Notes under the pieces: model-generated | Database searches by the model: none | Told to the model about the DNA's origin: nothing | The model's input: the letters and a program-made list of their open reading frames with translations, nothing else | Position numbers and translations under genes: made by a program | Assembly (NCBI GenBank): GCA_026692725.1 | Contig: JAPMUG010000001.1 | Location: 372,001-436,000, forward strand | Length of the DNA stretch: 64,000 bases | Origin: Ecytonucleospora hepatopenaei | Taxonomy: Eukaryota; Microsporidia; Enterocytozoonidae | Reading direction: 5' to 3' | Shown here: positions 1 to 64,000 of the stretch, in pieces | Position numbering within the stretch: position 1 is the stretch's first letter | Layout: every line of letters begins with the position of its first letter

Positions 1-183
1 TTTAAACTTTGTGTCCCTGTAAACTTTGCTATTAAAAGCAATACATGCTTTTTTATTCTTATAGTGCAATTTAAAAGAATAGACAGAGCTATCACCATTT
101 CTATCAAAGCTAGAAAATTCACTACTACTTTCACCATTTTTGGTAAAAATATGCGTAAAAATACTCTCTTGAAATTTTTTCAT
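1..183 (-). CDS. Partial hypothetical protein, N-terminal 61 codons
   Basis: An open frame runs from an ATG at 183 on the minus strand to the window edge without a stop. The start is supported by the signal AAGACCCTT placed directly before the ATG, the same CCC-type start-proximal motif seen at many other genes here. The visible protein begins MKKFQESIFTHIF and continues with a Ser/Asp-rich and then Lys-rich stretch. No domain is recognisable in this fragment. The tRNA gene lies about 105 bases upstream on the same strand. Confidence 0.55.
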   Translation of the reverse strand, partial: MKKFQESIFTHIFTKNGESSSEFSSFDRNGDSSVYSFKLHYKNKKACIAFNSKVYRDTKFK

Positions 184-288
184 AAGGGTCTTAAGATATA
201 GAAAATAACAATATAGATATTTATTGGTAAAACACAAAAAACAACTTGAAACATGCAATACATGGAAATATTACAAAAAGAAAAAAAA

Positions 289-359
289 GGCACAAGAGGG
301 GATCGAACCCCCGACCTACAGTTTACAAAACTGTTGCTCTACCACTGAGCTATTGAGCC
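289..359 (-). tRNA. tRNA-Thr (anticodon UGU)
   Basis: The minus strand folds as a standard tRNA of 71 nt. It has a 7-bp acceptor stem GGCTCAA/TTGTGCC with one U-U mismatch at the fourth pair, and a D arm AGCTCAGTGGTAGAGC. The anticodon stem ACAGT/ACTGT closes the loop TTTGTAA, giving anticodon TGT. The T arm carries the loop TTCGATC. The anticodon reads ACA threonine codons. No intron is present and CCA is not encoded, as expected for a eukaryotic nuclear tRNA. An AT-rich run with T/A tracts follows the 3' end. Confidence 0.96.
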
Positions 360-1025
360 GTACTAAAATATAACTATTAAATTATATTTAATTTATATTT
401 AAGGGTTTTAACATTTTGTTGAATATGGTTGTAGTTAAAGCTTTATGTCAAAACATAATTATTATGAGTTAACAAACAAAAAATTATTTAAGGGTCATTT
501 CATACAATCAGCTTTAGTCATTTTCTATTTATTTGTTATTTCCATAGTTTTATTTAGAATAACCTTTTAACATAACACATAAAGTTAAAGTACAACCAGT
601 ATTTATCTCATACTTGTTTACATATATTGTCAAAACATTCATTTTTATGATATTTATTATTTTTAAAATCATTAGTTATTTCAACACGTGGAACAGTTTG
701 TTATAAATCTTATATTTTACTAATATAAAATGTTAAACAATATGCTAATCTGTGACAAAATAAATAATAGTAAATAAATTTATATATATAATATGCTGTG
801 ATAATGCATTTAAAATTTATTCCTTTTTTAAATTACATAAAAATATGTGCATTAGTAAATAAATTATTTTTATACAAAATATATTAATTACGTTTTATTT
901 TACTAACTTTTACATACTTAATAAGGAAAAAAGAATAATTTTACATTGGATACTGCATGCCAGATGTACACCATAGGGATGACTACAAAAATAATTTAAT
1001 ACAAATATTTTATCCTTTTTAATTA
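360..1025. other. Intergenic, AT-rich, no gene seen
   Basis: No credible coding frame or RNA fold is visible in this stretch. A slightly less AT-rich patch around 950-990 (CATGCCAGATGTACACC) is present but could not be assigned. Confidence 0.5.
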
Positions 1026-1685
1026 ATGTTATTATTTTTTCCATTTATCAATAGTTTAATGTTTACTATTAAATTAGAAGGAGATTCTAAAAAAGTAGCT
1101 GCTTTTTATTCACCACAACCTTTTTATATAAGAATGTTATATGAACTTTTTTCTTTTGATACTACGAGTGTATTTCGTTTACATGTATAGGAACTACAAA
1201 CATGTCTCAGAACATTTCCTCCTCACATGTACCAATCCAAGATATATCAATTTAGAGAAATTGGAAATCCAAACTATATTTATGCAAAAATATTAACATA
1301 TGGTGGACCAATAATTATACCAGCTAATATTTTTACTAATCCAGAAGAGGCACGTGAAATCTTCACACAGTTCAAAATAGGAATAAGTTTTTCACGTGAG
1401 ATGTTTGAATTAGATCATGAAGATTCTGCAACACCTGAAATGGTTTTATCAGAACGAAAATTTATTGAAAGAGTTAATAGAAAAGAAAGTAGAGGAAAAT
1501 CAGTTAATGAATTAAGTAGCGAGGAAGATAAAAAGGCACAAAAAAGAAAACAAGAAGAAGGTTCTAGTGACATGGATATCGAGGAAGCAGGACCTTCTAA
1601 TAAAAAATTAAAAGAAGACAAAGATGATGATCCACCTACAGAAACAAAATATCCTTTAAATATAGAAATGGATGGAGATGATTAA
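1026..1685 (+). pseudogene. Secreted family A protein interrupted by one in-frame TAG
   Basis: One continuous frame runs from ATG 1026 to TAA 1685, broken only by a TAG at 1188-1190. The first codons give a hydrophobic signal peptide (MLLFFPFINSLMF). The part after the stop can restart at ATG 1227 but would then lack the signal peptide. The C-terminal third is charged, contains a bipartite-like basic cluster (KKAQKRK ... NKKLKED) and ends in EMDGDD. The layout of signal peptide, roughly 110-residue domain with an IIIP/IFP motif and acidic tail ending DD matches the genes at 12210, 13336 and 14194. Either the gene is dead, the TAG is read through, or the base is wrong. Function unknown; a secreted host-directed protein is an inference from the layout. 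Confidence 0.6.
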
Positions 1686-1864
1686 TTTAAAACGTTATAA
1701 ATTATAAAATAATATTTTATGATTTGAATAAATTAAGCTTAAAACTTTATTTCTTTATTTTAATATTTTTAAAATATACTATGCTGTATAATTTATAAAA
1801 TATTTACTATTGTAAATTTACAGTAAATAAATTTTACTAACAAAACTTTTTACCCCATTTCTTT

Positions 1865-3310
1865 ATGTCTCAAAGTATACACTCACTTACACAGGAAGAA
1901 ATTTACAAGGCAGCTGTTGAATTTTACAATGCAAAACAAAAGGAGAAGCTGGAACGTCTTTTTGCGCAGTATTTAAAAAATTCTTATGATTCTCGTTTAT
2001 GGAAATTATACTTGCAACACACAAAGAATCTTTCCTTGCCCCACAACAAAATGATGGAGGTGTTTGATTTTATTTTGCACCATTTTGAACACGCGTACGA
2101 TGCATTTGATTTTGTAATCGGAGCTATTGAGCATATCGATCAATCTGATGAATCTGATTCTTTTAAGGCGGAACAGGTAAGGAGGGTATACCACCAATTT
2201 TTGAAGGTGCCTATGGAAAATCTTACCAAGCTGTGGCTTCAGTACGAGGCATGGGAACTATCAATAAATAGGCTCAGTGCAAGAACATTTACTGAGAGTG
2301 TGCAGCCAGCCTATCTTAGCGCCCATACGCTTTACCAAAAAGCAGCAGGATTTTTAAAGAATGAAAAGATTTTTGAACTTATCGACTTGGAACTTGAAAA
2401 TTTGATGAAACTTTCGAAATCTCAGCTGGATGGGAGATTGTCGTATGTTTTTAGTTTTTTATCAGGGAAAACACAAAAAACAGAAATATTTGAAATTTTA
2501 AAAACAATTTACATAGGAGGAAATAAGAAATTTACGGGAGAAAAAGAAGACGCAGTACTAGAAAAGCACATTAACACTGTTTCACAGGATTCATCATTGC
2601 TTTCAATTTGGTTTTCATTTTTTTATAAACGTGACTTTTTTAATTTTAAAAACACGACACACATTAACTTAATTTTTGTGAATTATTTGCTGTTTGCGGT
2701 GCAAAACAAAGGAGTGGAGGAATTTAGAAGAAAATTTGAGGAAATCAAGGAAGGATACAAAGAACAAATAGATTTTCATGTATTTTTAAAGGCAGCTGAA
2801 ATTGAGTATATGTATTGTAAAAGTGACTGTAAAGGATTTGACATTTTGATGGATGCAATAAAAACATTTGGAGACAGCAGTTTGCTAAATGAAGCATCCC
2901 TCGATATTTTACTGAGATTTCACGAAGAGGAAAAAGCAGTTTTATTTTTTAAAAAGGCGGCAAAAACCAGAAGAATGTACGACATGATAGCTGGTAGTAC
3001 ATTTAAAACAGGAGACTTGGTTTATTTTACTGAGCTTTTGCTTCAAAAAGAAAGTGCAATAAAAAACCAAGAAATTTTAAAAAATGCCAAGGTGGATCCA
3101 AGAGAAACAGCAGAAAAAGCACCAAATGAAACTGGAAGCAAAGCTGTGCTTAACAAAATAACAAAAACATTAGAATATTTAGACTTAACTTTTTCTACCT
3201 CTACAGTTGCAAAGGTGGATTTATCTGTAATTCCAAGTTTACCTTACGAAGAAAATTTTGTGTCAAATATTAATTTAGACAAGTTGATAGAAATATTACA
3301 AAAAAGTTAA
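1865..3310 (+). CDS. RNA14: CstF-77/RNA14-like HAT-repeat protein of mRNA 3'-end processing
   Basis: A 481-residue, all-helical protein with HAT-type repeats over about residues 20-380. The best match I recognise is the segment around residues 105-150 (VYHQFLKVPMENLTKLWLQYEAW, then ELSINRL). It parallels the CstF-77/Rna14 block in which a pre-mRNA cleavage scaffold has VY..., W..Y..FE.SIN and a run of RR. In other eukaryotes this protein dimerises and bridges the cleavage and polyadenylation complexes. It is shorter than yeast Rna14 (about 680 residues), as usual in microsporidia. The start is supported by TTTTTACCCC about 10 bases upstream. Codon use is richer in G/C than in the flanking Asn-rich genes, which fits a conserved housekeeping gene. 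Another HAT protein (for example a Clf1- or Utp6-like one) is the alternative. Confidence 0.6.
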   Translation: MSQSIHSLTQEEIYKAAVEFYNAKQKEKLERLFAQYLKNSYDSRLWKLYLQHTKNLSLPHNKMMEVFDFILHHFEHAYDAFDFVIGAIEHIDQSDESDSFKAEQVRRVYHQFLKVPMENLTKLWLQYEAWELSINRLSARTFTESVQPAYLSAHTLYQKAAGFLKNEKIFELIDLELENLMKLSKSQLDGRLSYVFSFLSGKTQKTEIFEILKTIYIGGNKKFTGEKEDAVLEKHINTVSQDSSLLSIWFSFFYKRDFFNFKNTTHINLIFVNYLLFAVQNKGVEEFRRKFEEIKEGYKEQIDFHVFLKAAEIEYMYCKSDCKGFDILMDAIKTFGDSSLLNEASLDILLRFHEEEKAVLFFKKAAKTRRMYDMIAGSTFKTGDLVYFTELLLQKESAIKNQEILKNAKVDPRETAEKAPNETGSKAVLNKITKTLEYLDLTFSTSTVAKVDLSVIPSLPYEENFVSNINLDKLIEILQKS

Positions 3311-3385
3311 TGAATTTAATTAATACAATAACAATTAATAAATTTAATTTATACAATAACAATTAATTATTAATAAATAAATATT

Positions 3386-3802
3386 TTATTTCTTAATATA
3401 TCCATCCACTGTATTTCTATGAAATAATTCTAAGTTTACAGCTGATAAAAAAGCACAAATTGATTTACCTCTTACCACATATTTGTCATATTCTTTTACC
3501 CATTCCTGTAAATATGATGTTTTTATGACCTGCAACATATTATTCTTTGTAATGCGTATGCAAAATACGTCATCGTCTGTGTATGCATATACAGACTTAA
3601 ATAGCAAAATGTTATGGTCTAACATTCGTATTTTATATCCTAAAATAGACTTGAGTTTGACAAGAAGGTCTTCTACGTTGGTATCTGCTGCAGTTGCACT
3701 GTGTGTCTGTTCTATCTTTTCTGGATAGTAAATCAAAAAGTCTATTTGGTTTTCAATGGTATCTTCTTTCTTTTTTGCAGTGGTTTCTTCCTTTCTTAGC
3801 AT
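3386..3802 (-). CDS. Small protein, possible Spc25 globular domain
   Basis: A 138-residue protein. The last 85 residues resemble the C-terminal RWD-like domain of the kinetochore NDC80-complex subunit Spc25. The pattern LGYKIRMLDHN-ILLF, then a strand, then SICAFLSAVNLELF near the end, parallels LG.EIR....LQF and FSAFLANVRKAF in animal Spc25. What is missing is the long N-terminal coiled coil: only about 50 charged residues precede the domain, so this would be a very short form or the upstream part lies in another frame. The gene ends about 75 bases from the end of the RNA14-like gene (convergent). The assignment is from memory of the family and is tentative. Confidence 0.4.
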   Translation of the reverse strand: MLRKEETTAKKKEDTIENQIDFLIYYPEKIEQTHSATAADTNVEDLLVKLKSILGYKIRMLDHNILLFKSVYAYTDDDVFCIRITKNNMLQVIKTSYLQEWVKEYDKYVVRGKSICAFLSAVNLELFHRNTVDGYIKK

Positions 3803-4019
3803 ATAATTTAAAAAAAGTAATAATTTAGAAATTTAAACAGTATAAATACAATAAAATATTATATTATAGCAGTATAATGTTATAAATGTGATAATACAAA
3901 ATATAATGGTTTTATATTATAAATTAATAATGTGATATTATATGATATAATAGTATTATACTGATAAACTGTCAAAAGTAGGGAATAAAATTTTAAAATA
4001 ATTTAAACAATTTTTTAAC

Positions 4020-4571
4020 ATGGCAAAAAAGCTAAGGGTTTCTTTGAGTTTTATAAAAGGTGAAAGTAGTAAAAAAGGAAAGAAAAGTAAAAAAGAAAAA
4101 GAAACATCTAGTACAACATGTATTTCTTCAACTAATAACAATTTAAATATAAATAATATAAATAATACAAATAATACAAATAATATAAAAATAGCATATT
4201 CTAATGAATTTCTACAAAAATATTTAAAAAAACACAATCTCACTGCCATTAACATTTACACACTCTTTAGAAAGTTTTATGACAATTTTATGATTACCTT
4301 AGATTTTCTTGATAAAAGTACACTTGATATTTATTCAGAAGGATTTGTATTTGCATATTTTAAAATTAAGGTTAACAAGAAAACAACAGAAACAAATACA
4401 AAGATACTAAAGAAAGCAGTTGAAAGGTGTGAAATATTTCTAAAAAACCAAGAAGAAGAGGTGATTACATCAAATGTTCAAGAAAACGTGCAAAGTCATA
4501 CAACAAATTTGTTTAGTTTATTTTATGAAATAAAAGGAGACAAAATTATAAAAAGAGATTTAGGTCAATAG
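4020..4571 (+). CDS. Hypothetical Lys- and Asn-rich protein
   Basis: A 183-residue protein with a Lys/Ser-rich N terminus (KGKKSKKEKE), a short Asn/Thr microsatellite tract at about residues 42-58 (NNLNINNINNTNN) and then a folded-looking part. No family is recognised. The tract is encoded by AATAATACAAATAAT-type repeats, the same kind of expansion seen in conserved genes nearby. The start ATG follows AATTTTTTAAC, and a TAGGGA motif lies about 40 bases upstream. It could be a basic nuclear or nucleolar protein, but nothing in the sequence proves that. Confidence 0.6.
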   Translation: MAKKLRVSLSFIKGESSKKGKKSKKEKETSSTTCISSTNNNLNINNINNTNNTNNIKIAYSNEFLQKYLKKHNLTAINIYTLFRKFYDNFMITLDFLDKSTLDIYSEGFVFAYFKIKVNKKTTETNTKILKKAVERCEIFLKNQEEEVITSNVQENVQSHTTNLFSLFYEIKGDKIIKRDLGQ

Positions 4572-4614
4572 TATTTTAATTATAATAATTTTATAATTAG
4601 TTTGTATATTTTAT

Positions 4615-4735
4615 ATTAACTAAACAAGTATAATTTATATACTAATTTATATAAACTGAATTATATACTAATTTATATTAACTGAATTATATATTCTAAT
4701 TTATATTAACTAAATTATATATACTAATTTATATT
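4615..4735. repeat. Imperfect AT-rich tandem repeat, about 25-bp unit
   Basis: The phrase ACTGAATTATATACTAATTT recurs with small changes (ACTAATTTATATTAACTGAATTATATA) about four times between the 4020 gene and the eL33 promoter. It looks like local slippage-type expansion of noncoding DNA. Confidence 0.7.
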
Positions 4736-4790
4736 TTAAGCTTAAAATTTGTTTAAAAACATTAAGGAAAAAATAAAAAAAATTATTTGT

Positions 4791-4804
4791 AAAAAATTTT
4801 ACCC
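4791..4804 (+). promoter_or_regulatory. AAATTTT-ACCC start-proximal signal of eL33
   Basis: AAAAAATTTTACCC ends two bases before the eL33 ATG at 4807. An almost identical block precedes the eS8 ATG. CCC- or GGG-like motifs close to the start codon, with AAATTT-like motifs at ribosomal-protein genes, have been described in microsporidia, so this is read as the transcription-start signal. Confidence 0.65.
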
Positions 4805-4806
4805 TA

Positions 4807-5124
4807 ATGTCTTGTGAACTTTTAGAAAAAACAACCATTAAAGGTACATTTGTATCACACAGAAGAGGACAAAGAAGGTTACATCCTAAACAAGCAATCT
4901 TAACCATAGATAATGTATACTCAAAAGATTCAGCTGAAAAATATCTTAAAAATGCAGTTTTATTTACGTATACAAGGCCAGAGGGAGAGGTAGTTAGAAT
5001 ACAAGGACGTATAATGGCAGTGCATGGAAATAAAGGAGCAGTGAGGGCAACATTTGAAAGAAATTTGAATCCAAAAGCAATGGGTCAAAGGGTATTTATT
5101 AAGCTATACAAAGTAGAAGAGTAA
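4807..5124 (+). CDS. RPL33: 60S ribosomal protein eL33 (L35Ae)
   Basis: A 105-residue basic protein that is a full-length eL33 (family L35Ae). Recognisable segments are GTFVSHRRGQRRLHPKQAIL near the N terminus, then NAVLFTYTRPEGEV and RIMAVHGNKGAVRATFERNL, the hallmark HGN-G-VRA-F block that contacts 60S rRNA. Length is normal for the family (about 105-115). The start is fixed by the AAATTTTACCC signal immediately upstream. No intron is seen, although some microsporidian ribosomal genes carry one just after the ATG. No Asn tract has entered this gene. Confidence 0.96.
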   Translation: MSCELLEKTTIKGTFVSHRRGQRRLHPKQAILTIDNVYSKDSAEKYLKNAVLFTYTRPEGEVVRIQGRIMAVHGNKGAVRATFERNLNPKAMGQRVFIKLYKVEE

Positions 5125-5211
5125 TTTATATTTAAATATATTTTATTTGATATTTATATAAATTTATTGATTATATTTAATTATTGTCTTTAATTTATAT
5201 ATTGATTCTAT

Positions 5212-5565
5212 TTAAAATATTTCTTTAATCTTTTTAGTTTTATTTCTGCATTTTATACAATATTCACATTTAAAAAAATATACTTTTTTACATTGTAAAC
5301 ATTCATAATGTGTTTTATTTTCAAATATAAAATCACAATTATCACAAAAAACAATAGGAAAATCAATTTTTTCTTCATTTAGAACAGCATAGCAAAAAGA
5401 ATACTGTCTTATTTTTTGCTTAAAAATTCCTTTGATGAATTTAGAACATTTAGGACAGAATATTCTCCTTTCATTATATTTATATTGACCTATTTTAATA
5501 TAAAATTCATTCTGTGAATAATATCCTAAGCATCTATAACAGAAATAGCCACAAGCATAGCACAT
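5212..5565 (-). CDS. Small cysteine-rich, probably zinc-binding protein
   Basis: A 117-residue protein with at least seven CxxC-type pairs: CYAC and CYRC at the start, CPKC in the middle, then CDNC, CLQC and CEYC-IKC near the end. This spacing implies several zinc knuckles or ribbons. The arrangement does not match RING, LIM or PHD exactly, and I do not recognise the family. The end of the gene is about 90 bases from eL33 (convergent). Start chosen as the first ATG; no CCC-type signal is evident upstream. It may be a short zinc-ribbon subunit, or the divergent Cys-rich end of a larger family. Confidence 0.55.
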   Translation of the reverse strand: MCYACGYFCYRCLGYYSQNEFYIKIGQYKYNERRIFCPKCSKFIKGIFKQKIRQYSFCYAVLNEEKIDFPIVFCDNCDFIFENKTHYECLQCKKVYFFKCEYCIKCRNKTKKIKEIF

Positions 5566-5574
5566 TTTAAATAT

Positions 5575-5765
5575 AATCTATAAAATAAAATTATTATTTA
5601 AAATATTATCTAAAATATAATCTATAAAATAAAATTATTATTTAAAATTATTATTTAAAATATAATATATAAAATTATTATTTAAAATATAATCTATAAA
5701 ATTATTATTTTAAATATAATCTATAATATTATTATTTATAAAATCTTATTTAAAATATAATTTTA
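5575..5765. repeat. AT-rich imperfect tandem repeat (ATAATCTATAAAATTATTATTT)
   Basis: A phrase close to AATATAATCTATAAAATTA is repeated about five times with indels in the gap between two divergent or unknown genes. Noncoding; it has the same slippage-like character as other gaps here. Confidence 0.65.
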
Positions 5766-5817
5766 AATATTATAATGTTTCAATAATTAATAAAATATTA
5801 TATTAAATATAAATAAT

Positions 5818-6549
5818 TTAATTTATTTTTATATTTTCATTATAAAATAACAATATCTTTTCTTTTATAACTTCTTGTAAATTATTACTATTATTTAAAT
5901 TACTATTACTATTTTTATTTATATTACTATTACTATTTTTATTTAAATTATTACTATTTATATTATTATTACCATCTATATTATAATCTAAAGTATATTC
6001 TAATATTTCATTCATATTTGCTATAATACCATTACCATTTATATAAATATATAAAATTATATTATTTAAATTACTAATATTATCTATATTATATTTCTTT
6101 ATTAATAAAAATGCAATTGAATTTATTACCATACATTTCTGTATAATGTTTTGTTTATATAAATTATTATCACTTATATTATTATATAAATCATTATCAT
6201 TTATATTATCATCTATTATACATATATTATTAAATAATTCATTTATACTAAAATATGATGAATATATAATATTATTATTTAAAATATTATCAAATATATT
6301 ATATAAATTATTATTAAAATTATTATCATTTATATTATTATGTGTATTATGTATTTTAAATATCCACTGCAATGTATCATTTCTAAAATATTCCTCATAA
6401 AAAGCATATTCTAATGTTTTATCAATACCATTTATATAAAGTACAAAAGAAGAGTCACACTGTCTTTTCTGTTTATGAATACATTCAACAAATACATAAT
6501 TATTATCAGTATTAAGGTATAGAATATCATTAATAAAACCATACATCAT
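5818..6549 (-). CDS. Hypothetical Asn-rich protein
   Basis: A 243-residue frame. The N-terminal 60 residues (for example YVFVECIHKQKRQCDSSF and LQWIFKIHN) look like a conserved beta-rich start. The rest is diluted by Asn/Asp/Ile/Tyr tracts such as NNINDNNFNNNL and, near the C terminus, NKNSNSNINKNSNSNLNN. The last 18 residues (EVIKEKILLFYNENIKIN) look like a helix. No family is recognised. The layout of short conserved pieces separated by expansions is what the neighbouring SWI3 and proteasome genes show, so this is probably a real conserved gene eroded beyond recognition by eye. Confidence 0.5.
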   Translation of the reverse strand: MMYGFINDILYLNTDNNYVFVECIHKQKRQCDSSFVLYINGIDKTLEYAFYEEYFRNDTLQWIFKIHNTHNNINDNNFNNNLYNIFDNILNNNIIYSSYFSINELFNNICIIDDNINDNDLYNNISDNNLYKQNIIQKCMVINSIAFLLIKKYNIDNISNLNNIILYIYINGNGIIANMNEILEYTLDYNIDGNNNINSNNLNKNSNSNINKNSNSNLNNSNNLQEVIKEKILLFYNENIKIN

Positions 6550-6837
6550 AATAAAATATATTATGTTATAGTATATTATATTATTATATTATTATATTAT
6601 TATATTATTATATTATTATATTATATTAATTATTATATTTATTTATAAGGGTAAAATTATAATATATTTTATATTTTTTTACGTTTTTTAATTATCCATA
6701 TTTTTATATTATATTATATTTTTTAATTTTATAACATATAATAATATATAATATTACATACAATATATAATATAACATATAATATAACATATAATATAAC
6801 ATATAATAACATATAATAATATACAATATATAATAAT

Positions 6838-7566
6838 ATGATATCTAATTATATAAATACTATTAAACTAAATCCATTATCTATTAAATACCCATATATT
6901 GAATATATTATATCACTTATACTAATAATCATTAGTATATGTATAATAAATATATTATATGGTATAATATATAGTACCATTATAATAAATAATACAGTAA
7001 TATACAATTATGTATACATAACAGTATATATGATAATAAGCAGTATAATAATAAATTATATAGTAGTGATATATATAAAGATAAGAAATAAATATAATAC
7101 ATATAATAGTAATACATATAATATTAATACATATAATACATATAATACATATAATAGTAATATTATATTATATAATAACAATATAAATAACAATATAAAT
7201 AACAATATAAATAACAATATAAATAACAATATAAATAACAACATAAATAACAATATAAATAACAATAATATTATATTATATAATTATATTTATATATTAG
7301 TAATATATTCATATATATATTATATAATATGTTATTATATATATTTATTTATATTACTACCTGAATATATCATATATTATGTTAGTAGTTCATGTAGTAC
7401 ATATTATATAATAACCAACATAAGGTATAATGACATAATATTGAATTATATATTACTAATAGTAGAGCATATGAGTATAATGTATATGCATTATATAATA
7501 AAGATACATAATAGAAATATAAATATATATAAACATATGATAAATATAATATACAATATAATATAG
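6838..7566 (+). CDS. Multi-pass membrane protein with an Asn-repeat loop
   Basis: A 242-residue protein with about five hydrophobic segments: residues 20-50, 55-80, 150-180, 185-200 and 205-220. They are built almost wholly from Ile, Leu, Tyr and Val encoded by ATA/TAT-type codons. Between the second and third segment lies a polar loop of TYNSN and NNIN repeats that carries a 12-bp coding minisatellite. It begins a cluster of similar-sized membrane proteins (7669, 8576, 9573). Sequence identity to them is low, so shared ancestry is only suggested by size, topology and position. Function unknown. The extreme composition means that part of it could be non-genic AT DNA that happens to be open, but the length without stops argues for a gene. 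Confidence 0.45.
   Translation: MISNYINTIKLNPLSIKYPYIEYIISLILIIISICIINILYGIIYSTIIINNTVIYNYVYITVYMIISSIIINYIVVIYIKIRNKYNTYNSNTYNINTYNTYNTYNSNIILYNNNINNNINNNINNNINNNINNNINNNINNNNIILYNYIYILVIYSYIYYIICYYIYLFILLPEYIIYYVSSSCSTYYIITNIRYNDIILNYILLIVEHMSIMYMHYIIKIHNRNINIYKHMINIIYNII
7174..7264 (+). repeat. 12-bp coding minisatellite (AACAATATAAAT)n
   Basis: About 7-8 near-exact copies of AACAATATAAAT inside the membrane-protein gene, translated as Asn-Asn-Ile-Asn repeats. It shows directly that the Asn tracts here arise by in-frame repeat expansion. Confidence 0.9.
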
Positions 7567-7668
7567 TATATTTATATAATTACTGTTTTATATTTATATT
7601 TATTTATAGTATAATAATATATTTATATAATTACTGTTTTATAATTATAATATAATATAATATTATAT

Positions 7669-8328
7669 TTATATATAGTATAATATGTTTATTATATATA
7701 ATATAATCAAATATATAATATATAATAATATCTTAATATATTTATTATATTTACTATTTCTAATATGGTGTAGTATATTATGTAATATGTATATAGTTGA
7801 TATTACTGATATTATCAATATAATCACATATATTATAATACTATTATATATATCAGTATATAATGTATTACCAATAGTAATATATAATAGTAGAAATAGT
7901 ATAGTACCATGTATAAGAGAAGAAATAAATAAAATATTAACATACAATACATTATTAGTATTATATGTATAATTATATAAAACAGTATTATTAGTATTAT
8001 TATATAAAACAGTATTATATAATGTATGATCAGTATTATTATATAATGTATTATCAGTATTATTATATAAAACAGTATTATATAATATATTATTTATTTT
8101 ATTCATTATATATGATATTATACATATTATTATATATATTACTATATATCTAATTATATACTTATATGTAATATATCTTAATCTAATAGTATAATTAACA
8201 ATAGAATATATAATATATAATAATATTGATATACATATATTATACCTAATACTATTATTATATATTACATTACTATTTATAATATTACAACATAGACTAT
8301 ATATAAATATATTAGTAAATATATTCAT
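7669..8328 (-). CDS. Multi-pass membrane protein with NTDNTLYNNT repeats
   Basis: A 219-residue frame with about five or six hydrophobic segments (about residues 28-45, 60-82, 130-150, 158-178 and 195-219). A central polar loop (about 85-125) is made of VLYNN-TDNTLYNN units. The DNA of that loop, TAAAACAGTATTATTA, is the same word that forms the noncoding repeat at 8340-8535. Similar size and topology to the neighbouring membrane genes suggest a local family. No conserved motif proves it, and codon composition is almost pure A/T. Function unknown. Confidence 0.4.
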   Translation of the reverse strand: MNIFTNIFIYSLCCNIINSNVIYNNSIRYNICISILLYIIYSIVNYTIRLRYITYKYIIRYIVIYIIICIISYIMNKINNILYNTVLYNNTDNTLYNNTDHTLYNTVLYNNTNNTVLYNYTYNTNNVLYVNILFISSLIHGTILFLLLYITIGNTLYTDIYNSIIIYVIILIISVISTIYILHNILHHIRNSKYNKYIKILLYIIYLIILYIINILYYI

Positions 8329-8339
8329 TATATTATATT

Positions 8340-8535
8340 ATTATATTATATAAAACAGTATTATATTATATTATTATTTTATAATATATTGTTAGTAATA
8401 TATCATTTATAATATATTATATATTAAAAACAGTATTATATTATAAAACAGTATTATTATATAAAACAGTATTATATTATAAAACAGTATTATATTATAA
8501 AACAGTATTATTATATAAAACAGTATTATAATATT
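8340..8535. repeat. AT microsatellite-like repeat with AAAACAGTATTAT units
   Basis: AAAACAGTATTATATTAT-type units recur about seven times in the gap between two minus-strand membrane genes. The same word occurs inside the coding loop at about 7980-8095, linking coding and noncoding expansion. Confidence 0.8.
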
Positions 8536-8575
8536 ATATTATATTATATTATTTTATATTTTTATTTATTATATA

Positions 8576-9229
8576 TTATCCTATATTCAATATTGTGTAT
8601 ATTGCTAATGTCATCATAAACCCTATTGCACTTTGTATTATTGCTTCTCTTTGATCCACTGGGGCATATATCTGCTGCAGGCACCCTCCGTTGTAGTAGC
8701 TCATCACTATTATGAAGAAGAACCCTACTATGTACCCTGCCACTGGCACAAACCTAATCAACACACTTATGGGCGCAAACACCCCTGTTGAAAGTATACT
8801 GAGGAGCAGGAAGCTACTGAATGGCTTGTGTGACCAGAGTGTGAATATGAATCCCATTGCCACGCTACTCAATATAAATATACCATACATCATGGATGCA
8901 AACCAGACTATCTTGCCATAGGTGTAGTCCATATCCTTGCCAAAGGCTATGAAGCTAACAGAGAGGAAAAAGGCAAGGGTGTAAAATACATAGAGAAGGA
9001 GAGAGAATAGGAACACAGTCATAAAAGTAGGTCTAACTACATCCATGGAAATGGGTCTAACAGTAAGAGCATGTGCATAGGTGGATTTAACAGAAGAGAA
9101 GCATCCTTTACTAGTAATATTAGTGTTATTATTGTTATTAGTATTATTTATATTGTTATTAGTGTTATTGTTATTAGTATTATTGTTAGTATTGTTATTT
9201 ATTGTTTGTTTTTTAGCTTGTTTAACCAT
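8576..9229 (-). CDS. Multi-pass membrane protein, PxDxRE family
   Basis: A 217-residue protein. The N-terminal 38 residues are a poly-Asn/Thr tract (TNNNTNNNN) in the cytosolic tail. Five to six transmembrane segments follow at about 65-90, 100-125, 130-150, 155-180 and 195-217. Before the last segment lies the motif YAPVDQRE. The gene at 9573 has YTPKDSRE in the same place, followed by a similar final helix (GFMMTLAI versus GIMLTLNI), so these two are paralogues. Codons in the membrane part are clearly richer in G/C than in the Asn tract, which suggests purifying selection on the core. The family is unknown to me; a Yip1-like five-helix protein was considered, but its DLYGP-type motif is absent. 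Confidence 0.65.
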   Translation of the reverse strand: MVKQAKKQTINNNTNNNTNNNNTNNNINNTNNNNNTNITSKGCFSSVKSTYAHALTVRPISMDVVRPTFMTVFLFSLLLYVFYTLAFFLSVSFIAFGKDMDYTYGKIVWFASMMYGIFILSSVAMGFIFTLWSHKPFSSFLLLSILSTGVFAPISVLIRFVPVAGYIVGFFFIIVMSYYNGGCLQQIYAPVDQREAIIQSAIGFMMTLAIYTILNIG

Positions 9230-9572
9230 AATAGATGTATAGATATATAGATATATAGATATATAGATATATAGATATATATTATATTAGTTATATGTTA
9301 ATTATATATGTTATATAGTTTATAATATATTGTATTAAATTTATTGTGTGTTATATTTTATATGGTTTGTTTATTAAATAAATAAAATAACAAAAATATA
9401 AAACAAACATCAATAAAAAATATATGTATTAATTTATTATAAATATATATTAATTTATTATAATTATGTATTAATTTATTATAAATATATATTAATTATG
9501 TATCAATTTATTATAATTATATATTAATTTATTATAATTATATATTAATTTATTATAAATATATATTATATT
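9230..9572. repeat. Intergenic AT repeats (AGATATAT)6 and TTAATTTATTATAA units
   Basis: Six exact copies of AGATATAT lie at about 9241-9288. From about 9420 to 9565 a 20-21-bp unit (TTAATTTATTATAATTATGTA) is repeated about seven times up to the end of the 9573 gene. No coding potential is seen. Confidence 0.8.
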
Positions 9573-10196
9573 TTATACTATTGCCACCAATGCTATATTC
9601 AATGTTAGCATTATACCATATATCATTATAAACAGTATTTGATGCTCTCTTGAATCCTTTGGTGTATACACAAACATCTGGATGTTGTTTGACACATACA
9701 CATACATTATTGACCCTATCACGCAGGATGCTATATACCTTATGCTGCCATGGAACTTGACCAGGTGGATCAGCGGGGTCCATATGGTAGACCCTATGAG
9801 CAGGGAGAGCAGGTAGTTGTATTTCTTGTAGTTGCAGTAGGACCCGATCATGATCAGCGCAAGGAGCAGCACAACCAGAAAGACAGAGCTATTTATGGCA
9901 TGGTACTTGAGAGACTCCTTGAAGTGGAACAGCTTAGCATTCTTACCCACCCTGACCAGAATGGCCAGGGCATCGCCCACCAGGCGTATAGGGTAGGTGA
10001 TGAGGATGGTCAAGCAGCACATGAGCACGCCCTGTGCATAGCTGCATGCATTCCTAGCAGGGTCAAGGTATCCAAAGCTAATGGCACTGTAGTAAGCAAG
10101 CATGGCACTAAGAAAGATATTATATTCATTAACCAATCTATTGTTATGACTAATATTACTAATATTTCTATTAGTGTTTATAACTCTAGTAACCAT
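9573..10196 (-). CDS. Multi-pass membrane protein, PxDxRE family
   Basis: A 207-residue protein with about six hydrophobic helices (around 25-45, 55-75, 100-120, 128-145, 155-172 and 185-207). It has the YTPKDSRE motif just before the last helix, shared with the 8576 gene. The N terminus has a short Asn-rich lead (NTNRNISNISHNN). The middle (about 9720-10080) has markedly higher G+C than anything around it and includes Cys residues (CSYAQGVLMCC). That pattern points to strong codon or protein constraint rather than transfer, because both ends blend into local AT-rich sequence. Function unknown. The plus-strand frame over the same DNA is a shadow. Confidence 0.65.
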   Translation of the reverse strand: MVTRVINTNRNISNISHNNRLVNEYNIFLSAMLAYYSAISFGYLDPARNACSYAQGVLMCCLTILITYPIRLVGDALAILVRVGKNAKLFHFKESLKYHAINSSVFLVVLLLALIMIGSYCNYKKYNYLLSLLIGSTIWTPLIHLVKFHGSIRYIASCVIGSIMYVYVSNNIQMFVYTPKDSREHQILFIMIYGIMLTLNIALVAIV

Positions 10197-10702
10197 TTAA
10201 GATATTATATTATGTAAAATATTATATAGTAAAATATATTATATTATTATATAGTAAAATATATTAAATATTATATTATTATATTTTTTTATATTATATG
10301 TTATATATTATATTAAATATTATATTTTTTTATATTAATTGTTATATATAAATGATATATAATGTAGGGGTAAAATTATAAAAAGATTAAATTTTCAAAA
10401 ATAAAGGGTATAACATTATAAATCAATATTTTTTTATATAATATAATATAACAATATATTATAATTAATATATACAATATAGTTTAATATAAATATAATA
10501 TATAACATACTATAATATAAAATACTATAATATAATATACTTAACATAGTATAATATAAAATATATTTATAATAATTTATTTTTTAACCCATACATTTTA
10601 TTATAAAATAATATAACATATATAACATATATATAAAACAATATAACATATATAACAATATAACATATTTATAACAATATAATAATATAATAATATAATA
10701 AT
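10197..10702. promoter_or_regulatory. Divergent intergenic region with CCC/GGG-type signals
   Basis: This separates the minus-strand 9573 gene from the plus-strand SWI3-like gene. GGGGTAAAATTATAAAAAG at about 10367 and AAAGGGTATAAC at about 10406 read as TTTTACCCC and TATACCC on the minus strand. TTTTAACCCATAC at about 10580 reads on the plus strand, about 110 bases before the SWI3 ATG. The rest is AT-rich microsatellite DNA. Confidence 0.5.
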
Positions 10703-12097
10703 ATGCGTAATATATTTCCAATAGCTGAAGAAGTTATAATAGAAGAAATAGTAGGTAGTACAAGACAAAGTATAAAAATACCATATGATATAGAATGTAA
10801 GTTATCAACTAATATAAACAGTATTATAAATAACAGTAATACAAGTAATGATATAAATAACAGTAATACAAACAGTAATATAAATAATGATATTATTAAT
10901 TTATATAATAATAAAAATGATAATATATCTATTAGTGAAGTATATAATTTAATACGTAAATATAATATATCATTATATGAGTGTATAAAGATATATGATT
11001 ATTTAGAAGAGAATAAGTATATAAATTATAATACTATAATAAAGAAAGATATAAATAAATGTAAAGAAATATTACATGATAATAATATAAGTAATATAAA
11101 TAATACAAACAGTAATATAAGTAATACAAACAATAATACAAACAACAATATAAATAACAATATAAGCAATACAAACAATAATACAAACAACAATACAAAC
11201 AACAATATAAGTAATGATTATACTCATAAACATTATAATGAAAGATACATTGAACCTAGCCACCTCCACTTGGTAAGGTGTGGGAAGTGCATGGACAGCA
11301 GTGCCACTGCCTTTACCAGCGAGTTTGATTTCTACTGCGACAGCTGTGGAGAGGGAACAACCAGCAAGTTGCACAGGATAACAGAGAGACTAACTAACAG
11401 CATGTGGTCAAAGAAGGAGGAGTATAGGCTATTAAAGGGAATAGAGATATATAGGGACAATTGGGATAAAGTAGAGGAATATGTTAATAATAGTAATACT
11501 AGTAATATAAATATAAATTTGAATAATAATATAAATTTAAATAATACAAATAACAGTAATAATACAAATAATAATATAAATAATTCTATTAAGTCTAAAG
11601 AAATGTGTATATTCCATTTCATTAACATGTGCATATTGGAACGTATTGATGAATATCACACTTTACCCTTTACTCACTTTAAAAACCAAATTACTCCATT
11701 GATTGCTTTTATTGCTTCTATTGATCCATCATTATCAGTAAAATTAGTAAAGAAGTTTTTTAAATTAATTAACAGTAATATAAACAATACTGATAATAAT
11801 TTAAATAGTAATAATAATTTAAACAACAATAACAACAATATTAACACTCAAGCTGATGTTTGTAAAGAATTACTTAGTGATGTAAAAACATTAGCTGCTG
11901 ACTTGATTAAGAACAAGAGGGATAAGGTAGAGAGACTGAGGGAAGTGAGGGTTGAGGCATACATTAAGAGAATGGACATTAAGATGCAGACCATAGAAAA
12001 TATGTATATGCAGCCAGAACAGGTAAAGGAGGAACTAATGGAAAAGAGGGAACATTTAATAGCAGAATTGGCAGTTATAAATGGTAATAAAATATAA
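10703..12097 (+). CDS. RSC8: SWI3/RSC8-type chromatin-remodelling subunit (SWIRM-ZZ-SANT)
   Basis: A 464-residue protein that keeps the domain order of the SWI/SNF scaffold Swi3/Rsc8/BAF155. A remnant of the SWIRM domain lies at about 75-115 (YECIKIYDYLEENKYINY). A ZZ-like zinc site C193/C196/C212/C215 follows, then a SANT domain starting at W235 (W-SKKEEYRLLKGIEIYRDNW). A C-terminal coiled coil lies at about 395-460. In other fungi it dimerises and holds the remodeller together on nucleosomes. Asn/Ser/Thr tracts have invaded it: about 35-60, about 135-175, and about 263-295. The last splits SANT between its second and third helices (KSKEMCIFHFINM resumes the fold). Conserved blocks have visibly higher G+C than the tracts. 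Swi3 versus Rsc8 cannot be decided; microsporidia may have only one. Confidence 0.8.
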   Translation: MRNIFPIAEEVIIEEIVGSTRQSIKIPYDIECKLSTNINSIINNSNTSNDINNSNTNSNINNDIINLYNNKNDNISISEVYNLIRKYNISLYECIKIYDYLEENKYINYNTIIKKDINKCKEILHDNNISNINNTNSNISNTNNNTNNNINNNISNTNNNTNNNTNNNISNDYTHKHYNERYIEPSHLHLVRCGKCMDSSATAFTSEFDFYCDSCGEGTTSKLHRITERLTNSMWSKKEEYRLLKGIEIYRDNWDKVEEYVNNSNTSNININLNNNINLNNTNNSNNTNNNINNSIKSKEMCIFHFINMCILERIDEYHTLPFTHFKNQITPLIAFIASIDPSLSVKLVKKFFKLINSNINNTDNNLNSNNNLNNNNNNINTQADVCKELLSDVKTLAADLIKNKRDKVERLREVRVEAYIKRMDIKMQTIENMYMQPEQVKEELMEKREHLIAELAVINGNKI

Positions 12098-12209
12098 AAT
12101 TATAACATTATATATTATGTTTTATACATTATGTTTTATATTTTTATATTAATTAGTAAAATATTTTATTATATCAATTTACTAATATATTTTATATTAA
12201 AAAATACTT

Positions 12210-12635
12210 TTAATCATCACTTTCCATCTCTACATCACCGCTTCCTACATTCATCTGACCAAACATGTGCTTTATTGTTTCTTCATCATCCTCTTCTATA
12301 ATTAAACCCATTCTTAGTACCCACAATTTTTCTTTAATCATTTCTTTATTGCTAACATCTAAAAAAGGTAATAAAGCCAATACAACTTCATTAAAACGTG
12401 TAAATTTCAATGTTAAACACACATTTTCAACAGTCAAATGTATTTTATGATCTAACAGGTTTTGTTTTATATGAAAAAGATCAAGCATAATTTGTTTATT
12501 ATTTTCAACCATACCATTAGGATGTTTAAGAGCAAATTCTTTATCATGGTTTAAAACTACATATGTCTTGCCAAAATAATCAAGAATGTTGATTGTTAAA
12601 CAGATAATACTTCTTAAGTAAAACAGAAACAGCAT
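12210..12635 (-). CDS. Secreted family A protein
   Basis: An open frame begins at 12674, but the internal ATG at 12635 starts a clean signal peptide (MLFLFYLRSIICLTI) that aligns with the starts of the 13336 and 14194 paralogues. That start is chosen, giving 141 residues. After the signal peptide comes a domain of about 110 residues with the pattern hydrophobic-ENVCLTLKFTRF, then a PFLDVSN segment equivalent to the IFPQNVSYIDLSN of the 13336 gene. The acidic tail EEDDEETIKHMFGQMNVG ends in EMESDD. Three paralogues lie in tandem on this strand and a broken fourth is at 1026. No known domain; presumed secreted and host-directed because of the signal peptide and rapid divergence. Confidence 0.65.
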   Translation of the reverse strand: MLFLFYLRSIICLTINILDYFGKTYVVLNHDKEFALKHPNGMVENNKQIMLDLFHIKQNLLDHKIHLTVENVCLTLKFTRFNEVVLALLPFLDVSNKEMIKEKLWVLRMGLIIEEDDEETIKHMFGQMNVGSGDVEMESDD

Positions 12636-12983
12636 TAATTTTAAATATAACTTTTGTAAATTAATAAGAATCAATATTAATAATAGTAAATAATAAATAA
12701 AATAAAGGTGAAAAAAATTAAAAATTTTAAGATTAAATTAAAAAAATTTTCAAAAACTCAATTCATTATTAATTTACAATAATTGATAACAAAATAGTTA
12801 TAGAAAAAATCAAGTTAAAAGAAAATTTTAAAATTAATGTCATAAGTAGGATAGCAACAATTAGCCAAGTTTTAAATAAAAATTTTTTACGTGTAACAAG
12901 GTATTTTACATGCCTAACAAGCACTAATAAACATATAAAAACCATTTTAATATCTTTAAAAACGCTTAATTTTTAAGATTTTT

Positions 12984-13205
12984 TTAGTAAAAGTTATCGT
13001 TTGTATTATGGTAATTAATTATTTTTTGACTGAAGCACTTCGGCATTAGTGTATTTTGTATAGATTGATGTGAGTTTGTGTATGGTGATCCCAAGACGGG
13101 ATGAAAGCCGCAGGTTGTTTTTGTAATTTGTAAATAGAGTAGTCTTAGTCGCATAGTGTGTTTTTTTAATTTCCTAAGGGCTTGGTTTATTGCATTCAAA
13201 ATATA
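12984..13205. ncRNA. Candidate structured RNA of unknown class
   Basis: Within an otherwise AT-rich 700-base gap, this patch has clearly higher G+C and can form hairpins. CTGAA-GCAC-TTCGG is at about 13028-13042. ATCCC-AAGAC-GGGAT is at about 13087-13101, followed by GAAAGCCGCAGG. A 71-codon frame on the minus strand overlaps it but looks unlike the local proteins. I compared it from memory with U2, U4, U6, SRP, RNase P and 5S RNA and found no convincing match. The strand is unknown. The remaining gap sequence (12636-12983 and 13206-13335) is AT-rich without visible genes. Confidence 0.35.
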
Positions 13206-13335
13206 AGGTTAAACATGTATTTATATGTTCTTGTCATGTTATTGTTATATTTTTATAATTTACTAATATTTTATAATTATATTTTTATAATTTACTAATA
13301 TATTATAATTTTATGTTATAATTTACTAATATATT

Positions 13336-13908
13336 TTAATCATCTTTACTTTCTTCTATTTTAATTTTTGATATTTTTTTGTTTAATTTATCTTCTTCAG
13401 GTAAAAAACTCATTTCTTCTAACATTCTGCTCATTTCTTTTTCTCTTTCTTTTTCTTCTTCTTCTTTACTCTCTTTTATTTTCATTTGTGACATTAATTT
13501 ATTCATTTCTTCTTTAGGATCTGTTATTTCTTGTGTAACTATTAATCCTAATCCATAATTATATAACTGTTGCTGCACTGCTGTTATGTTGCTTAAATCT
13601 ATATAACTTACATTTTGTGGAAATATATATTCAGGTCTTAATACAAATTCTAGCTTATATCTTGCAGATGTTTTTACACTATTTTCTATATAATATATAT
13701 TAAAATAACATATGGCAGGTTTATTTTGCAAAAGTTCATCTTTTGCTGAATTTAAATTTAATATAAAATTATTACTACATTCTGATGTATTATTTGGGTA
13801 AAGCATAGTAAAATATTCAGAATGTTTTAAAATCAAATTCCATTGATCATTATTTATAATTATATCAAAATATAAACATAAAATAGCAGGAATTAAAAAA
13901 AGTAACAT
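13336..13908 (-). CDS. Secreted family A protein
   Basis: A 190-residue protein. The N-terminal signal peptide MLLFLIPAILCLYF is followed by a domain of about 115 residues with strands such as YKLEFVLRPEYIFPQNVSYIDLSN. A charged, coiled-coil-like tail (EEEEKEREKEMSRMLEEM) follows and ends in IEESKDD. The block RPEYIFPQNVS-IDLSN is shared almost word for word with the broken gene at 14194 (RAEYIFPSNLSVLELSN), which proves recent duplication. Two Cys in the mature part could form a disulfide. Function unknown. Intact here, unlike two of its three relatives in the window. Confidence 0.7.
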   Translation of the reverse strand: MLLFLIPAILCLYFDIIINNDQWNLILKHSEYFTMLYPNNTSECSNNFILNLNSAKDELLQNKPAICYFNIYYIENSVKTSARYKLEFVLRPEYIFPQNVSYIDLSNITAVQQQLYNYGLGLIVTQEITDPKEEMNKLMSQMKIKESKEEEEKEREKEMSRMLEEMSFLPEEDKLNKKISKIKIEESKDD

Positions 13909-14193
13909 ATTAATCAGTTGAAATCAATATATAAATTATAAATTATAAATACCTAGTACTTTGAGATTATAAATGTTTTTAAAATTATACGCTAATATAT
14001 TATTCTGTTTTAATTTATTGTTTTTAATTAAAAAAGGGATCTAATTTTAATTTTATTAATTATTATTATAACACAACATATTGCTATTTTTAAACTTAAA
14101 CATATACTTATAAAGTATAAAATAGTGTTTTTAATAAAACCATTTTATATTATTTTATTTTGTAAAATTAAATTATTTATAAAAAAATTATTT

Positions 14194-14632
14194 CTAATCA
14201 TCACCTTCCATTTCTACATCGTTATTTTTAAACTAAATTCTTCTAACATTTGATTCATTTCATCTTCTTCATCTGTCTTAACTGTAACTCTTATACCTAG
14301 TTTTTCTTTAAACAATTCTTCTTTAATTCTTCCATATTACTTAATTCTAAGACACTTAAATTAGACGGAAAAATATATTCAGCACGAGAAAGAAATTCTA
14401 AAGTTAATGAGATTCCATCTACTCTTATTTCATACAAACAACGTATATTCTTATTAAGTTGTTCTCTATTTGATTCTAAATCTAAAGAAAAACATTTATT
14501 ATACTGTCTAATACCATTTAAAAATGTTAAATAAAACATATTATGGTGTTCTATATTTAAATACCTTTTTTCAGCAAATGTAGTAATATAAAAGTACAAA
14601 CATAATATATTAGTATAAAAGTAAAAAAGCAT
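14194..14632 (-). pseudogene. Secreted family A gene with two frameshifts in its tail
   Basis: The first 111 codons, from ATG 14632, give a signal peptide (MLFYFYTNILCLYF) and the family domain with RAEYIFPSNLSVLELSN. Near 14318-14330 the frame ends at a TAG, while an adjacent frame continues with the family tail (EKLGIRV, then DEEDEMNQMLEEF). A second shift near 14224-14232 is needed to reach the family ending EMEGDD at 14194. The coding signal therefore persists across three frames. Either the gene decayed recently or short indels were introduced by sequencing, since both sites lie in A/T runs. A GGG-type motif (CCAGGGTGAG) lies about 45 bases before the start. Confidence 0.7.
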
Positions 14633-14694
14633 ATTAAAAATAGAAAAAAATAAAATTAATACATTTTCTCACCCTGGTGTGTATAAAATTTTTC

Positions 14695-14815
14695 ATTTCT
14701 GTTTTTGTCACATCCTGACAAAATTTACAAACATTGGGTTTATAAAATTAATATTGTGTGTTTTTAGCTTTTAGCATACTTATCGAACTATAAGCATTTT
14801 TGGCATAATATTAAT
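14695..14815. repeat. Dispersed noncoding repeat, copy 1
   Basis: CACATCCTGACAAAATTTAC and the following 90 bases (including TTTTAGCATACTTAT) recur at about 55341-55440 with roughly 75-80 percent identity by eye. This copy lies upstream of the broken family A gene at 14194, inside a 735-base gap (14633-15368) that otherwise holds no gene. Confidence 0.7.
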
Positions 14816-15264
14816 ATTTATCACATCCCAACACGTTGTTCCGTGATACAAATTTTACCTTAAATTTAACAGATTTTTTTAATTTACAAATTTAATATAA
14901 TAAGTGAGAACCATGATTATACTTTACATTATATACATCGGAACTGACATTAGAATAGTTTTCTCATGAAATTAATTTCAAAATTAAATTTTACTGCTTA
15001 AAAATTTTAAGAATAAATAAACCCATCCTTATTATTAATATATATTTTGATTTTTACTAAACTATTTTATTTATGAATCACCTTAGATGTGACAAAATGT
15101 TATTAATATAACTATATTTTTATAAATGTATTATTTAATAAATAAGATATTATATTATGTTATAAAAACAATATTATGTTTAATATTTAAAATAGTTATG
15201 TGTTATAATATTATATAAAACATAATATAAATAAAAAATATTTAATACAAATAATATAAATATT

Positions 15265-15356
15265 TAATATATTTTAAATAATAACATATATTTAATTTAA
15301 TATATTTTAAATAATAACATATATTTAATTTAATATATTTTAAATAATAACATATA
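15265..15356. repeat. 33-bp tandem repeat, about 2.8 copies
   Basis: The unit TAATATATTTTAAATAATAACATATATTTAATT starts at 15265, 15298 and 15331 with almost no differences. It lies directly before the ATG of the 15369 gene. Confidence 0.9.
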
Positions 15357-15368
15357 TATATAAATAAT

Positions 15369-16337
15369 ATGTATAATATATTATATCCTATATATAATTT
15401 TAATATATATTTATTATATTTATATACCACATATACATATAATGAAAATATAATAATTTCAAATATATGGTTAACAGGTATAATGAATATAAAGAATATA
15501 ATATATAATACTAATAAATATGATATATATAATAGTATAATAAATAATACTAATAAATATAATATCACCAATATATTGTATATTATATGTATAATATTAT
15601 CAGTTATATTTATAATAGTAACATATACATATGGATGTAAATATAAAAATATAATATCAATGATATATATAACTATAATAATATATAGTATAATAATAAA
15701 TATAATATATTATACTAATACATATAATAATACATATAACAGTAATAATACATATAACAGTAATATAAATAATATAATATATAATCATAATATTGATATA
15801 TATAATAATTATATTAAATATATTAAATATATAAAACATAATACTAATATATTAAATAATACAGATAATACTAATATATTAAATAATATCAAATATCATA
15901 TTTATATTATTATAATATCACTAATCATTAGTATTATATTAATATACTTATTAAATAGTATAATATTACTAATATCCATGGTAATATCATTATATACGTA
16001 TAAAATAATAAATATGATTATATTAAATATACTTAATAAGTACAATACCAGCTATAATACCAATGTACTATTGATCATTAGCTATGTAATATGTTATATC
16101 ATTATATCATATATCATATATTATAGCATCAATATATTTATTATGATATTATTTAGTATTACATCATCATATTATATATTGATAATATTATACATAATAA
16201 AATATAATAATATAAATATAATAGATAATATAATAGAATATGATACATATGATAATGGTAATATTATATTTATATTAGTATATGATATAATGATAATGAT
16301 AAGTATAATATTAAATATAAGATATATAGGTAAATAA
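15369..16337 (+). CDS. Large multi-pass membrane protein, AT-extreme composition
   Basis: A 322-residue frame rich in Ile, Tyr and Asn, with about seven hydrophobic segments: around 68-88, 95-115, 178-200, 203-225, 235-260, 262-282 and 300-320. Between the second and third lie Asn/Thr/Tyr repeat loops (NTYNNTYNSNNTYNSN). It resembles the 6838 and 7669 proteins in composition and layout but is longer. No motif is recognisable, so a transporter or an endomembrane protein are equally possible. Convergent with the proteasome gene at 16433. Confidence 0.45.
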   Translation: MYNILYPIYNFNIYLLYLYTTYTYNENIIISNIWLTGIMNIKNIIYNTNKYDIYNSIINNTNKYNITNILYIICIILSVIFIIVTYTYGCKYKNIISMIYITIIIYSIIINIIYYTNTYNNTYNSNNTYNSNINNIIYNHNIDIYNNYIKYIKYIKHNTNILNNTDNTNILNNIKYHIYIIIISLIISIILIYLLNSIILLISMVISLYTYKIINMIILNILNKYNTSYNTNVLLIISYVICYIIISYIIYYSINIFIMILFSITSSYYILIILYIIKYNNINIIDNIIEYDTYDNGNIIFILVYDIMIMISIILNIRYIGK

Positions 16338-16432
16338 AATAAAATATAACTTATATTTATAATACGTAGTATATAATATATTATATTATTAAAATGTAGT
16401 ATATATTTTATTATATTATTAAAATGTAATAT

Positions 16433-17077
16433 TTATTCAATATATTGTATTTCCTGCTCATTATTCTTATCCAACACATCCATTCTCCACTTTGATGCAT
16501 CCAGCACCATCTTCTCCTTCAGTGCCTTGATGCACCTGTTTATCAGGTCTACTGCCTGGTCGTGGTTCATGTCATATGTGTAATATGTATCTGCTATTCC
16601 ATATAAGAAATACATTCCATAATTAGTAGCTATAAAGTTAGATTTATTAATAGCAGAATAATTATCAATATGTATAAGATTAAAGTTATTATTTATATTA
16701 CTGTTATCATTATATACTGTATTACTGTTATCATTATATACTGTATTGCTGTTATTGTTATTTACTGATAACATTAATATATTTATATCCTTTACTGGCT
16801 CTTTTCTTAACTCATTATATATCCTACTTCTTGCTATGTTACTTAACATACTTATATTTACTTCATTACCATAGAATACCCTATACTGGTCATTCTTGCA
16901 GTTTAATAGGGACCTAACATATCTTATGTCACTATTTTTACCACTTACATTTACCAATATGTTATTTATGTTATCCACTTCATTTTTACTTTCTTTTATT
17001 CTCATAATATCTTGGTTTATTGTAGTTTGAGATATGAGATAACCTTTATCTTTTGTTACAAATGCAAATGAAATCAT
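16433..17077 (-). CDS. PRE1: Proteasome subunit beta-4 (PSMB2/Pre1 type)
   Basis: A 214-residue 20S proteasome subunit. It starts directly with the fold and has no propeptide or catalytic Thr, as expected for the non-catalytic beta-4 type. Recognisable parts are ARSRIYNELRKEPVKDINILML (helix H2 and strand), NLIHIDNYSAINKSNFIATNYG, and the C-terminal helix region MNHDQAVDLINRCIKALKEKM followed by a final strand (WRMDVLDKNNEQEIQYI). A 24-residue Asn/Asp/Tyr tract (two exact copies of NSNTVYND) is inserted in a surface loop between two strands. The insertion is tandemly duplicated DNA. It belongs to the catalytic-core ring that degrades ubiquitinated proteins. Confidence 0.78.
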   Translation of the reverse strand: MISFAFVTKDKGYLISQTTINQDIMRIKESKNEVDNINNILVNVSGKNSDIRYVRSLLNCKNDQYRVFYGNEVNISMLSNIARSRIYNELRKEPVKDINILMLSVNNNNSNTVYNDNSNTVYNDNSNINNNFNLIHIDNYSAINKSNFIATNYGMYFLYGIADTYYTYDMNHDQAVDLINRCIKALKEKMVLDASKWRMDVLDKNNEQEIQYIE

Positions 17078-17520
17078 TGGAAAAATATAATATTATAAAA
17101 TAATGTTTGTTACAATGTATTGTATCAATATATTAATGTATAACTAAATTATAAAATACGTAACAAATAATTATATAACTAAAAAATATACAACTAAATT
17201 ATAAAATTATAAAATAACAAAATTATAAAATTATAAAATTATAAAATAACAAAAAATATGGGTTATAAAAATAACAATATATTTATAATATTATTATAAT
17301 ATTTATATTTATAAAATAAAAATAATATCTTAATATAATATAATAAAATATGTTATAATACAATATAATATAATATAATAATATATAAATTATGCTTATT
17401 TAACAAACAAAAACCTTATTTTACTATTTAAATAAATCATATGAAATAACCCTATAAAATAGAAATTATAAGATATTATATAACATTATATTATAGATAT
17501 TATAATCATATTGTATTTAT
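17078..17520. promoter_or_regulatory. Divergent intergenic region between PRE1 and the HORMA gene
   Basis: AT-rich with (ATTATAAA)-type repeats around 17200-17250. AATAACCCTATAAAATAG at about 17445 is a CCC-type signal for the plus-strand gene. Nothing coding is visible. Confidence 0.5.
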
Positions 17521-19074
17521 ATGACTATAAAATATAATTATACTAAAAATACTAAATATAATGATAATACTCTTTTTATTCTTTTAAGTATCATATGCTA
17601 TCTATTTAATTTATTTACTGATGATAGTTATATAAGAAAAGAAAATAAAAATAATATTATATCATTAATTAAAAATAATTATACTATTAGATTATTTGAA
17701 ATTATTGATCATATTACTAATATATTTGATAAAATCAAAAATATAGAAATAGGTGTATTTGCTAATAAAAACAATAAAAATAATTTAAATACTTATAATA
17801 TTAGTAATACTGATAAAAATAAAATTAATTTAAATATTTATAATATTAGTAATACTGATAATAATAGTAATAATGAAAATAATAATGATATTAATGATAT
17901 AAAATGTATAATTCTATATAAAAATACTAATGATAAAAATATTAATTTTATTTTATTTATAAAAACATTACAAAATATAATAAAAGAACATAATGATAAA
18001 TTACATAATGATAATATAAAATATAAAATTAAATTTAGATATACATACATAAATGATAATAATATAAATAATAGTAGCAATAATATATCTAATAATATAA
18101 CTAATAATAATTTTATAAAATTAAATAATAATATAAATAACAGTAATATATGCAATAACAGTAATATATATAATAGTAATATATGTAATAATAATTTATA
18201 TAATACATGGATTAAACATAATATGAAAAGTATAAATATAAATAACAATATAATTATATATAATATTACTGATAACAATATAAATAACACTGATAATTGT
18301 ATAAATAATAGCAATAACTCATTAAATAATCATAATATCACATGTGGATGTGGTGATAATTCTATTTATGGTGATATGCTATATTGTGATGAATGTTGTA
18401 ATTGGTCACATACGGTATGTAATGGATATTTTAGTAATGACAGTATAAAAAACAATAATGATAAAGTATTATGTATAATATGTAAATATAAAAAGAAAAT
18501 TATATTAAAAAATAAAACTAATAGTATAAATACTGATATTAAAACTAATAGTATAAACAGTAAAACAAATAGTATAAATTATAATGAATTATCTAAATTA
18601 TGTATGTTAAGAAGAATTATTGATATTTTATATAATGAAACTAATAATACCAATGGACAATTTAAGTGTAAAGAATTTAAAAGAATTCTTGCTGATAAAT
18701 TAAATATAGGTATAAATAAAACTAGCAATTATATTTCTATATTAGTAAAATATAAAATAATAGGGAAAAGGTTAGAAAATAATAAATTAACTATTAGTAA
18801 CAGCAATAATACCAATAATAGTGATAATACCAATAATAGTGATAATAGTGATAATGAAATTAAATATAACAAAATCAAATTTAAAAAGAATAATTCTACT
18901 GTTTCTTTTAAAAGAATTTCTAGAGCTAATGTTTCTTTTGTTTATTATGGAACATACACTGTAACTGCTAAGGAAAACATTAAAATGATATTTGATAAGA
19001 ATAAATATGAAATTAATGATAATGAAAATAAAATACAAACTATATCCATATGTGAAAGTATATTTATAGAATAA
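17521..19074 (+). CDS. HOP1: Hop1-like meiotic HORMA protein with PHD and winged-helix region
   Basis: A 517-residue protein. Residues about 20-190 look like an Asn-expanded HORMA domain: LFTDDSYIRKENKNNIISLI, then LFEIIDHITNIFDKIKNIEIGVF, parallel to the Hop1/HORMAD block ending in a Phe-Asp-Ala-Ile-type helix. A PHD finger follows with C275-C277-C289-C292-H297-C300-C318-C321 and the usual Trp before the His-Cys pair (NW-SHTVC). A winged-helix-like segment lies at about 360-423 (KCKEFKRILADKL ... YKIIGKRLE). HORMA plus PHD plus winged helix is the layout of Hop1 with its chromatin-binding region. Hop1 builds the meiotic chromosome axis and promotes recombination. Asn/Ile tracts fill the loops at about 80-125 and 180-275. 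A CCC-type signal (AATAACCCTAT) lies about 70 bases upstream. Confidence 0.65.
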   Translation: MTIKYNYTKNTKYNDNTLFILLSIICYLFNLFTDDSYIRKENKNNIISLIKNNYTIRLFEIIDHITNIFDKIKNIEIGVFANKNNKNNLNTYNISNTDKNKINLNIYNISNTDNNSNNENNNDINDIKCIILYKNTNDKNINFILFIKTLQNIIKEHNDKLHNDNIKYKIKFRYTYINDNNINNSSNNISNNITNNNFIKLNNNINNSNICNNSNIYNSNICNNNLYNTWIKHNMKSININNNIIIYNITDNNINNTDNCINNSNNSLNNHNITCGCGDNSIYGDMLYCDECCNWSHTVCNGYFSNDSIKNNNDKVLCIICKYKKKIILKNKTNSINTDIKTNSINSKTNSINYNELSKLCMLRRIIDILYNETNNTNGQFKCKEFKRILADKLNIGINKTSNYISILVKYKIIGKRLENNKLTISNSNNTNNSDNTNNSDNSDNEIKYNKIKFKKNNSTVSFKRISRANVSFVYYGTYTVTAKENIKMIFDKNKYEINDNENKIQTISICESIFIE

Positions 19075-19196
19075 TACATATAAACTAAAAATATAAAAAA
19101 TAAGAATTTTACCCATATTTTATAAAATAATTATTATAAAATACAATACAGTTATTTATTAGATATTATTGATATAAAATATAATACAATTGTTTA

Positions 19197-19856
19197 ATGA
19201 CTGATTTAGAAAATACTAAAGAAATTACTTCTGTGAGCCAGAGGGAAATCTTCTTAGCTAGAAATACTATTATTGAAATGCTAAAGGATAGGGGATATTC
19301 CACCAACCAAGAGACTTTTGAAAATCTGGATGAGTTTATGGTTTTTTATAATGGAAATAAAAAATTAAACTTTACTTGTGGAACATCAGATGGCACTTTA
19401 AATAACAAATTTATTTCTGTTGTTTTTACTACTGAAATAAAAATTAACAAAAAATCTGTTGAGCTTATTATGTCTGAACATTTACAAAAAGGAATTTCTA
19501 ATTTAATTATAGTTTGTGTTAATAAGTTAAATCATGCATCTATTTCATATATTTCTAATATAAATAATAGCAATATAAATAACACTAATAATAATTTAAA
19601 TGTTGAAATATTTCTGTATAAAGAATTGCTATTTAATCCTACCAAACACATTTTAGTGCCTAAGCAAACCATAATTGATGAAGAAGAAAAGCAACAGTTT
19701 TTACTTAGATACAAGTGTAAGTTGGATGATTTACCTGTAATGTTAAAAACAGACATTATTGCTAGATATTTAGGTGGACAGATTAATGATGTAGTTAAAA
19801 TCATTCGAAAAAGCAAAACTGCAGGTGAATCTGAATATTACAGAGTTATTAGATAA
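19197..19856 (+). CDS. RPB5: RNA polymerase shared subunit RPB5 (ABC27)
   Basis: A 219-residue protein, normal length for Rpb5. The N-terminal jaw domain (to about 140) contains AR-NTIIEMLKDRGY and the SV-FTTEIKINKKSV segment. The C-terminal assembly domain (about 148-219) is strongly conserved: KHILVPKQ, LLRYKCKLDDLPVMLKTDIIARYLGG and VVKIIRKSKTAGESEYYRVI. It is shared by RNA polymerases I, II and III. One short Asn tract (NNSNINNTNNNLN) sits in the linker between the two domains. ACCCATATTTTAT about 85 bases upstream is a CCC-type signal. Confidence 0.95.
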   Translation: MTDLENTKEITSVSQREIFLARNTIIEMLKDRGYSTNQETFENLDEFMVFYNGNKKLNFTCGTSDGTLNNKFISVVFTTEIKINKKSVELIMSEHLQKGISNLIIVCVNKLNHASISYISNINNSNINNTNNNLNVEIFLYKELLFNPTKHILVPKQTIIDEEEKQQFLLRYKCKLDDLPVMLKTDIIARYLGGQINDVVKIIRKSKTAGESEYYRVIR

Positions 19857-20060
19857 ATTAAATTTATTTTATATTATTATATTTTTATATTATTGTATTT
19901 TTATATTATTATATTTTTATATTTTTATATTATAATCAGATCATATTTCATTTATGTTTGTAAATAAACAATTATATTTTTATTTGATCCTAATTATATA
20001 CTAAAAAAGTATTGTATATTTAATTGACAATATTTAAATTGTTTATAAATAGGTATATAA

Positions 20061-20617
20061 ATGTTAATGTATTTTATTTTTGCTGTGATTATATTCATTA
20101 TTTTATGTGGTTATATATTTTTTTATATTAAAAAAAGAAACAATTTTAATGTTATATGTAAGGATAATGATAAAAATAAAATAGATTTAGATAATATTGA
20201 AAACTATAAATATACAAATTTAAATATTAAAGAAAATGAATCTATAAATATAATAGATTTTAATAAAAAAGAAAATATTCTTTCAACCTTAACTGACAAT
20301 AAAGGTATTGAACAGAACAAATATTATGAACATAAAGAACATAATAAACACCATAAACATAATAAACATATCGAACATTTAAACATAATGAAATAATTTT
20401 AAATAAAAATAATCAAACAAACAATAAAGATAATAAAAATCAATTTAATTTTAAAAATGATTTATTAAAAATACATAATAAACATTTACAAAACAAAAAC
20501 AAATTGTTTTGTAAAATAACAAAATTTTATTTATTTATTTTTAAAAAAGTAATCAAAACAAAGGTTTTTTTAATATTAATTATCATCTTATCAAATATTT
20601 ACTTTTTATATAAATAA
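20061..20617 (+). pseudogene. Frameshifted membrane protein with N- and C-terminal membrane segments
   Basis: The first frame (111 codons) gives an N-terminal hydrophobic segment (YFIFAVIIFIILCGYIFFY) and a polar Lys/Asn/His-rich region ending at a TAA at about 20394. An adjacent frame is open from about 20375 and continues for about 80 codons through NKDNKNQFNFKN to a second hydrophobic helix (VFLILIIILSNIYFLY) and a TAA at 20615-20617. The two halves have the same composition and a neat structure with membrane anchors at both ends, so they are read as one gene broken by a single shift near 20380. The alternative is a shorter protein ending at 20396. No family is recognised. Confidence 0.55.
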
Positions 20618-20664
20618 TTAAAAAATACTATTTTTATAAATATTTATTAAAAAAACAAAATATT

Positions 20665-21384
20665 ATGATCATTTTAAATCTTTTAAATATCACAACCATA
20701 CTGTCAGCACAATACAATAGCAACCAAAGCCTTACTAAATTAGATCTTACGACTACTTTTAATGAATTTGATCCTTTTAAATATGGTGTGGTCTTGGATT
20801 GTGTGGATAAAACTCTAGAAAAATTAAATTTAAAAATTACCTCACTTGAAATTTATAAAAAATTAATGGATTTAACATATCAACTTTATGTTATAAGAAA
20901 AGAAACTTCTAAGATAGAAGAAGAACATAAGCTTAAATCATTTGACACAGCAAACAATTTAAAGATATTAGAAAAAATATACATTTTGCAATTACAAAGA
21001 GGAAGAGCTTTAAAGGACATTCTATCCAAAACACTAATGCAAATGTTTGTGTCAAACAAAAAACTTTCTTATAAAAATAAAATAAAAAGCAGTCATTCTT
21101 CTAATTATATAGGATCATTTTACAGACTTTATAAAAAACACAAAAAAGAATATAAAGTGGCTAAATCAAACTACATTTATACATGTTTACTTTTAAAACA
21201 TTATAAAAAGTTAAATATGGATGCAGAAGTTACTAAACATAACATACATTCACTGCTTAAAAGATTTGTAGAGAGAACAAAGAAGATTGAAATTTATAGT
21301 GAAATATTTGAATACGGATATTTTTGCAAAATGTTAGAAGGATTGGTTGTTAAAATAGAACAGATTATAAATACAAACTTATAA
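20665..21384 (+). CDS. Secreted helical protein
   Basis: A 239-residue protein. The signal peptide at about 1-16 (MIILNLLNITTILSA) is followed by an almost entirely helical, Lys-rich protein without low-complexity tracts. Few Cys are present. No family recognised. It is the first gene in a same-strand run of secreted genes (20.6-26.3 kb), which suggests an array of host-directed proteins. Its helix-rich character is shared with the secreted protein at 40980, but no alignable motif proves a relation. Confidence 0.65.
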   Translation: MIILNLLNITTILSAQYNSNQSLTKLDLTTTFNEFDPFKYGVVLDCVDKTLEKLNLKITSLEIYKKLMDLTYQLYVIRKETSKIEEEHKLKSFDTANNLKILEKIYILQLQRGRALKDILSKTLMQMFVSNKKLSYKNKIKSSHSSNYIGSFYRLYKKHKKEYKVAKSNYIYTCLLLKHYKKLNMDAEVTKHNIHSLLKRFVERTKKIEIYSEIFEYGYFCKMLEGLVVKIEQIINTNL

Positions 21385-21741
21385 ACACATAATGATTAAT
21401 GTATAATATCAAATATTTTATAATAAATAATAATCAATAAAAAATTTTCCATTACAATTTCTTTTTAAAATTATTGTAAACTTTGTAATAATAACTTTAT
21501 ATTAAAAAAAATTTTAAAAGAAAATGAATATTTTAAGTTTAAGGCTATTATATAATTTATAAGGTAATAACAAAAAAACATGTTTGTTAGTGTTTATCAG
21601 TAAACAAACAAAAAAATGATACAAGAAAATATTAAGTTATTTTTATATTTTAAAATCAAACAAATAATGATCTTTTTTAAATCACCTATTTTTAATCAAA
21701 AATCAATTTTACAATATAAACATGTTTGTTAACACAGGGTA
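21385..21741. other. Intergenic, no gene seen
   Basis: AT-rich sequence with a near-palindromic patch AACATGTTTGTTAG and a run of AAACAAACAAA. ACACAGGGTA lies directly before the ATG of the next gene and is read as its GGG-type start signal. Confidence 0.5.
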
Positions 21742-22929
21742 ATGTTATTTTGTTTATTGAATGTAATATACTCTTTAATTTATAATTATATTGATAATGG
21801 TGATGAAAAATGTACTTTATTTGTAAACGGAAGTAAAAATGAAGAATTAACTGCAAAAATAAAAGAAGCTAATTATAAAGAAACTTCTGATAAGTTAAAA
21901 ATTCGTTTGATAAAATATGTAAATGAACATAGAAAAATAATATTAGAAATACAGAATTCTACACAAAGAGAAGTTGAAATTTGGGAAATCTCTTCAAATC
22001 CAAGTGACCCGTGTAAAAACATACCTTATGAGGTTAAGGGTTATGATAATATGGTCCAACTATGTTTATCAAGAAATTATTCAGTTAAATTTACTAAATA
22101 TAAAAATGGCAAAAAGATAGAATCATGTTATGACTCTAATACAGATAAATATAAAAAAGAAAGAGGAATCTTATCAGAAATTTCTGACAATGAAAACCCT
22201 TCTGAAAATGAATTTTTAAATCAAATAAATAGGGACAATCGAAAAAAACGTTTGCCACCCAGACAAGATAAAAAAGCAAGTGTTGAACAAGGTTCTATAT
22301 CACAAGATTCTAGTAGCAGTAAAGATATAAGAGATACTTACAAATCTAGTTTTACTCCTAAACCAGTTAGTAAAAAAGTTGTTGCTTCTACTTCAAAAGC
22401 AGAACCAACCGTAGATAAAAACAAAGATGATAAAACAGAAGTTGAGACAGAAGGATTTATGAAAAGAAATTTATCATGGGCTTTAGAATGGTTTTATAAA
22501 AAAAAAGAAGAGCCACAAAAATCTAAAGAAAAAAAGATTGATGTGTTGCCTATAATTTTAGAAAGCATGATTGAGAAAGGAGATGAGATATTTTCAGATA
22601 TAAGTAGAGAAGAAATATGTGAAAAAGTTAAAGCTGTTGTTTTAGAGTTACTCACAGAAATGGTATTAAATAATAGTAAGGCTGATAAAAAATACAATAA
22701 TTTAAAAATATTTTATAAAAAAGTTTCAGAAAATGTAGAATTGATATTTGAAATAGTAGAAACAATCTTGGATTGTATGGAAAGAAAGAATATAAAAATT
22801 TCATATGAAACTTTTATTAAGGTTATTTTACAAAAAATAAAAACAGACGAGGAGAAAGCTAAGTTTGCAGATGTAATGAATATGTTTTTAGAACATGTTT
22901 TAAATCCTGCACCAGTTATAAACTCATGA
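21742..22929 (+). CDS. Secreted family B protein with long charged tail
   Basis: A 395-residue protein beginning with a short signal peptide (MLFCLLNVIYSLIYN). The N-terminal domain (about 20-140) contains CTLFVNGSKNEE and DNMVQLCLSRNYSVKFTKY-K-GKKIESCYD. The neighbour at 23516 has the parallel DGIKNFCLINNYSLECIK ... EETICD, so they form a family. Residues 140-240 are a disordered Ser/Lys/Glu stretch with basic patches (NRKKRLPPRQDKK). Residues 255-390 look like a helical domain. The start is supported by GGGTA directly before the ATG. No known family; probably exported. Confidence 0.65.
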   Translation: MLFCLLNVIYSLIYNYIDNGDEKCTLFVNGSKNEELTAKIKEANYKETSDKLKIRLIKYVNEHRKIILEIQNSTQREVEIWEISSNPSDPCKNIPYEVKGYDNMVQLCLSRNYSVKFTKYKNGKKIESCYDSNTDKYKKERGILSEISDNENPSENEFLNQINRDNRKKRLPPRQDKKASVEQGSISQDSSSSKDIRDTYKSSFTPKPVSKKVVASTSKAEPTVDKNKDDKTEVETEGFMKRNLSWALEWFYKKKEEPQKSKEKKIDVLPIILESMIEKGDEIFSDISREEICEKVKAVVLELLTEMVLNNSKADKKYNNLKIFYKKVSENVELIFEIVETILDCMERKNIKISYETFIKVILQKIKTDEEKAKFADVMNMFLEHVLNPAPVINS

Positions 22930-23515
22930 TTGTACCATTTAAGTAGTTATATAAAGAATTTTTATTAAATAAAAAAATTGGGTTTGTTATTTTTTTAGTT
23001 TATTAACAATTTATGTAATAAAACAAATGTTTTTAACCAGATAAACCATATTATTACACAATAAAGTTCATTTTTAGAAAATTATAATTAAAATAAACAT
23101 ATTTATACAAATAAAATTGGAAAGCATAGATATTTCTGTTTTATTACAGAAAATGTAAATTTGAATAAAATTAAATTTAAAAAATACAATTTATTAGATT
23201 GTTTTTGTTAACATAAACATGCGTAAAAACTTAATGATAGAGTTTTAAAGATAGAATTTAGATGATAAAGTTCCAAAATTTAAATCTAAAACTAAATTTT
23301 AAGCAACAAAAAAATTAACTTTTAATCTTAGACTTACAAACAAAACTAACAAAAATCATAAAATGATAAAAATGATCAAATTTATCAAAAAACAAGAGTT
23401 ATAAAGTATGTGTATATTTTATTATTATTAAATAATATTTATAAACATATAATTTTATGTAAATGTTTCTAAACTTGATCATTTTTTTGTTTAAAAACAA
23501 AATTTTTTTGATTTT
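22930..23515. other. Intergenic, no gene seen
   Basis: A 585-base AT-rich gap between two family B genes. It has long A/T runs and CAAACAAAA-type words but no open frame with a signal peptide and no RNA-like fold that I can support. Confidence 0.5.
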
Positions 23516-24223
23516 ATGCTTACTTTGTTTGTCAACTACATTTTAGCAATTGTATATACATATAATGATACTGACAATGTTTTAAACATAACGTCACATG
23601 ATGAAGATTCTCTTACTGTTATAATTGATGGTAAAAAAGAAGAACATGATCAACTATATCAATTAAATGCATCAATAAAGAAAGGTAGTTTAATAACAGT
23701 TGAAATTTATGAAAATAAAAACCACAAGAATTCTGACATTTTCACGATTCAAAATACAGGATTGTTTTCTCAAACAGAAAACATGAATCATGATTATTTT
23801 GACGGAATCAAAAATTTCTGTTTGATCAATAATTACTCATTGGAATGTATTAAATCTAACAACGTTCAAGAAGAAGAAACAATTTGTGATCTTTATAATT
23901 TAGAACAACAAAGACAAAGATTAAGAAAATTAAAAGATAGTAACAGTAGTGAAGAAGATCAATTTCATGATTTATCTGATGATGATGAAAAGACAAGAAC
24001 ATCTAGAAATGATGTTTATATGGAAGGATATGAAAAAGGAAAAGAAGATGCACAAAAAGTAAAAAAACATGAATTGAAATTACATGTTTTAGAAGAATCT
24101 TTTATGTTTTTTATTAATAAAGAAACTGATATTAATGCACTACAGGATTATCAGAATTTTCTGGATCATTTGCACCGGAGAACTGGAAGAAGAATCAAGG
24201 ATTTATTAGAGCAAGGAAACTAA
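23516..24223 (+). CDS. Secreted family B protein
   Basis: A 235-residue protein. The signal peptide MLTLFVNYILAIVYT leads into TYNDTDNVLNITSHDEDSLT, then the family region ending in DGIKNFCLINNYSLECIK and a conserved Cys pair. The C-terminal half is acidic (SSEEDQFHDLSDDDE) and then helical with RR/R clusters (RRTGRRIKDLLEQ). The opening YTYNDTDN-L resembles FTYKDGGNLKITHED of the broken gene at 24822 and ITYKLDVNKLK of 25765, supporting a tandem family. No CCC signal is visible near the start. Function unknown. Confidence 0.65.
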   Translation: MLTLFVNYILAIVYTYNDTDNVLNITSHDEDSLTVIIDGKKEEHDQLYQLNASIKKGSLITVEIYENKNHKNSDIFTIQNTGLFSQTENMNHDYFDGIKNFCLINNYSLECIKSNNVQEEETICDLYNLEQQRQRLRKLKDSNSSEEDQFHDLSDDDEKTRTSRNDVYMEGYEKGKEDAQKVKKHELKLHVLEESFMFFINKETDINALQDYQNFLDHLHRRTGRRIKDLLEQGN

Positions 24224-24339
24224 AAAAATAAATGATTTGATGTTTTTATTTTCAAATGTTTATTTTAAAATATAAAAAATAACCTTAATTTAAGTATTTT
24301 ATATTATATTCTAATAACATTTATTTCTTAAAATACCTT

Positions 24340-24741
24340 ATGTTTGTTATCTTACATATTTTTATAAAAATCCTATTTGCATTAAGGTTTTCTATTGATT
24401 TGGAAGATACTTAAGATATTTTAAAAATTGAAGATGACATAAACACAATATCAGTTGTAGCTAACATGGAGGAAATTCTTACAAAAGGACATGTAGCCGA
24501 AATAAAATTAAAAGAACATTTTTTTCTTTCTAATCTTTTAATTATTAGGATCAAAGACCATACAAATTATAAAACAACATTGCTTTACGTTAGAAAAAAT
24601 ATGAACGAAACAATAAAAGAATTACCATTAAGTCACAGATATATTAAAAAAGCAAGCTATACAATCGAAATGGGTACGTATGATGGAATAGCTTTAGATT
24701 ATGAAGAAATTCAAAATTTATCAGAAAATGATTCAGAATAA
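24340..24741 (+). pseudogene. Secreted family B gene interrupted by one in-frame TAA
   Basis: ATG 24340 opens a frame whose first 24 codons are a signal peptide and start of the mature part (MFVILHIFIKILFALRFSIDLEDT). A TAA at 24412-24414 follows. The same frame then continues open to 24741 with 109 codons, including ATG 24466. The part after the stop contains strands such as LLIIRIKDH and TTLLYVRKNMNE and ends SENDSE. A restart at 24466 would lack a signal peptide. One base separates this from an intact secreted protein of about 133 residues. Confidence 0.6.
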
Positions 24742-24821
24742 ATTTAAACTTTCTTAATTCTATCTGATCTTTTAGATCATTTTTTAATTTAAAAACGATA
24801 TTGTTTTTTTATCCTCCATAA

Positions 24822-25743
24822 ATGGAAATGGTAAATATTTTTTTATTTATAACACATGTTTTTTCTTTTGTCTTTACATATAAAGATGGAGGAAATTTAA
24901 AAATAACTCATGAAGATAAATTTATTATTTATAAAAATGGAGTTTGTAAAGGATTTGACATAAACGTTTATTTTTTAAATTTTAACGAAGATTTAGTATT
25001 AAACGGTGATTATGTTTTATTAAATTGTTATGTGATAAATGCAAATTAAGTCAAATTTGGTGGTTCGAAAAAGTAGAAAAAATTAATGAAAGTGATTTAG
25101 AAAAATATAAAAAAGATTTTAAATTTAAAGGACTGCTAAAATTAGCAGAAAGGAAAAGTTTTAAAATAACTTCTGAAGATTGTAAGCATGAAACAATAAA
25201 AGTTAAAAAGCAGAGTAAAAGAATAAAGAAGAAAAGTCCAGCTAAAATAAGAAAAATTGATTTAAATGTTTCAAAAGAACTTGAAATGGCAGAATTTACA
25301 AAAATAACTGCTTTAAATTCATTAGAAGAAGAAAAAAGACCAGCAATGGATGAGACTCAACAGTCACCTACAGATGTTTGGGATTTATCAAAACATAAGA
25401 AGGAATGAGTATAAGTGAAGAAATACAACCCATGGAAGTATCAAGTCCTATTAATCAATATGAAAGCAGTTTTTTAGAAGAATCAAACATTAAATTAATA
25501 GAAAGTGAAATTCAACAACAAAAAATGCTTCTTGATGCCTATAAACTTTTTAAAGACAATTTTTCTACAGTATCAAGCACTGATTGTATTGATAAAGATG
25601 TTGCATATATAGAAAGAAGAAAACAGAGGAAAAGAAAAGGACTGAAGGATTTGAAGACTAAACGTAAAATAATACTACGTATTTTAAGTCCCTACTTTTT
25701 TAACTTTAAAAAATTTAATATAATTTTTAATATAATAAAATAA
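24822..25743 (+). pseudogene. Secreted family B gene split over three frames
   Basis: Three overlapping frames follow each other without gap. 24822-25049 holds a signal peptide MVNIFLFITHVFSFVFTY and the family start KDGGNLKITHED. 25025-25408 is basic and Lys-rich. 25405-25743 carries EIQPMEVSSP and a basic end. Each step is a shift in the same direction, as expected from one missing base each time. At the second junction the stop and the next start overlap as ATGA (25405-25408), so termination-reinitiation is a formal alternative. Together they would encode about 300 residues. Either decay, sequencing indels in A/T runs, or true recoding; decay is the simplest because neighbours are also broken. 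Confidence 0.55.
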
Positions 25744-25764
25744 ATTAAATTTTTAATATCCCTT

Positions 25765-26325
25765 ATGTTTTTTAATTTCATGTCAGCTGTAATATGCATA
25801 ACATATAAATTGGATGTAAATAAACTAAAAAACAGTTTAGTTATAAGTTCTGAGTCCTTTTTAGATATAAAAATTAGTGAAGAAAATCAATATATTCGCT
25901 CTAAGATTTTTGACATAAATATAAAAACCCTAGTTGAAAAACATTCTACCGTAACAATATGCTTAAGAGATATTGTAACCCTAGATAAGTTATTGCTAAC
26001 ATTTGAAAGACATGAAGGTAACCCACTGGAAAATTTAAATAACTTGAGAAATTGCAAGACAACAAAACTTTTTAACACTTTTTGTGATTTTAACGGTATA
26101 AAAGTACAGGAAAAAACAATAAAAAATAAAAATTGTAAACCAAACAATACAAATAGTATAGAAACCAGTAAAATTAACACTGAAATAAAAAATATAGACA
26201 CCCTATATGACATTAACAAAAAAACAAGCAAATATATTAAATCAAAAAATGAAAAACATACAAGAAGTTCTTCTGACATTTCTGATGTTTTTGATTCTTA
26301 TGAATTTAACCATTTAAAAAATTAA
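25765..26325 (+). CDS. Secreted family B protein
   Basis: A 186-residue protein with signal peptide MFFNFMSAVICITYKLD. The first 100 residues are beta-rich with a Cys triplet region (LRNCKTTKLFNTFCDF) at the place where the other family members have their Cys pair. The C-terminal 70 residues are Lys/Asn/Ser-rich and probably disordered. The start is well supported by AATATCCCTT directly before the ATG. It follows the broken 24822 gene by only 21 bases. Function unknown; presumed exported. Confidence 0.6.
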   Translation: MFFNFMSAVICITYKLDVNKLKNSLVISSESFLDIKISEENQYIRSKIFDINIKTLVEKHSTVTICLRDIVTLDKLLLTFERHEGNPLENLNNLRNCKTTKLFNTFCDFNGIKVQEKTIKNKNCKPNNTNSIETSKINTEIKNIDTLYDINKKTSKYIKSKNEKHTRSSSDISDVFDSYEFNHLKN

Positions 26326-26495
26326 TATTGGTTTGTTGGTAATTTGTTATATTTAAAATTATAAAAGAATTGTTTAAAAAATATCTGAATTTACTTTTTA
26401 ATGATTAAATTAACATAAAAATAACCCTAATATTTTTTTTCTAAACATAAAACTTTTATAATTCGTTTTATAATTTATACTTTTATTTATAAAGA

Positions 26496-27515
26496 ATGAA
26501 AAAATTAATTAATATATTTTGTAATTATTTAATATCAATATACAATAGTTTGATATTATTCTATATATTTATAAGGAATAAAATTTATTTTACTTTTTAT
26601 GGTAAAAAAACAATTACAAAAACAGTAAGTGGCAATGATTTTGATAAAGCAAGAACTTCATTAAATGTAGATGATAAATTTATGGATTTGTCTAAAATAA
26701 AATTAAACTGGCATCGATTAAGGAGGGAATACAATGATAAATTAAAAAAAGAATGTACTCAAACAAAAATACAAAATTTAAATGAAAAAATAACCCAAAT
26801 AAACTGGGCCTTTGATTATTTAAGCAATAATGTTGATGTGGATATTTATGATAGGGAAAATATTAAAAAATATAAAATTGATTTTTATAACAAAATAAGC
26901 AGTGCATATTTAAATAACATGGGAAAATATGATAGTTTTAAGGATGAACGTGAACTGTTTAATTTTTATCAAAGAATACACATTTCAAACAAATATGTGG
27001 AAAAAAGAGTAAAAGATCTCACACTTGTATTGAAGTATGATTATGCACTAAAAAAAGCCAAAGAAAAAATAAAGAAAATTGAAACAATAGAAAAACCTGA
27101 CAAAAAAATAAGTGAAAAAAGCATAGACTACAAACAGCAAGAAAAAGAAACAAAAGAATTTATTTGTGGTATATGCAGTAAAATGTATAAAAGCAAAAGT
27201 ACTTTTATTACCCACTGTAAAAGCAAAAAACACATAGAAAATGTAAAAAACAACAAATTATTAGATCCTATTTATGATATTGTTTTAAGCAGTGAAGAAA
27301 TGACAGGGACAAATCAAAAACAAAGAAATGCAAAGGTAAAAGATACAAAAGAGCTTATTAATCTAAATATAGACTATAGTGTTAAAAATATGTGTAAAAA
27401 GAATGATAAAGATCCATTTATATCTGAACATTCTATTTTTAGAACATGTACTATATGTAAAAAACAATTTAATTCAAGGAAGGAACTAATTATGCATTTA
27501 AAAGATTGTACGTAA
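26496..27515 (+). CDS. Membrane-anchored J-domain-like protein with two C2H2 fingers
   Basis: A 339-residue protein. An N-terminal hydrophobic segment (about 8-28) is followed by a region resembling a J domain (about 58-125): IKLNWHRLRREYNDKLKKE, then INWAFDYLSNN ... YDRENI. The usual His-Pro-Asp is absent (YNDK instead). A charged helical stretch follows. Next comes a U1-type zinc finger (CGIC ... THCKSKKH, C-x2-C-x12-H-x5-H) and a second, incomplete finger at the very end (CTICKKQFNSRKELIMHLKDC, the final ligand being Cys). J domain plus two such fingers is the layout of Jjj1/DNAJC21, a 60S biogenesis co-chaperone. The membrane segment and lost HPD make a diverged or repurposed copy likely. 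A CCC signal lies about 70 bases upstream. Confidence 0.45.
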   Translation: MKKLINIFCNYLISIYNSLILFYIFIRNKIYFTFYGKKTITKTVSGNDFDKARTSLNVDDKFMDLSKIKLNWHRLRREYNDKLKKECTQTKIQNLNEKITQINWAFDYLSNNVDVDIYDRENIKKYKIDFYNKISSAYLNNMGKYDSFKDERELFNFYQRIHISNKYVEKRVKDLTLVLKYDYALKKAKEKIKKIETIEKPDKKISEKSIDYKQQEKETKEFICGICSKMYKSKSTFITHCKSKKHIENVKNNKLLDPIYDIVLSSEEMTGTNQKQRNAKVKDTKELINLNIDYSVKNMCKKNDKDPFISEHSIFRTCTICKKQFNSRKELIMHLKDCT

Positions 27516-27654
27516 GTATTTATACGTAAGTATTTATTACAGAAAAATAATTTAAATGTTTATCATAAGTAAAACATACTTTTATTTTAATCATAACATT
27601 CTTTATCATAATTATAACATATTTTCAATGTATAAATTGCATTCTATATTTAAA

Positions 27655-27813
27655 TTATTCTTGTTTTAAGCCACGTGCATTTATAAAATTGCATGGTTTT
27701 TGCGCATAAAAATATATAATAATTGCTAAAATTAGTGTGTTTACACACAAAAACATTAAAAACACAAAATCAAAACGTTTTTCATACTTTTTGTAAAATT
27801 TTTGTAAATTCAT
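27655..27813 (-). CDS. Small single-pass membrane protein (52 residues)
   Basis: A short frame begins MNLQKFYKKYEKRFDF, crosses the membrane with VFLMFLCVNTLILAIIIYFY and ends with a polar AQKPCNFINARGLKQE. The basic N-terminal side, a single 20-residue hydrophobic helix and a short tail are typical of tiny ER or mitosome membrane proteins. Base composition is less AT-extreme than its surroundings, with GCGCAAAA and CCACGTGC words, which supports selection. A CCCC-type signal (CACACCCCTT on this strand) lies about 140 bases upstream. No family recognised by eye. Confidence 0.4.
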   Translation of the reverse strand: MNLQKFYKKYEKRFDFVFLMFLCVNTLILAIIIYFYAQKPCNFINARGLKQE

Positions 27814-28273
27814 TTTTATTTCTCCACTATTAGAATTTAAATTGTTTATGAATTTTTAGTTTTTAAATAATATTATTATTTTATAATTATATAATTGTAT
27901 TAATATATGATTCTATAATTCTATAATTATTTAATTCAACAATTCTATAATTTTAAGGGGTGTGCTAAAATTATTTTAAAAATCATTTTGTTCTCACATT
28001 TTTAAAAATTTTATCTGTTTGTCTATTTTATATAATAATTAGTTACAATAAATTATTATAATTCTGATATATTCATGTATTATTTTGATGTTTAATGTAA
28101 TTCAGAAACAAAAACAGCAGTTTTTATTTATTTTTACTTAAATTTATTTTAAAATACCCTTAAAAACTTTATAAAACAATAATATTTTATAGATTTATAT
28201 TCATAACAAATATCTTATAACTTTATATATTTAAAAAATATCTTATACATATTATACTAAATAACATTTTATA
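27814..28273. promoter_or_regulatory. Divergent intergenic region
   Basis: AAGGGGTGTG at about 27955 serves the minus strand as a CCCC signal. AAAATACCCTTAAAAACTT at about 28152 is a CCC signal for the HRD1-like gene about 115 bases downstream. Otherwise AT-rich. Confidence 0.45.
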
Positions 28274-29293
28274 ATGAAAGACATTCATTTAGATTTTTCT
28301 ATAATGCTAGGCTTTATATCTGTAACTGGATGTTTATTAGCAATTTTGGTGTTTAACACTCATAGCAACAATTTTTTTCAATATTGTTATGTAATTTACA
28401 AAAACCAAAATATTTACTTAATCTTTACACTTCTCATTTGTGGAATAATTTGCTTTTTTGGTAAGATTTTTTCAGATTTGTGTTTTGGGAGACTGAATGA
28501 GTCGGATCAGGCAAATTATAATGAGATGGCTTCTGATTACCTTGGTAACACTGCAATGACAGCCATTTCTTTTCCTTATGTTTTACAGGTCAATAATTTA
28601 GCTGCTTTTATGGTTTATTATGCCGTAAGGGGAATGTCATGGGCGTATCATTTGAACAGTGAGACAAATGCATCGGGTGAAAGAACAGAAAATGCTGCGC
28701 AATATTCTTTTGGATGGGCAGTGGTTGTAGTTCTATTTATATTGTTTAAATTACGTACTTTATGCAATAAGTTTTCTCTAATGTTTATGTCATTTAATGG
28801 TCTTTTAGCTTTTGAGTATTTTATGACTTTGTTTTCTTTTGTCAAGCAAATGCTTTTGGATTATTTTAGTCACTGTTCACCTGCTGGAGAGTTTGCAATA
28901 AAAGCATTATTTTTGATTTCAAGAATCTTGGTTGCTGGATATTATGCAAATAACCTGTTAAAATTTAGAATGCCAATTACATACATAAAAATGATAGTTA
29001 TAGACTTGGCAGAGTTAAAGAAAACCAGCACAGTATTTTTTAAGTATCTAAAACTTTGCAAGGAATTAAATACTATTGAGGATGTGGAAGTTGAAAATCA
29101 AATGTGCGCAATCTGTACAGAAGATTTCAATAAAGGCAAAAAATTGGGGTGCGGCCATATTTTCCACACGGAGTGTTTAAAAATGTGGTGTGAAAGGGAA
29201 AGTACGTGTCCAATTTGTAGAAAACCTCTTTCTTTTACCAAAGACATAACAATTGAAACAGAAACTGAAGTAATTAGGGCAAGAGTTTTATAA
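28274..29293 (+). CDS. HRD1: HRD1/synoviolin-type RING E3 ubiquitin ligase of ER-associated degradation
   Basis: A 339-residue protein. Several transmembrane segments in the first 235 residues (about 10-30, 45-65, 92-115, 140-160, 170-190 and 205-225) are followed by a cytosolic RING-H2 finger. Its ligands are C278, C281, C293, H295, H298, C301, C312 and C315, in the sequence MCAICTEDF ... GCGHIFHTECLKMWCE ... CPICRKPL. The multi-spanning domain followed directly by this RING, with the phrase GHIFH..CL..W, is the Hrd1 layout. Hrd1 retrotranslocates and ubiquitinates misfolded ER proteins. It is shorter than yeast Hrd1 (551) because the C-terminal disordered tail is missing. gp78-type E3s are an alternative. 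Confidence 0.82.
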   Translation: MKDIHLDFSIMLGFISVTGCLLAILVFNTHSNNFFQYCYVIYKNQNIYLIFTLLICGIICFFGKIFSDLCFGRLNESDQANYNEMASDYLGNTAMTAISFPYVLQVNNLAAFMVYYAVRGMSWAYHLNSETNASGERTENAAQYSFGWAVVVVLFILFKLRTLCNKFSLMFMSFNGLLAFEYFMTLFSFVKQMLLDYFSHCSPAGEFAIKALFLISRILVAGYYANNLLKFRMPITYIKMIVIDLAELKKTSTVFFKYLKLCKELNTIEDVEVENQMCAICTEDFNKGKKLGCGHIFHTECLKMWCERESTCPICRKPLSFTKDITIETETEVIRARVL

Positions 29294-29416
29294 GTTTATT
29301 ATTTGGATTTTACCATATATATTTATTTGTTATTGTATGTATTGTTTAAATATAAATTTTAATTAGTATATTTATAATTTTGTTTAAATGTTTAAAGTTT
29401 TTTTAAAATTCTCATT

Positions 29417-29854
29417 TTAAATAAATTTCCTTATAAGTTCATCATATTCCTCAATTTCCTGATCTAGAAGATCGTTTATCCTCGTTAACTTATCTTTTAT
29501 TCCTTGTTTGTTTACAAAAGTTTCTTTTTCTTGTTTAAGAGAGAGTCTTCTGGCTGCATTTAACTCATTTTCAGTTAATTTTTCTTTTATAAAAGAAGGT
29601 AGGCTTTCATTGTAAGATTCTTCTATATTTTTGTCATTCTGAAGGCATTTTTTATAATTTTCTTCCGATTTATTTTTCATAAAAGAGTCACTACTATCAT
29701 AATTATTGTCACAATTATCATTGTCACTATTTAAATAACTACTATTCTTTATATTTTCATTGTTTTGATTACCAGCACTTTCATTTAATTCACCAAATAT
29801 TTTATTATAATCAAATTCTGGTAAATTTATTTCCTTATAATTTCTCTTTGACAT
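29417..29854 (-). CDS. Hypothetical acidic coiled-coil protein
   Basis: A 145-residue protein. The N terminus MSKRNYKEINLPEFDYNKIF looks conserved. The middle (about 30-75) is an Asn/Asp/Ser tract, and the C-terminal 60 residues form a probable helix or coiled coil (ENELNAARRLSLKQEKE ... LLDQEIEEYDELIRKF). No signal peptide. The family is not recognised; small spliceosomal or transcription-complex subunits have this look, but no motif confirms that. Convergent with HRD1. Confidence 0.5.
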   Translation of the reverse strand: MSKRNYKEINLPEFDYNKIFGELNESAGNQNNENIKNSSYLNSDNDNCDNNYDSSDSFMKNKSEENYKKCLQNDKNIEESYNESLPSFIKEKLTENELNAARRLSLKQEKETFVNKQGIKDKLTRINDLLDQEIEEYDELIRKFI

Positions 29855-30004
29855 AAAATGCTAAATAATTTAAAACTCAGTGCAACCACTATATTGATTA
29901 AATATATTTTATAAATAGTAATTACTAATTTTTTATCTCACTGTTGTTTTTAATATGGGCTATTACAGGAGGGAAAACATAAAATTTTTATGCTAAATTT
30001 CCCC

Positions 30005-31015
30005 ATGTCAAAAAAGACAAAAACAAAAGAAGGTCTTTCAGTTACAAGAACATATAAAAAGGGTAAATGTACAAAAACACCGTATATTACCACAAAGTTT
30101 ACATTTATAGACACCATAAATTTAATATTAATAAGACACAGCAAAAAATATAAAGAAATGTTTGCAAAAGTAGAAGAATATAAAACAGAAACTAAAGATA
30201 ATTTTAAGCTAACTAACAATTCTTTTAGTAGTGATGAAAGTGAAATTGCAAATAAAGAAAATATAAAAGGGAAAAAATATATAGAAAGTTCTGAGGATTT
30301 TAGCAAAGTAAAGTATAAAACAGTTGTTGAAGAAATATGGACAGACTTGGTTGAAGAGTTCACAGAAAATTATTTTGAAGGTTTAAATTTAAACAACAAA
30401 TATTATATTTATAAGGGAGATAAAGAACAAAATGTATCAAATACAAAATATACATGTAATGATCCAGCATTACTGGATGAAAATAACATAATAAATCAAA
30501 TAACAGCTTCATCCGCAGCAAATAAATATTATTCATTAAACAGAAAATATGTTGAGGAAATAGAAAAAATAGCACTAACCAACAAGGAAAGCAAATGGGT
30601 TTATTTTGATATTTTTGATAAAACACTAAATGATACGTTTATTAGTAAATCACACACTGAGCAAATAGAGGAAGAAATAGAAGAAATTGTTAACAAACAT
30701 TTAGAAAGCATTAAAGAAAAAGAAAAAAGCATTGCAAGGAAAAATAAAGAAGAAAAATTAGAAAATCAAGATAAAGAAGATTTTATAAAAATACATAATG
30801 AAAATGCTAAAAATAGTCAGAAGGTTATTGGTTTATTAGAAAATATAAATAGTAAAATGGGAATTTTAATAGATTTACTTAAAAATAAAAATATACAAAA
30901 AAATTTAAATAATGATTTAGAAGATAATAAATTAAATAATAAATTTAATAATAAAGATGGAGTTAAATATGAAATTAAAGAAGAAAATAATGACAATAAA
31001 AACAATTGGTGTTAG
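30005..31015 (+). CDS. Hypothetical charged coiled-coil protein
   Basis: An open frame begins at 29990, but the second ATG at 30005 is preceded immediately by AAATTTCCCC, the strongest start signal type in this window, so the start MSKKTKTKEG is chosen (336 residues). The N terminus is basic. About 40-160 appears folded (FTFIDTINLILIRH, VVEEIWTDLVEEFTENYFEG). The second half is Glu/Lys-rich coiled coil (EQIEEEIEEIVNKHLESIKE) and ends with an Asn/Asp tract and NNWC. No signal peptide, no known domain recognised. The AAATTT-CCCC signal suggests strong expression. Confidence 0.6.
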   Translation: MSKKTKTKEGLSVTRTYKKGKCTKTPYITTKFTFIDTINLILIRHSKKYKEMFAKVEEYKTETKDNFKLTNNSFSSDESEIANKENIKGKKYIESSEDFSKVKYKTVVEEIWTDLVEEFTENYFEGLNLNNKYYIYKGDKEQNVSNTKYTCNDPALLDENNIINQITASSAANKYYSLNRKYVEEIEKIALTNKESKWVYFDIFDKTLNDTFISKSHTEQIEEEIEEIVNKHLESIKEKEKSIARKNKEEKLENQDKEDFIKIHNENAKNSQKVIGLLENINSKMGILIDLLKNKNIQKNLNNDLEDNKLNNKFNNKDGVKYEIKEENNDNKNNWC

Positions 31016-31249
31016 GTATTTGCATTTTATTAAATGATTTTTGTATTTTAATCTCAATTTAAAAATTAATGTTTGTAAACAATGATATGTAAACAAATAG
31101 CACATTTTATTTAATATACTAAATTTTTGTTATAAATTGATTTTATCTATTTTACTATAGAAATATTTTTTGAAATATTAATTTTATAATCATTTTTTAT
31201 TTATAAACAAAAAACAAAACCCATTATTAGTTATTATTTTGATATCAAA

Positions 31250-31549
31250 ATGTTATTCTTTATATTATCAAATATACTTACAGTTTCTTGTGCAGCAGCA
31301 AATTCTTCAGAAGAAGTAGAAAAATCAAATGTACCACAAGATAAAGGTGAAGATGTAGTACCTGTAAAAAAACCACTTACAAAAGAAGAAAAAGACAAAA
31401 AAGAAAAGGAAGAAAAAGAAAAACAAGAAAAATCACATGCTAAAATTGTTGAAACAAAAAGAAAAGTAGCAGAAGCTAACAGAAAGGAAAATGAAAAAAG
31501 AAATAAGGAAGGTAAACCAGAAATGGCTTTTGATGAAATCGATGGTTAA
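31250..31549 (+). CDS. Small secreted Lys/Glu-rich protein, family C
   Basis: A 99-residue protein with signal peptide MLFFILSNILTVSCAAA. The mature part is a highly charged helix (EEKDKKEKEEKEKQEKS) and a C-terminal block KRKVAEANRKENEKRNKEGKPEMAFDEIDG. That block is the family signature: R-x-x-x-E-x-N/x-K ... K/R-x-x-x-Q/G then F/Y-D-x-I/V-D at the end, found again at 31932 and, more weakly, 32489. CCC (AAACCCATTATT) lies about 30 bases before the start. No known domain; secreted, probably disordered. Confidence 0.65.
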   Translation: MLFFILSNILTVSCAAANSSEEVEKSNVPQDKGEDVVPVKKPLTKEEKDKKEKEEKEKQEKSHAKIVETKRKVAEANRKENEKRNKEGKPEMAFDEIDG

Positions 31550-31931
31550 GCAGTTGTAAATAAATCATAATAAAATGTTTTTTGATGATATTTATACATA
31601 ATTTATTATGTCAGTTTAAAATTTATTTAAACTTTAAAACTTTTTTATCATAATGTTAAAGATAATTTTTCTTATTTCACTATATTATGTTTAATAAATT
31701 TAGTATTGTCTGTCTTTTTCTCAATATTTTTTATATTTTTAAAAACCTTGAAAAAAGATCAATCTGATAAAATCTTCTATAAACAAACAAAACAAAAAAA
31801 TGATTTTTAAATTAGATTTTAAACTAATAAGAATAAAAAATAACAAAAAAGAATTAAACTTGATTTTATTTTTGATCAATATCATTTTTAAGTTTTTATT
31901 AAAATTGTTTTTTTAAATTCATCCCTATAAT
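31550..31931. other. Intergenic, no gene seen
   Basis: AT-rich spacer between two family C genes. TTCATCCCTATAAT ends just before the next ATG and is its CCC-type signal. Confidence 0.5.
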
Positions 31932-32252
31932 ATGTTTGTTCTTAATTTTATTAGAATGTTTGAATGTAGTAATTCTACGTTTCTATCAACCACTGATTTA
32001 CAACAAACACATACACCTACTACAAGTTCTATACCTGTAACTACTTCAGAAGGTTATGATGTTAGTCCAAGATACGAACCAATTCCACCACATGCCAAGA
32101 AAAGTATAAATCCATCGTGTAAAATTAAAGAAGATGATAAACAATTTAAAGTTGATTTAAGAAAAAGAAGAGAAGAAAATATTGAAAAAGACAAACAAGA
32201 AAGAAAAAAGAATAATCAACCATCTACTTCTTATGATACAGTAGATAAATAA
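31932..32252 (+). CDS. Small secreted protein, family C, with Ser/Thr-rich part
   Basis: A 106-residue protein. The N terminus MFVLNFIRMFECSN is a short, weak signal peptide. A Thr/Ser/Pro-rich stretch (TDLQQTHTPTTSSIPVTTS) follows that could be O-mannosylated if secreted. The basic C-terminal family block is KVDLRKRREENIEKDKQERKK, and the end is SYDTVDK, parallel to FDEIDG in the 31250 gene. The start is supported by CATCCCTATAAT directly upstream. Function unknown. Confidence 0.62.
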   Translation: MFVLNFIRMFECSNSTFLSTTDLQQTHTPTTSSIPVTTSEGYDVSPRYEPIPPHAKKSINPSCKIKEDDKQFKVDLRKRREENIEKDKQERKKNNQPSTSYDTVDK

Positions 32253-32488
32253 TAAACTAATCTTCTGGTAAAATTCTCTTTTTTGTTGAAAAAATATTGC
32301 CGTAATACATTTATTTTATTGATAAACTAAAATTTTTTGATAAAATAATCTATATTGATTATTCTTTTAAAATGTTCTATAATAAAGATAGTTTAAAATT
32401 ATATTTTTTTCAGTTTAAAAAGTTTATCAAAAATCAATTTGATCAAAACAATGATTTAAAAAATTTCAAAAACCACCCCATATTTAAA

Positions 32489-32701
32489 ATGTATTTATTT
32501 TCATATTTTAGTTTTTTATCAATAAACGCAGCTCAATCCAACAAAGATTCTACGTCTACTACCACAAAAGACAAAAAGTTTGATCCTAAAGATAAAGAAA
32601 AGAGAGAAGAAGAAAAACATGAAAGAAGAAGATTGCAAGAAATAAATAAGCGAGCAGTTAATCAAGGTGCAAGGGAACCTATCGATTTTCAAGATAATTA
32701 A
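32489..32701 (+). CDS. Small secreted protein, family C
   Basis: The frame is open from 32372, but the internal ATG at 32489 starts a proper signal peptide (MYLFSYFSFLSINAAQ) and is preceded by CACCCCATATTTAAA, a CCCC-type start signal. It is therefore chosen (70 residues). The mature protein is KDSTSTTTKDKKFDPKDKEK followed by KHERRRLQEINKRAVNQGAR and ends PIDFQDN. It aligns with the tails of the 31250 and 31932 proteins. If the upstream ATG is used the protein gains 39 basic residues and loses an N-terminal signal peptide. Confidence 0.6.
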   Translation: MYLFSYFSFLSINAAQSNKDSTSTTTKDKKFDPKDKEKREEEKHERRRLQEINKRAVNQGAREPIDFQDN

Positions 32702-33071
32702 TTAAAATTATATTCCATTCATCTAGTTCTTTTAATAAATTTAATTCTTTTTCATATATAAAAATATAGTTTCTTTTTGTTTATTATTCAATATATGATA
32801 TTTACTTTTATTTATAATAAATTTTGTTGTAATAAATTTTTTTCTTAAATATTTAGACAGTATTTTCTTTTTTCTTAAATATTTAGATAGTATATTTTTT
32901 GTTTATTCTAAAAATCAATAAATTAAATACTTTTACATTTATATAATTTTAATCACTATTAAATATTATTCCTTTATAATGAATTATTTAAAAATGTTTT
33001 AAAATTTTTATCTAAAAACAAATCATATATAAACTATTTGTTTTTAATCATAATATTTACAAATATCACAA
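32702..33071. other. Intergenic with short direct repeat
   Basis: A phrase TTTCTTAAATATTTAGA occurs twice about 36 bases apart (around 32842 and 32873). No gene is visible. No CCC signal precedes the following gene. Confidence 0.5.
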
Positions 33072-33284
33072 ATGAATTTTTTGTCAATTTTAAATATTAG
33101 CATCACAAGTGTTTTTAGCATTATAAAATGCAGTTCATCACATTCAAGTATAAACTCTACCAGGGTAGAAGTATCAAATTCATCAGAAGAAAACTTTACT
33201 AAACATACAAAAGAGGTGATAGAAAAAGAAAAGGAAAATAAAAATCAAACCAGAAATCCAGAAGACAAAGAAGAAAATAAATGA
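33072..33284 (+). CDS. Small secreted protein, probably truncated family C member
   Basis: A 70-residue protein with signal peptide MNFLSILNISITSVFSIIKC, a Ser-rich stretch and a Lys/Glu/Asn-rich tail (KEKENKNQTRNPEDKEENK). It lacks the basic RR...Q...D ending of its neighbours. An adjacent frame continues Lys/Glu-rich for about 10 codons beyond the stop (NEKKEEEKQ), so a frameshift may have cut the end off. Position and layout make it a member of the 31-33 kb array. Confidence 0.5.
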   Translation: MNFLSILNISITSVFSIIKCSSSHSSINSTRVEVSNSSEENFTKHTKEVIEKEKENKNQTRNPEDKEENK

Positions 33285-33518
33285 GAAAAAAGAAGAAGAA
33301 AAACAAGCTTAAAAAGACAAATGACATCAATTAATAAAAAAGTTTAACAGCATGCAGATAATTAAACTTCTACTGTATAAATTATATACTTATTTATAAC
33401 TTAAATATATAATGTTATTATTTATATAATATACTAAACACTATTAATAAAATAACTATATTTATAAAAAATTTATTAAATAAAATAATTTTATTTATAA
33501 AATAACTTTATTTATTGT

Positions 33519-34040
33519 TTATGCATCAATCTTACCCTTTTTAAGCTTATTCTGATAAAACTCTAATTCTGCTCCCTGCAAAACATGTCCATTTGCTACT
33601 CCTTCCTGTCCTGGCCTGCTGTCAATAATGGCATAGAAAAATCCTTTATTCTTCATTACCTGCAATACCTTGTCCTTTTCTTGAATTACCTTGCTACTTA
33701 CGTCAATTCCCTCTGTACTTATCTTTACAACTGCTGACTTAGTAAGTGTATTTGTTCTCATTAATTCGTTGTTAGATGGATGGTAGATGACCTGTTCTAT
33801 TTTACACTTTACGTCATTGACCTGTTCACTGCCATTGAAGTAGCTAAAAAGACCCTCGTTAAGTCTCAATGCCCTCTGTTTGAAGTTACCGCCTCTGACC
33901 CTCAGTGCCTTTATTCTCTCCTCGCCTATTTTAGTATTAGCAGGCTGTCTACCCATCATGTTCTTCCTCTTCTTCTGCATTTGGTTTCTAGCACCACCAG
34001 ATTTATTTTTCTTATGTCTTCCACATCTTGTAATACCCAT
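33519..34040 (-). CDS. RPS8: 40S ribosomal protein eS8
   Basis: A 173-residue basic protein that is eS8: MGITRCGRHKKNKSGGARNQ, then KRKNMMGRQPANTKIGEERIKALRVRGGN-KQRALRLN, then KCKIEQVIYHPSNNELMRTNTLTKSAVV, and finally GFFYAIIDSRPGQEGVANG in the C-terminal half. Length is shorter than animal eS8 (about 208) and typical of microsporidia. It binds 18S rRNA in the small subunit. The start is fixed by ATAAAATTTTACCC immediately before the ATG. No Asn tract has entered it. Confidence 0.96.
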   Translation of the reverse strand: MGITRCGRHKKNKSGGARNQMQKKRKNMMGRQPANTKIGEERIKALRVRGGNFKQRALRLNEGLFSYFNGSEQVNDVKCKIEQVIYHPSNNELMRTNTLTKSAVVKISTEGIDVSSKVIQEKDKVLQVMKNKGFFYAIIDSRPGQEGVANGHVLQGAELEFYQNKLKKGKIDA

Positions 34041-34054
34041 GGGTAAAATTTTAT
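34041..34054 (-). promoter_or_regulatory. AAATTTT-ACCC start-proximal signal of eS8
   Basis: ATAAAATTTTACCC abuts the ATG at 34040 with no spacer. It is nearly identical to the block two bases before the eL33 ATG, so the two ribosomal-protein genes share one promoter type. Confidence 0.7.
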
Positions 34055-34445
34055 AAAAAAATAAATACGACTCATAATAAACTAATAGAAAATATGTATA
34101 TAATTAAATATATAATTTGATATTTAAAATTAATATTATTTAATACAAAAACAAATTATAAAATAATATAAATAAATTATAAAAATAAATAAATTTTTTT
34201 CATAAAATATTTTTTACCTTACCCTCCTTAAAAAGAATAGTAAAGAAAAAAATTATAAATATAATAAAATAAATATAATAAAATAAATATAATAAAATAT
34301 AATAAAATATAACAAAATAAATATAATAAAATATTACAGAATATAGAATAATATAATAAAGTATAATAAAATATAATAAAATATAATAATATAGAATAAT
34401 ATAGAATAATATAGAATATAAAATATAATATTTAATACTATAAAT
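34055..34445. repeat. Intergenic ATAATAAAATAAAT repeats
   Basis: The 390-base divergent gap is dominated from about 34255 to 34430 by (AATAAAATATAAT)n and AATATAGAAT units. TTTTTTACCTTACCCTCC at about 34210 is the only C-rich patch and may be a start signal for one of the flanking genes. Open frames over the repeat are artefacts. Confidence 0.7.
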
Positions 34446-37064
34446 ATGATTAATAATATAATATCTTATAATAATAAAATTATTTTTAAACATAATAATC
34501 ATATTAATATATATGATACAGAATATGATACAAATATATCATTAAATATATTAAATTATATTAATACAATAAATAGTAATATCATAATAAACAATGATAT
34601 ATTTATATATTATGATAATATGTTAATATACATAATAAACAATAAGTATGTAATATTATATAATACAGTAAATAAGGTATATTATAATATAAAGAAGAAT
34701 ATAAGCAGTAAAGAAGTAATATATACAGAGTATACTAAAGATATAATAGATATAGCAATAAGTGATAATAAGGTATATATGTTACAAGAAGATAATATAA
34801 TAATATATGATATAATAAATAATACTAATAATACTGATATATGTAATAATACTGATATAATAAATAATACTGATATAATAAATAATACTGATATATGTAA
34901 TAATATTTTATATAATAAACAATATATTAATACTAATGGATTATATAATAGTATAAATATACATAATAACAATATAATACTATCAGATGATAATAAACAA
35001 ATATTAGTATATAATATAATATATAATAAGAATATATGTAATATAAAAGATAGTTATATATATAATATAGTAGATGGACATATATATACTAATAAATATA
35101 ATAATATAAACAGTAATAAATATAATACTAACAATTATAATGCTATTACGTTAGTTAGTGAAAATAAGCTTATTTATTTATTTAACCATAATGGATTACA
35201 CTTGGTATATAAACACAATGAATATATTAGTAACATTAGTATTAGCAATATGGGTGGTATAATATTAGTAAACAATAGTAAGGTAGTAGACATAAACAGT
35301 GGCAAAGTGGTACAAGATATATCAAGCATAACAAATGTAATAGGCAATAGTATAATACATAATGATAGGATATATTACATACTAACTAACACTAACACTA
35401 ACAATATTATAAATAGTAATGATAATAATACAAACAGTAATACAAACAGTAATGTATTAAGTTATATTTTATTAAATAATAAAGATAGATATATATTAAA
35501 TAGTAAATTAAATAACAATATAATAAATAAAAAAGAAATATTACAGAAAGGTAAAGTAGAAAAGTATTATAATAAAAATAAATATACTAATAAACATAAC
35601 AGTAATATATCTAATAATACTGATATATTAAATAATAAACATAATACTGATATATCTAATAATACTGATAGTAATGATTCAATATATATTAATAGAAATA
35701 TTAATAGAAATAGAAATATAAATATAAATGATAAATATAATAGTGATAGTGATAGTTTTATAGAGGGTAATAATAAAGTAATAAAGAGAAATATAAAAGA
35801 GAGTGATATGTTTGGAAATAAGAAAAATAAAATAAACAGTGACAATAATAATTTGATTAATAATAATTTATATAACAATAACAATAATTTATATAATAAT
35901 AATTTATATAATAATAATTTATATAATATAAATAGTAACACTAATGTTAAGATCAATAAATATAATTATACTATATGTATAAATAATACTGGTACTATGT
36001 ATGTATATACTCATACATATGGTAATACATTAAGAATAGTATACCATGATAAGGAAATAGATACAGTAGAATATAATATAGGGAACAATAAGATAATAGC
36101 AGGTGATATAAACAATAATATTAATAACAATATATATGATAATACTAATAATACTAATATATATGATAATATTATATTATATGCTTATGTTATATATGAT
36201 AATAATACATATATATTACATACTAATAATACACATATTAATATACCATATAAATGTATTAGTATTAGTATAACATACAATATAATATTATATTATACTA
36301 TTGATACATTATACATATATAATATAAATACATATAACAGTAACACTAATACATATAATATTATATTAGTTAATAAAATATATATTAATGGATATGTATT
36401 ACATAGTAATATATATAGTATAAATAACAATACATTACATAATAATATAAATAACAATACATTACATGGTAATATCCATATATTTAGTATTCTATATAAT
36501 AATGGTATATTACATAATATTATGCTTAATTATGATGGTACTTATTTTAACCTTATTTCCCATGGCCAGTTATATGGTAATGTTAGTTTATTATGTATAA
36601 ATAACAATTATTTATATATTAGCATATTGGATACTACTATGGGTAATACTGATAGCAATACTTATAAACTACTTATTTATAACAATAGTATGTTTAGTGT
36701 GTTATATGAAACTAATAATAGAATTGTATCCATTAATGATGATTATATGGTATTAGTAAATAGTAATATATTAGATAGTGATAATGATACAATACAAGAA
36801 TTAGAATATGAGTTTATAAATATAAATAATAGTAAAAAATATAATACATTATATAATGATAATACAAATAATGATAATTTATATAATGATAATATAAATA
36901 ATGATAATAATTTATATAATAACAGTAATAAAGATAATAATTTATATAGTGATATAAATAATGATAATTTATATAATGATAAAAATGATAATATTACTGT
37001 TATTAAAGAAAATATTACTAATAAAGAAGAAAGTGATGATTTAATAGATCCTGATTTATTATAG
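34446..37064 (+). CDS. Large Asn-rich propeller-like protein, possible Ctf4/AND-1
   Basis: An 872-residue protein. The first 330 residues show short beta-strand repeats (for example NISNMGGIILVNNSKVVDINSGKVV) as in a WD-type propeller. A polar Asn/Lys/Asp linker (about 375-500) contains DSDSFIEGNNK. A second propeller-like part (about 500-800) begins YTICINNTGTMYVYTHTYGN and continues IVYHDKEIDTVEYN ... IIAGDI. This resembles the SepB domain opening of Ctf4/AND-1 (a WN..G.I..Y segment, then I..FHD, then a late strand). Ctf4 links the replicative helicase to polymerase alpha. The acidic end is DDLIDPDLL. Asn/Tyr tracts interrupt it throughout. The identification is tentative; another two-propeller protein is possible. 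Confidence 0.4.
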   Translation: MINNIISYNNKIIFKHNNHINIYDTEYDTNISLNILNYINTINSNIIINNDIFIYYDNMLIYIINNKYVILYNTVNKVYYNIKKNISSKEVIYTEYTKDIIDIAISDNKVYMLQEDNIIIYDIINNTNNTDICNNTDIINNTDIINNTDICNNILYNKQYINTNGLYNSINIHNNNIILSDDNKQILVYNIIYNKNICNIKDSYIYNIVDGHIYTNKYNNINSNKYNTNNYNAITLVSENKLIYLFNHNGLHLVYKHNEYISNISISNMGGIILVNNSKVVDINSGKVVQDISSITNVIGNSIIHNDRIYYILTNTNTNNIINSNDNNTNSNTNSNVLSYILLNNKDRYILNSKLNNNIINKKEILQKGKVEKYYNKNKYTNKHNSNISNNTDILNNKHNTDISNNTDSNDSIYINRNINRNRNININDKYNSDSDSFIEGNNKVIKRNIKESDMFGNKKNKINSDNNNLINNNLYNNNNNLYNNNLYNNNLYNINSNTNVKINKYNYTICINNTGTMYVYTHTYGNTLRIVYHDKEIDTVEYNIGNNKIIAGDINNNINNNIYDNTNNTNIYDNIILYAYVIYDNNTYILHTNNTHINIPYKCISISITYNIILYYTIDTLYIYNINTYNSNTNTYNIILVNKIYINGYVLHSNIYSINNNTLHNNINNNTLHGNIHIFSILYNNGILHNIMLNYDGTYFNLISHGQLYGNVSLLCINNNYLYISILDTTMGNTDSNTYKLLIYNNSMFSVLYETNNRIVSINDDYMVLVNSNILDSDNDTIQELEYEFININNSKKYNTLYNDNTNNDNLYNDNINNDNNLYNNSNKDNNLYSDINNDNLYNDKNDNITVIKENITNKEESDDLIDPDLL

Positions 37065-37328
37065 TATATTATTTATAATAAATAATTAGCATATTATAAT
37101 ATATTATTATTATATTAAATTATAGTATATTATAATATATTAAATAAATATTATTATATTAGTTAGTTATATTATATTTATATATTCTTAATATTTTTTA
37201 TACCCTAAATATTTTTATAATAAAAAAATAACAATATTATAAATAATATATTATAATATACTATACTATAATTTAATATAAATATAAATATAATATATAT
37301 AATATACTATAATTAATATAATAACATT

Positions 37329-37610
37329 ATGAAAAAGAAAGATAGATTATTATATAATTTACTTACTAATGATAATAAATCATCTAAAATACACAACATT
37401 AGAAATATTAAATCACTACTAAAGATAACACATCTCAATAAACAACATGACAAACAGTATTATGACTGTATGGGATATAAGATATATAATGAGCATAAGA
37501 ACCAACCACTACTCAAGCACCTAATACACTACCTAATAGATAAAGTAGATATGGAAGAAGAAGATATAAACTATATAAAGAGGATATTAGCATATAAAGG
37601 TAAACAATAA
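37329..37610 (+). CDS. Small hypothetical basic protein
   Basis: A 93-residue protein with a basic N terminus (MKKKDRLLYNLL) and a helical middle and end (QPLLKHLIHYLIDKVDMEEEDINYIKRIL). No Asn tract beyond a short NDNK. Base composition is less A/T-extreme than around it, suggesting real coding constraint. TATACCCTAAAT about 125 bases upstream is a CCC-type signal. The family is not recognised. Confidence 0.5.
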   Translation: MKKKDRLLYNLLTNDNKSSKIHNIRNIKSLLKITHLNKQHDKQYYDCMGYKIYNEHKNQPLLKHLIHYLIDKVDMEEEDINYIKRILAYKGKQ

Positions 37611-37705
37611 TATAATATATTTATAATTTAATTTATATTTATAATATAATAATATATTTATATTTATATTTATATTTATTTATACTATAATATTTTATAT
37701 ATAAT

Positions 37706-39334
37706 TTAATTTATATTATATTCATTTATATCAGTATTATATTTATCTATTACTTCTTTAATTCTCATTATATCTTTCATATTACATACTAAATTAATAC
37801 AATTATTACATATATTAGTATTATATGTATTACTGTTATATGTATATGTATTATATAAACTATTACTGTTATTTACTGTATTCCCTACTCTATATAAATA
37901 TGTATGTGGATTATTAGGCATATCATAATTTATTACCATGTCTATGTCTGATACTTCTATTCCTCTACTCAGTATGTCAGTGGTAACCAACACACACTTA
38001 TTGTTTACTTTATTAGCATATGTTACATAATTAGGTGATAGACTATCATGTAATGAAATATTTTTTTTAAAAGCATTAAGAGTGTGTAATCTAATATCAA
38101 ATGGATCATATTCAGTAATAGCATAATAATCAATATTATATGTATTATTGTTATATAAATTACTATTATATGTATTATTGTTATATAAATTATTGTTATA
38201 TGTATTATATAACTTATCATATATATATTGTACATTTTGTGATTTATTACAATATATTATACATTTATTATATTTGCTATTATTTAGTATATTACGTATT
38301 ATACTTAACTTATCTATTATATCACATTTAATATAATATTGATTTAAATTATTAAGAGTAGGAATATCATTAGGATTAACAATTATTTCACATATATTAC
38401 TATTATTAGTATTATTACTATTATTACTATTATTACTATTATTAGTATTAGTATTATTAGTATTATTAGTATTATTACTATTGTTTTTTATATTCATTAC
38501 TTTTCTAAAATTAGACATAAAACTATTAAGCTTATTTTCATTATGTATTGCATTGTTTTTATTAGGAAATAATTTATATATTTCTTTAATTTTATCTTTA
38601 TCTTTTTTAGTGAGAGAAGAAGTAAAGAAACTAAATATTACATTATTATTACATATATTATTATTACATATATTAGTATTATTACATATATTGTTATATA
38701 AATTATTATTAGTATTATTGTTATATATTGTATTTATTATATTTGTAAATGTTACTTCATGTATTACTTGATCTGCATCATCTACTACTATACTCCCTAT
38801 TTGCATACTACTTAATATATTATTTATATTACTGTTATGTATATCTGATATTATAATATCATAATTTTTATTGTATTTATTTATTATGTTTATGCTAACA
38901 TTAAGGTTATTGTTAAGCTTAATAAATTCATTATATATTTTATTAGATAGTTCAATAGTAGATGTAAGTATAAGTATAGAATAATTATTAGATACATTAT
39001 TATTAAATACATTATCTATTGTAAATGTATTATTTAAAGTATTATTTATATTATTATTAAATGTATTATTAAATGTATTATTTATATTTAGTTTATTCCT
39101 TGACACTATCTCTAATAATGATAACACATATACTAATGTTTTGCCTGTGTTTGGTGGTGACTGCACTAAAATGCTTTGCTCTGTTAACATACTTCCTATT
39201 GCCACTTTTTGCACTGAGGTAGGGCTTTCCAGATTAGACTCTTTTATGTTATTTATAAGTGTTTCACTGAAACCAAAGTCTTGAAATGAACATATATTTA
39301 TGTCATTTTCAACTATATTATCATCAGTATCCAT
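37706..39334 (-). CDS. Degenerate DEAD-box RNA helicase with Asn insertions
   Basis: A 542-residue two-domain helicase. The Q-motif region has F17, F20 and Q42 in SFQDFGFSETL ... SPTSVQK. Motif I is PPNTGKT (60-66) instead of AxxGxGKT. Motif II reads VDDADQ in place of DEAD. SFFTSSL stands where SAT is usual. The C-terminal domain has KCIIYCNKSQNVQYIYDKL, VLVTTDILSRGIEVSDIDMVINYDMP and HTYLYRVGN, where HRxGRxGR is reduced to RVGN. Asn/Thr tracts interrupt at least five loops. The C-domain wording is closest to eIF4A/Dbp5/Sub2-type proteins. Loss of the second Arg finger and an altered motif II suggest weak or no ATPase activity. It could be an inactive paralogue or simply a fast-evolving essential helicase. 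Confidence 0.75.
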   Translation of the reverse strand: MDTDDNIVENDINICSFQDFGFSETLINNIKESNLESPTSVQKVAIGSMLTEQSILVQSPPNTGKTLVYVLSLLEIVSRNKLNINNTFNNTFNNNINNTLNNTFTIDNVFNNNVSNNYSILILTSTIELSNKIYNEFIKLNNNLNVSINIINKYNKNYDIIISDIHNSNINNILSSMQIGSIVVDDADQVIHEVTFTNIINTIYNNNTNNNLYNNICNNTNICNNNICNNNVIFSFFTSSLTKKDKDKIKEIYKLFPNKNNAIHNENKLNSFMSNFRKVMNIKNNSNNTNNTNNTNTNNSNNSNNSNNTNNSNICEIIVNPNDIPTLNNLNQYYIKCDIIDKLSIIRNILNNSKYNKCIIYCNKSQNVQYIYDKLYNTYNNNLYNNNTYNSNLYNNNTYNIDYYAITEYDPFDIRLHTLNAFKKNISLHDSLSPNYVTYANKVNNKCVLVTTDILSRGIEVSDIDMVINYDMPNNPHTYLYRVGNTVNNSNSLYNTYTYNSNTYNTNICNNCINLVCNMKDIMRIKEVIDKYNTDINEYNIN

Positions 39335-39542
39335 TTATTTAATAGTTTAAATTTTTATTAAAAATAGTATTCTCTATTATAATAATAAATATTATTTATA
39401 ATATAAATCTAAATAATATTATGTTTATAATAAACTATTCTTATAATATATTAAATATAAATATACTATTTTAAAAATAAATATACTATTTTAAGGGTAT
39501 AAAAATATATTTATAAATATAAATTTATATTATTTTAACAGT

Positions 39543-39758
39543 TTATTTATACTTCCTTTCATACCTATTTAACTTATAATACTTTTCTCTTTCTGATGGC
39601 TTTAGTGCCATGATATACTCATATACGGATGCATCATAAAAATATAACCCACTTCTGGGATCTTCATATCTTGCAGGTAGTCCTGTTATATCACATAGTT
39701 TAAACTTACGGATAGATATTTTAGAGAGTGGTTTTAAATCATTTATATTGTTTATCAT
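39543..39758 (-). CDS. IES6: Minimal YL1_C-domain protein (Ies6/INO80C-like)
   Basis: A 71-residue protein that is almost nothing but the YL1 C-terminal domain: FKLCDITGLPARYEDPRSGLYFYDASVYEYI. In other eukaryotes this domain occurs at the end of Ies6 (INO80 complex) and Vps72/Swc2 (SWR1 complex), both chromatin remodellers. The short size favours Ies6 over Vps72, which needs a long N-terminal histone-binding part. Yeast Ies6 has 166 residues, so the N terminus is reduced. A TATCCCTAA-type signal lies about 95 bases upstream. Confidence 0.8.
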   Translation of the reverse strand: MINNINDLKPLSKISIRKFKLCDITGLPARYEDPRSGLYFYDASVYEYIMALKPSEREKYYKLNRYERKYK

Positions 39759-39944
39759 ATTAATATAACTAATTTATAATAAATGTTAAAATATAACTAT
39801 ATAACTCTATTATATAGTTTAAAAATATAAAATAATATTTTAACAAAATATTAGGGATAAATAAATATTTTTATTTTATTATGTAATTTATATTATAATT
39901 ATAATTATTTATTATAATTATTTTTATAGTTTTTCTTCAAATTC

Positions 39945-40979
39945 TATCTGTTGGGGGGTAGTGCTTGCTAGTCGATGCGGACACTTCTGGAGTGACGTAG
40001 AAATTGGTGGGAAGGGTTGGGGTGTTGCTAGGGTAGAGATATTGTTTGGTAGTGATGACGATTATACAGGTGGGGTTTGAAACTGTGGGGTGGGTGTCTT
40101 GATGTAAGGTAGGAATGGTGTTTGTGGGGGTTGGGTGTTATATGGGGGAATGTTGATGTTAGATGGGTTGGGGTGGTGAATTGTGTTTTGTGAGTGGTGG
40201 AGATGGGTTTGGGTATTTAATATAAGCATGTAGTCTTTTTTAATCTATTAGTTTTTACTTTTTTCTAAGTTTAACTTTGTTTTATGTAATTGGGGTTTTA
40301 AATTTAGTTTGTTTTTTTTATGTATAGGAGTTTTTTTATTAGGTGGTGAGGTTGTATTTGGGGGGTGGGGGAGTGTTTGATATTGGTGTGTTTTGTTTGT
40401 AGGTGATTTTGTTGGGGTGGGGGTGGGTTTTGGATGTGGTGTTTGGTGTGGTGGTGGTGTTGTGAGGGAGTGGGGTGGGTGTTAGGGTTGGTTGTGTGGG
40501 ATTTTGTGGGGGGGTTTGTTGGTGTGTGGTGTTTTGTTTTAATGGTGTTTTTTTTTGTTGTGTTTGATATTATATTGTTTTTTGTTTTGTTTGACTTTTA
40601 GTTATGTTGTTGATTTGTGTTTATTGTTTATGTTGGTTTAATGTGTTATGTAATGTGGTTGGTATTTTCTATTTTAATTTTTATGTGTTTAGATAGGTTT
40701 TTTAGTGGGTTTTTTGTTGTGTTTGTGTAGTGTTTTTGGAATTGTTAGGTGGGTGGTTGGGTTTGGGGTATTGTTGTGGAGGTATGGGTGGGTGGGGGTG
40801 GGGAGTTGAGGGGGGGTTTGGAATTGGTGGGGGTGTTTGTGGGGTGTGGAGGTTGGGTTAATGGTATTGGTGTGTATGTTGTGGTTGGGTTGAGTGGGTT
40901 TGATGGGGTGGTTTGGGTGGTTATGAGGGGTTGGGTATGTGAATGGTTGTGTTTTGTGTAGTGAGTGGTGGGGGTTTTA
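39945..40979. repeat. Sharply bounded G+T-rich island, almost free of C
   Basis: About 1,030 bases on the plus strand consist mainly of G and T (words such as GGGTGGTTGGGTTTGGGG), in a genome that is otherwise about 80 percent A+T. From 40681 to 40980 there is no C at all. The right edge coincides with the stop codon of the 40980 gene; the left edge lies near 39945. Open frames inside it are low-complexity artefacts. The composition resembles the core of the telomere-like array at 58.8-59.8 kb, with the G-rich strand in the same orientation. Possible interstitial telomere-like remnant, G-quadruplex-forming spacer or assembly artefact. Confidence 0.75.
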
Positions 40980-42089
40980 TTAAATATAATCAATATTTCT
41001 AATTAAATTATTATTTATGGTAATATTATCATTTAATATGTTTTTATCAGTATTTAATATATTATCATTTAATATGTTTTTATCAGTATTTAATATATTC
41101 TCTTTTATAATATTACATTTCTCCACCATATATCTTAATGATCTTTGATTTATATAAATTAATTCTTTTTCAATAATTTTCTTTGGTATAGATATCCAAT
41201 CAATTACATATTGTAATTCATTACGTAAAGTATTACATTTTTTTATAATTAATTTATAATTGTTAATTTTATCATTACTTTGTATACTATTATAATCACT
41301 ATTGATATCATTTTTTATAAAATTATTTTTAATATTTTTTAAAAAATTCATAAAACAATTATCATTATCAGTATCAGTATCATATATAGTATTATTAGTA
41401 TTTATATTACTAATATCATTTATTATATATTCATTATACTGTTCTATCATATTATTAACTTTATCATAATATTTATATACAATATTATACATTTTATTTT
41501 TATAATAATCTGATAAAATATTATTTATATTACATAAGAGACTAACATTTTGTAAATGAAGTATTTTACATGATGATAACTTTTTTATTTCATCATAAAG
41601 AAAACTTAAAAACTTATCTTTGGTATTTAAATATGATTTCCTTCTGTTTCTTTTTACTGTCCTTCTTAATTCTTTAAATGATGACATGCGTATTTTAAAT
41701 GCTTCTTTTTCTAAAAAATTGTTGATATTTTTATTAATAATTAAAGAATTACTTAAATTAAATACTCCTGTAGAATTATCGTTTTGTGATAAATTTTTAA
41801 TAGTATTATACAAATCGCTTAATTTGCTAAATTTTGTGTTTAAATTATTGTTATAAATTGTGTTTAATTTACTATTAGTTTTTTCATCAGTATACATTGT
41901 ATTAAATTTTTCATCAGTGCAATCACTATTAGTTTGATAATCACTATTTACTGATTTTATGTATTCAACATTTTTAATATTTTCAACTTTTTCAATATTT
42001 TTACGTGGACTATCCCATTGTTCATATGTAAATGAATCTGATAATAAAGTATCTTGTGATATTAAATATTGTATAAATAAAATAATCAT
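40980..42089 (-). CDS. Secreted helical protein with duplicated C-terminal repeat
   Basis: A 369-residue protein. The signal peptide is MIILFIQYLISQ, then an Asn/Thr-rich start and a long helical middle (FKELRRTVKRNRRKSYL, KMYNIVYKYYDKVNNMIEQYNEYI). Near the end the 12-residue unit NILNTDKNILND occurs twice in tandem, encoded by an exact 36-bp duplication (41025-41096 region). The start is well supported by ACACCCTTAAA directly before the ATG. Its last codon abuts the G+T island. No family recognised; exported by inference from the signal peptide. Confidence 0.62.
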   Translation of the reverse strand: MIILFIQYLISQDTLLSDSFTYEQWDSPRKNIEKVENIKNVEYIKSVNSDYQTNSDCTDEKFNTMYTDEKTNSKLNTIYNNNLNTKFSKLSDLYNTIKNLSQNDNSTGVFNLSNSLIINKNINNFLEKEAFKIRMSSFKELRRTVKRNRRKSYLNTKDKFLSFLYDEIKKLSSCKILHLQNVSLLCNINNILSDYYKNKMYNIVYKYYDKVNNMIEQYNEYIINDISNINTNNTIYDTDTDNDNCFMNFLKNIKNNFIKNDINSDYNSIQSNDKINNYKLIIKKCNTLRNELQYVIDWISIPKKIIEKELIYINQRSLRYMVEKCNIIKENILNTDKNILNDNILNTDKNILNDNITINNNLIRNIDYI

Positions 42090-42269
42090 TTTAAGGGTGT
42101 AAAAATGATAAACAATGTTTTTTATTATTGTTTTTTTAATTAAAAAATTTATTATGTAATATTTTATTTTATAGATTATTTAATTAAGTTATAATATAAA
42201 ATAAAATATTACGTGTTTATTATGTAAACAAATTATTTATTTATTATTTGTTTATTGATCCCATCAGAC

Positions 42270-43178
42270 ATGTTTTTAATAATTAATGGATTATTTTTTA
42301 TTAATTTTCTAATAAATGTCACATGCAGCGATAGCAGTAGTAGTTCAGACATATCAATTTTTGATGATCCTGATTTTAAAAAACAAATGAAAAAACTGCT
42401 AGAACAGTACAAAAAAAGAGAAGAACGCAAAAAAGTCACAAAAGTTTCGAAAAGTAAAAAACCAGAATCAACTGGGAATTTATATGATGCACTTGAATTG
42501 TACAAAGATCAAAAAGATGATAGTGAATTATCAGAGGAAACTCAATTAATACATAATAGGGAACAACTCATCAAAGATCTAGAAAAAGTCAGAGAAACAG
42601 AAAAACATAAAGAAAAAGAGTTTAATATGCAAATAAAAATTGAAGAAAGTCAAAAACTTATTATAGATTGTAATCCACCTTTAGACCAGCGGGCAGACTT
42701 GTTAAAAAATTACTTTAGAGAAACATTACCAGCAATTGAAGGTGAAGATGAACCTATGGAGGTTGATTCTGAATACCTAAGAGAAATCATGGATAACTCT
42801 ATAAAAGAAAAAGAAAATAAAAAATTAGAAAAAGAAAAAAGAAAATCTTCTTGTACTGTTTCTGCCATACCATTAAAATACAAAAAAATAGACGGTGATG
42901 ATAAATATAGTAAAGCTAAATGCCATGAAAATAAGAAAGATGAAGAAAAAGCTTCATCTTCAGGTCAGAAAGCACATAAAAGTGACACAGATGAAAATAG
43001 CAATGAGTCAAATAAAAGCGGTACAAGTACAAAAACACAAAGTAGTGGTGCAGGTAGTATGATTGAAACTCTTGAAGAACAAGAAAAAAACGATTTTTTC
43101 TACCCTGATGAAACTGCAGAAAATACAGAATCAAATAAAGAATCAGAAGAAGAAGAACTGTCATCAATTGAGAACTAG
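42270..43178 (+). CDS. Secreted low-complexity charged protein
   Basis: An ATG exists at 42255, but the one at 42270 directly follows GATCCCATCAGAC (CCC signal) and opens a clean signal peptide (MFLIINGLFFINFLINVTCS). It is therefore chosen (302 residues). The mature protein starts with a Ser/Asp run, then a Lys/Glu-rich coiled-coil part (about 40-130). A segment LIIDCNPPLDQRADLLKNYF may be a short folded motif. Then comes a long Ser/Lys/Glu/Thr-rich disordered tail (SSSGQKAHKSDTDENSNESN) ending EEEELSSIEN. No known domain. Basic patches (EKRKSS) could act as nuclear signals if it reaches the host. Confidence 0.62.
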   Translation: MFLIINGLFFINFLINVTCSDSSSSSDISIFDDPDFKKQMKKLLEQYKKREERKKVTKVSKSKKPESTGNLYDALELYKDQKDDSELSEETQLIHNREQLIKDLEKVRETEKHKEKEFNMQIKIEESQKLIIDCNPPLDQRADLLKNYFRETLPAIEGEDEPMEVDSEYLREIMDNSIKEKENKKLEKEKRKSSCTVSAIPLKYKKIDGDDKYSKAKCHENKKDEEKASSSGQKAHKSDTDENSNESNKSGTSTKTQSSGAGSMIETLEEQEKNDFFYPDETAENTESNKESEEEELSSIEN

Positions 43179-43306
43179 ACTGTTAAATAAATGTGTATTT
43201 TCTATTTAATATAGTATTATTGATTTCTTTATATTTTATAATAATTTATTTTACATTTATTGATAATGATATTTTATTGATTATTTTTAATTAAAAAGAA
43301 TTGATT

Positions 43307-44476
43307 TTATTTTAATACATCAACTAAAAAATTAATATCCTCGGTTGTTGTTTGTTTACTAATGTTTATTTTTACAATGTAATCATTCTTTTCTGTAACT
43401 TCCCAGGTTTCTAAGGTATAAATTTCTGCCAATTTCTTGAATTTTATACTGGAGAGTTTTAAAATAAAATGTACATTTTTATTTTTACCTATAATTTCAC
43501 TACAATTTATACCATGATCATAAATTTTTGTTTTTTTAAAATTTTTAATAAATTGAATATTCCTTTGTATTAAAAAAACAGGTAGACTTGCACTAAAAAC
43601 GTATGCATTTGCGTTTAATCTCATGAATTCAATTGCATATTTTGGCGATATAACAAATGCACCGTTAAAAGGTAGAAAACAAAATAAAATATCACTGTAT
43701 TTTAAAAAAAGAAAATCATCAATATCAAAAATATTTTCACACACATAAATAATTCTAAATCCGTTTTCTTTTAGGTATTTAACAAATTTTATAGGTAAAA
43801 ATATAGCTTGTACTACAAATATTTTAAACTCTAAATTTAAAATTTCTGTAGGAATACTACTTTCAAAAAAATCTACTCCAACTTCATGAATTTGTGCTTT
43901 TGATAAACTTAAAGCTCTTAAAATCATAGGATTAGAATGTTTAATATAAAAAACGTTATGTTTGGGCCTAACAAATGCAGTTATGGTTGAAACCATTCCA
44001 GTAATGTTATTTGAATAACAAAGACAAGATATTTTTTCTTCATAAAATGTACTAAATTCATCTATAATTAATTTTTCAAGTTCAATATGTTTGTTGGTAG
44101 TCCCATAAAATCCCCTAGGTCCACATGTACCAATTCCAAAAGTCTTTAAAATTTCTTTTATTTCTTGTATTTCTTCAGTTGTTATTTTTGGAAGCATTTT
44201 AAATGTAAAATTTAAGTTTTTAACTTCTTCTTTTTTACTTTTATCTATTATTATTGGTTCAAGTTTATTTTCAGAAATAAGCTTATTTATTGTTTTTTCA
44301 TCAAGGTCAATATAATCTCTATTTACCTTATATCTGTATTTTATAAGAAAATATATTAACAATAAAAATAACATGTTATTAAAAACTATCAATTTGTTGA
44401 GTAACACATAGTTCATAAAATTAAAAAAATATTTTAGCATTTTATGTGCATAAATTACAACTATTTTTAAAAGCAA
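43307..44476 (-). CDS. LCB1: Serine palmitoyltransferase subunit 1 (LCB1 type)
   Basis: A 389-residue member of the alpha-oxoamine synthase family. N-terminal membrane segments (about 15-45) are followed by the PLP-fold. The block FGIGTCGPRGFYGTTNKHIELE (113-134) is the LCB1/SPTLC1 signature, with the Cys that is mutated in human hereditary sensory neuropathy at position 118. YVFSASLPVFL (about 290-300) is the matching later block. LCB1 lacks the PLP-binding Lys and works with LCB2 to make 3-ketosphinganine, the first step of sphingolipid synthesis in the ER. It is shorter than yeast Lcb1 (558). It lies 6 bases after the PDI-like gene on the same strand, so later ATGs (for example at the MLFLLLIYF segment) are possible starts. 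Confidence 0.82.
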   Translation of the reverse strand: MLLKIVVIYAHKMLKYFFNFMNYVLLNKLIVFNNMLFLLLIYFLIKYRYKVNRDYIDLDEKTINKLISENKLEPIIIDKSKKEEVKNLNFTFKMLPKITTEEIQEIKEILKTFGIGTCGPRGFYGTTNKHIELEKLIIDEFSTFYEEKISCLCYSNNITGMVSTITAFVRPKHNVFYIKHSNPMILRALSLSKAQIHEVGVDFFESSIPTEILNLEFKIFVVQAIFLPIKFVKYLKENGFRIIYVCENIFDIDDFLFLKYSDILFCFLPFNGAFVISPKYAIEFMRLNANAYVFSASLPVFLIQRNIQFIKNFKKTKIYDHGINCSEIIGKNKNVHFILKLSSIKFKKLAEIYTLETWEVTEKNDYIVKINISKQTTTEDINFLVDVLK

Positions 44477-44482
44477 ATAAAT

Positions 44483-45973
44483 TTAATCATAAAAATCCAA
44501 TTTGTTTTTCCTCCTAGAATGTAAAAACTTTACCAAACATAATGATAAAAATGCTAATACACATACAACAGCATAGAAAATCTTGTTTGTTTTCTTAGGT
44601 GGATAAATGGGCAGTTTTTTGGTATAAAATCCTTCAATGGTATTCATAACAGTCTTTTTAAGATTATTAACAGTCAATTCTGTCTTTTTATGGTACCAAG
44701 TAGATGTAAATGGATCAAACACGGCAATTGCAGGTTCTTTTATGTCATTAAGAACAGCCTTCTTAAACACAGGATATTCTGTAGTGTTTAAATAAACAAA
44801 TAGAGTATTAGTAAAAGGTGTTCCTAAATGTCTATCTGCACTAACTCTGTTAAATTCATCTACCAAATAGTTGTCCTGTGGGGCAACAAGCAAAATAACC
44901 GGCTTAATTCCATGGAAAACAGAATAAAAGTTTTCATTAGCCAAATTTGTAACATGGGGAAAGTGTGTATGGAAAATCCACTGCACTATTTCTGGGTTAT
45001 TTTCAATTTTATATGGGCATGGATAGAAAGATCCATTTTTATACACATACAACCTTACCATGAGTTCTACTTCGTCATGTTCATTGTGTGGCTCAAATCC
45101 AGTTTTTTCAAACATCTTAGGATCGCTCGATCTATAAAAATCAGTTTTAAATTTAAATTGTTTTGCAAGCGTTTTGAAGTAATATGCAGCTGCTTCATAG
45201 TTTTTGTATAAAACAACATAAGTAGGTTCCCCAGCCGTTTTAACTGTGTCCATTTTTTTGAGCTCATCATAAGAAAGTTCTGTGAAGGATTCTTTTTGCA
45301 AGGTCTCAATAAAAACTTCCATTCTCTTATGAAAATCATCAGAAGAATAATCACCCATAAGTGGCACAAAGGATCCTTCATTTACTCCTGCTATATGTGG
45401 ATATGCTGTTATGTTTATTCTAGACTCTATGTCTTTTACTTCTGTTTTTGACACTTCACCTACTTTCAACTCTGGGTAATTTACTGCAATTTCCCTAAAA
45501 AGTTTTCGTAACGGATTCTTTTTGTCTTCATAAAATAAAATAAGCCACTCTCCATCAAATCCACCAAGAAAGTCCTTGTTTGACAACATTTTGACTGATC
45601 CAGACTCAAATTCTATGACATTTTCTATCAATAAATTTTGATTGATTTTAAATGTATCCGCCACCCATGTTGCTACTTCATTGTATTTTTTAAATCCTAC
45701 CATTTTGTTAATTTCCTTTTTATCTTCAGTTATTTCAATAGTTGGAAATGCCTTTATTCCATCACATTCACAGTCATTACAAACAACTTTTCTGTACTTT
45801 ATGCCCATGTCCGTTTTATTAATCTTTGATAAAAGTTCATCTATTACAGGCGACAATTTTGTGCATGCCACACAATTTTTTAAAACATAATGGTTAATAA
45901 CTTTACCATCAAGTGGTGGAATACACTCTGTAGTATCACAGTTTATAAATAGTAACCTAAACCAAGTAAACAT
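44483..45973 (-). CDS. Membrane-anchored protein disulfide isomerase-like protein
   Basis: A 496-residue protein. A short N-terminal hydrophobic lead is followed by a thioredoxin domain (about 20-110) with active site C34-V-A-C37 and the expected FPTIEI cis-Pro region (KAFPTIEIT). Two or three further thioredoxin-like domains follow without CxxC (about 115-220 with TAYPHIAG, 225-340, 340-450). A C-terminal membrane helix (about 467-485, FYAVVCVLAFLSLCLVKFL) ends with a basic tail HSRRKNKLDFYD. This is the layout of a TMX/PDI-type type I ER membrane oxidoreductase. CVAC replaces the usual CGHC, predicting a more reducing or weak enzyme. No KDEL is needed because of the anchor. Close same-strand neighbour of LCB1 (6-base gap). 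Confidence 0.7.
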   Translation of the reverse strand: MFTWFRLLFINCDTTECIPPLDGKVINHYVLKNCVACTKLSPVIDELLSKINKTDMGIKYRKVVCNDCECDGIKAFPTIEITEDKKEINKMVGFKKYNEVATWVADTFKINQNLLIENVIEFESGSVKMLSNKDFLGGFDGEWLILFYEDKKNPLRKLFREIAVNYPELKVGEVSKTEVKDIESRINITAYPHIAGVNEGSFVPLMGDYSSDDFHKRMEVFIETLQKESFTELSYDELKKMDTVKTAGEPTYVVLYKNYEAAAYYFKTLAKQFKFKTDFYRSSDPKMFEKTGFEPHNEHDEVELMVRLYVYKNGSFYPCPYKIENNPEIVQWIFHTHFPHVTNLANENFYSVFHGIKPVILLVAPQDNYLVDEFNRVSADRHLGTPFTNTLFVYLNTTEYPVFKKAVLNDIKEPAIAVFDPFTSTWYHKKTELTVNNLKKTVMNTIEGFYTKKLPIYPPKKTNKIFYAVVCVLAFLSLCLVKFLHSRRKNKLDFYD

Positions 45974-46263
45974 AAATATAAATAAAAAGTTTTTAAATAC
46001 ATTTGTTTCAAGTTGTTTATTGATAAATTTAATAAACAGAAATTAATCATAAAATAGGAAATGTATACTTTTTTACATTCATCTTCTAAATAAATTTGTA
46101 TTATTTTGCATGTCGCATAAAAAGTAATAACAAACAAAACATAAAGTTTGTTTGTACTACAAGAGTGTCAAAAGAGACATTTAATACTTTAACATACAAT
46201 AAAATGCAACTATTAAATACTCCTATCTATTTCCTTTTTGATAAAAAAATTTGTTTGAGGGGT

Positions 46264-47382
46264 ATGTACGGTGATATGAGACATGCCTTTAAAAGCATAG
46301 ATGACAGTGAAGATAATACAGCTTCGCTTGAAAATAACACAAACAGTTTTAAACTTAAAAATTTTGAAGAAGACGAGCTATTAGTCCCAGACTGGAAAAA
46401 TATTGAAAACATAAACAATGCACCAAAAAAGAAAAAAGAGAAAAAGAAAAGAAAATTACAAGATGAACCAAAGAAAGTGTCTAACAGAAAGATAGTCAAT
46501 TTACCAGCTTCACAGCCATACATAAAAGTAGTCGATGGAGAAGAAAGATTAGCCTTTAGGTATAATACAAAAATTAGTGAAAGCGTAATGAGTTCCATTC
46601 CTAAGGACGCAGTGGAAGAAAATGAGTTTTGTGTAAAATTTGATTTGGACTCAGTGGATATCACAAAGTTAAATGAAAAGTTCAAAGCAGACAATTGTGT
46701 TTACCCCAGGGCAAATGTTCCTTATGAGAGATACACGGGAAACAGGTGGAATTATGAAACAGAATGCAATAAATTGGCATGGCAATTTGTTTCTTTAAAC
46801 CCTGTTCTTCTATATGGAAAGAAAGGTCTAATACAAAGAGCAGTAGATTCTTACAGAAACATATGCAAAACATCAAAAGGTGCAAAATATTTAAAGGAAG
46901 ACGCATTTGTGGGGGATTTTGAAAAAAGAAAATTGCATGCAGAAGTGCCCGTTTCTGGACAGTTAGAGTATACAATCAAAGGACAAGTTAAAAAGTGCAA
47001 AATAAGTTTAAATATAGATTCTGTTGACATGGATGTAGTCCCAGCCGATTTTATTGCTAAGTTTTCTGTTATGCCAGAGACATATGAACCAGAGGATTTT
47101 GGAAAAGCTGTTTATAAATACAAAAATCCTGACAACGAGCTTGCAGTTAAGTTGGCATTTATAAATGTAGAAAATAGCACATTTCAAAATGTTATAAAGC
47201 AAATAGGATCGATCGGAGCACTTACAAAGGCAGTAGAATTGTACAAAGCAAAAAAGGAAGAGTTAAATGACATGCATGAGATGGATGCAGCTGAACTAGT
47301 TACCGATTCCTTAGACAAGGCATTTAATGCAATACGTGACGAAGAAGATTTTTTTGTTGAAAATACTGTTCAAATGCATTAA
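46264..47382 (+). CDS. Nuclear-type protein with a tandemly duplicated fungal domain
   Basis: The frame is open from 46096, but TGAGGGGT directly precedes ATG 46264 (GGG signal), giving 372 residues. A basic patch (PKKKKEKKKRK) is a likely nuclear signal. The first domain (about 46620-46870) contains FDLDSVDITKL ... VYPRANVPYERYTGNRWNYE ... LIQRAVDSYRN. This resembles a domain found in uncharacterised fungal proteins (I believe DUF8032; from memory). The second, diverged copy (about 46995-47250) has LNIDSVDMDVV ... GSIGALTKAVELYKAKK in the same order and spacing but without the WNYE core. An acidic tail ends the protein. Possibly a transcription-related protein; the function of the family is unknown to me. 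Confidence 0.6.
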   Translation: MYGDMRHAFKSIDDSEDNTASLENNTNSFKLKNFEEDELLVPDWKNIENINNAPKKKKEKKKRKLQDEPKKVSNRKIVNLPASQPYIKVVDGEERLAFRYNTKISESVMSSIPKDAVEENEFCVKFDLDSVDITKLNEKFKADNCVYPRANVPYERYTGNRWNYETECNKLAWQFVSLNPVLLYGKKGLIQRAVDSYRNICKTSKGAKYLKEDAFVGDFEKRKLHAEVPVSGQLEYTIKGQVKKCKISLNIDSVDMDVVPADFIAKFSVMPETYEPEDFGKAVYKYKNPDNELAVKLAFINVENSTFQNVIKQIGSIGALTKAVELYKAKKEELNDMHEMDAAELVTDSLDKAFNAIRDEEDFFVENTVQMH

Positions 47383-47533
47383 AACTTAATGAATAATTAA
47401 ATATTAAAAATATTAATTTTGACCCTTATTAGATATTTTTAATTTACTGTATTTTAAATAAGTTTTTTAAAATAAGTTTCTAACTGCATATATTATTTAA
47501 CAATTATTTATAATATTACACTAATCTTTAAAA

Positions 47534-48382
47534 ATGCATTTTCTACTCTTTTTATGCAATAGCTTATGCTCTGATATTGTATCAAAATGGAAAGAAATTA
47601 GTGGTAAAATAGTTGAAGTAAATTGGTTTAATAATAATACCCAATTTGAATTTCCAAATTCCAAAATTATTGATGATGATCGTCTTTTTTCATTCATGTT
47701 TACATATTGTACAGACCAAAATAAAGAAGTTAAAATTAAAAATGTGTTACCAGACATAAACAGTACTTTTTTTGATTTTGGTATTGAATTGGACTCACTT
47801 AATAAATATAGTGATAATGTTACATTTGCATCTAACGTTACTGACAGTCAGACGATAGGAGTAGATTATATGGCGATTCCTAATATTTTAAGAAAGAAAA
47901 CAATTTTGCCTCAATATCCTGAATCTTTGTTTAGTGCACTAAACGATTGTTTTGCATATAAATTTGCACCAGCTGAATCTATAAAAGTATTACAAAATAA
48001 GTTATGTGCGTACACTAAACCATCTTTATTTTCAGTTGCTAATGTTGGGAATTTTAGAATTTGCAATTTTTTCTTTTCTTATGCAAGTAAAGGAATAGAA
48101 AATGGAACTTTATACAAAACTAAGATGTACACTCTTATAAAAACTGAAACAGGACTTGAGGTTAGAGACTTTTTAAGGGAGCAAGCTTTAGAAGTTATTT
48201 CGAAACAGGTACAGGATTTTAAAAATAAATCAGGTTATTATAAAAACGTTACAATTTGTTTAACAATCTTATATGTAATAACTATAATAGGATGTATTGT
48301 AGTAATTTTAGTAATAATGAAAAAAAGAGGATTGTTAAAAAACAATAAAAATAAAGTTTTAGACATAAAAACATCAAAATAA
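47534..48382 (+). CDS. Type I membrane protein with signal peptide
   Basis: A 282-residue protein. The signal peptide MHFLLFLCNSLCSD is followed by an extracytoplasmic domain of about 220 residues with five or six Cys (YCTDQ, DCFAYKF, LCAYTK, RICNFFF). A single membrane helix (about 243-266, VTICLTILYVITIIGCIVVILVI) and a short basic tail (KKRGLLKNNKNK) complete it. Sequons such as NST, NVT and NGT are present, though most microsporidia lack N-glycosylation. The broken gene at 49294 has the same end structure and may be a relative. GACCCTTATTAG lies about 110 bases upstream. Function unknown; a spore or parasite surface protein is plausible. Confidence 0.65.
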   Translation: MHFLLFLCNSLCSDIVSKWKEISGKIVEVNWFNNNTQFEFPNSKIIDDDRLFSFMFTYCTDQNKEVKIKNVLPDINSTFFDFGIELDSLNKYSDNVTFASNVTDSQTIGVDYMAIPNILRKKTILPQYPESLFSALNDCFAYKFAPAESIKVLQNKLCAYTKPSLFSVANVGNFRICNFFFSYASKGIENGTLYKTKMYTLIKTETGLEVRDFLREQALEVISKQVQDFKNKSGYYKNVTICLTILYVITIIGCIVVILVIMKKRGLLKNNKNKVLDIKTSK

Positions 48383-49293
48383 ATTAAAATATTTTGATTT
48401 TTTACATGATTATGATTTTAAGTAAATAATTTTTTTATTTGTATCAAAATTCTTTTTTCTGGATTTAAACTATATTGTTTATACTCTTTAGATTATAAAC
48501 TATAAGATATAAACTATTATAAGTTTTTGCATAATATTTAAAGATCACTGCTTTTTCTATCTTTAAAAAATACATGTTTAAGGTAATTTAAAGTTCATTT
48601 TAACAACATCCATAATATGACTTTTTTGCGTAAAATTTATTAATTACGGGCTATAAATTTAATTTTATATGTTTTTAGTTGTTCTAGTATTTATTGACCC
48701 ATAAACATTTTTAGTTTGATTTTAAATTTTAATATATTTATAATTTTATTTAATTTTTGCAACATAAAAAAGACAAATTAAAAAACCCATCTTTATTTAA
48801 TTTCTGGCTTATTATTTAACTCATAATGGTTTAAAGATCCATTTAAACATTTTGTAAATTTAGAACATAAATCTAACTTAAACCTTTATATAATATATTT
48901 TTTTCTAAAATAATTTGACAAAATCTATAATTAAAAATGGAAATGATGAAATATTCTACACTTTGATTTGTGATTATAGACTTTCTGATCCATCATTTTT
49001 AAACTATAAACATTTTTGTTGTTTATTATCACAATTAAAGTATTTAAAGATGTATTTATTTAATTTTTTCATAAAAAAACTAAAAATACCTTTTTCAAAA
49101 AAATCTTGTCGTGCATAATACAACCGAAAAAATTTTAATTTTCTTTTTGTTTATCGAATAAAGATAAATTAAAACTATATAAACGTTTTATATAAATTAA
49201 CCCATCTTTTTAATTATAAGTAATTATTTCTAACTAACAACAAAACCTGAGACCTCAACCTGAGGAAATCAACTCGGGCACATAAATTATTAA
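48383..49293. other. Intergenic, possible degraded DNA
   Basis: No intact gene. A 67-codon frame at 48915-49118 lacks any signal or family match and is not called. At about 49150-49285, words including AACCTGAGACCTCAACCTGAGGAAAT recur in altered form at about 51855-51985, so this is an old duplicated upstream region. Confidence 0.5.
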
Positions 49294-50111
49294 AGAGGTT
49301 TAAAAGATATTACAGAAGATCCTAATATATATTATAGCTTTAAATGCAATATTAAACTATCAATACCACATTCCACTGAATTACAGGTTGAACATAATAA
49401 AATTAAAGAAAACATAAAAACTTCTAATACTTTAGACATAAAAGTAAAAAAGGGTAAAATTCAACTTGATACTTTAGATGCATATCCATGTGTTATACTT
49501 AATAAGGATACTACTATAAATACGACAAATACTACTACAAACACCATAGGTAATGATAGTATTTAACTTAAAAGAAATCACCTGATACAAATACCAATTA
49601 CAGCTTATAAACAAATTATACTGAATATAAAAATGATAACATTTCTATTGATGAAAGTTTAATAGATATGAAAAAAGATTTTTTACTTTTTAAAATCCAC
49701 TTTAAACTTCTAACAGGTCATTATTTTACAGAATTACCATTAAACTGTAAAGAAGTAGAAAAGAAAGAAATTTTAAAAAATAGCAATGGAATTAATTTGA
49801 TAAAAAGTGATTTTAAAGATAAATTGGATGCTTATAAAAAACTTAAATCAGGTTCAATTAGTTTTGAATTTGATGCAATTTTACTTGAAAACTTAGTGTA
49901 TGATGTACCAGAAAGTTTTATAACATGGGGTATTGAATCTAAAACTAAACCAGATGGCATAACACCAGATGATACACAACCTGATAAAGATTTATCAAGG
50001 AAAACATCTAAACTTAAAATAATTATGCTAATATGTATACCTATACTTAGTATAATTTCTATATTAATAATTGGTTATATAATATATAAGAAAAAACGTA
50101 ATATACGTTGA
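49294..50111 (+). pseudogene. Decayed type I membrane protein gene
   Basis: An open stretch without ATG (49294-49566) encodes SFKCNIKLSIPHSTELQVEH and a Thr-rich NTTNTTTNTIGND end before a TAA. A second frame carries NYTEYKNDNISIDESL after another TAA at 49608-49610. The intact part 49668-50111 (147 codons) gives a partial extracellular domain, a Thr/Asp/Pro linker (KPDGITPDDTQPDKD), a membrane helix (IIMLICIPILSIISILIIGYII) and a basic tail YKKKRNIR. The signal peptide is missing. The whole reads as one type I membrane protein gene broken by a shift and two stops. Its layout parallels the neighbouring intact 47534 gene. Confidence 0.6.
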
Positions 50112-50544
50112 AATAAATAAATAAATAAATAAAATTTTATTTATATGTTATTTATTTATATTCCTCATTTTTAAATTTTGTTGTGTATATATTTTTTATT
50201 ATATGATCTTTACTAATATTGTTATAATTATACAATGTTTTTATTTATAATACATAATGTATTATATTGTTAAAAATATAAAAAAATTAAGAACAATATC
50301 TAATGTAATTTAATTTATTTATGATCATAACTTAGGTAATATAAACTAACTAAATATATTAATGAACTAACTTTATGTATTAAAAAGATATATAGAAGTA
50401 ATACTTAGACGTATTCTATGTTAAACTATTTTGATTTTGTTTTATTCGATTTATTCATTTTTAGTAATTATTTGTTATACTTTAATAAGTTATTATATAA
50501 ATATCTACCAGTAAAATATATAATAAAAATATTATGGCTGAAAA
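50112..50544. other. Intergenic, no gene seen
   Basis: AT-rich with (AATA)n just after the stop of the preceding frame. A 62-codon frame at 50418 overlaps the next gene antisense and has no supporting signal. Confidence 0.5.
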
Positions 50545-51144
50545 TCAATCATCAGAACTGCTATTTTCTCTTTTACGTTTTTTTCGTAAATTATATGAAG
50601 TTCTAGTTTCACGTTCCATTGTTGTTGATGTTCCTGGTTCTTCATTGTCTTTTAATGGATTTTCTCTAGAAACTTTAATTGCAAGTTCTAATGATTTAAA
50701 AATACACAAAGACGAATACTTGCAATTACGAACTAATTCTGGCGGTAGTTCAGATTCTGGAACAATTGTTTTTTCTTCATCTTCATAAGGTTTTATTGAT
50801 ATGTATATAGTGTCAGGACCACCAAAATCTTTATCTTTTGGACATATAATTAAACATGATCTTCTACATATTTCAGGATTCTTCATCATTTCTAAACACG
50901 TGCTTATTTTAATTTTAGAACACCAAAAGCAATCATCAATTACTGTTAATTTATTTCCATTATAAATAAACTTGCTATTGACATTATATAAATTACCTAT
51001 ATAACCATCTTCACATGGTTCCTCACTAGAAAATCCTCCCCATATGCTAATAAACCCGTCTGATGCACCCCCAAAACGGATAGTAAATCTTTCAATACAA
51101 ACAGCAAAATTTATAAAAACAGTTGACAATAAAAACATAAACAT
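50545..51144 (-). CDS. Secreted Cys-rich protein with basic nuclear-signal-like tail
   Basis: A 199-residue protein. The signal peptide MFMFLLSTVFINFAVC is followed by a compact domain (about 20-115) with about eight Cys (EEPCEDGY, DDCFWCSK, STCLEMM, EICRRSCLIICP), consistent with several disulfides. A Pro/Glu linker and helix follow. The C terminus TSYNLRKKRKRENSSSDD contains a classical monopartite nuclear-localisation-like cluster, which is unexpected after a signal peptide. One reading is a secreted effector that acts in the host nucleus. TAACCCTTTTA directly precedes the ATG and fixes the start. No homologue recognised. The DD ending recalls secreted family A. Confidence 0.68.
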   Translation of the reverse strand: MFMFLLSTVFINFAVCIERFTIRFGGASDGFISIWGGFSSEEPCEDGYIGNLYNVNSKFIYNGNKLTVIDDCFWCSKIKISTCLEMMKNPEICRRSCLIICPKDKDFGGPDTIYISIKPYEDEEKTIVPESELPPELVRNCKYSSLCIFKSLELAIKVSRENPLKDNEEPGTSTTMERETRTSYNLRKKRKRENSSSDD

Positions 51145-52183
51145 TAAAAGGGTTATTAAAAAATTTTAATTTTAATAATAAAACTTTTTTAGTTCTTTTA
51201 TAAATTTTTAAATGCTTGAATCATGATTATTTTGCTACTGGTCATTGATATTTTTAATTTAATTTTAAAAATTTTAGTTGAATTAATTAAACAAACATTA
51301 CATAATAATAAATATAAATTTAATTTTTAATAAAATGTTTTTATTTTTCTTCTCATGTATTTTATTTATAAAGGCTGTGATTTTTAGAAGTTTAGTTCAC
51401 TTATTGTTATGTGATTATGTTAATAGAATATAATTCTTTTTATTTAAATTAAAATAATAATTTACAATAAACTTATTTTTTCTCATTGTTTAATATTATT
51501 CTATTTTAATTTTATTTAGGCAAAACATGATTATTAAATGCATCAAAAGGTAATAAAAATTTTATAAGGTTCATATTTTACCATTACTTTAATATAATAA
51601 ATACATGTTTTAAAAATTCTTATTTTTTACTGTATATAATTAAATTTAAAATATTTTAAATACAATTTTAGGATAGAAACATCTATTTGATTTGTTATAG
51701 ATAAATATATTTTTACAAAACATAAGTATAAAATCCATTAACAACAATTATTTAACATCTTACTTTTTACACATATTTTTAGATTCATCATAAAAAAGAA
51801 TATTAGAGAATTTCTTTTTATTTTGGTAATACATCTGATAAGATTTAACTTTATCCTTTGTTTGTCAAAAAAACGTAAAATAAGATTACATAAACATTTT
51901 ATTAAGTTTAAATAATCCTTTTAGTTATAAGGAAATATTAATAAATTTCCATAGAACCTGAAAACCCAACCCAAGAAACAAATCTAAAGTAAAATAATCT
52001 TAATAAATAGAATGTTTATGAATATTGTAAAAATAGCTTTTATTGTTTTTAAAATATTTAATAAAAGCATATAAAAAAGTGTATTTACAATTACTTTGCA
52101 ATAATATCAAATTATTAATGTAATATTATAAAACAGAAAAAAATTAAAATACAGTATGTTTTTTGTATTATAAATTAATTTTA
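51145..52183. other. Long gap with gene relics and a degraded duplicate
   Basis: No intact gene in about 1 kb. At 51335 an ATG opens a 32-codon frame that looks like an isolated signal peptide (MFLFFFSCILFIKAV), possibly a relic of a secreted gene. Around 51855-51985, TTTGTTTGTCAAAAAAACG ... AAACATTTTATTAAG ... AGAACCTGAAAACCCAACC matches the region 49150-49285 imperfectly. Confidence 0.5.
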
Positions 52184-53410
52184 TTAACATTCTAATTCTT
52201 CTTTAACAATATCTATATTAACTTCTTGTTTTATTTTATTTTCATTTATATTAGTAATATTGCTATTATTTTCTTCCTTAATAAATATTTTGTTATCATC
52301 ATTATTCTTATTACTTTTTGTTACATTTTTAAGGTTATTCTTATATACATCATTTACATCTTTCATAAACTTTTTTATTTCATTATCAGTATATGCAATA
52401 TGTTTTAAGTTATATTTAGCACAAAAAAGTTTACGTTTTACTCGCAAAGTATTTTTGTTTTTAAATATATTATTTTCATCCCAATCTTTATATATAATAG
52501 CTAGTTCATTCTTTGTGACAATATTTGTAACATTATTTGTTACATTATTTTGCGAAAAATCCATGTCTTCCAATATACAAAAATTTTCTAATTGTATAAA
52601 ATGTTTTTTAAACCTTATCATTTTGTTATATAAAGTATAATCAATAGAAAATATTGCTTTTACATTATCTGTATACATATTTAATAGATTTTGAAATTCA
52701 TCAATTATAGTAAAAGCTTGAATAATATGTGCAACACTAACATGCATATACATGTCAGTCAACATCATTTTAAACTTTAACTTTTCATTAAAATCTTTAT
52801 AGTTTGCTATCATAAATTTATTGTATTTATGTGCAGCTAAAATTAGATTAGTAATAGAATTTAGAAAAAAACATTAAAATATAATTTTCTATATTCTAAA
52901 AAAGTCATTCTAAGTTTTGTAGTTTTACAAAATTTATATATTGTACCTTCATGGAAAAAATCATCAATTTTTAAATTAGTATTCATTTTAAGATTATAAA
53001 AAGGTATAAGATATTTTTTCAAAAAAAAATAAATGGTTGAGCTTAAAGCTTTTGTTCCTAATGTAAATTTGGTAAAATCAGGCTTTTCCAAATTTATAAG
53101 CATGTTTTTGATAAATATATCATATTCATTGTGTTTTGGGCCAGACCAAACTTTAGAGAATAAATTATATATAAATAAATCTTCTAAAATTTTTTCATTA
53201 AATGTTTTAAATAATTCTTCCATATCCTTAAAATATTCATTATCATTAATATTATCTAAAAGTGTTTCTGTTGTGTTGTTTATTTCTTTTTCTACACTAT
53301 TGTGTAAATGTAAAGTTGTAAGATTGTATTCATTTTCTTTTTTTATAATAATAGCATTATAAAGAACATTAGCAAAAACAAATAAAATTTAAAAATTTAA
53401 AATAAATCAT
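52184..53410 (-). pseudogene. Secreted protein gene broken by two frameshifts
   Basis: AAAACCCT directly precedes ATG 53410, whose frame gives MIYFKFLNFICFC and stops. A neighbouring frame, open from about 53390, continues NVLYNAIIIKKENEYNLTTL and through ATG 53223 to a TAA at 52861. A third frame resumes across a T-run at about 52863-52870 (LNSITNLILAAHKYNKF) and on through ATG 52813 to 52184. Together they describe one helical secreted protein of about 405 residues with an Asn/Lys-rich tail (VTKSNKNNDDNK). Both breaks lie in homopolymers, so sequencing error is possible, but decay fits the surrounding gene-poor region. No domain recognised. Confidence 0.6.
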
Positions 53411-55334
53411 AGGGTTTTTTATTATAAAGTTTAAAAAGCATAGACTAACATCTAATTAGAAAATTAATATTTCTTTAACAATACAATTAATATGTACAAA
53501 AGACATAGTAAAGATGTGTATATATTTATAACAATTTATTCATTAGATTATTTAACCTTAAAAGTTTAAAAAAATATAATTATTTATATTTTTACATAAA
53601 AACAAAATAATAGCATTATTTAGTAAACTTTTAAACATGTTTTTATTATATATCAATTTATTAGTAATAGAAAAACAATAAAAACTTATTTATTTATTCA
53701 TAAAAATAGAAATCAATAGATAAAAAAGTAAGTTTATTTTATAACATAGGAAAAGGATAAGGTAAGTATAAAAAGTAACTAATAAACATAAAATAACAAA
53801 TACAAGCAAATATGTAAAAATAATTTTTATCACTATATGGTTAAGAAACAAAGATATAAACTAAATATAAAAATACGTTTTTATTACTAATACACATGAT
53901 ACTATTAAAATTTTGAATCATTATAAAATGAACCATATAACTTAATGTATAGTAAAATAGTATCATTTAAATCAATATTATGTAATACACAAAACAATAG
54001 TAATATTTAAACAATTATATAATAACTATACTTAATATGATTAATATACATATTACAATAAATAAAATAAATATTAAAGATATTATTTAAACATGTTACT
54101 AATTAATAAATTATAAAAACTAAAACATTAGAGATAATATCAGGTAATAAATATTATAGCATTATAAAAATATAAACATAAATATAGAAGTAATAATAAA
54201 GTAAAAAAGATAAAAAAATACATTAGACACATTTATATTATATTATATTATAGTATATTATATAATATTATTTGATTAAAATATATATTATATAATACAT
54301 CAATATATAACATTATTATAAGATAATATAAAGATGTATTAGTAAAATCAAAAGAATATAATTTAAAATGATATTTAAAATAAATTTAACTTCAATAACA
54401 CATAATACAATATAAAAGTGTTAATATAAAATTTAGTAGTTTATTGTATAATTATTATATAGGTATTGTTGTATATTGATAAAATATTAGATATAAAAAA
54501 TACTAACATAAACAGTAATAATAGTAATAATACTTAACAATATAGAATATAATATTAAAAACATTAAAAATAAAATATAAGGTAAAATGCATTAAACTAA
54601 CAATATAAAGAAATATTAAATAAAAAATAGAAAATGTTTAAAAGCATATGTAATATATAAAGAAAATAATAAATATAAAAAATATAAAGAAATATTAGCA
54701 TGTAATAATAAATGACAATAATAACAATAATAACAAGTATTTGTGTTTTATATAAAAAAGATAAATGATACTACTAGTAAATTATTAAAGATAGAAATAT
54801 ATTAATTATACTCTTGTTTTAGTATTTTATTACTTAATTGTTTTATTACTTAATTATTTTATTACTTAATTATTTAGTTACTTTATTATTTTATTATTTT
54901 AGTATTTTAGTATTTTATTAATTGTTAATTTTATAAGTTTTAAACATACTAATAAATGAATCAAATTTTACATATAAGATAAATATTTATTAAAAACAAT
55001 ATATGTAAGGTTATAAATAAATCTTGTGCTATACCTTATAAAAATATTTTATTAGTAAAATTATAAACATAAAAAACAGTAGTAAAATTATAAGTATATT
55101 TAATAGTATAGGTAAAATTTCAAGGGCAAAAAGTAATGTAAACTTTTTAAAAGTCAAATTTTATTAGTAAAAAGTTACAAAAATAATTTCAATTTTTTAG
55201 GCAAAAATATTTTATAAAGCACAATTAAAACAAGAAAAAGTTAAAAAACTAAATTAAACATAATTTTATCAAATTATTTAACACCTCTTTTATTAGATAA
55301 CATGTTTTTTAAATAAAATTGTTTTTTTATTGTT
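53411..55334. other. Gene-free AT-rich subtelomere-like stretch
   Basis: About 1.9 kb without credible frames or RNA folds. (TTATTTTATTACTTAATT)-type repeats occur at about 54820-54910 and ATTATATTATA words at about 54230-54270. Confidence 0.6.
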
Positions 55335-55440
55335 GTATGCCACATCCTGACAAAATTTACAAATAATAGGTGTTTAAAATAAACTTGTGTATTTCTAAGT
55401 TTTAGCATATTTATGTAAGTACAAGCATTATAACATTCTT
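55335..55440. repeat. Dispersed noncoding repeat, copy 2
   Basis: CCACATCCTGACAAAATTTAC followed by CTTGTGTATTTCTAAGTTT and AGCATATTTATG matches copy 1 at 14695-14815 in the same order and orientation. It lies about 500 bases before the relic gene at 55921. Confidence 0.7.
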
Positions 55441-55696
55441 TTACATTTAATTAGTTTGAAAAGTTTATTTAAACTTTACAGCTTAAAAAACAAGTATTAG
55501 ATAAAGTCATCCGTAATTATTTATTCAGTGATAAGTTTTTAATCAAAATAGAGTTTATTAATAAGTAGTGTTAAATAAATAAGAACCTTAATTTTGATAG
55601 GTTAAAAAATGTTATTTAGTAAATTAAAAAAGGTTTAATAAATAAATCTCTAATTTTCAAACTAATATTTATTTTGTCTCCTTTAACATGAAAGTC

Positions 55697-55810
55697 AATA
55701 ATGTAATAATGTAATAATGTAATAATGTAATAATGTAATAATGTAATAATGTAATAATGTAATAATGTAATAATGTAATAATGTAATAATGTAATAATGT
55801 AATAATGTAA
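55697..55810. repeat. (AATAATGT)14 tandem repeat
   Basis: About 14 exact copies of the 8-mer AATAATGT. A 62-codon minus-strand frame across it (repeating YIITLLHY) is an artefact of the repeat. Confidence 0.95.
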
Positions 55811-55920
55811 TGTAATAATTTCTGCGTTGGAAAATCCAACAAATTTTTAATTATCATTAAATATATTTTTAAGTTATCATTGATTATTTATTGAAGGAAA
55901 ATCTTTTGTTTGTTTTTAAA

Positions 55921-56640
55921 TGTGGTTTTTTGTACTCTAAATTTTATTTTTAAAATAAAATATGAGCATAATAATGCAGAAACAGAAGATTTATGGGAAG
56001 AACTTGATAAATCAAGGGATAATAATGAAATAAAGATAAAAGACCTTATTGACAGTTAATTTTCAACTAACAATAAAATGGTAACTAACAATAAAATGGT
56101 ATAACACAAAAAACAATTCTAATAATAGTTTAAGTAATAGTGGAAAAGTAGAAAAAATATTATTTGATAAAACAGAAAGAACAATTCATAAATTACTAAA
56201 CAACTTTATAAGTTTATTTTAAAATATAATTTATTATTTTAAATTAAAAGAATATTTTATAAAATTACTTAGTGATAAATACAGTTCTTTAAATTTAAAC
56301 AATGTTGATGCTTTAAATTTAGTAGCAGATTTTTTTGAATTTTCAACAACATTATATAGATAAATCAATTAGAATTGTATATAGAAAAACAATAATAAAT
56401 AATAAATGTAGTAGAAAAAGAGACAAATTATGAAGTAATTGAAAATGTATTAATGAATTTGAATTTTTTGAAAAATGCATTTTAAGATAATAATGTTAAA
56501 CATTTCAAATTACACTTTAAAGATATGCAAAACAAAATAGTTGAGAATAGATTAAAAAACATAAATTTAATTACTAGTATACAAGATAAAGACATTAAGT
56601 GATTTATGTATTGATAAAATAGCAGTAACCATATGAGTAC
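55921..56640 (+). pseudogene. Heavily decayed gene, probably secreted
   Basis: Coding-like fragments appear one after another in different frames. A hydrophobic start (MWFFVL then a shift and NFIFKIK) leads to EHNNAETEDLWEELDKSRD and a stop at about 56057-56059. Later come NNSLSNSGKVEKILFDKTE, LNLNNVDALNLVADFFEF and KLHFKDMQNKIVENRLKNI, each ended by stops. At least five lesions are needed, so the gene is long dead. Composition matches other Asn/Lys-rich secreted proteins here. No family recognised. Confidence 0.45.
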
Positions 56641-57877
56641 AGAATAGTATTTTTAAGATAGAGAGTAAATATGTATTGTATTATAGTATATAGGAAGAAC
56701 TATTTAATGTCACTGGTATAAATAATGATTTTTACAAAACAAATATATGAATATATATAATGCAGTAGTAGCTAACAATACTAACAAATTTATTATAGTA
56801 TTACTACTATTATAAAATATTTTGTAATACACAACTATATATTAACTACTAAAAACTTTTTATATGTTTTATAAATAAATAGTATAATAACTAAAATTAT
56901 TAGTGTATATTATATATTAGTAGTTTTAAGATATTTTATGTTAAAATAATTTGAAAAATAAAATATAATAGAAATAAAAAACACGTAGGTAAAAAGGAAA
57001 AGAAAAAAGATGAAATAAAAGTATATATAGAATGCAATGATATTGAAAATTGAATAGTTTTAGGTAGATGTATTTTTCAATTTTTTGTATTTGTGAGTAT
57101 ACCCTTTAGTAAAAAATATGGTTAATAAAATTAGTACTAGTAAATATTTTTTAACCCTAATAGTAAAATAGAATAAAAAAGAATATAAAAGAATAATAGT
57201 AGAAATATAATTTAAATGTATTAATATAAGTGTAAAACATAATATAAATGATAGTAAATAAATTATAAGTATATAAAATGCATTAGTTTAGTATATATTA
57301 CTAAATAAATTATTATTTTAAGAAATTTAAAAAAAAATAGAAGAAATATTCTAATAAAATATATAAGTAAAGGTATAAATGATAAGGTATATGTGTATTT
57401 AAATAGTATTAATAATTATAAAAAGATACTTTATTAACTATTTACATGTTTTTAATAAATAAATTATATAAATATATACATTTATTAGAAAATATTATAA
57501 TATTTGTAAAAAAATAGGAATATTTTAAAAGATAATAAAAATAAGAGAAAACAATGAGTGTATTAAATAAAAAAAATATAAAGTAAAAAAAATAAAAAAA
57601 CTAAAATAAATACTTAAGTATATTTACATATAAAAAATATAAAACTATTAACAAGTTTATAAACCTAATAATAAAATAAAAATAACAATAAAAAATCAAA
57701 AGAAATAAATACAAAAAGTTTAATTTAATTTATTAGTACTTAAAAAACATTATAATACTATTTTATGAATAGTAAAAGTAAAAACAAAGAAAAGAAAATA
57801 CGTGAAAACAAAAATTAGATTATGATTAGTAGCGCGAGAAAACTTGACGGAGTGTAACGAAGTTAAAGTTTTGGAGC
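56641..57877. other. Gene-free AT-rich stretch before the repeat array
   Basis: No gene seen. The last 60 bases become less AT-rich and hold an imperfect inverted repeat, AGCGCGAGAAAACTT at about 57831 and AAAGTTTTGGAGCGCT at about 57865. It could form a hairpin at the edge of the 30-bp repeat. Confidence 0.55.
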
Positions 57878-58267
57878 GCTATTGACTAGATATCTTACCT
57901 ACGGTAAGCTATTGACTAGATATCTTACCTACGGTAAGCTATTGACTAGATATCTTACCTACGGTAAGCTATTGACTAGATATCTTACCTACGGTAAGCT
58001 ATTGACTAGATATCTTACCTACGGTAAGCTATTGACTAGATATCTTACCTACGGTAAGCTATTGACTAGATATCTTACCTACGGTAAGCTATTGACTAGA
58101 TATCTTACCTACGGTAAGCTATTGACTAGATATCTTACCTACGGTAAGCTATTGACTAGATATCTTACCTACGGTAAGCTATTGACTAGATATCTTACCT
58201 ACGGTAAGCTATTGACTAGATATCTTACCTACGGTAAGCTATTGACTAGATATCTTACCTACGGTAA
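57878..58267. repeat. 13 exact copies of a 30-bp repeat
   Basis: The unit GCTATTGACTAGATATCTTACCTACGGTAA is repeated 13 times with no difference that I can see. Inside each unit TTACC-TAC-GGTAA can form a small hairpin, and AGATATCT is palindromic. The period is a multiple of three and one frame stays open through all copies (a 131-codon frame repeating TRYLTYGKLL), but there is no signal upstream, so it is not called as a gene. The array passes directly into the TTAG array at 58268. This is a subtelomeric-type satellite. Confidence 0.97.
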
Positions 58268-60012
58268 GTTTAGTTAGTTAGTTTAGTTAGTTTAGTTAGT
58301 TAGTTAGTTTAGTTTAGTTAGTTAGTTTAGTTTAGTTAGTTTAGTTTAGTTAGTTAGTTTAGTTTAGTTTAGTTAGTTTAGTTAGTTTAGTTAGTTTAGT
58401 TAGTTTAGTTAGTTAGTTAGTTAGTTAGTTTAGTTAGTTAGTTAGTTAGTTTAGTTAGTTAGTTAGTTAGTTTAGTTAGTTTAGTTAGTTAGTTAGTTTA
58501 GTTAGTTAGTTTAGTTAGTTTAGTTAGTTAGTTAGTTAGTTTAGTTAGTTAGTTTAGTTAGTTAGTTTAGTTAGTTTAGTTAGTTAGTTAGTTTAGTTAG
58601 TGTAGTTAGTTAGTTAGTTTAGGTTGTAGTTAGTTAGTTAGTTTTAGTGTTAGTTAGTGTTAGTGTTAGGTTGTAGTTAGTTAGTTTAGTTAGTTAGTTT
58701 AGTTTTAGTTGTTAGGTTAGTTGTGTTAGGTGTAGTTGTTTGTTTAGTTGTAGTTTAGTTAGTTGTTTAGTGTTGTTAGTGTTGTGTAGTTAGTTTGTTG
58801 GTTGTGGTTGGTTGTGTGTGTTAGGGTTGTTGGTTGTGTGTTGGTTGTGTGGTTGGGTGTGTGTTGGTGTGGTTGTTTGTGGTTGTGGTGGGTTGTGGTT
58901 GTGGTGGGTGGTTGGTGTGGTTGGTGTTGGTGGTGTGGTTGGTGTGGTTGTGGGTGGTGGTGTGGGTGTGGGTGGTTGGGTGGTGGGTGGTGGTGTGTGG
59001 GTGGTGTGGGTGGTGTGTGGGTGGGTGGTGTGGGTGTGGTGGGTGGGTGTGTGGGTGGGTGGGTGGGTGGTTGGGTGGTGTGGTGGTGTGGTGTGGGTGG
59101 GTGGTGGGTGTGGGTGGTGGGTGGTGGGTGGTGTGGGTGGTGGGTGGGTGGTGGTGGGTGGTGGGTGGGTGGTGGGTGGTGGGTGGGGTGGTGGGTGGTG
59201 GGTGTGGTGGTGGGTGGTGGTGGGTGGGGGTGGGTGGTGGGTGGGTGGTGTGGGTGGTGGGTGGGTGGGTGGTGGTGGGTGTGGTGGGTGGGTGGTGGTG
59301 GGTGGGGTGTGGGTGGGGTGTGGGTGGTGGGGTGGGTGGTGGTGGGGTGGTGGGTGTGGTGGGTGGTGGGTGGGTGGTGGTGGGTGGTGGGTGGTGGTGG
59401 GTGGTGGTGGTGGGGTGGGGTGGTGGGTGGGTGGGGTGTGGTGGGTGGGTGGTGGGTGGTGGGTGGTGGGTGGGGTGGGTGGTGGTGGGTGGGTGGTGGT
59501 GGGGTGGGTGGTGGGTGGGGTGGGGTGGTGGGGGTGGTGGTGGTGGGTGGGTGGGGTGGTGGGTGGTGGGTGGGTGGGGTGTGGTGGGTGGGGTGGGGTG
59601 GTGGGTGGGGTGGGTGGGTGGGTGGGGTGGTGGGTGGTGGGTGGGTGGTGGTGGGGTGGGTGGGTGGTGGGTGGTTGGGTGGGTGGTGGTGGGTGGTGTG
59701 GTGGGGTGTGGTGGTGTGGTGTGGGGGTGGGTGTGGTGTGGTGGTTGTGGGTGGTGGGTTGTTTAGTTGTTGGTGGGTTAGTTGTTGTTGTGGTGTTGGG
59801 TGGTTGGTTAGTTAGTGTTAGGTGGTTAGTTTAGTTAGTTAGTTTAGTTAGTTAGTTTAGTTAGTTTAGTTAGTTAGTTTAGTTTAGTTAGTGTTAGTAG
59901 TTAGTTTAGTTAGTTAGTTTAGTTAGTTAGTTAGTTAGTTTAGTTAGTTTAGTTAGTTAGTTAGTTTAGTTAGTTAGTTAGTTAGTTTAGTTAGTTTAGT
60001 TAGTTAGTTAGT

Positions 60013-60051
<39 letters not shown>

Positions 60052-60940
60052 AGTTAGTTTAGTTTAGTTTAGTTAGTTAGTTAGTTTAGTTAGTTAGTTT
60101 AGTTAGTTTAGTTAGTTAGTTAGTTTAGTTAGTTTAGTTAGTTAGTTAGTTAGTTAGTTTAGTTAGTTAGTTAGTTTAGTTTAGTTTAGTTAGTTAGTTT
60201 AGTTAGTTAGTTTAGTTAGTTAGTTTAGTTAGTTAGTTTAGTTTAGTTAGTTAGTTTAGTTAGTTAGTTAGTTAGTTAGTTTAGTTAGTTAGTTAGTTTA
60301 GTTAGTTAGTTTAGTTTAGTTAGTTTAGTTAGTTTAGTTAGTTAGTTTAGTTAGTTAGTTTAGTTAGTTAGTTAGTTAGTTTAGTTAGTTAGTTTAGTTA
60401 GTTTAGTTAGTTAGTTAGTTAGTTTAGTTTAGTTAGTTAGTTTAGTTAGTTAGTTTAGTTTAGTTAGTTTAGTTAGTTAGTTTAGTTAGTTAGTTAGTTT
60501 AGTTAGTTTAGTTAGTTAGTTTAGTTAGTTTAGTTAGTTTAGTTTAGTTAGTTTAGTTAGTTAGTTAGTTTAGTTAGTTAGTTTAGTTAGTTTAGTTAGT
60601 TAGTTAGTTAGTTAGTTTAGTTAGTTAGTTTAGTTAGTTAGTTTAGTTTAGTTTAGTTAGTTAGTTAGTTTAGTTAGTTAGTTTAGTTAGTTAGTTAGTT
60701 TAGTTAGTTAGTTAGTTTAGTTAGTTTAGTTAGTTAGTTAGTTAGTTTAGTTATTTAGTTAGTTTAGTTAGTTAGTTTAGTATAGTTAGTTAGTTTAGTT
60801 TAGTTAGTTAGTTAGTTAGTTTAGTTAGTTATAGTTTAGTTTAGTTAGTTTATAGTTTAGTTATAGTATTATTAAGTTAGTATAGTTTAGTTATAGTTAG
60901 TTAAAGTTATTTAGTATATTATAATTTAGTTATATAATTA
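58268..60940 (+). repeat. (TTAG/TTTAG)n telomere-like array, free of C
   Basis: About 2.67 kb of irregularly mixed TTAG and TTTAG units with the G-rich strand pointing rightward. From 58263 to 60940 no C occurs. Between about 58620 and 58800 the units drift to TGTTAGTG and GGTTG, lead into the G/T core, and return to TTAG units from about 59816. Near 60840-60930 the array frays into TATAGTTTAG and TATATTATAATTTAG. The polarity is that of a right chromosome end. The unit lacks the extra G residues of TTAGG or TTAGGG telomeres, so this is called telomere-like only. Confidence 0.9.
58801..59815 (+). repeat. G/T-only core (GGTGGGTGG words) inside the array
   Basis: About 1 kb made only of G and T with rare A, dominated by GGTGG, GGGTGG and GGTGTGG. 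Dense runs of three G at short spacing are suited to G-quadruplex formation. Three overlapping open frames of over 300 codons here (Gly/Trp/Val only) are artefacts of the absence of A. The transition on both sides is gradual, unlike an insertion with sharp ends. Confidence 0.9.
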
Positions 60941-60997
60941 CTTAACTAACTTAACTAATATAACTAATACTAAATTAACTAACTATACTAACTAACT

Positions 60998-61028
<31 letters not shown>

Positions 61029-61083
61029 ACTAACTAACTAAACTAACTAACTAAACTAACTAACTAACTAAACTAACTAAACT

Positions 61084-61114
<31 letters not shown>

Positions 61115-61467
61115 ACTAACTAAACTAACTAAACTAACTAAACTAAACTAACTAACTAAACTAACTAAACTAAACTAAACTAACTAAACTAACTAAACTA
61201 ACTAACTAAACTAACTAACTAACTAAACTAACTAACTAACTAACTAAACTAAACTAACTAAACTAACTAACTAAACTAACTAACTAACTAAACTAACTAA
61301 CTAAACTAAACTAACTAAACTAACTAACTAACTAACTAAACTAAACTAAACTAACTAACTAACTAAACTAAACTAACTAACTAAACTAACTAAACTAACT
61401 AAACTAACTAACTAAACTAACTAAACTAACTAACTAAACTAACTAAACTAACTAAACTAAACTAACT

Positions 61468-61502
<35 letters not shown>

Positions 61503-61509
61503 ACTAACT

Positions 61510-61544
<35 letters not shown>

Positions 61545-61701
61545 ACTAACTAAACTAACTAACTAACTAAACTAACTAACTAACTAACTAACTAAACTAA
61601 CTAACTAACTAACTAAACTAACTAAACTAACCTAACTAACTAACTAACTAACTAAACTAACTAACTAAACTAACTAAACTAAACTAACTAACTAACTAAC
61701 T

Positions 61702-61732
<31 letters not shown>

Positions 61733-61879
61733 ACTAACTAAACTAAACTAACTAACTAACTAAACTAACTTAACTAACTAAACTAACTAACTAAACTAAA
61801 CTAACTAAACTAAACTAAACTTAACTAACTAACTAACCTACCCTAACTAAACTAACTAAAACTAACTAACTAAACTAAA
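60941..61879 (-). repeat. (CTAA/CTAAA)n array, inverse of the left array, free of G
   Basis: About 0.94 kb of CTAA and CTAAA units. No G occurs from 60930 to 61879. It is the same repeat as 58268-60940 in reverse orientation, so the G-rich strands of both arrays point toward about 60935. CCTACCCTAACTAAAC at about 61836-61851 near the right edge contains one CCCTAA, closer to a canonical telomere unit. The polarity is that of a left chromosome end. Confidence 0.9.
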
Positions 61880-62186
61880 GCATGGTTTGATTAAATACAA
61901 CAACTATGTTTTATATTTAAAAAATGAAAATGTTATTATAAAAAATAGGACAAAAAGTTATTATAACCTGTTTTTTTAAATAGAACAAACTAGTGAAAAA
62001 ATAGAATGTGTTATGATTAGAGGGCAAACTATAAACAAAAAAATTATTTATGTTTATTTTACATAAATAAACATGTATATACCAAAAATATATGTAAACT
62101 AAAATATTAAAAACATTTTTAAATTCTAACAAATTCTCCTTATGCTTTAGATTATTTTAAATAAATTAATTTTATTTTTCCTTTTT
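61880..62186. other. AT-rich flank between array and transposon relic
   Basis: No gene supported. A 71-codon minus-strand frame (61917-62132) has no signal and is probably chance. Confidence 0.5.
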
Positions 62187-63652
62187 ATGAATCGTCGTAA
62201 AGATACAATCCTTATAAAATTAAAAAAGATAATTCAAAATCATAAAGAAACATTTTAAACAACAAAAATTTAAATGTTTTTTGCAAACATTGTAAATGTG
62301 TAATAAAATGCAATTCAAAATTTGCTGTTATGCAACATATAAAAAGTAAAAAACATGAAAAAAACATGTTTATTACACATTGCAACGATCAAGTTTCTTC
62401 TGAAGTAAATGAAAATTTATTTAAAAAATGAAATTGCTAAAATTTTATGTAAAGGAATGTTGAGGTCTGATACACATTTACATAACATAAAAAATGTAAG
62501 AATTCATAAGATTCATATTAAAATATTGTTTGTTAAAACTCATTTATTAAAACAAAAAGTAGGGTTAAAATAAACTAACAAAAAATACTGATTTTAAAGA
62601 AATGGTATTTCAATTAATTGGACAAAAGGTATCTGAAACTACCGTTAGAAAACAAATCAAAATTTTATATGAATTTGAACAAAAAAATTATTAAATTAAA
62701 TAAAAAATCAATCCTTTTACATTATTTTTGACAAAAGTCCTATTAAAAACATAAAATTTTGGAATGTTTTAATAGGATTTGTCAAAAATCCTGGAAAGGA
62801 GTATTTACTAGGATGTTTTAGTACCGATAAAACATCAGACAGTAAACTTTTAGAGGCAACTATTAATGAATTGTTTTTAAAATATGATTTAAAATATAAA
62901 AACCTGAAACTAACTAATCAGTGATGCAGTCAGGTACAACATTTTATTTTATGAAGAATTACGTAAAAAACAACCTCATGTAATGCACTTTACTTGCATC
63001 AGTCACCTTTTACACAATTGTGTGACGTTTTTATAAAAAAATTCAAAAAGGTAAATTTACTAATAAAAAAAATCAATACTCTCATAGGTTATAATAAAAG
63101 TCTCCATAGTCTGTTAAAACAACTTGGATCTTTTAAAAAACCTTGTGAAACACGATGAGGTACAACAATTGATTTTTTGATTTTTTTAAAAATAATTTTG
63201 ATCAAGTGTGCAAAATTTTAATTAATTTTAAAAACGATAGTTCTGAAACATATAAAAATTGTATGAATTTGATCAATAATAAAGCCGTTTATGATAATAT
63301 TTTATATATAGTCAAAAAATATGTTTTTTTTTGCAAAATTTATTGTTGAAAGTGAAAAAAGCAATTTTTCAAATTTAGATAGTATTGAAATGATTAAAAA
63401 AATCAGGTTTGATCATGACAAAATTAATTTAAGTAAAAATTTGGAAAAAAGAATTAGGAAACATTTTTTAAATAATTACTTTTATAATAAAAAAATGATA
63501 ACTGAAATTCAAACAAAGTTTTATTATTGCCTAGTTCAGGTTCTGAGGTAGAAAAATCATTTAACATGCTTAAAGATATGCTTAAAGACAAAAGAAATTT
63601 TAAAAAGGAAAATATCGAAATGTTTTTCTTCATTAAGTACAATAAATTTTGA
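62187..63652 (+). pseudogene. hAT-type transposase relic with BED-like zinc finger
   Basis: Fragments in several frames keep hAT transposase order. A BED-like finger comes first (FCKHCKCVIKCNSKFAVMQHIKSKKH, split here for length: CKHC then H and H). A catalytic-region piece is FVKNPGKEYLLGCFSTDKTS. The segment NSDAVRYNILFYEELRKKQPH then HFTCISHLLHNC corresponds to the SDA ... H-T-C-.-HALHN block. PCETR-GTTIDF follows. The C-terminal dimerisation piece is SGSEVEKSFNMLKDMLKD, RNFKKENIEMFFFIKY. At least six stops or shifts separate these, so the element is dead. No clear terminal inverted repeats were found. ATCCCCTTATAT at about 63738 and ATATAGGGGTTA at about 63829 are a weak inverted pair downstream. 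Confidence 0.72.
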
Positions 63653-64000
63653 AAAAAAACAATTTTTTAATAAAACATATTTTAATATAAAAAAACCGAT
63701 TTCCATTCTAAAAGCTATTAAAATGAAATTTTTTTAATCCCCTTATATACCAAACATATTTTTTTAACGTTAAATAAAATTTTATAAAAAATTTTATTTT
63801 GTTGGTCTTAAAATATATTATTTTTGAATATAGGGGTTAAAAAATTTGGCTTTTTATATTAAATTAAAATTTTTTATTCTTATTTACTATTTTTTGAAAC
63901 ATAAAAGATGTTTTTAAAAAAAATTATAAAACATGACATAATATTAACAAATAGAAATTTACATACTTATTTATTTTTAAATATTATTGTGTTAAAAAGT

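Follow-up and report, generated by a model that had tools for sequence, protein, structure and literature searches.

Features of the Locus

The window, that is, the whole stretch of 64,000 nucleotides analysed here, corresponds to bases 372001–436000 of C5, the largest contig (811,456 bp) of the Ecytonucleospora hepatopenaei assembly, which contains 3,094,744 bp in 13 contigs (C1 to C13). E. hepatopenaei, formerly Enterocytozoon hepatopenaei, is a microsporidian parasite of farmed shrimp. For two proteins encoded in the window, the nearest named relatives are Enterospora canceri and Nucleospora cyclopteri, and the best match reaches 100% for one protein and 93% for the other, for which no E. 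hepatopenaei protein is among the matches listed. C5 is ascribed to the species of C12 mainly because both contigs are in one assembly and have the satellite and the telomere in common.

Two arrays of short repeats face each other in the window (Table 1). A run free of C extends over 58263–60940 (2678 bp; the next longest C-free run in the window has 321 bp), and a run free of G over 60930–61879 (950 bp; next longest 216 bp); given the composition of the sequence outside the arrays, such runs have probabilities of about 10^-123 and 10^-49, respectively. That is to say, the head-to-head runs described in an earlier reading made from the sequence alone (the sequence-only reading) are exact in their coordinates and far beyond chance. 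The G-strands of both arrays run toward each other and meet at about 60,935, and the switch does lie, as had been noticed, in a frayed, AT-rich patch: at 60781–60990 the sequence is irregular, with 27% in perfect units against 99–100% in the stretches on either side. The left array had been read as TTAG/TTTAG from 58263 onwards, which holds for its inner and outer parts but not for 58801–59700, where TGG, TGGG and TG units contain a single A in 900 bases; its start also has to be moved, since 58263–58268 still belongs to the 30-bp satellite.

Table 1. Features around the head-to-head arrays (positions in the window)
Feature	Position	Strand	Remarks
TAS (telomere-associated sequence) behind the satellite	57800..57878	+	common to other ends
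30-bp satellite, capping the left chromosome end	57878..58268	+	13 full units
Inner TTAG/TTTAG array, G-strand toward the tip	58269..58600	+	100% in perfect units
TGG/TGGG block with mixed borders	58601..59830 (core 58801–59700)	+	artefact or second repeat type
Outer TTAG/TTTAG array of the left end	59831..60780	+	99% in perfect units
Frayed AT-rich junction, G-strand array to C-strand array	60781..60990	.	27% in perfect units
TTAG/TTTAG array of the right end (CTAA/CTAAA on +)	60991..61879	-	100%, then 94% in perfect units
Short stretch adjoining the right array	61880..62014	.	no other genome copy found, no satellite
Decayed hAT-like element	62015..63695	+	related copies on C1, C5, C10, C12, C13

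Chromosome Ends in the Assembly

Both tips of C5 bear arrays in telomere orientation, and its interior contains two head-to-head array pairs, at 219.4–222.5 kb and 430.3–433.9 kb, with switches at about 219.7 and 432.9 kb. When C5 is cut at both junctions, segments of 219.7, 213.2 and 378.5 kb are obtained, each with arrays at both ends; eight other contigs, of 120.8–367.4 kb, also have arrays at both ends. C8 is array-bearing at its left end only and C12 at its right end only. C2 and C13 each begin with a further head-to-head junction, whose start stubs (1.46 and 0.45 kb) have the wrong orientation for a contig tip. With the junction arms counted, there are 24 telomeric ends, including C1 left, which is counted as an end although 15 kb more sequence lies outside its array; if C8 and C12 are assumed to be parts of a single chromosome, this corresponds to 12 chromosomes. 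Moreover, the 9.5 kb examined of the 62.3 kb of C4 consists almost only of TG-rich low-complexity sequence and TTAG arrays, so that the assembly does contain odd telomere-derived contigs.

The TTAG/TTTAG arrays, which the sequence-only reading had called telomere-like, are the telomeres of E. hepatopenaei. They were found at 19 of the 23 readable contig tips, 17 of them in chromosome-end orientation and the other two being the inverted stubs of C2 and C13; no array was seen at both tips of C3, at C8 right or at C12 left. This count covers 23 of the 26 contig tips, leaving aside C1 left, C4 left and C4 right. An ordinary satellite, present at many internal sites and never at contig ends, is not what the search shows, the arrays being at contig ends. 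Over the 24 ends, array length ranges from 0.3 to 4.4 kb. In addition, the telomerase reverse transcriptase (TERT) domain PF12009 is matched at C12:73326–73706 (E = 3.0e-10, above the cut-off), and the ORF concerned matches E. hepatopenaei protein EHP00_886 with 100% identity over the 822 residues given.

Order of the Repeat Units

In most arrays TTTAG makes up about a quarter to a third of the units, and its placing is not independent of the preceding unit. Among ten arrays with fewer than 5% odd units, the probability of TTTAG is 0.37 after TTAG and 0.18 after TTTAG (chi-square 120, 3,461 unit pairs), and the rule has the same direction in all ten. Both window arrays obey it, with 0.43 and 0.20 in the outer left array and 0.41 and 0.23 in the right array. 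Such memory in unit order argues against independent miscalls of T-run length, which would show none; it suggests instead that the telomerase often adds one extra T, and does so less often right after having done so. In the 13 arrays tabulated, the share of odd units is 3–41% in the 75 units nearest the satellite and mostly 0–5% beyond them, and it climbs again farther out in C1 left, C5 left, C13 left, C9 right and C11 right. Identical proximal stretches are shared by the arrays of C9 left and C12 right (232 bp) and by that of C7 left with each of these two (174 bp).

The sequence-only reading knew of no described telomere with this unit, which stands for the mixture but not for TTAG itself. 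According to the excerpted text of the reports, Microsporidia sp. MB has TTAG telomeres with arrays of 1.3–7.1 kb on 13 chromosomes (PMC13174016), and Glugoides intestinalis likewise has TTAG telomeres, many SSU rRNA genes adjoining them (PMC12449221). E. hepatopenaei is thus like both in being a member of the Enterocytozoonida with the 4-mer TTAG at its chromosome ends, but, as far as these excerpts describe the two species, its arrays differ in also containing TTTAG in a first-order pattern. For Microsporidia sp. MB, LINEs and no subtelomere mosaic are reported at the ends in the same excerpt (PMC13174016), whereas E. hepatopenaei has a common 30-bp satellite and TAS behind its arrays; and unlike the rRNA genes described for G. 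intestinalis, the four SSU rRNA genes found in the E. hepatopenaei genome are all interior. The nearest parallel to the mixture in the excerpts is the composite TAGG/TTAGG telomere of Nosema muscidifuracis (PMC11592040), where units of 4 and 5 bp, one T apart, are also interspersed with the 4-bp unit in the majority, but the unit of E. hepatopenaei has one G fewer. In the openly licensed literature on E. hepatopenaei telomeres and microsporidian TTAG, no report of a TTAG/TTTAG mixture was found. TTAG telomeres are therefore already described in the Enterocytozoonida, and it is the TTAG/TTTAG mix that appears to be new.

Satellite and Array Borders

All but one of the 24 telomeric ends have the same 30-bp satellite behind the array, the exception being the right end in the window. 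The satellite that had been cited as setting the left flank apart is indeed present, but it is not peculiar to this flank. At C2 left, an unread stretch lies between array and satellite. A TAS motif follows behind the satellite at 21 of the 23 satellite-bearing ends; at C9 right and C11 right the sequence examined ends within the satellite, so that the TAS is not covered there. The left flank of the window matches all 21 other satellite ends compared (C1 left lying outside the set, and C9 right and C11 right being compared by satellite only), with 89–100% in the outer part; against C6 left, the match is 98.7% over 6.1 kb. The left window end is therefore a standard end, composed of TAS, 30-bp satellite and array.

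The array does not start at one fixed point of the satellite. Over 22 visible borders, eight phases of the 30-bp unit are used, by 7, 4, 3, 2, 2, 2, 1 and 1 ends, respectively. Manual reading of the eight border types, with C5a taken to have a one-base insertion, shows satellite and telomere repeat overlapping by 1–3 bases, on average 1.6 against 0.78 in simulation (P = 0.014), and the chance that all eight overlap by at least one base is 0.0025 by simulation. Such varied start phases would result if ends were repeatedly lost and then re-capped by telomerase inside the satellite.

The Right-Hand End

The array on the right follows the telomere grammar, has a degenerate inner border (94% against 100% in perfect units) and lacks the satellite. 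For the approximately 135 bp beside it no other copy was found in the genome, the matches of a 2121-base query beginning at base 136. The hAT relic named for this flank has related copies in the genome, one of which (C1:24338–25472) is 97% identical and lies about 4.4 kb inside the C1 satellite; its assignment to hAT comes from a match to Dimer_Tnp_hAT at 63506–63652 in one of the five frame pieces searched, whose score (E = 0.0083, 16.3 bits) is below the cut-off of 21.4. Probably the chromosome lost its satellite here and was re-capped by telomerase beside the hAT-like relic; a wrongly attached array is possible as well.

TG-Rich Blocks

Blocks of TG-rich units occur at 5 of the 24 ends (window left, C2 left, C2 right, C5b and C1 left, those of C2 left and C1 left being seen in part only) and also in C4. 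Three of the four head-to-head junctions (the window, C2 and C5 at 219.7 kb) carry such a block on one arm, and the C13 junction carries none. In the window, one mixed zone precedes the block over about 200 bp and another follows it over about 130 bp; in the window, C2 right and C5b alike, the A content declines to zero over 200–300 bp at the border facing the satellite, and its return at the border facing the tip is steeper.

When the order of units was compared among eight block cores, 5 of the 28 pairs had slightly longer stretches in common than the maximum of 20 Markov shuffles, where about one such pair would be expected: the window with C4_7.5k (40 vs. 33) and C4_38k (42 vs. 39), C2R with C5b (36 vs. 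34) and with C4_7.5k (35 vs. 34), and C2L with C1L_2.5k (34 vs. 32). The blocks may have some common origin, as far as unit order can tell, though no long common stretch was found among these 28 pairs.

As a first guess, the TG block is an artefact; it may also be a real second repeat type. It has been reported, in the excerpted text of a study on nanopore data from several organisms, that telomere arrays are miscalled as other simple repeats, the errors named for TTAGGG being TTAAAA, CTTCTT and CCCTGG (PMC9414165). Errors of this kind are a candidate cause of the block, with the proviso that the platform of the present assembly may not be nanopore, but the errors named in that text do not include TGG/TGGG in place of TTAG (PMC9414165).

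Comparison of the Two Arms

If one end had simply folded back on itself, the two arms should be mirror copies, and they are no more alike than unrelated arrays. The window arms score 560 against each other, which is rank 12 of 22 when the left arm is compared with real arrays of other ends; the C13 pair takes rank 15 of 27 and the C2 pair rank 21 of 26 (22, 27 and 26 arrays being used for the window, C13 and C2, with shorter arrays and the C5a/C5b pair left out). For the left arm, a fold-back simulated over 1179 bases with 3% error gives a score of 1056, the observed score being 578. The objection raised earlier to a simple fold-back, which had appealed to the different flanks, is thus upheld by the arrays, and, the arms not being mirror copies, the join is one between two different ends.

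The shuffle tests have to be read with care. In the nucleotide test the observed score exceeds the best of 20 shuffles for the window (578 vs. 468), C13 (328 vs. 290) and C5a/C5b (121 vs. 95), and only slightly for C2 (251 vs. 244), and two control pairs likewise lie above all 20. Shuffling scatters the frayed letters and so scores too low, and it is for this reason that the junction pairs exceed the shuffles and that the comparison with real arrays, in which they are ordinary, was used. In a test coded by units, the window pair scores 16 against a null mean of 20.4; this test missed its positive control, C9L/C12R (13, null maximum 14). It places two pairs above a null maximum of 23, namely WinG_dist/C2R_dist (28) and C2L_G/WinG_prox (25).

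Fray at the Junctions

In the last 50 bp, the share of perfect repeat is 0–34% on seven of the eight junction arms (0% on both window arms, the cut between arms having been placed by hand inside the AT-rich patch) and 78% on the eighth, at C5:219.7 kb. At ordinary array tips it is 92–100% in 15 of 17. Fray of this kind would be expected if the consensus combines molecules that end differently, but not at a single fixed fusion point.

The two remaining ordinary tips, C2 right (68%) and C5 left (52%), are also frayed; fray is not unique to junctions, a point against an assembly join. Adapter remnants in the frays were also considered and not accepted: eight tests (four frays, two strands) gave P values of 0.004 to 0.315, the two lowest (0.004 and 0.028) both in C13, and the reverse strand of the adapter resembles the telomere repeat itself.

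Origin of the Join

Very probably, the tips of two complete and separate chromosome ends have been brought together by the assembly or in the library. Each chromosome end would be capped with TTAG/TTTAG repeats made by telomerase, and the assembly, or chimeric library molecules, would then join two ends at their tips. No sequence other than the arrays is common to all ends, and therefore a read passing from G-strand into C-strand can bridge two chromosomes. Since the arms are not mirror copies, the join requires either a bridging molecule whose parts have different origins or a fold-back combined with an overlap through repeats; the blurred patch would be the consensus of molecules with differing tips, the right end would have passed through terminal loss and re-capping, and cells would hold no joined molecule. 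This reading is supported by the division of C5 into three segments with arrays at both ends, by the inverted stubs of C2 and C13, and by the frayed junction arms. Between the two explanations offered in the sequence-only reading, a real fusion and an assembly join, it is the assembly join that fits better, fusion being disfavoured by the C5 segments, the stubs and the fray.

A fusion in vivo of two chromosomes (three, if all of C5 is taken), in which the arrays would persist as interstitial telomere sequence, is improbable. It would agree with arms that come from two different arrays, both with telomere grammar, and with a right end without the satellite of the other 23, where something must have happened. 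However, the sharp junction sought as its mark was not found, the arms meeting in a frayed blur of 210 bp with no crisp point; both flanking arrays are full and clean and not eroded; a further two junctions take the form of stubs where contigs begin; and the two C5 junctions would link three complete chromosomes. Three centromeres would make a chromosome unstable. A related idea, that at least part of the population has real tip-to-tip chromosomes with intact head-to-head tracts, the TG blocks being a second repeat laid there, is distinctly improbable.

The fold-back of one end in hairpin or strand-switch reads, with the far flank attached by repeat overlap, is highly unlikely. A G-strand array followed by a C-strand array with a blurred middle is what it would give, the starts of C2 and C13 resemble ends turning back, and the window, C13 and C5a/C5b pairs lie clearly, and C2 slightly, above all 20 shuffles; but the shuffles score too low, the window, C13 and C2 pairs are ordinary against real arrays, and the simulated fold-back scores far above the observed arms. 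That the right array is interstitial or wrongly attached beside a standard left end can hardly be credited: it is short (0.9 kb) and the only one of 24 without satellite, but it has telomere grammar (0.41/0.23), its inner border is degenerate, and it is needed to give the 379-kb segment a left telomere.

Significance

If the tip-to-tip join is an artefact of assembly or library, the largest contig needs to be split near 219.7 and 432.9 kb, and the karyotype would come to about 12 chromosomes. In their own right, the ends make a useful system, namely a mixed telomere of 4-bp and 5-bp units with memory between successive units. In addition, the eight start positions in the 30-bp satellite, with their 1–3 shared bases, read as a record of repeated loss and re-capping of chromosome ends.

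Ribosomal RNA and protein-coding genes

All four SSU rRNA genes found sit in the interior of contigs, in contrast to Encephalitozoon, whose rRNA genes lie at chromosome ends according to PMC12449221. The top database match of the HRD1-like RING protein in the window reaches only 93%, which contrasts with the telomerase reverse transcriptase (TERT) of the same genome, 100% identical to a public E. hepatopenaei protein.

Positions of the features discussed
Feature	Sequence	Position
SSU rRNA gene	C5	352543
SSU rRNA gene	C6	283196
SSU rRNA gene	C7	169046
SSU rRNA gene	C8	65928
HRD1-like RING protein	window	28274-29293
TG block	window	58601-59830
TG block	C2	118,600-119,690
TG block	C5	220,430-221,550
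Variant of C4 motif	C5	~220,430-220,500
Parts examined (of 62,331 bp)	C4	7501-10000, 38001-42500, 52501-55000
Satellite/array border (example)	window	58268

Structure of the chromosome ends

The edges of the three tabulated TG blocks (TGG/TGGG stretches inside telomere arrays) are unequal, being slow on the satellite side and sharper on the tip side. In the parts examined, contig C4 consists almost entirely of TG-rich low-complexity sequence and TTAG arrays; it is either telomere-derived or artefactual. A short recurring motif precedes two of these arrays, and is also present, reversed and varied, in C5.

Among 22 satellite/array borders, eight different phases of the 30-bp satellite serve as joining points, where 1-3 bases are common to satellite and array. 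Four contig ends (left of C7, C9 and C11, right of C12) are alike: in each the satellite comprises 15 units, the border falls at one common phase, and the array begins in nearly identical fashion; moreover, C7L, C9L and C12R have identical stretches of 174-232 bases in common. Such likeness suggests that ends have recently been copied from one another.
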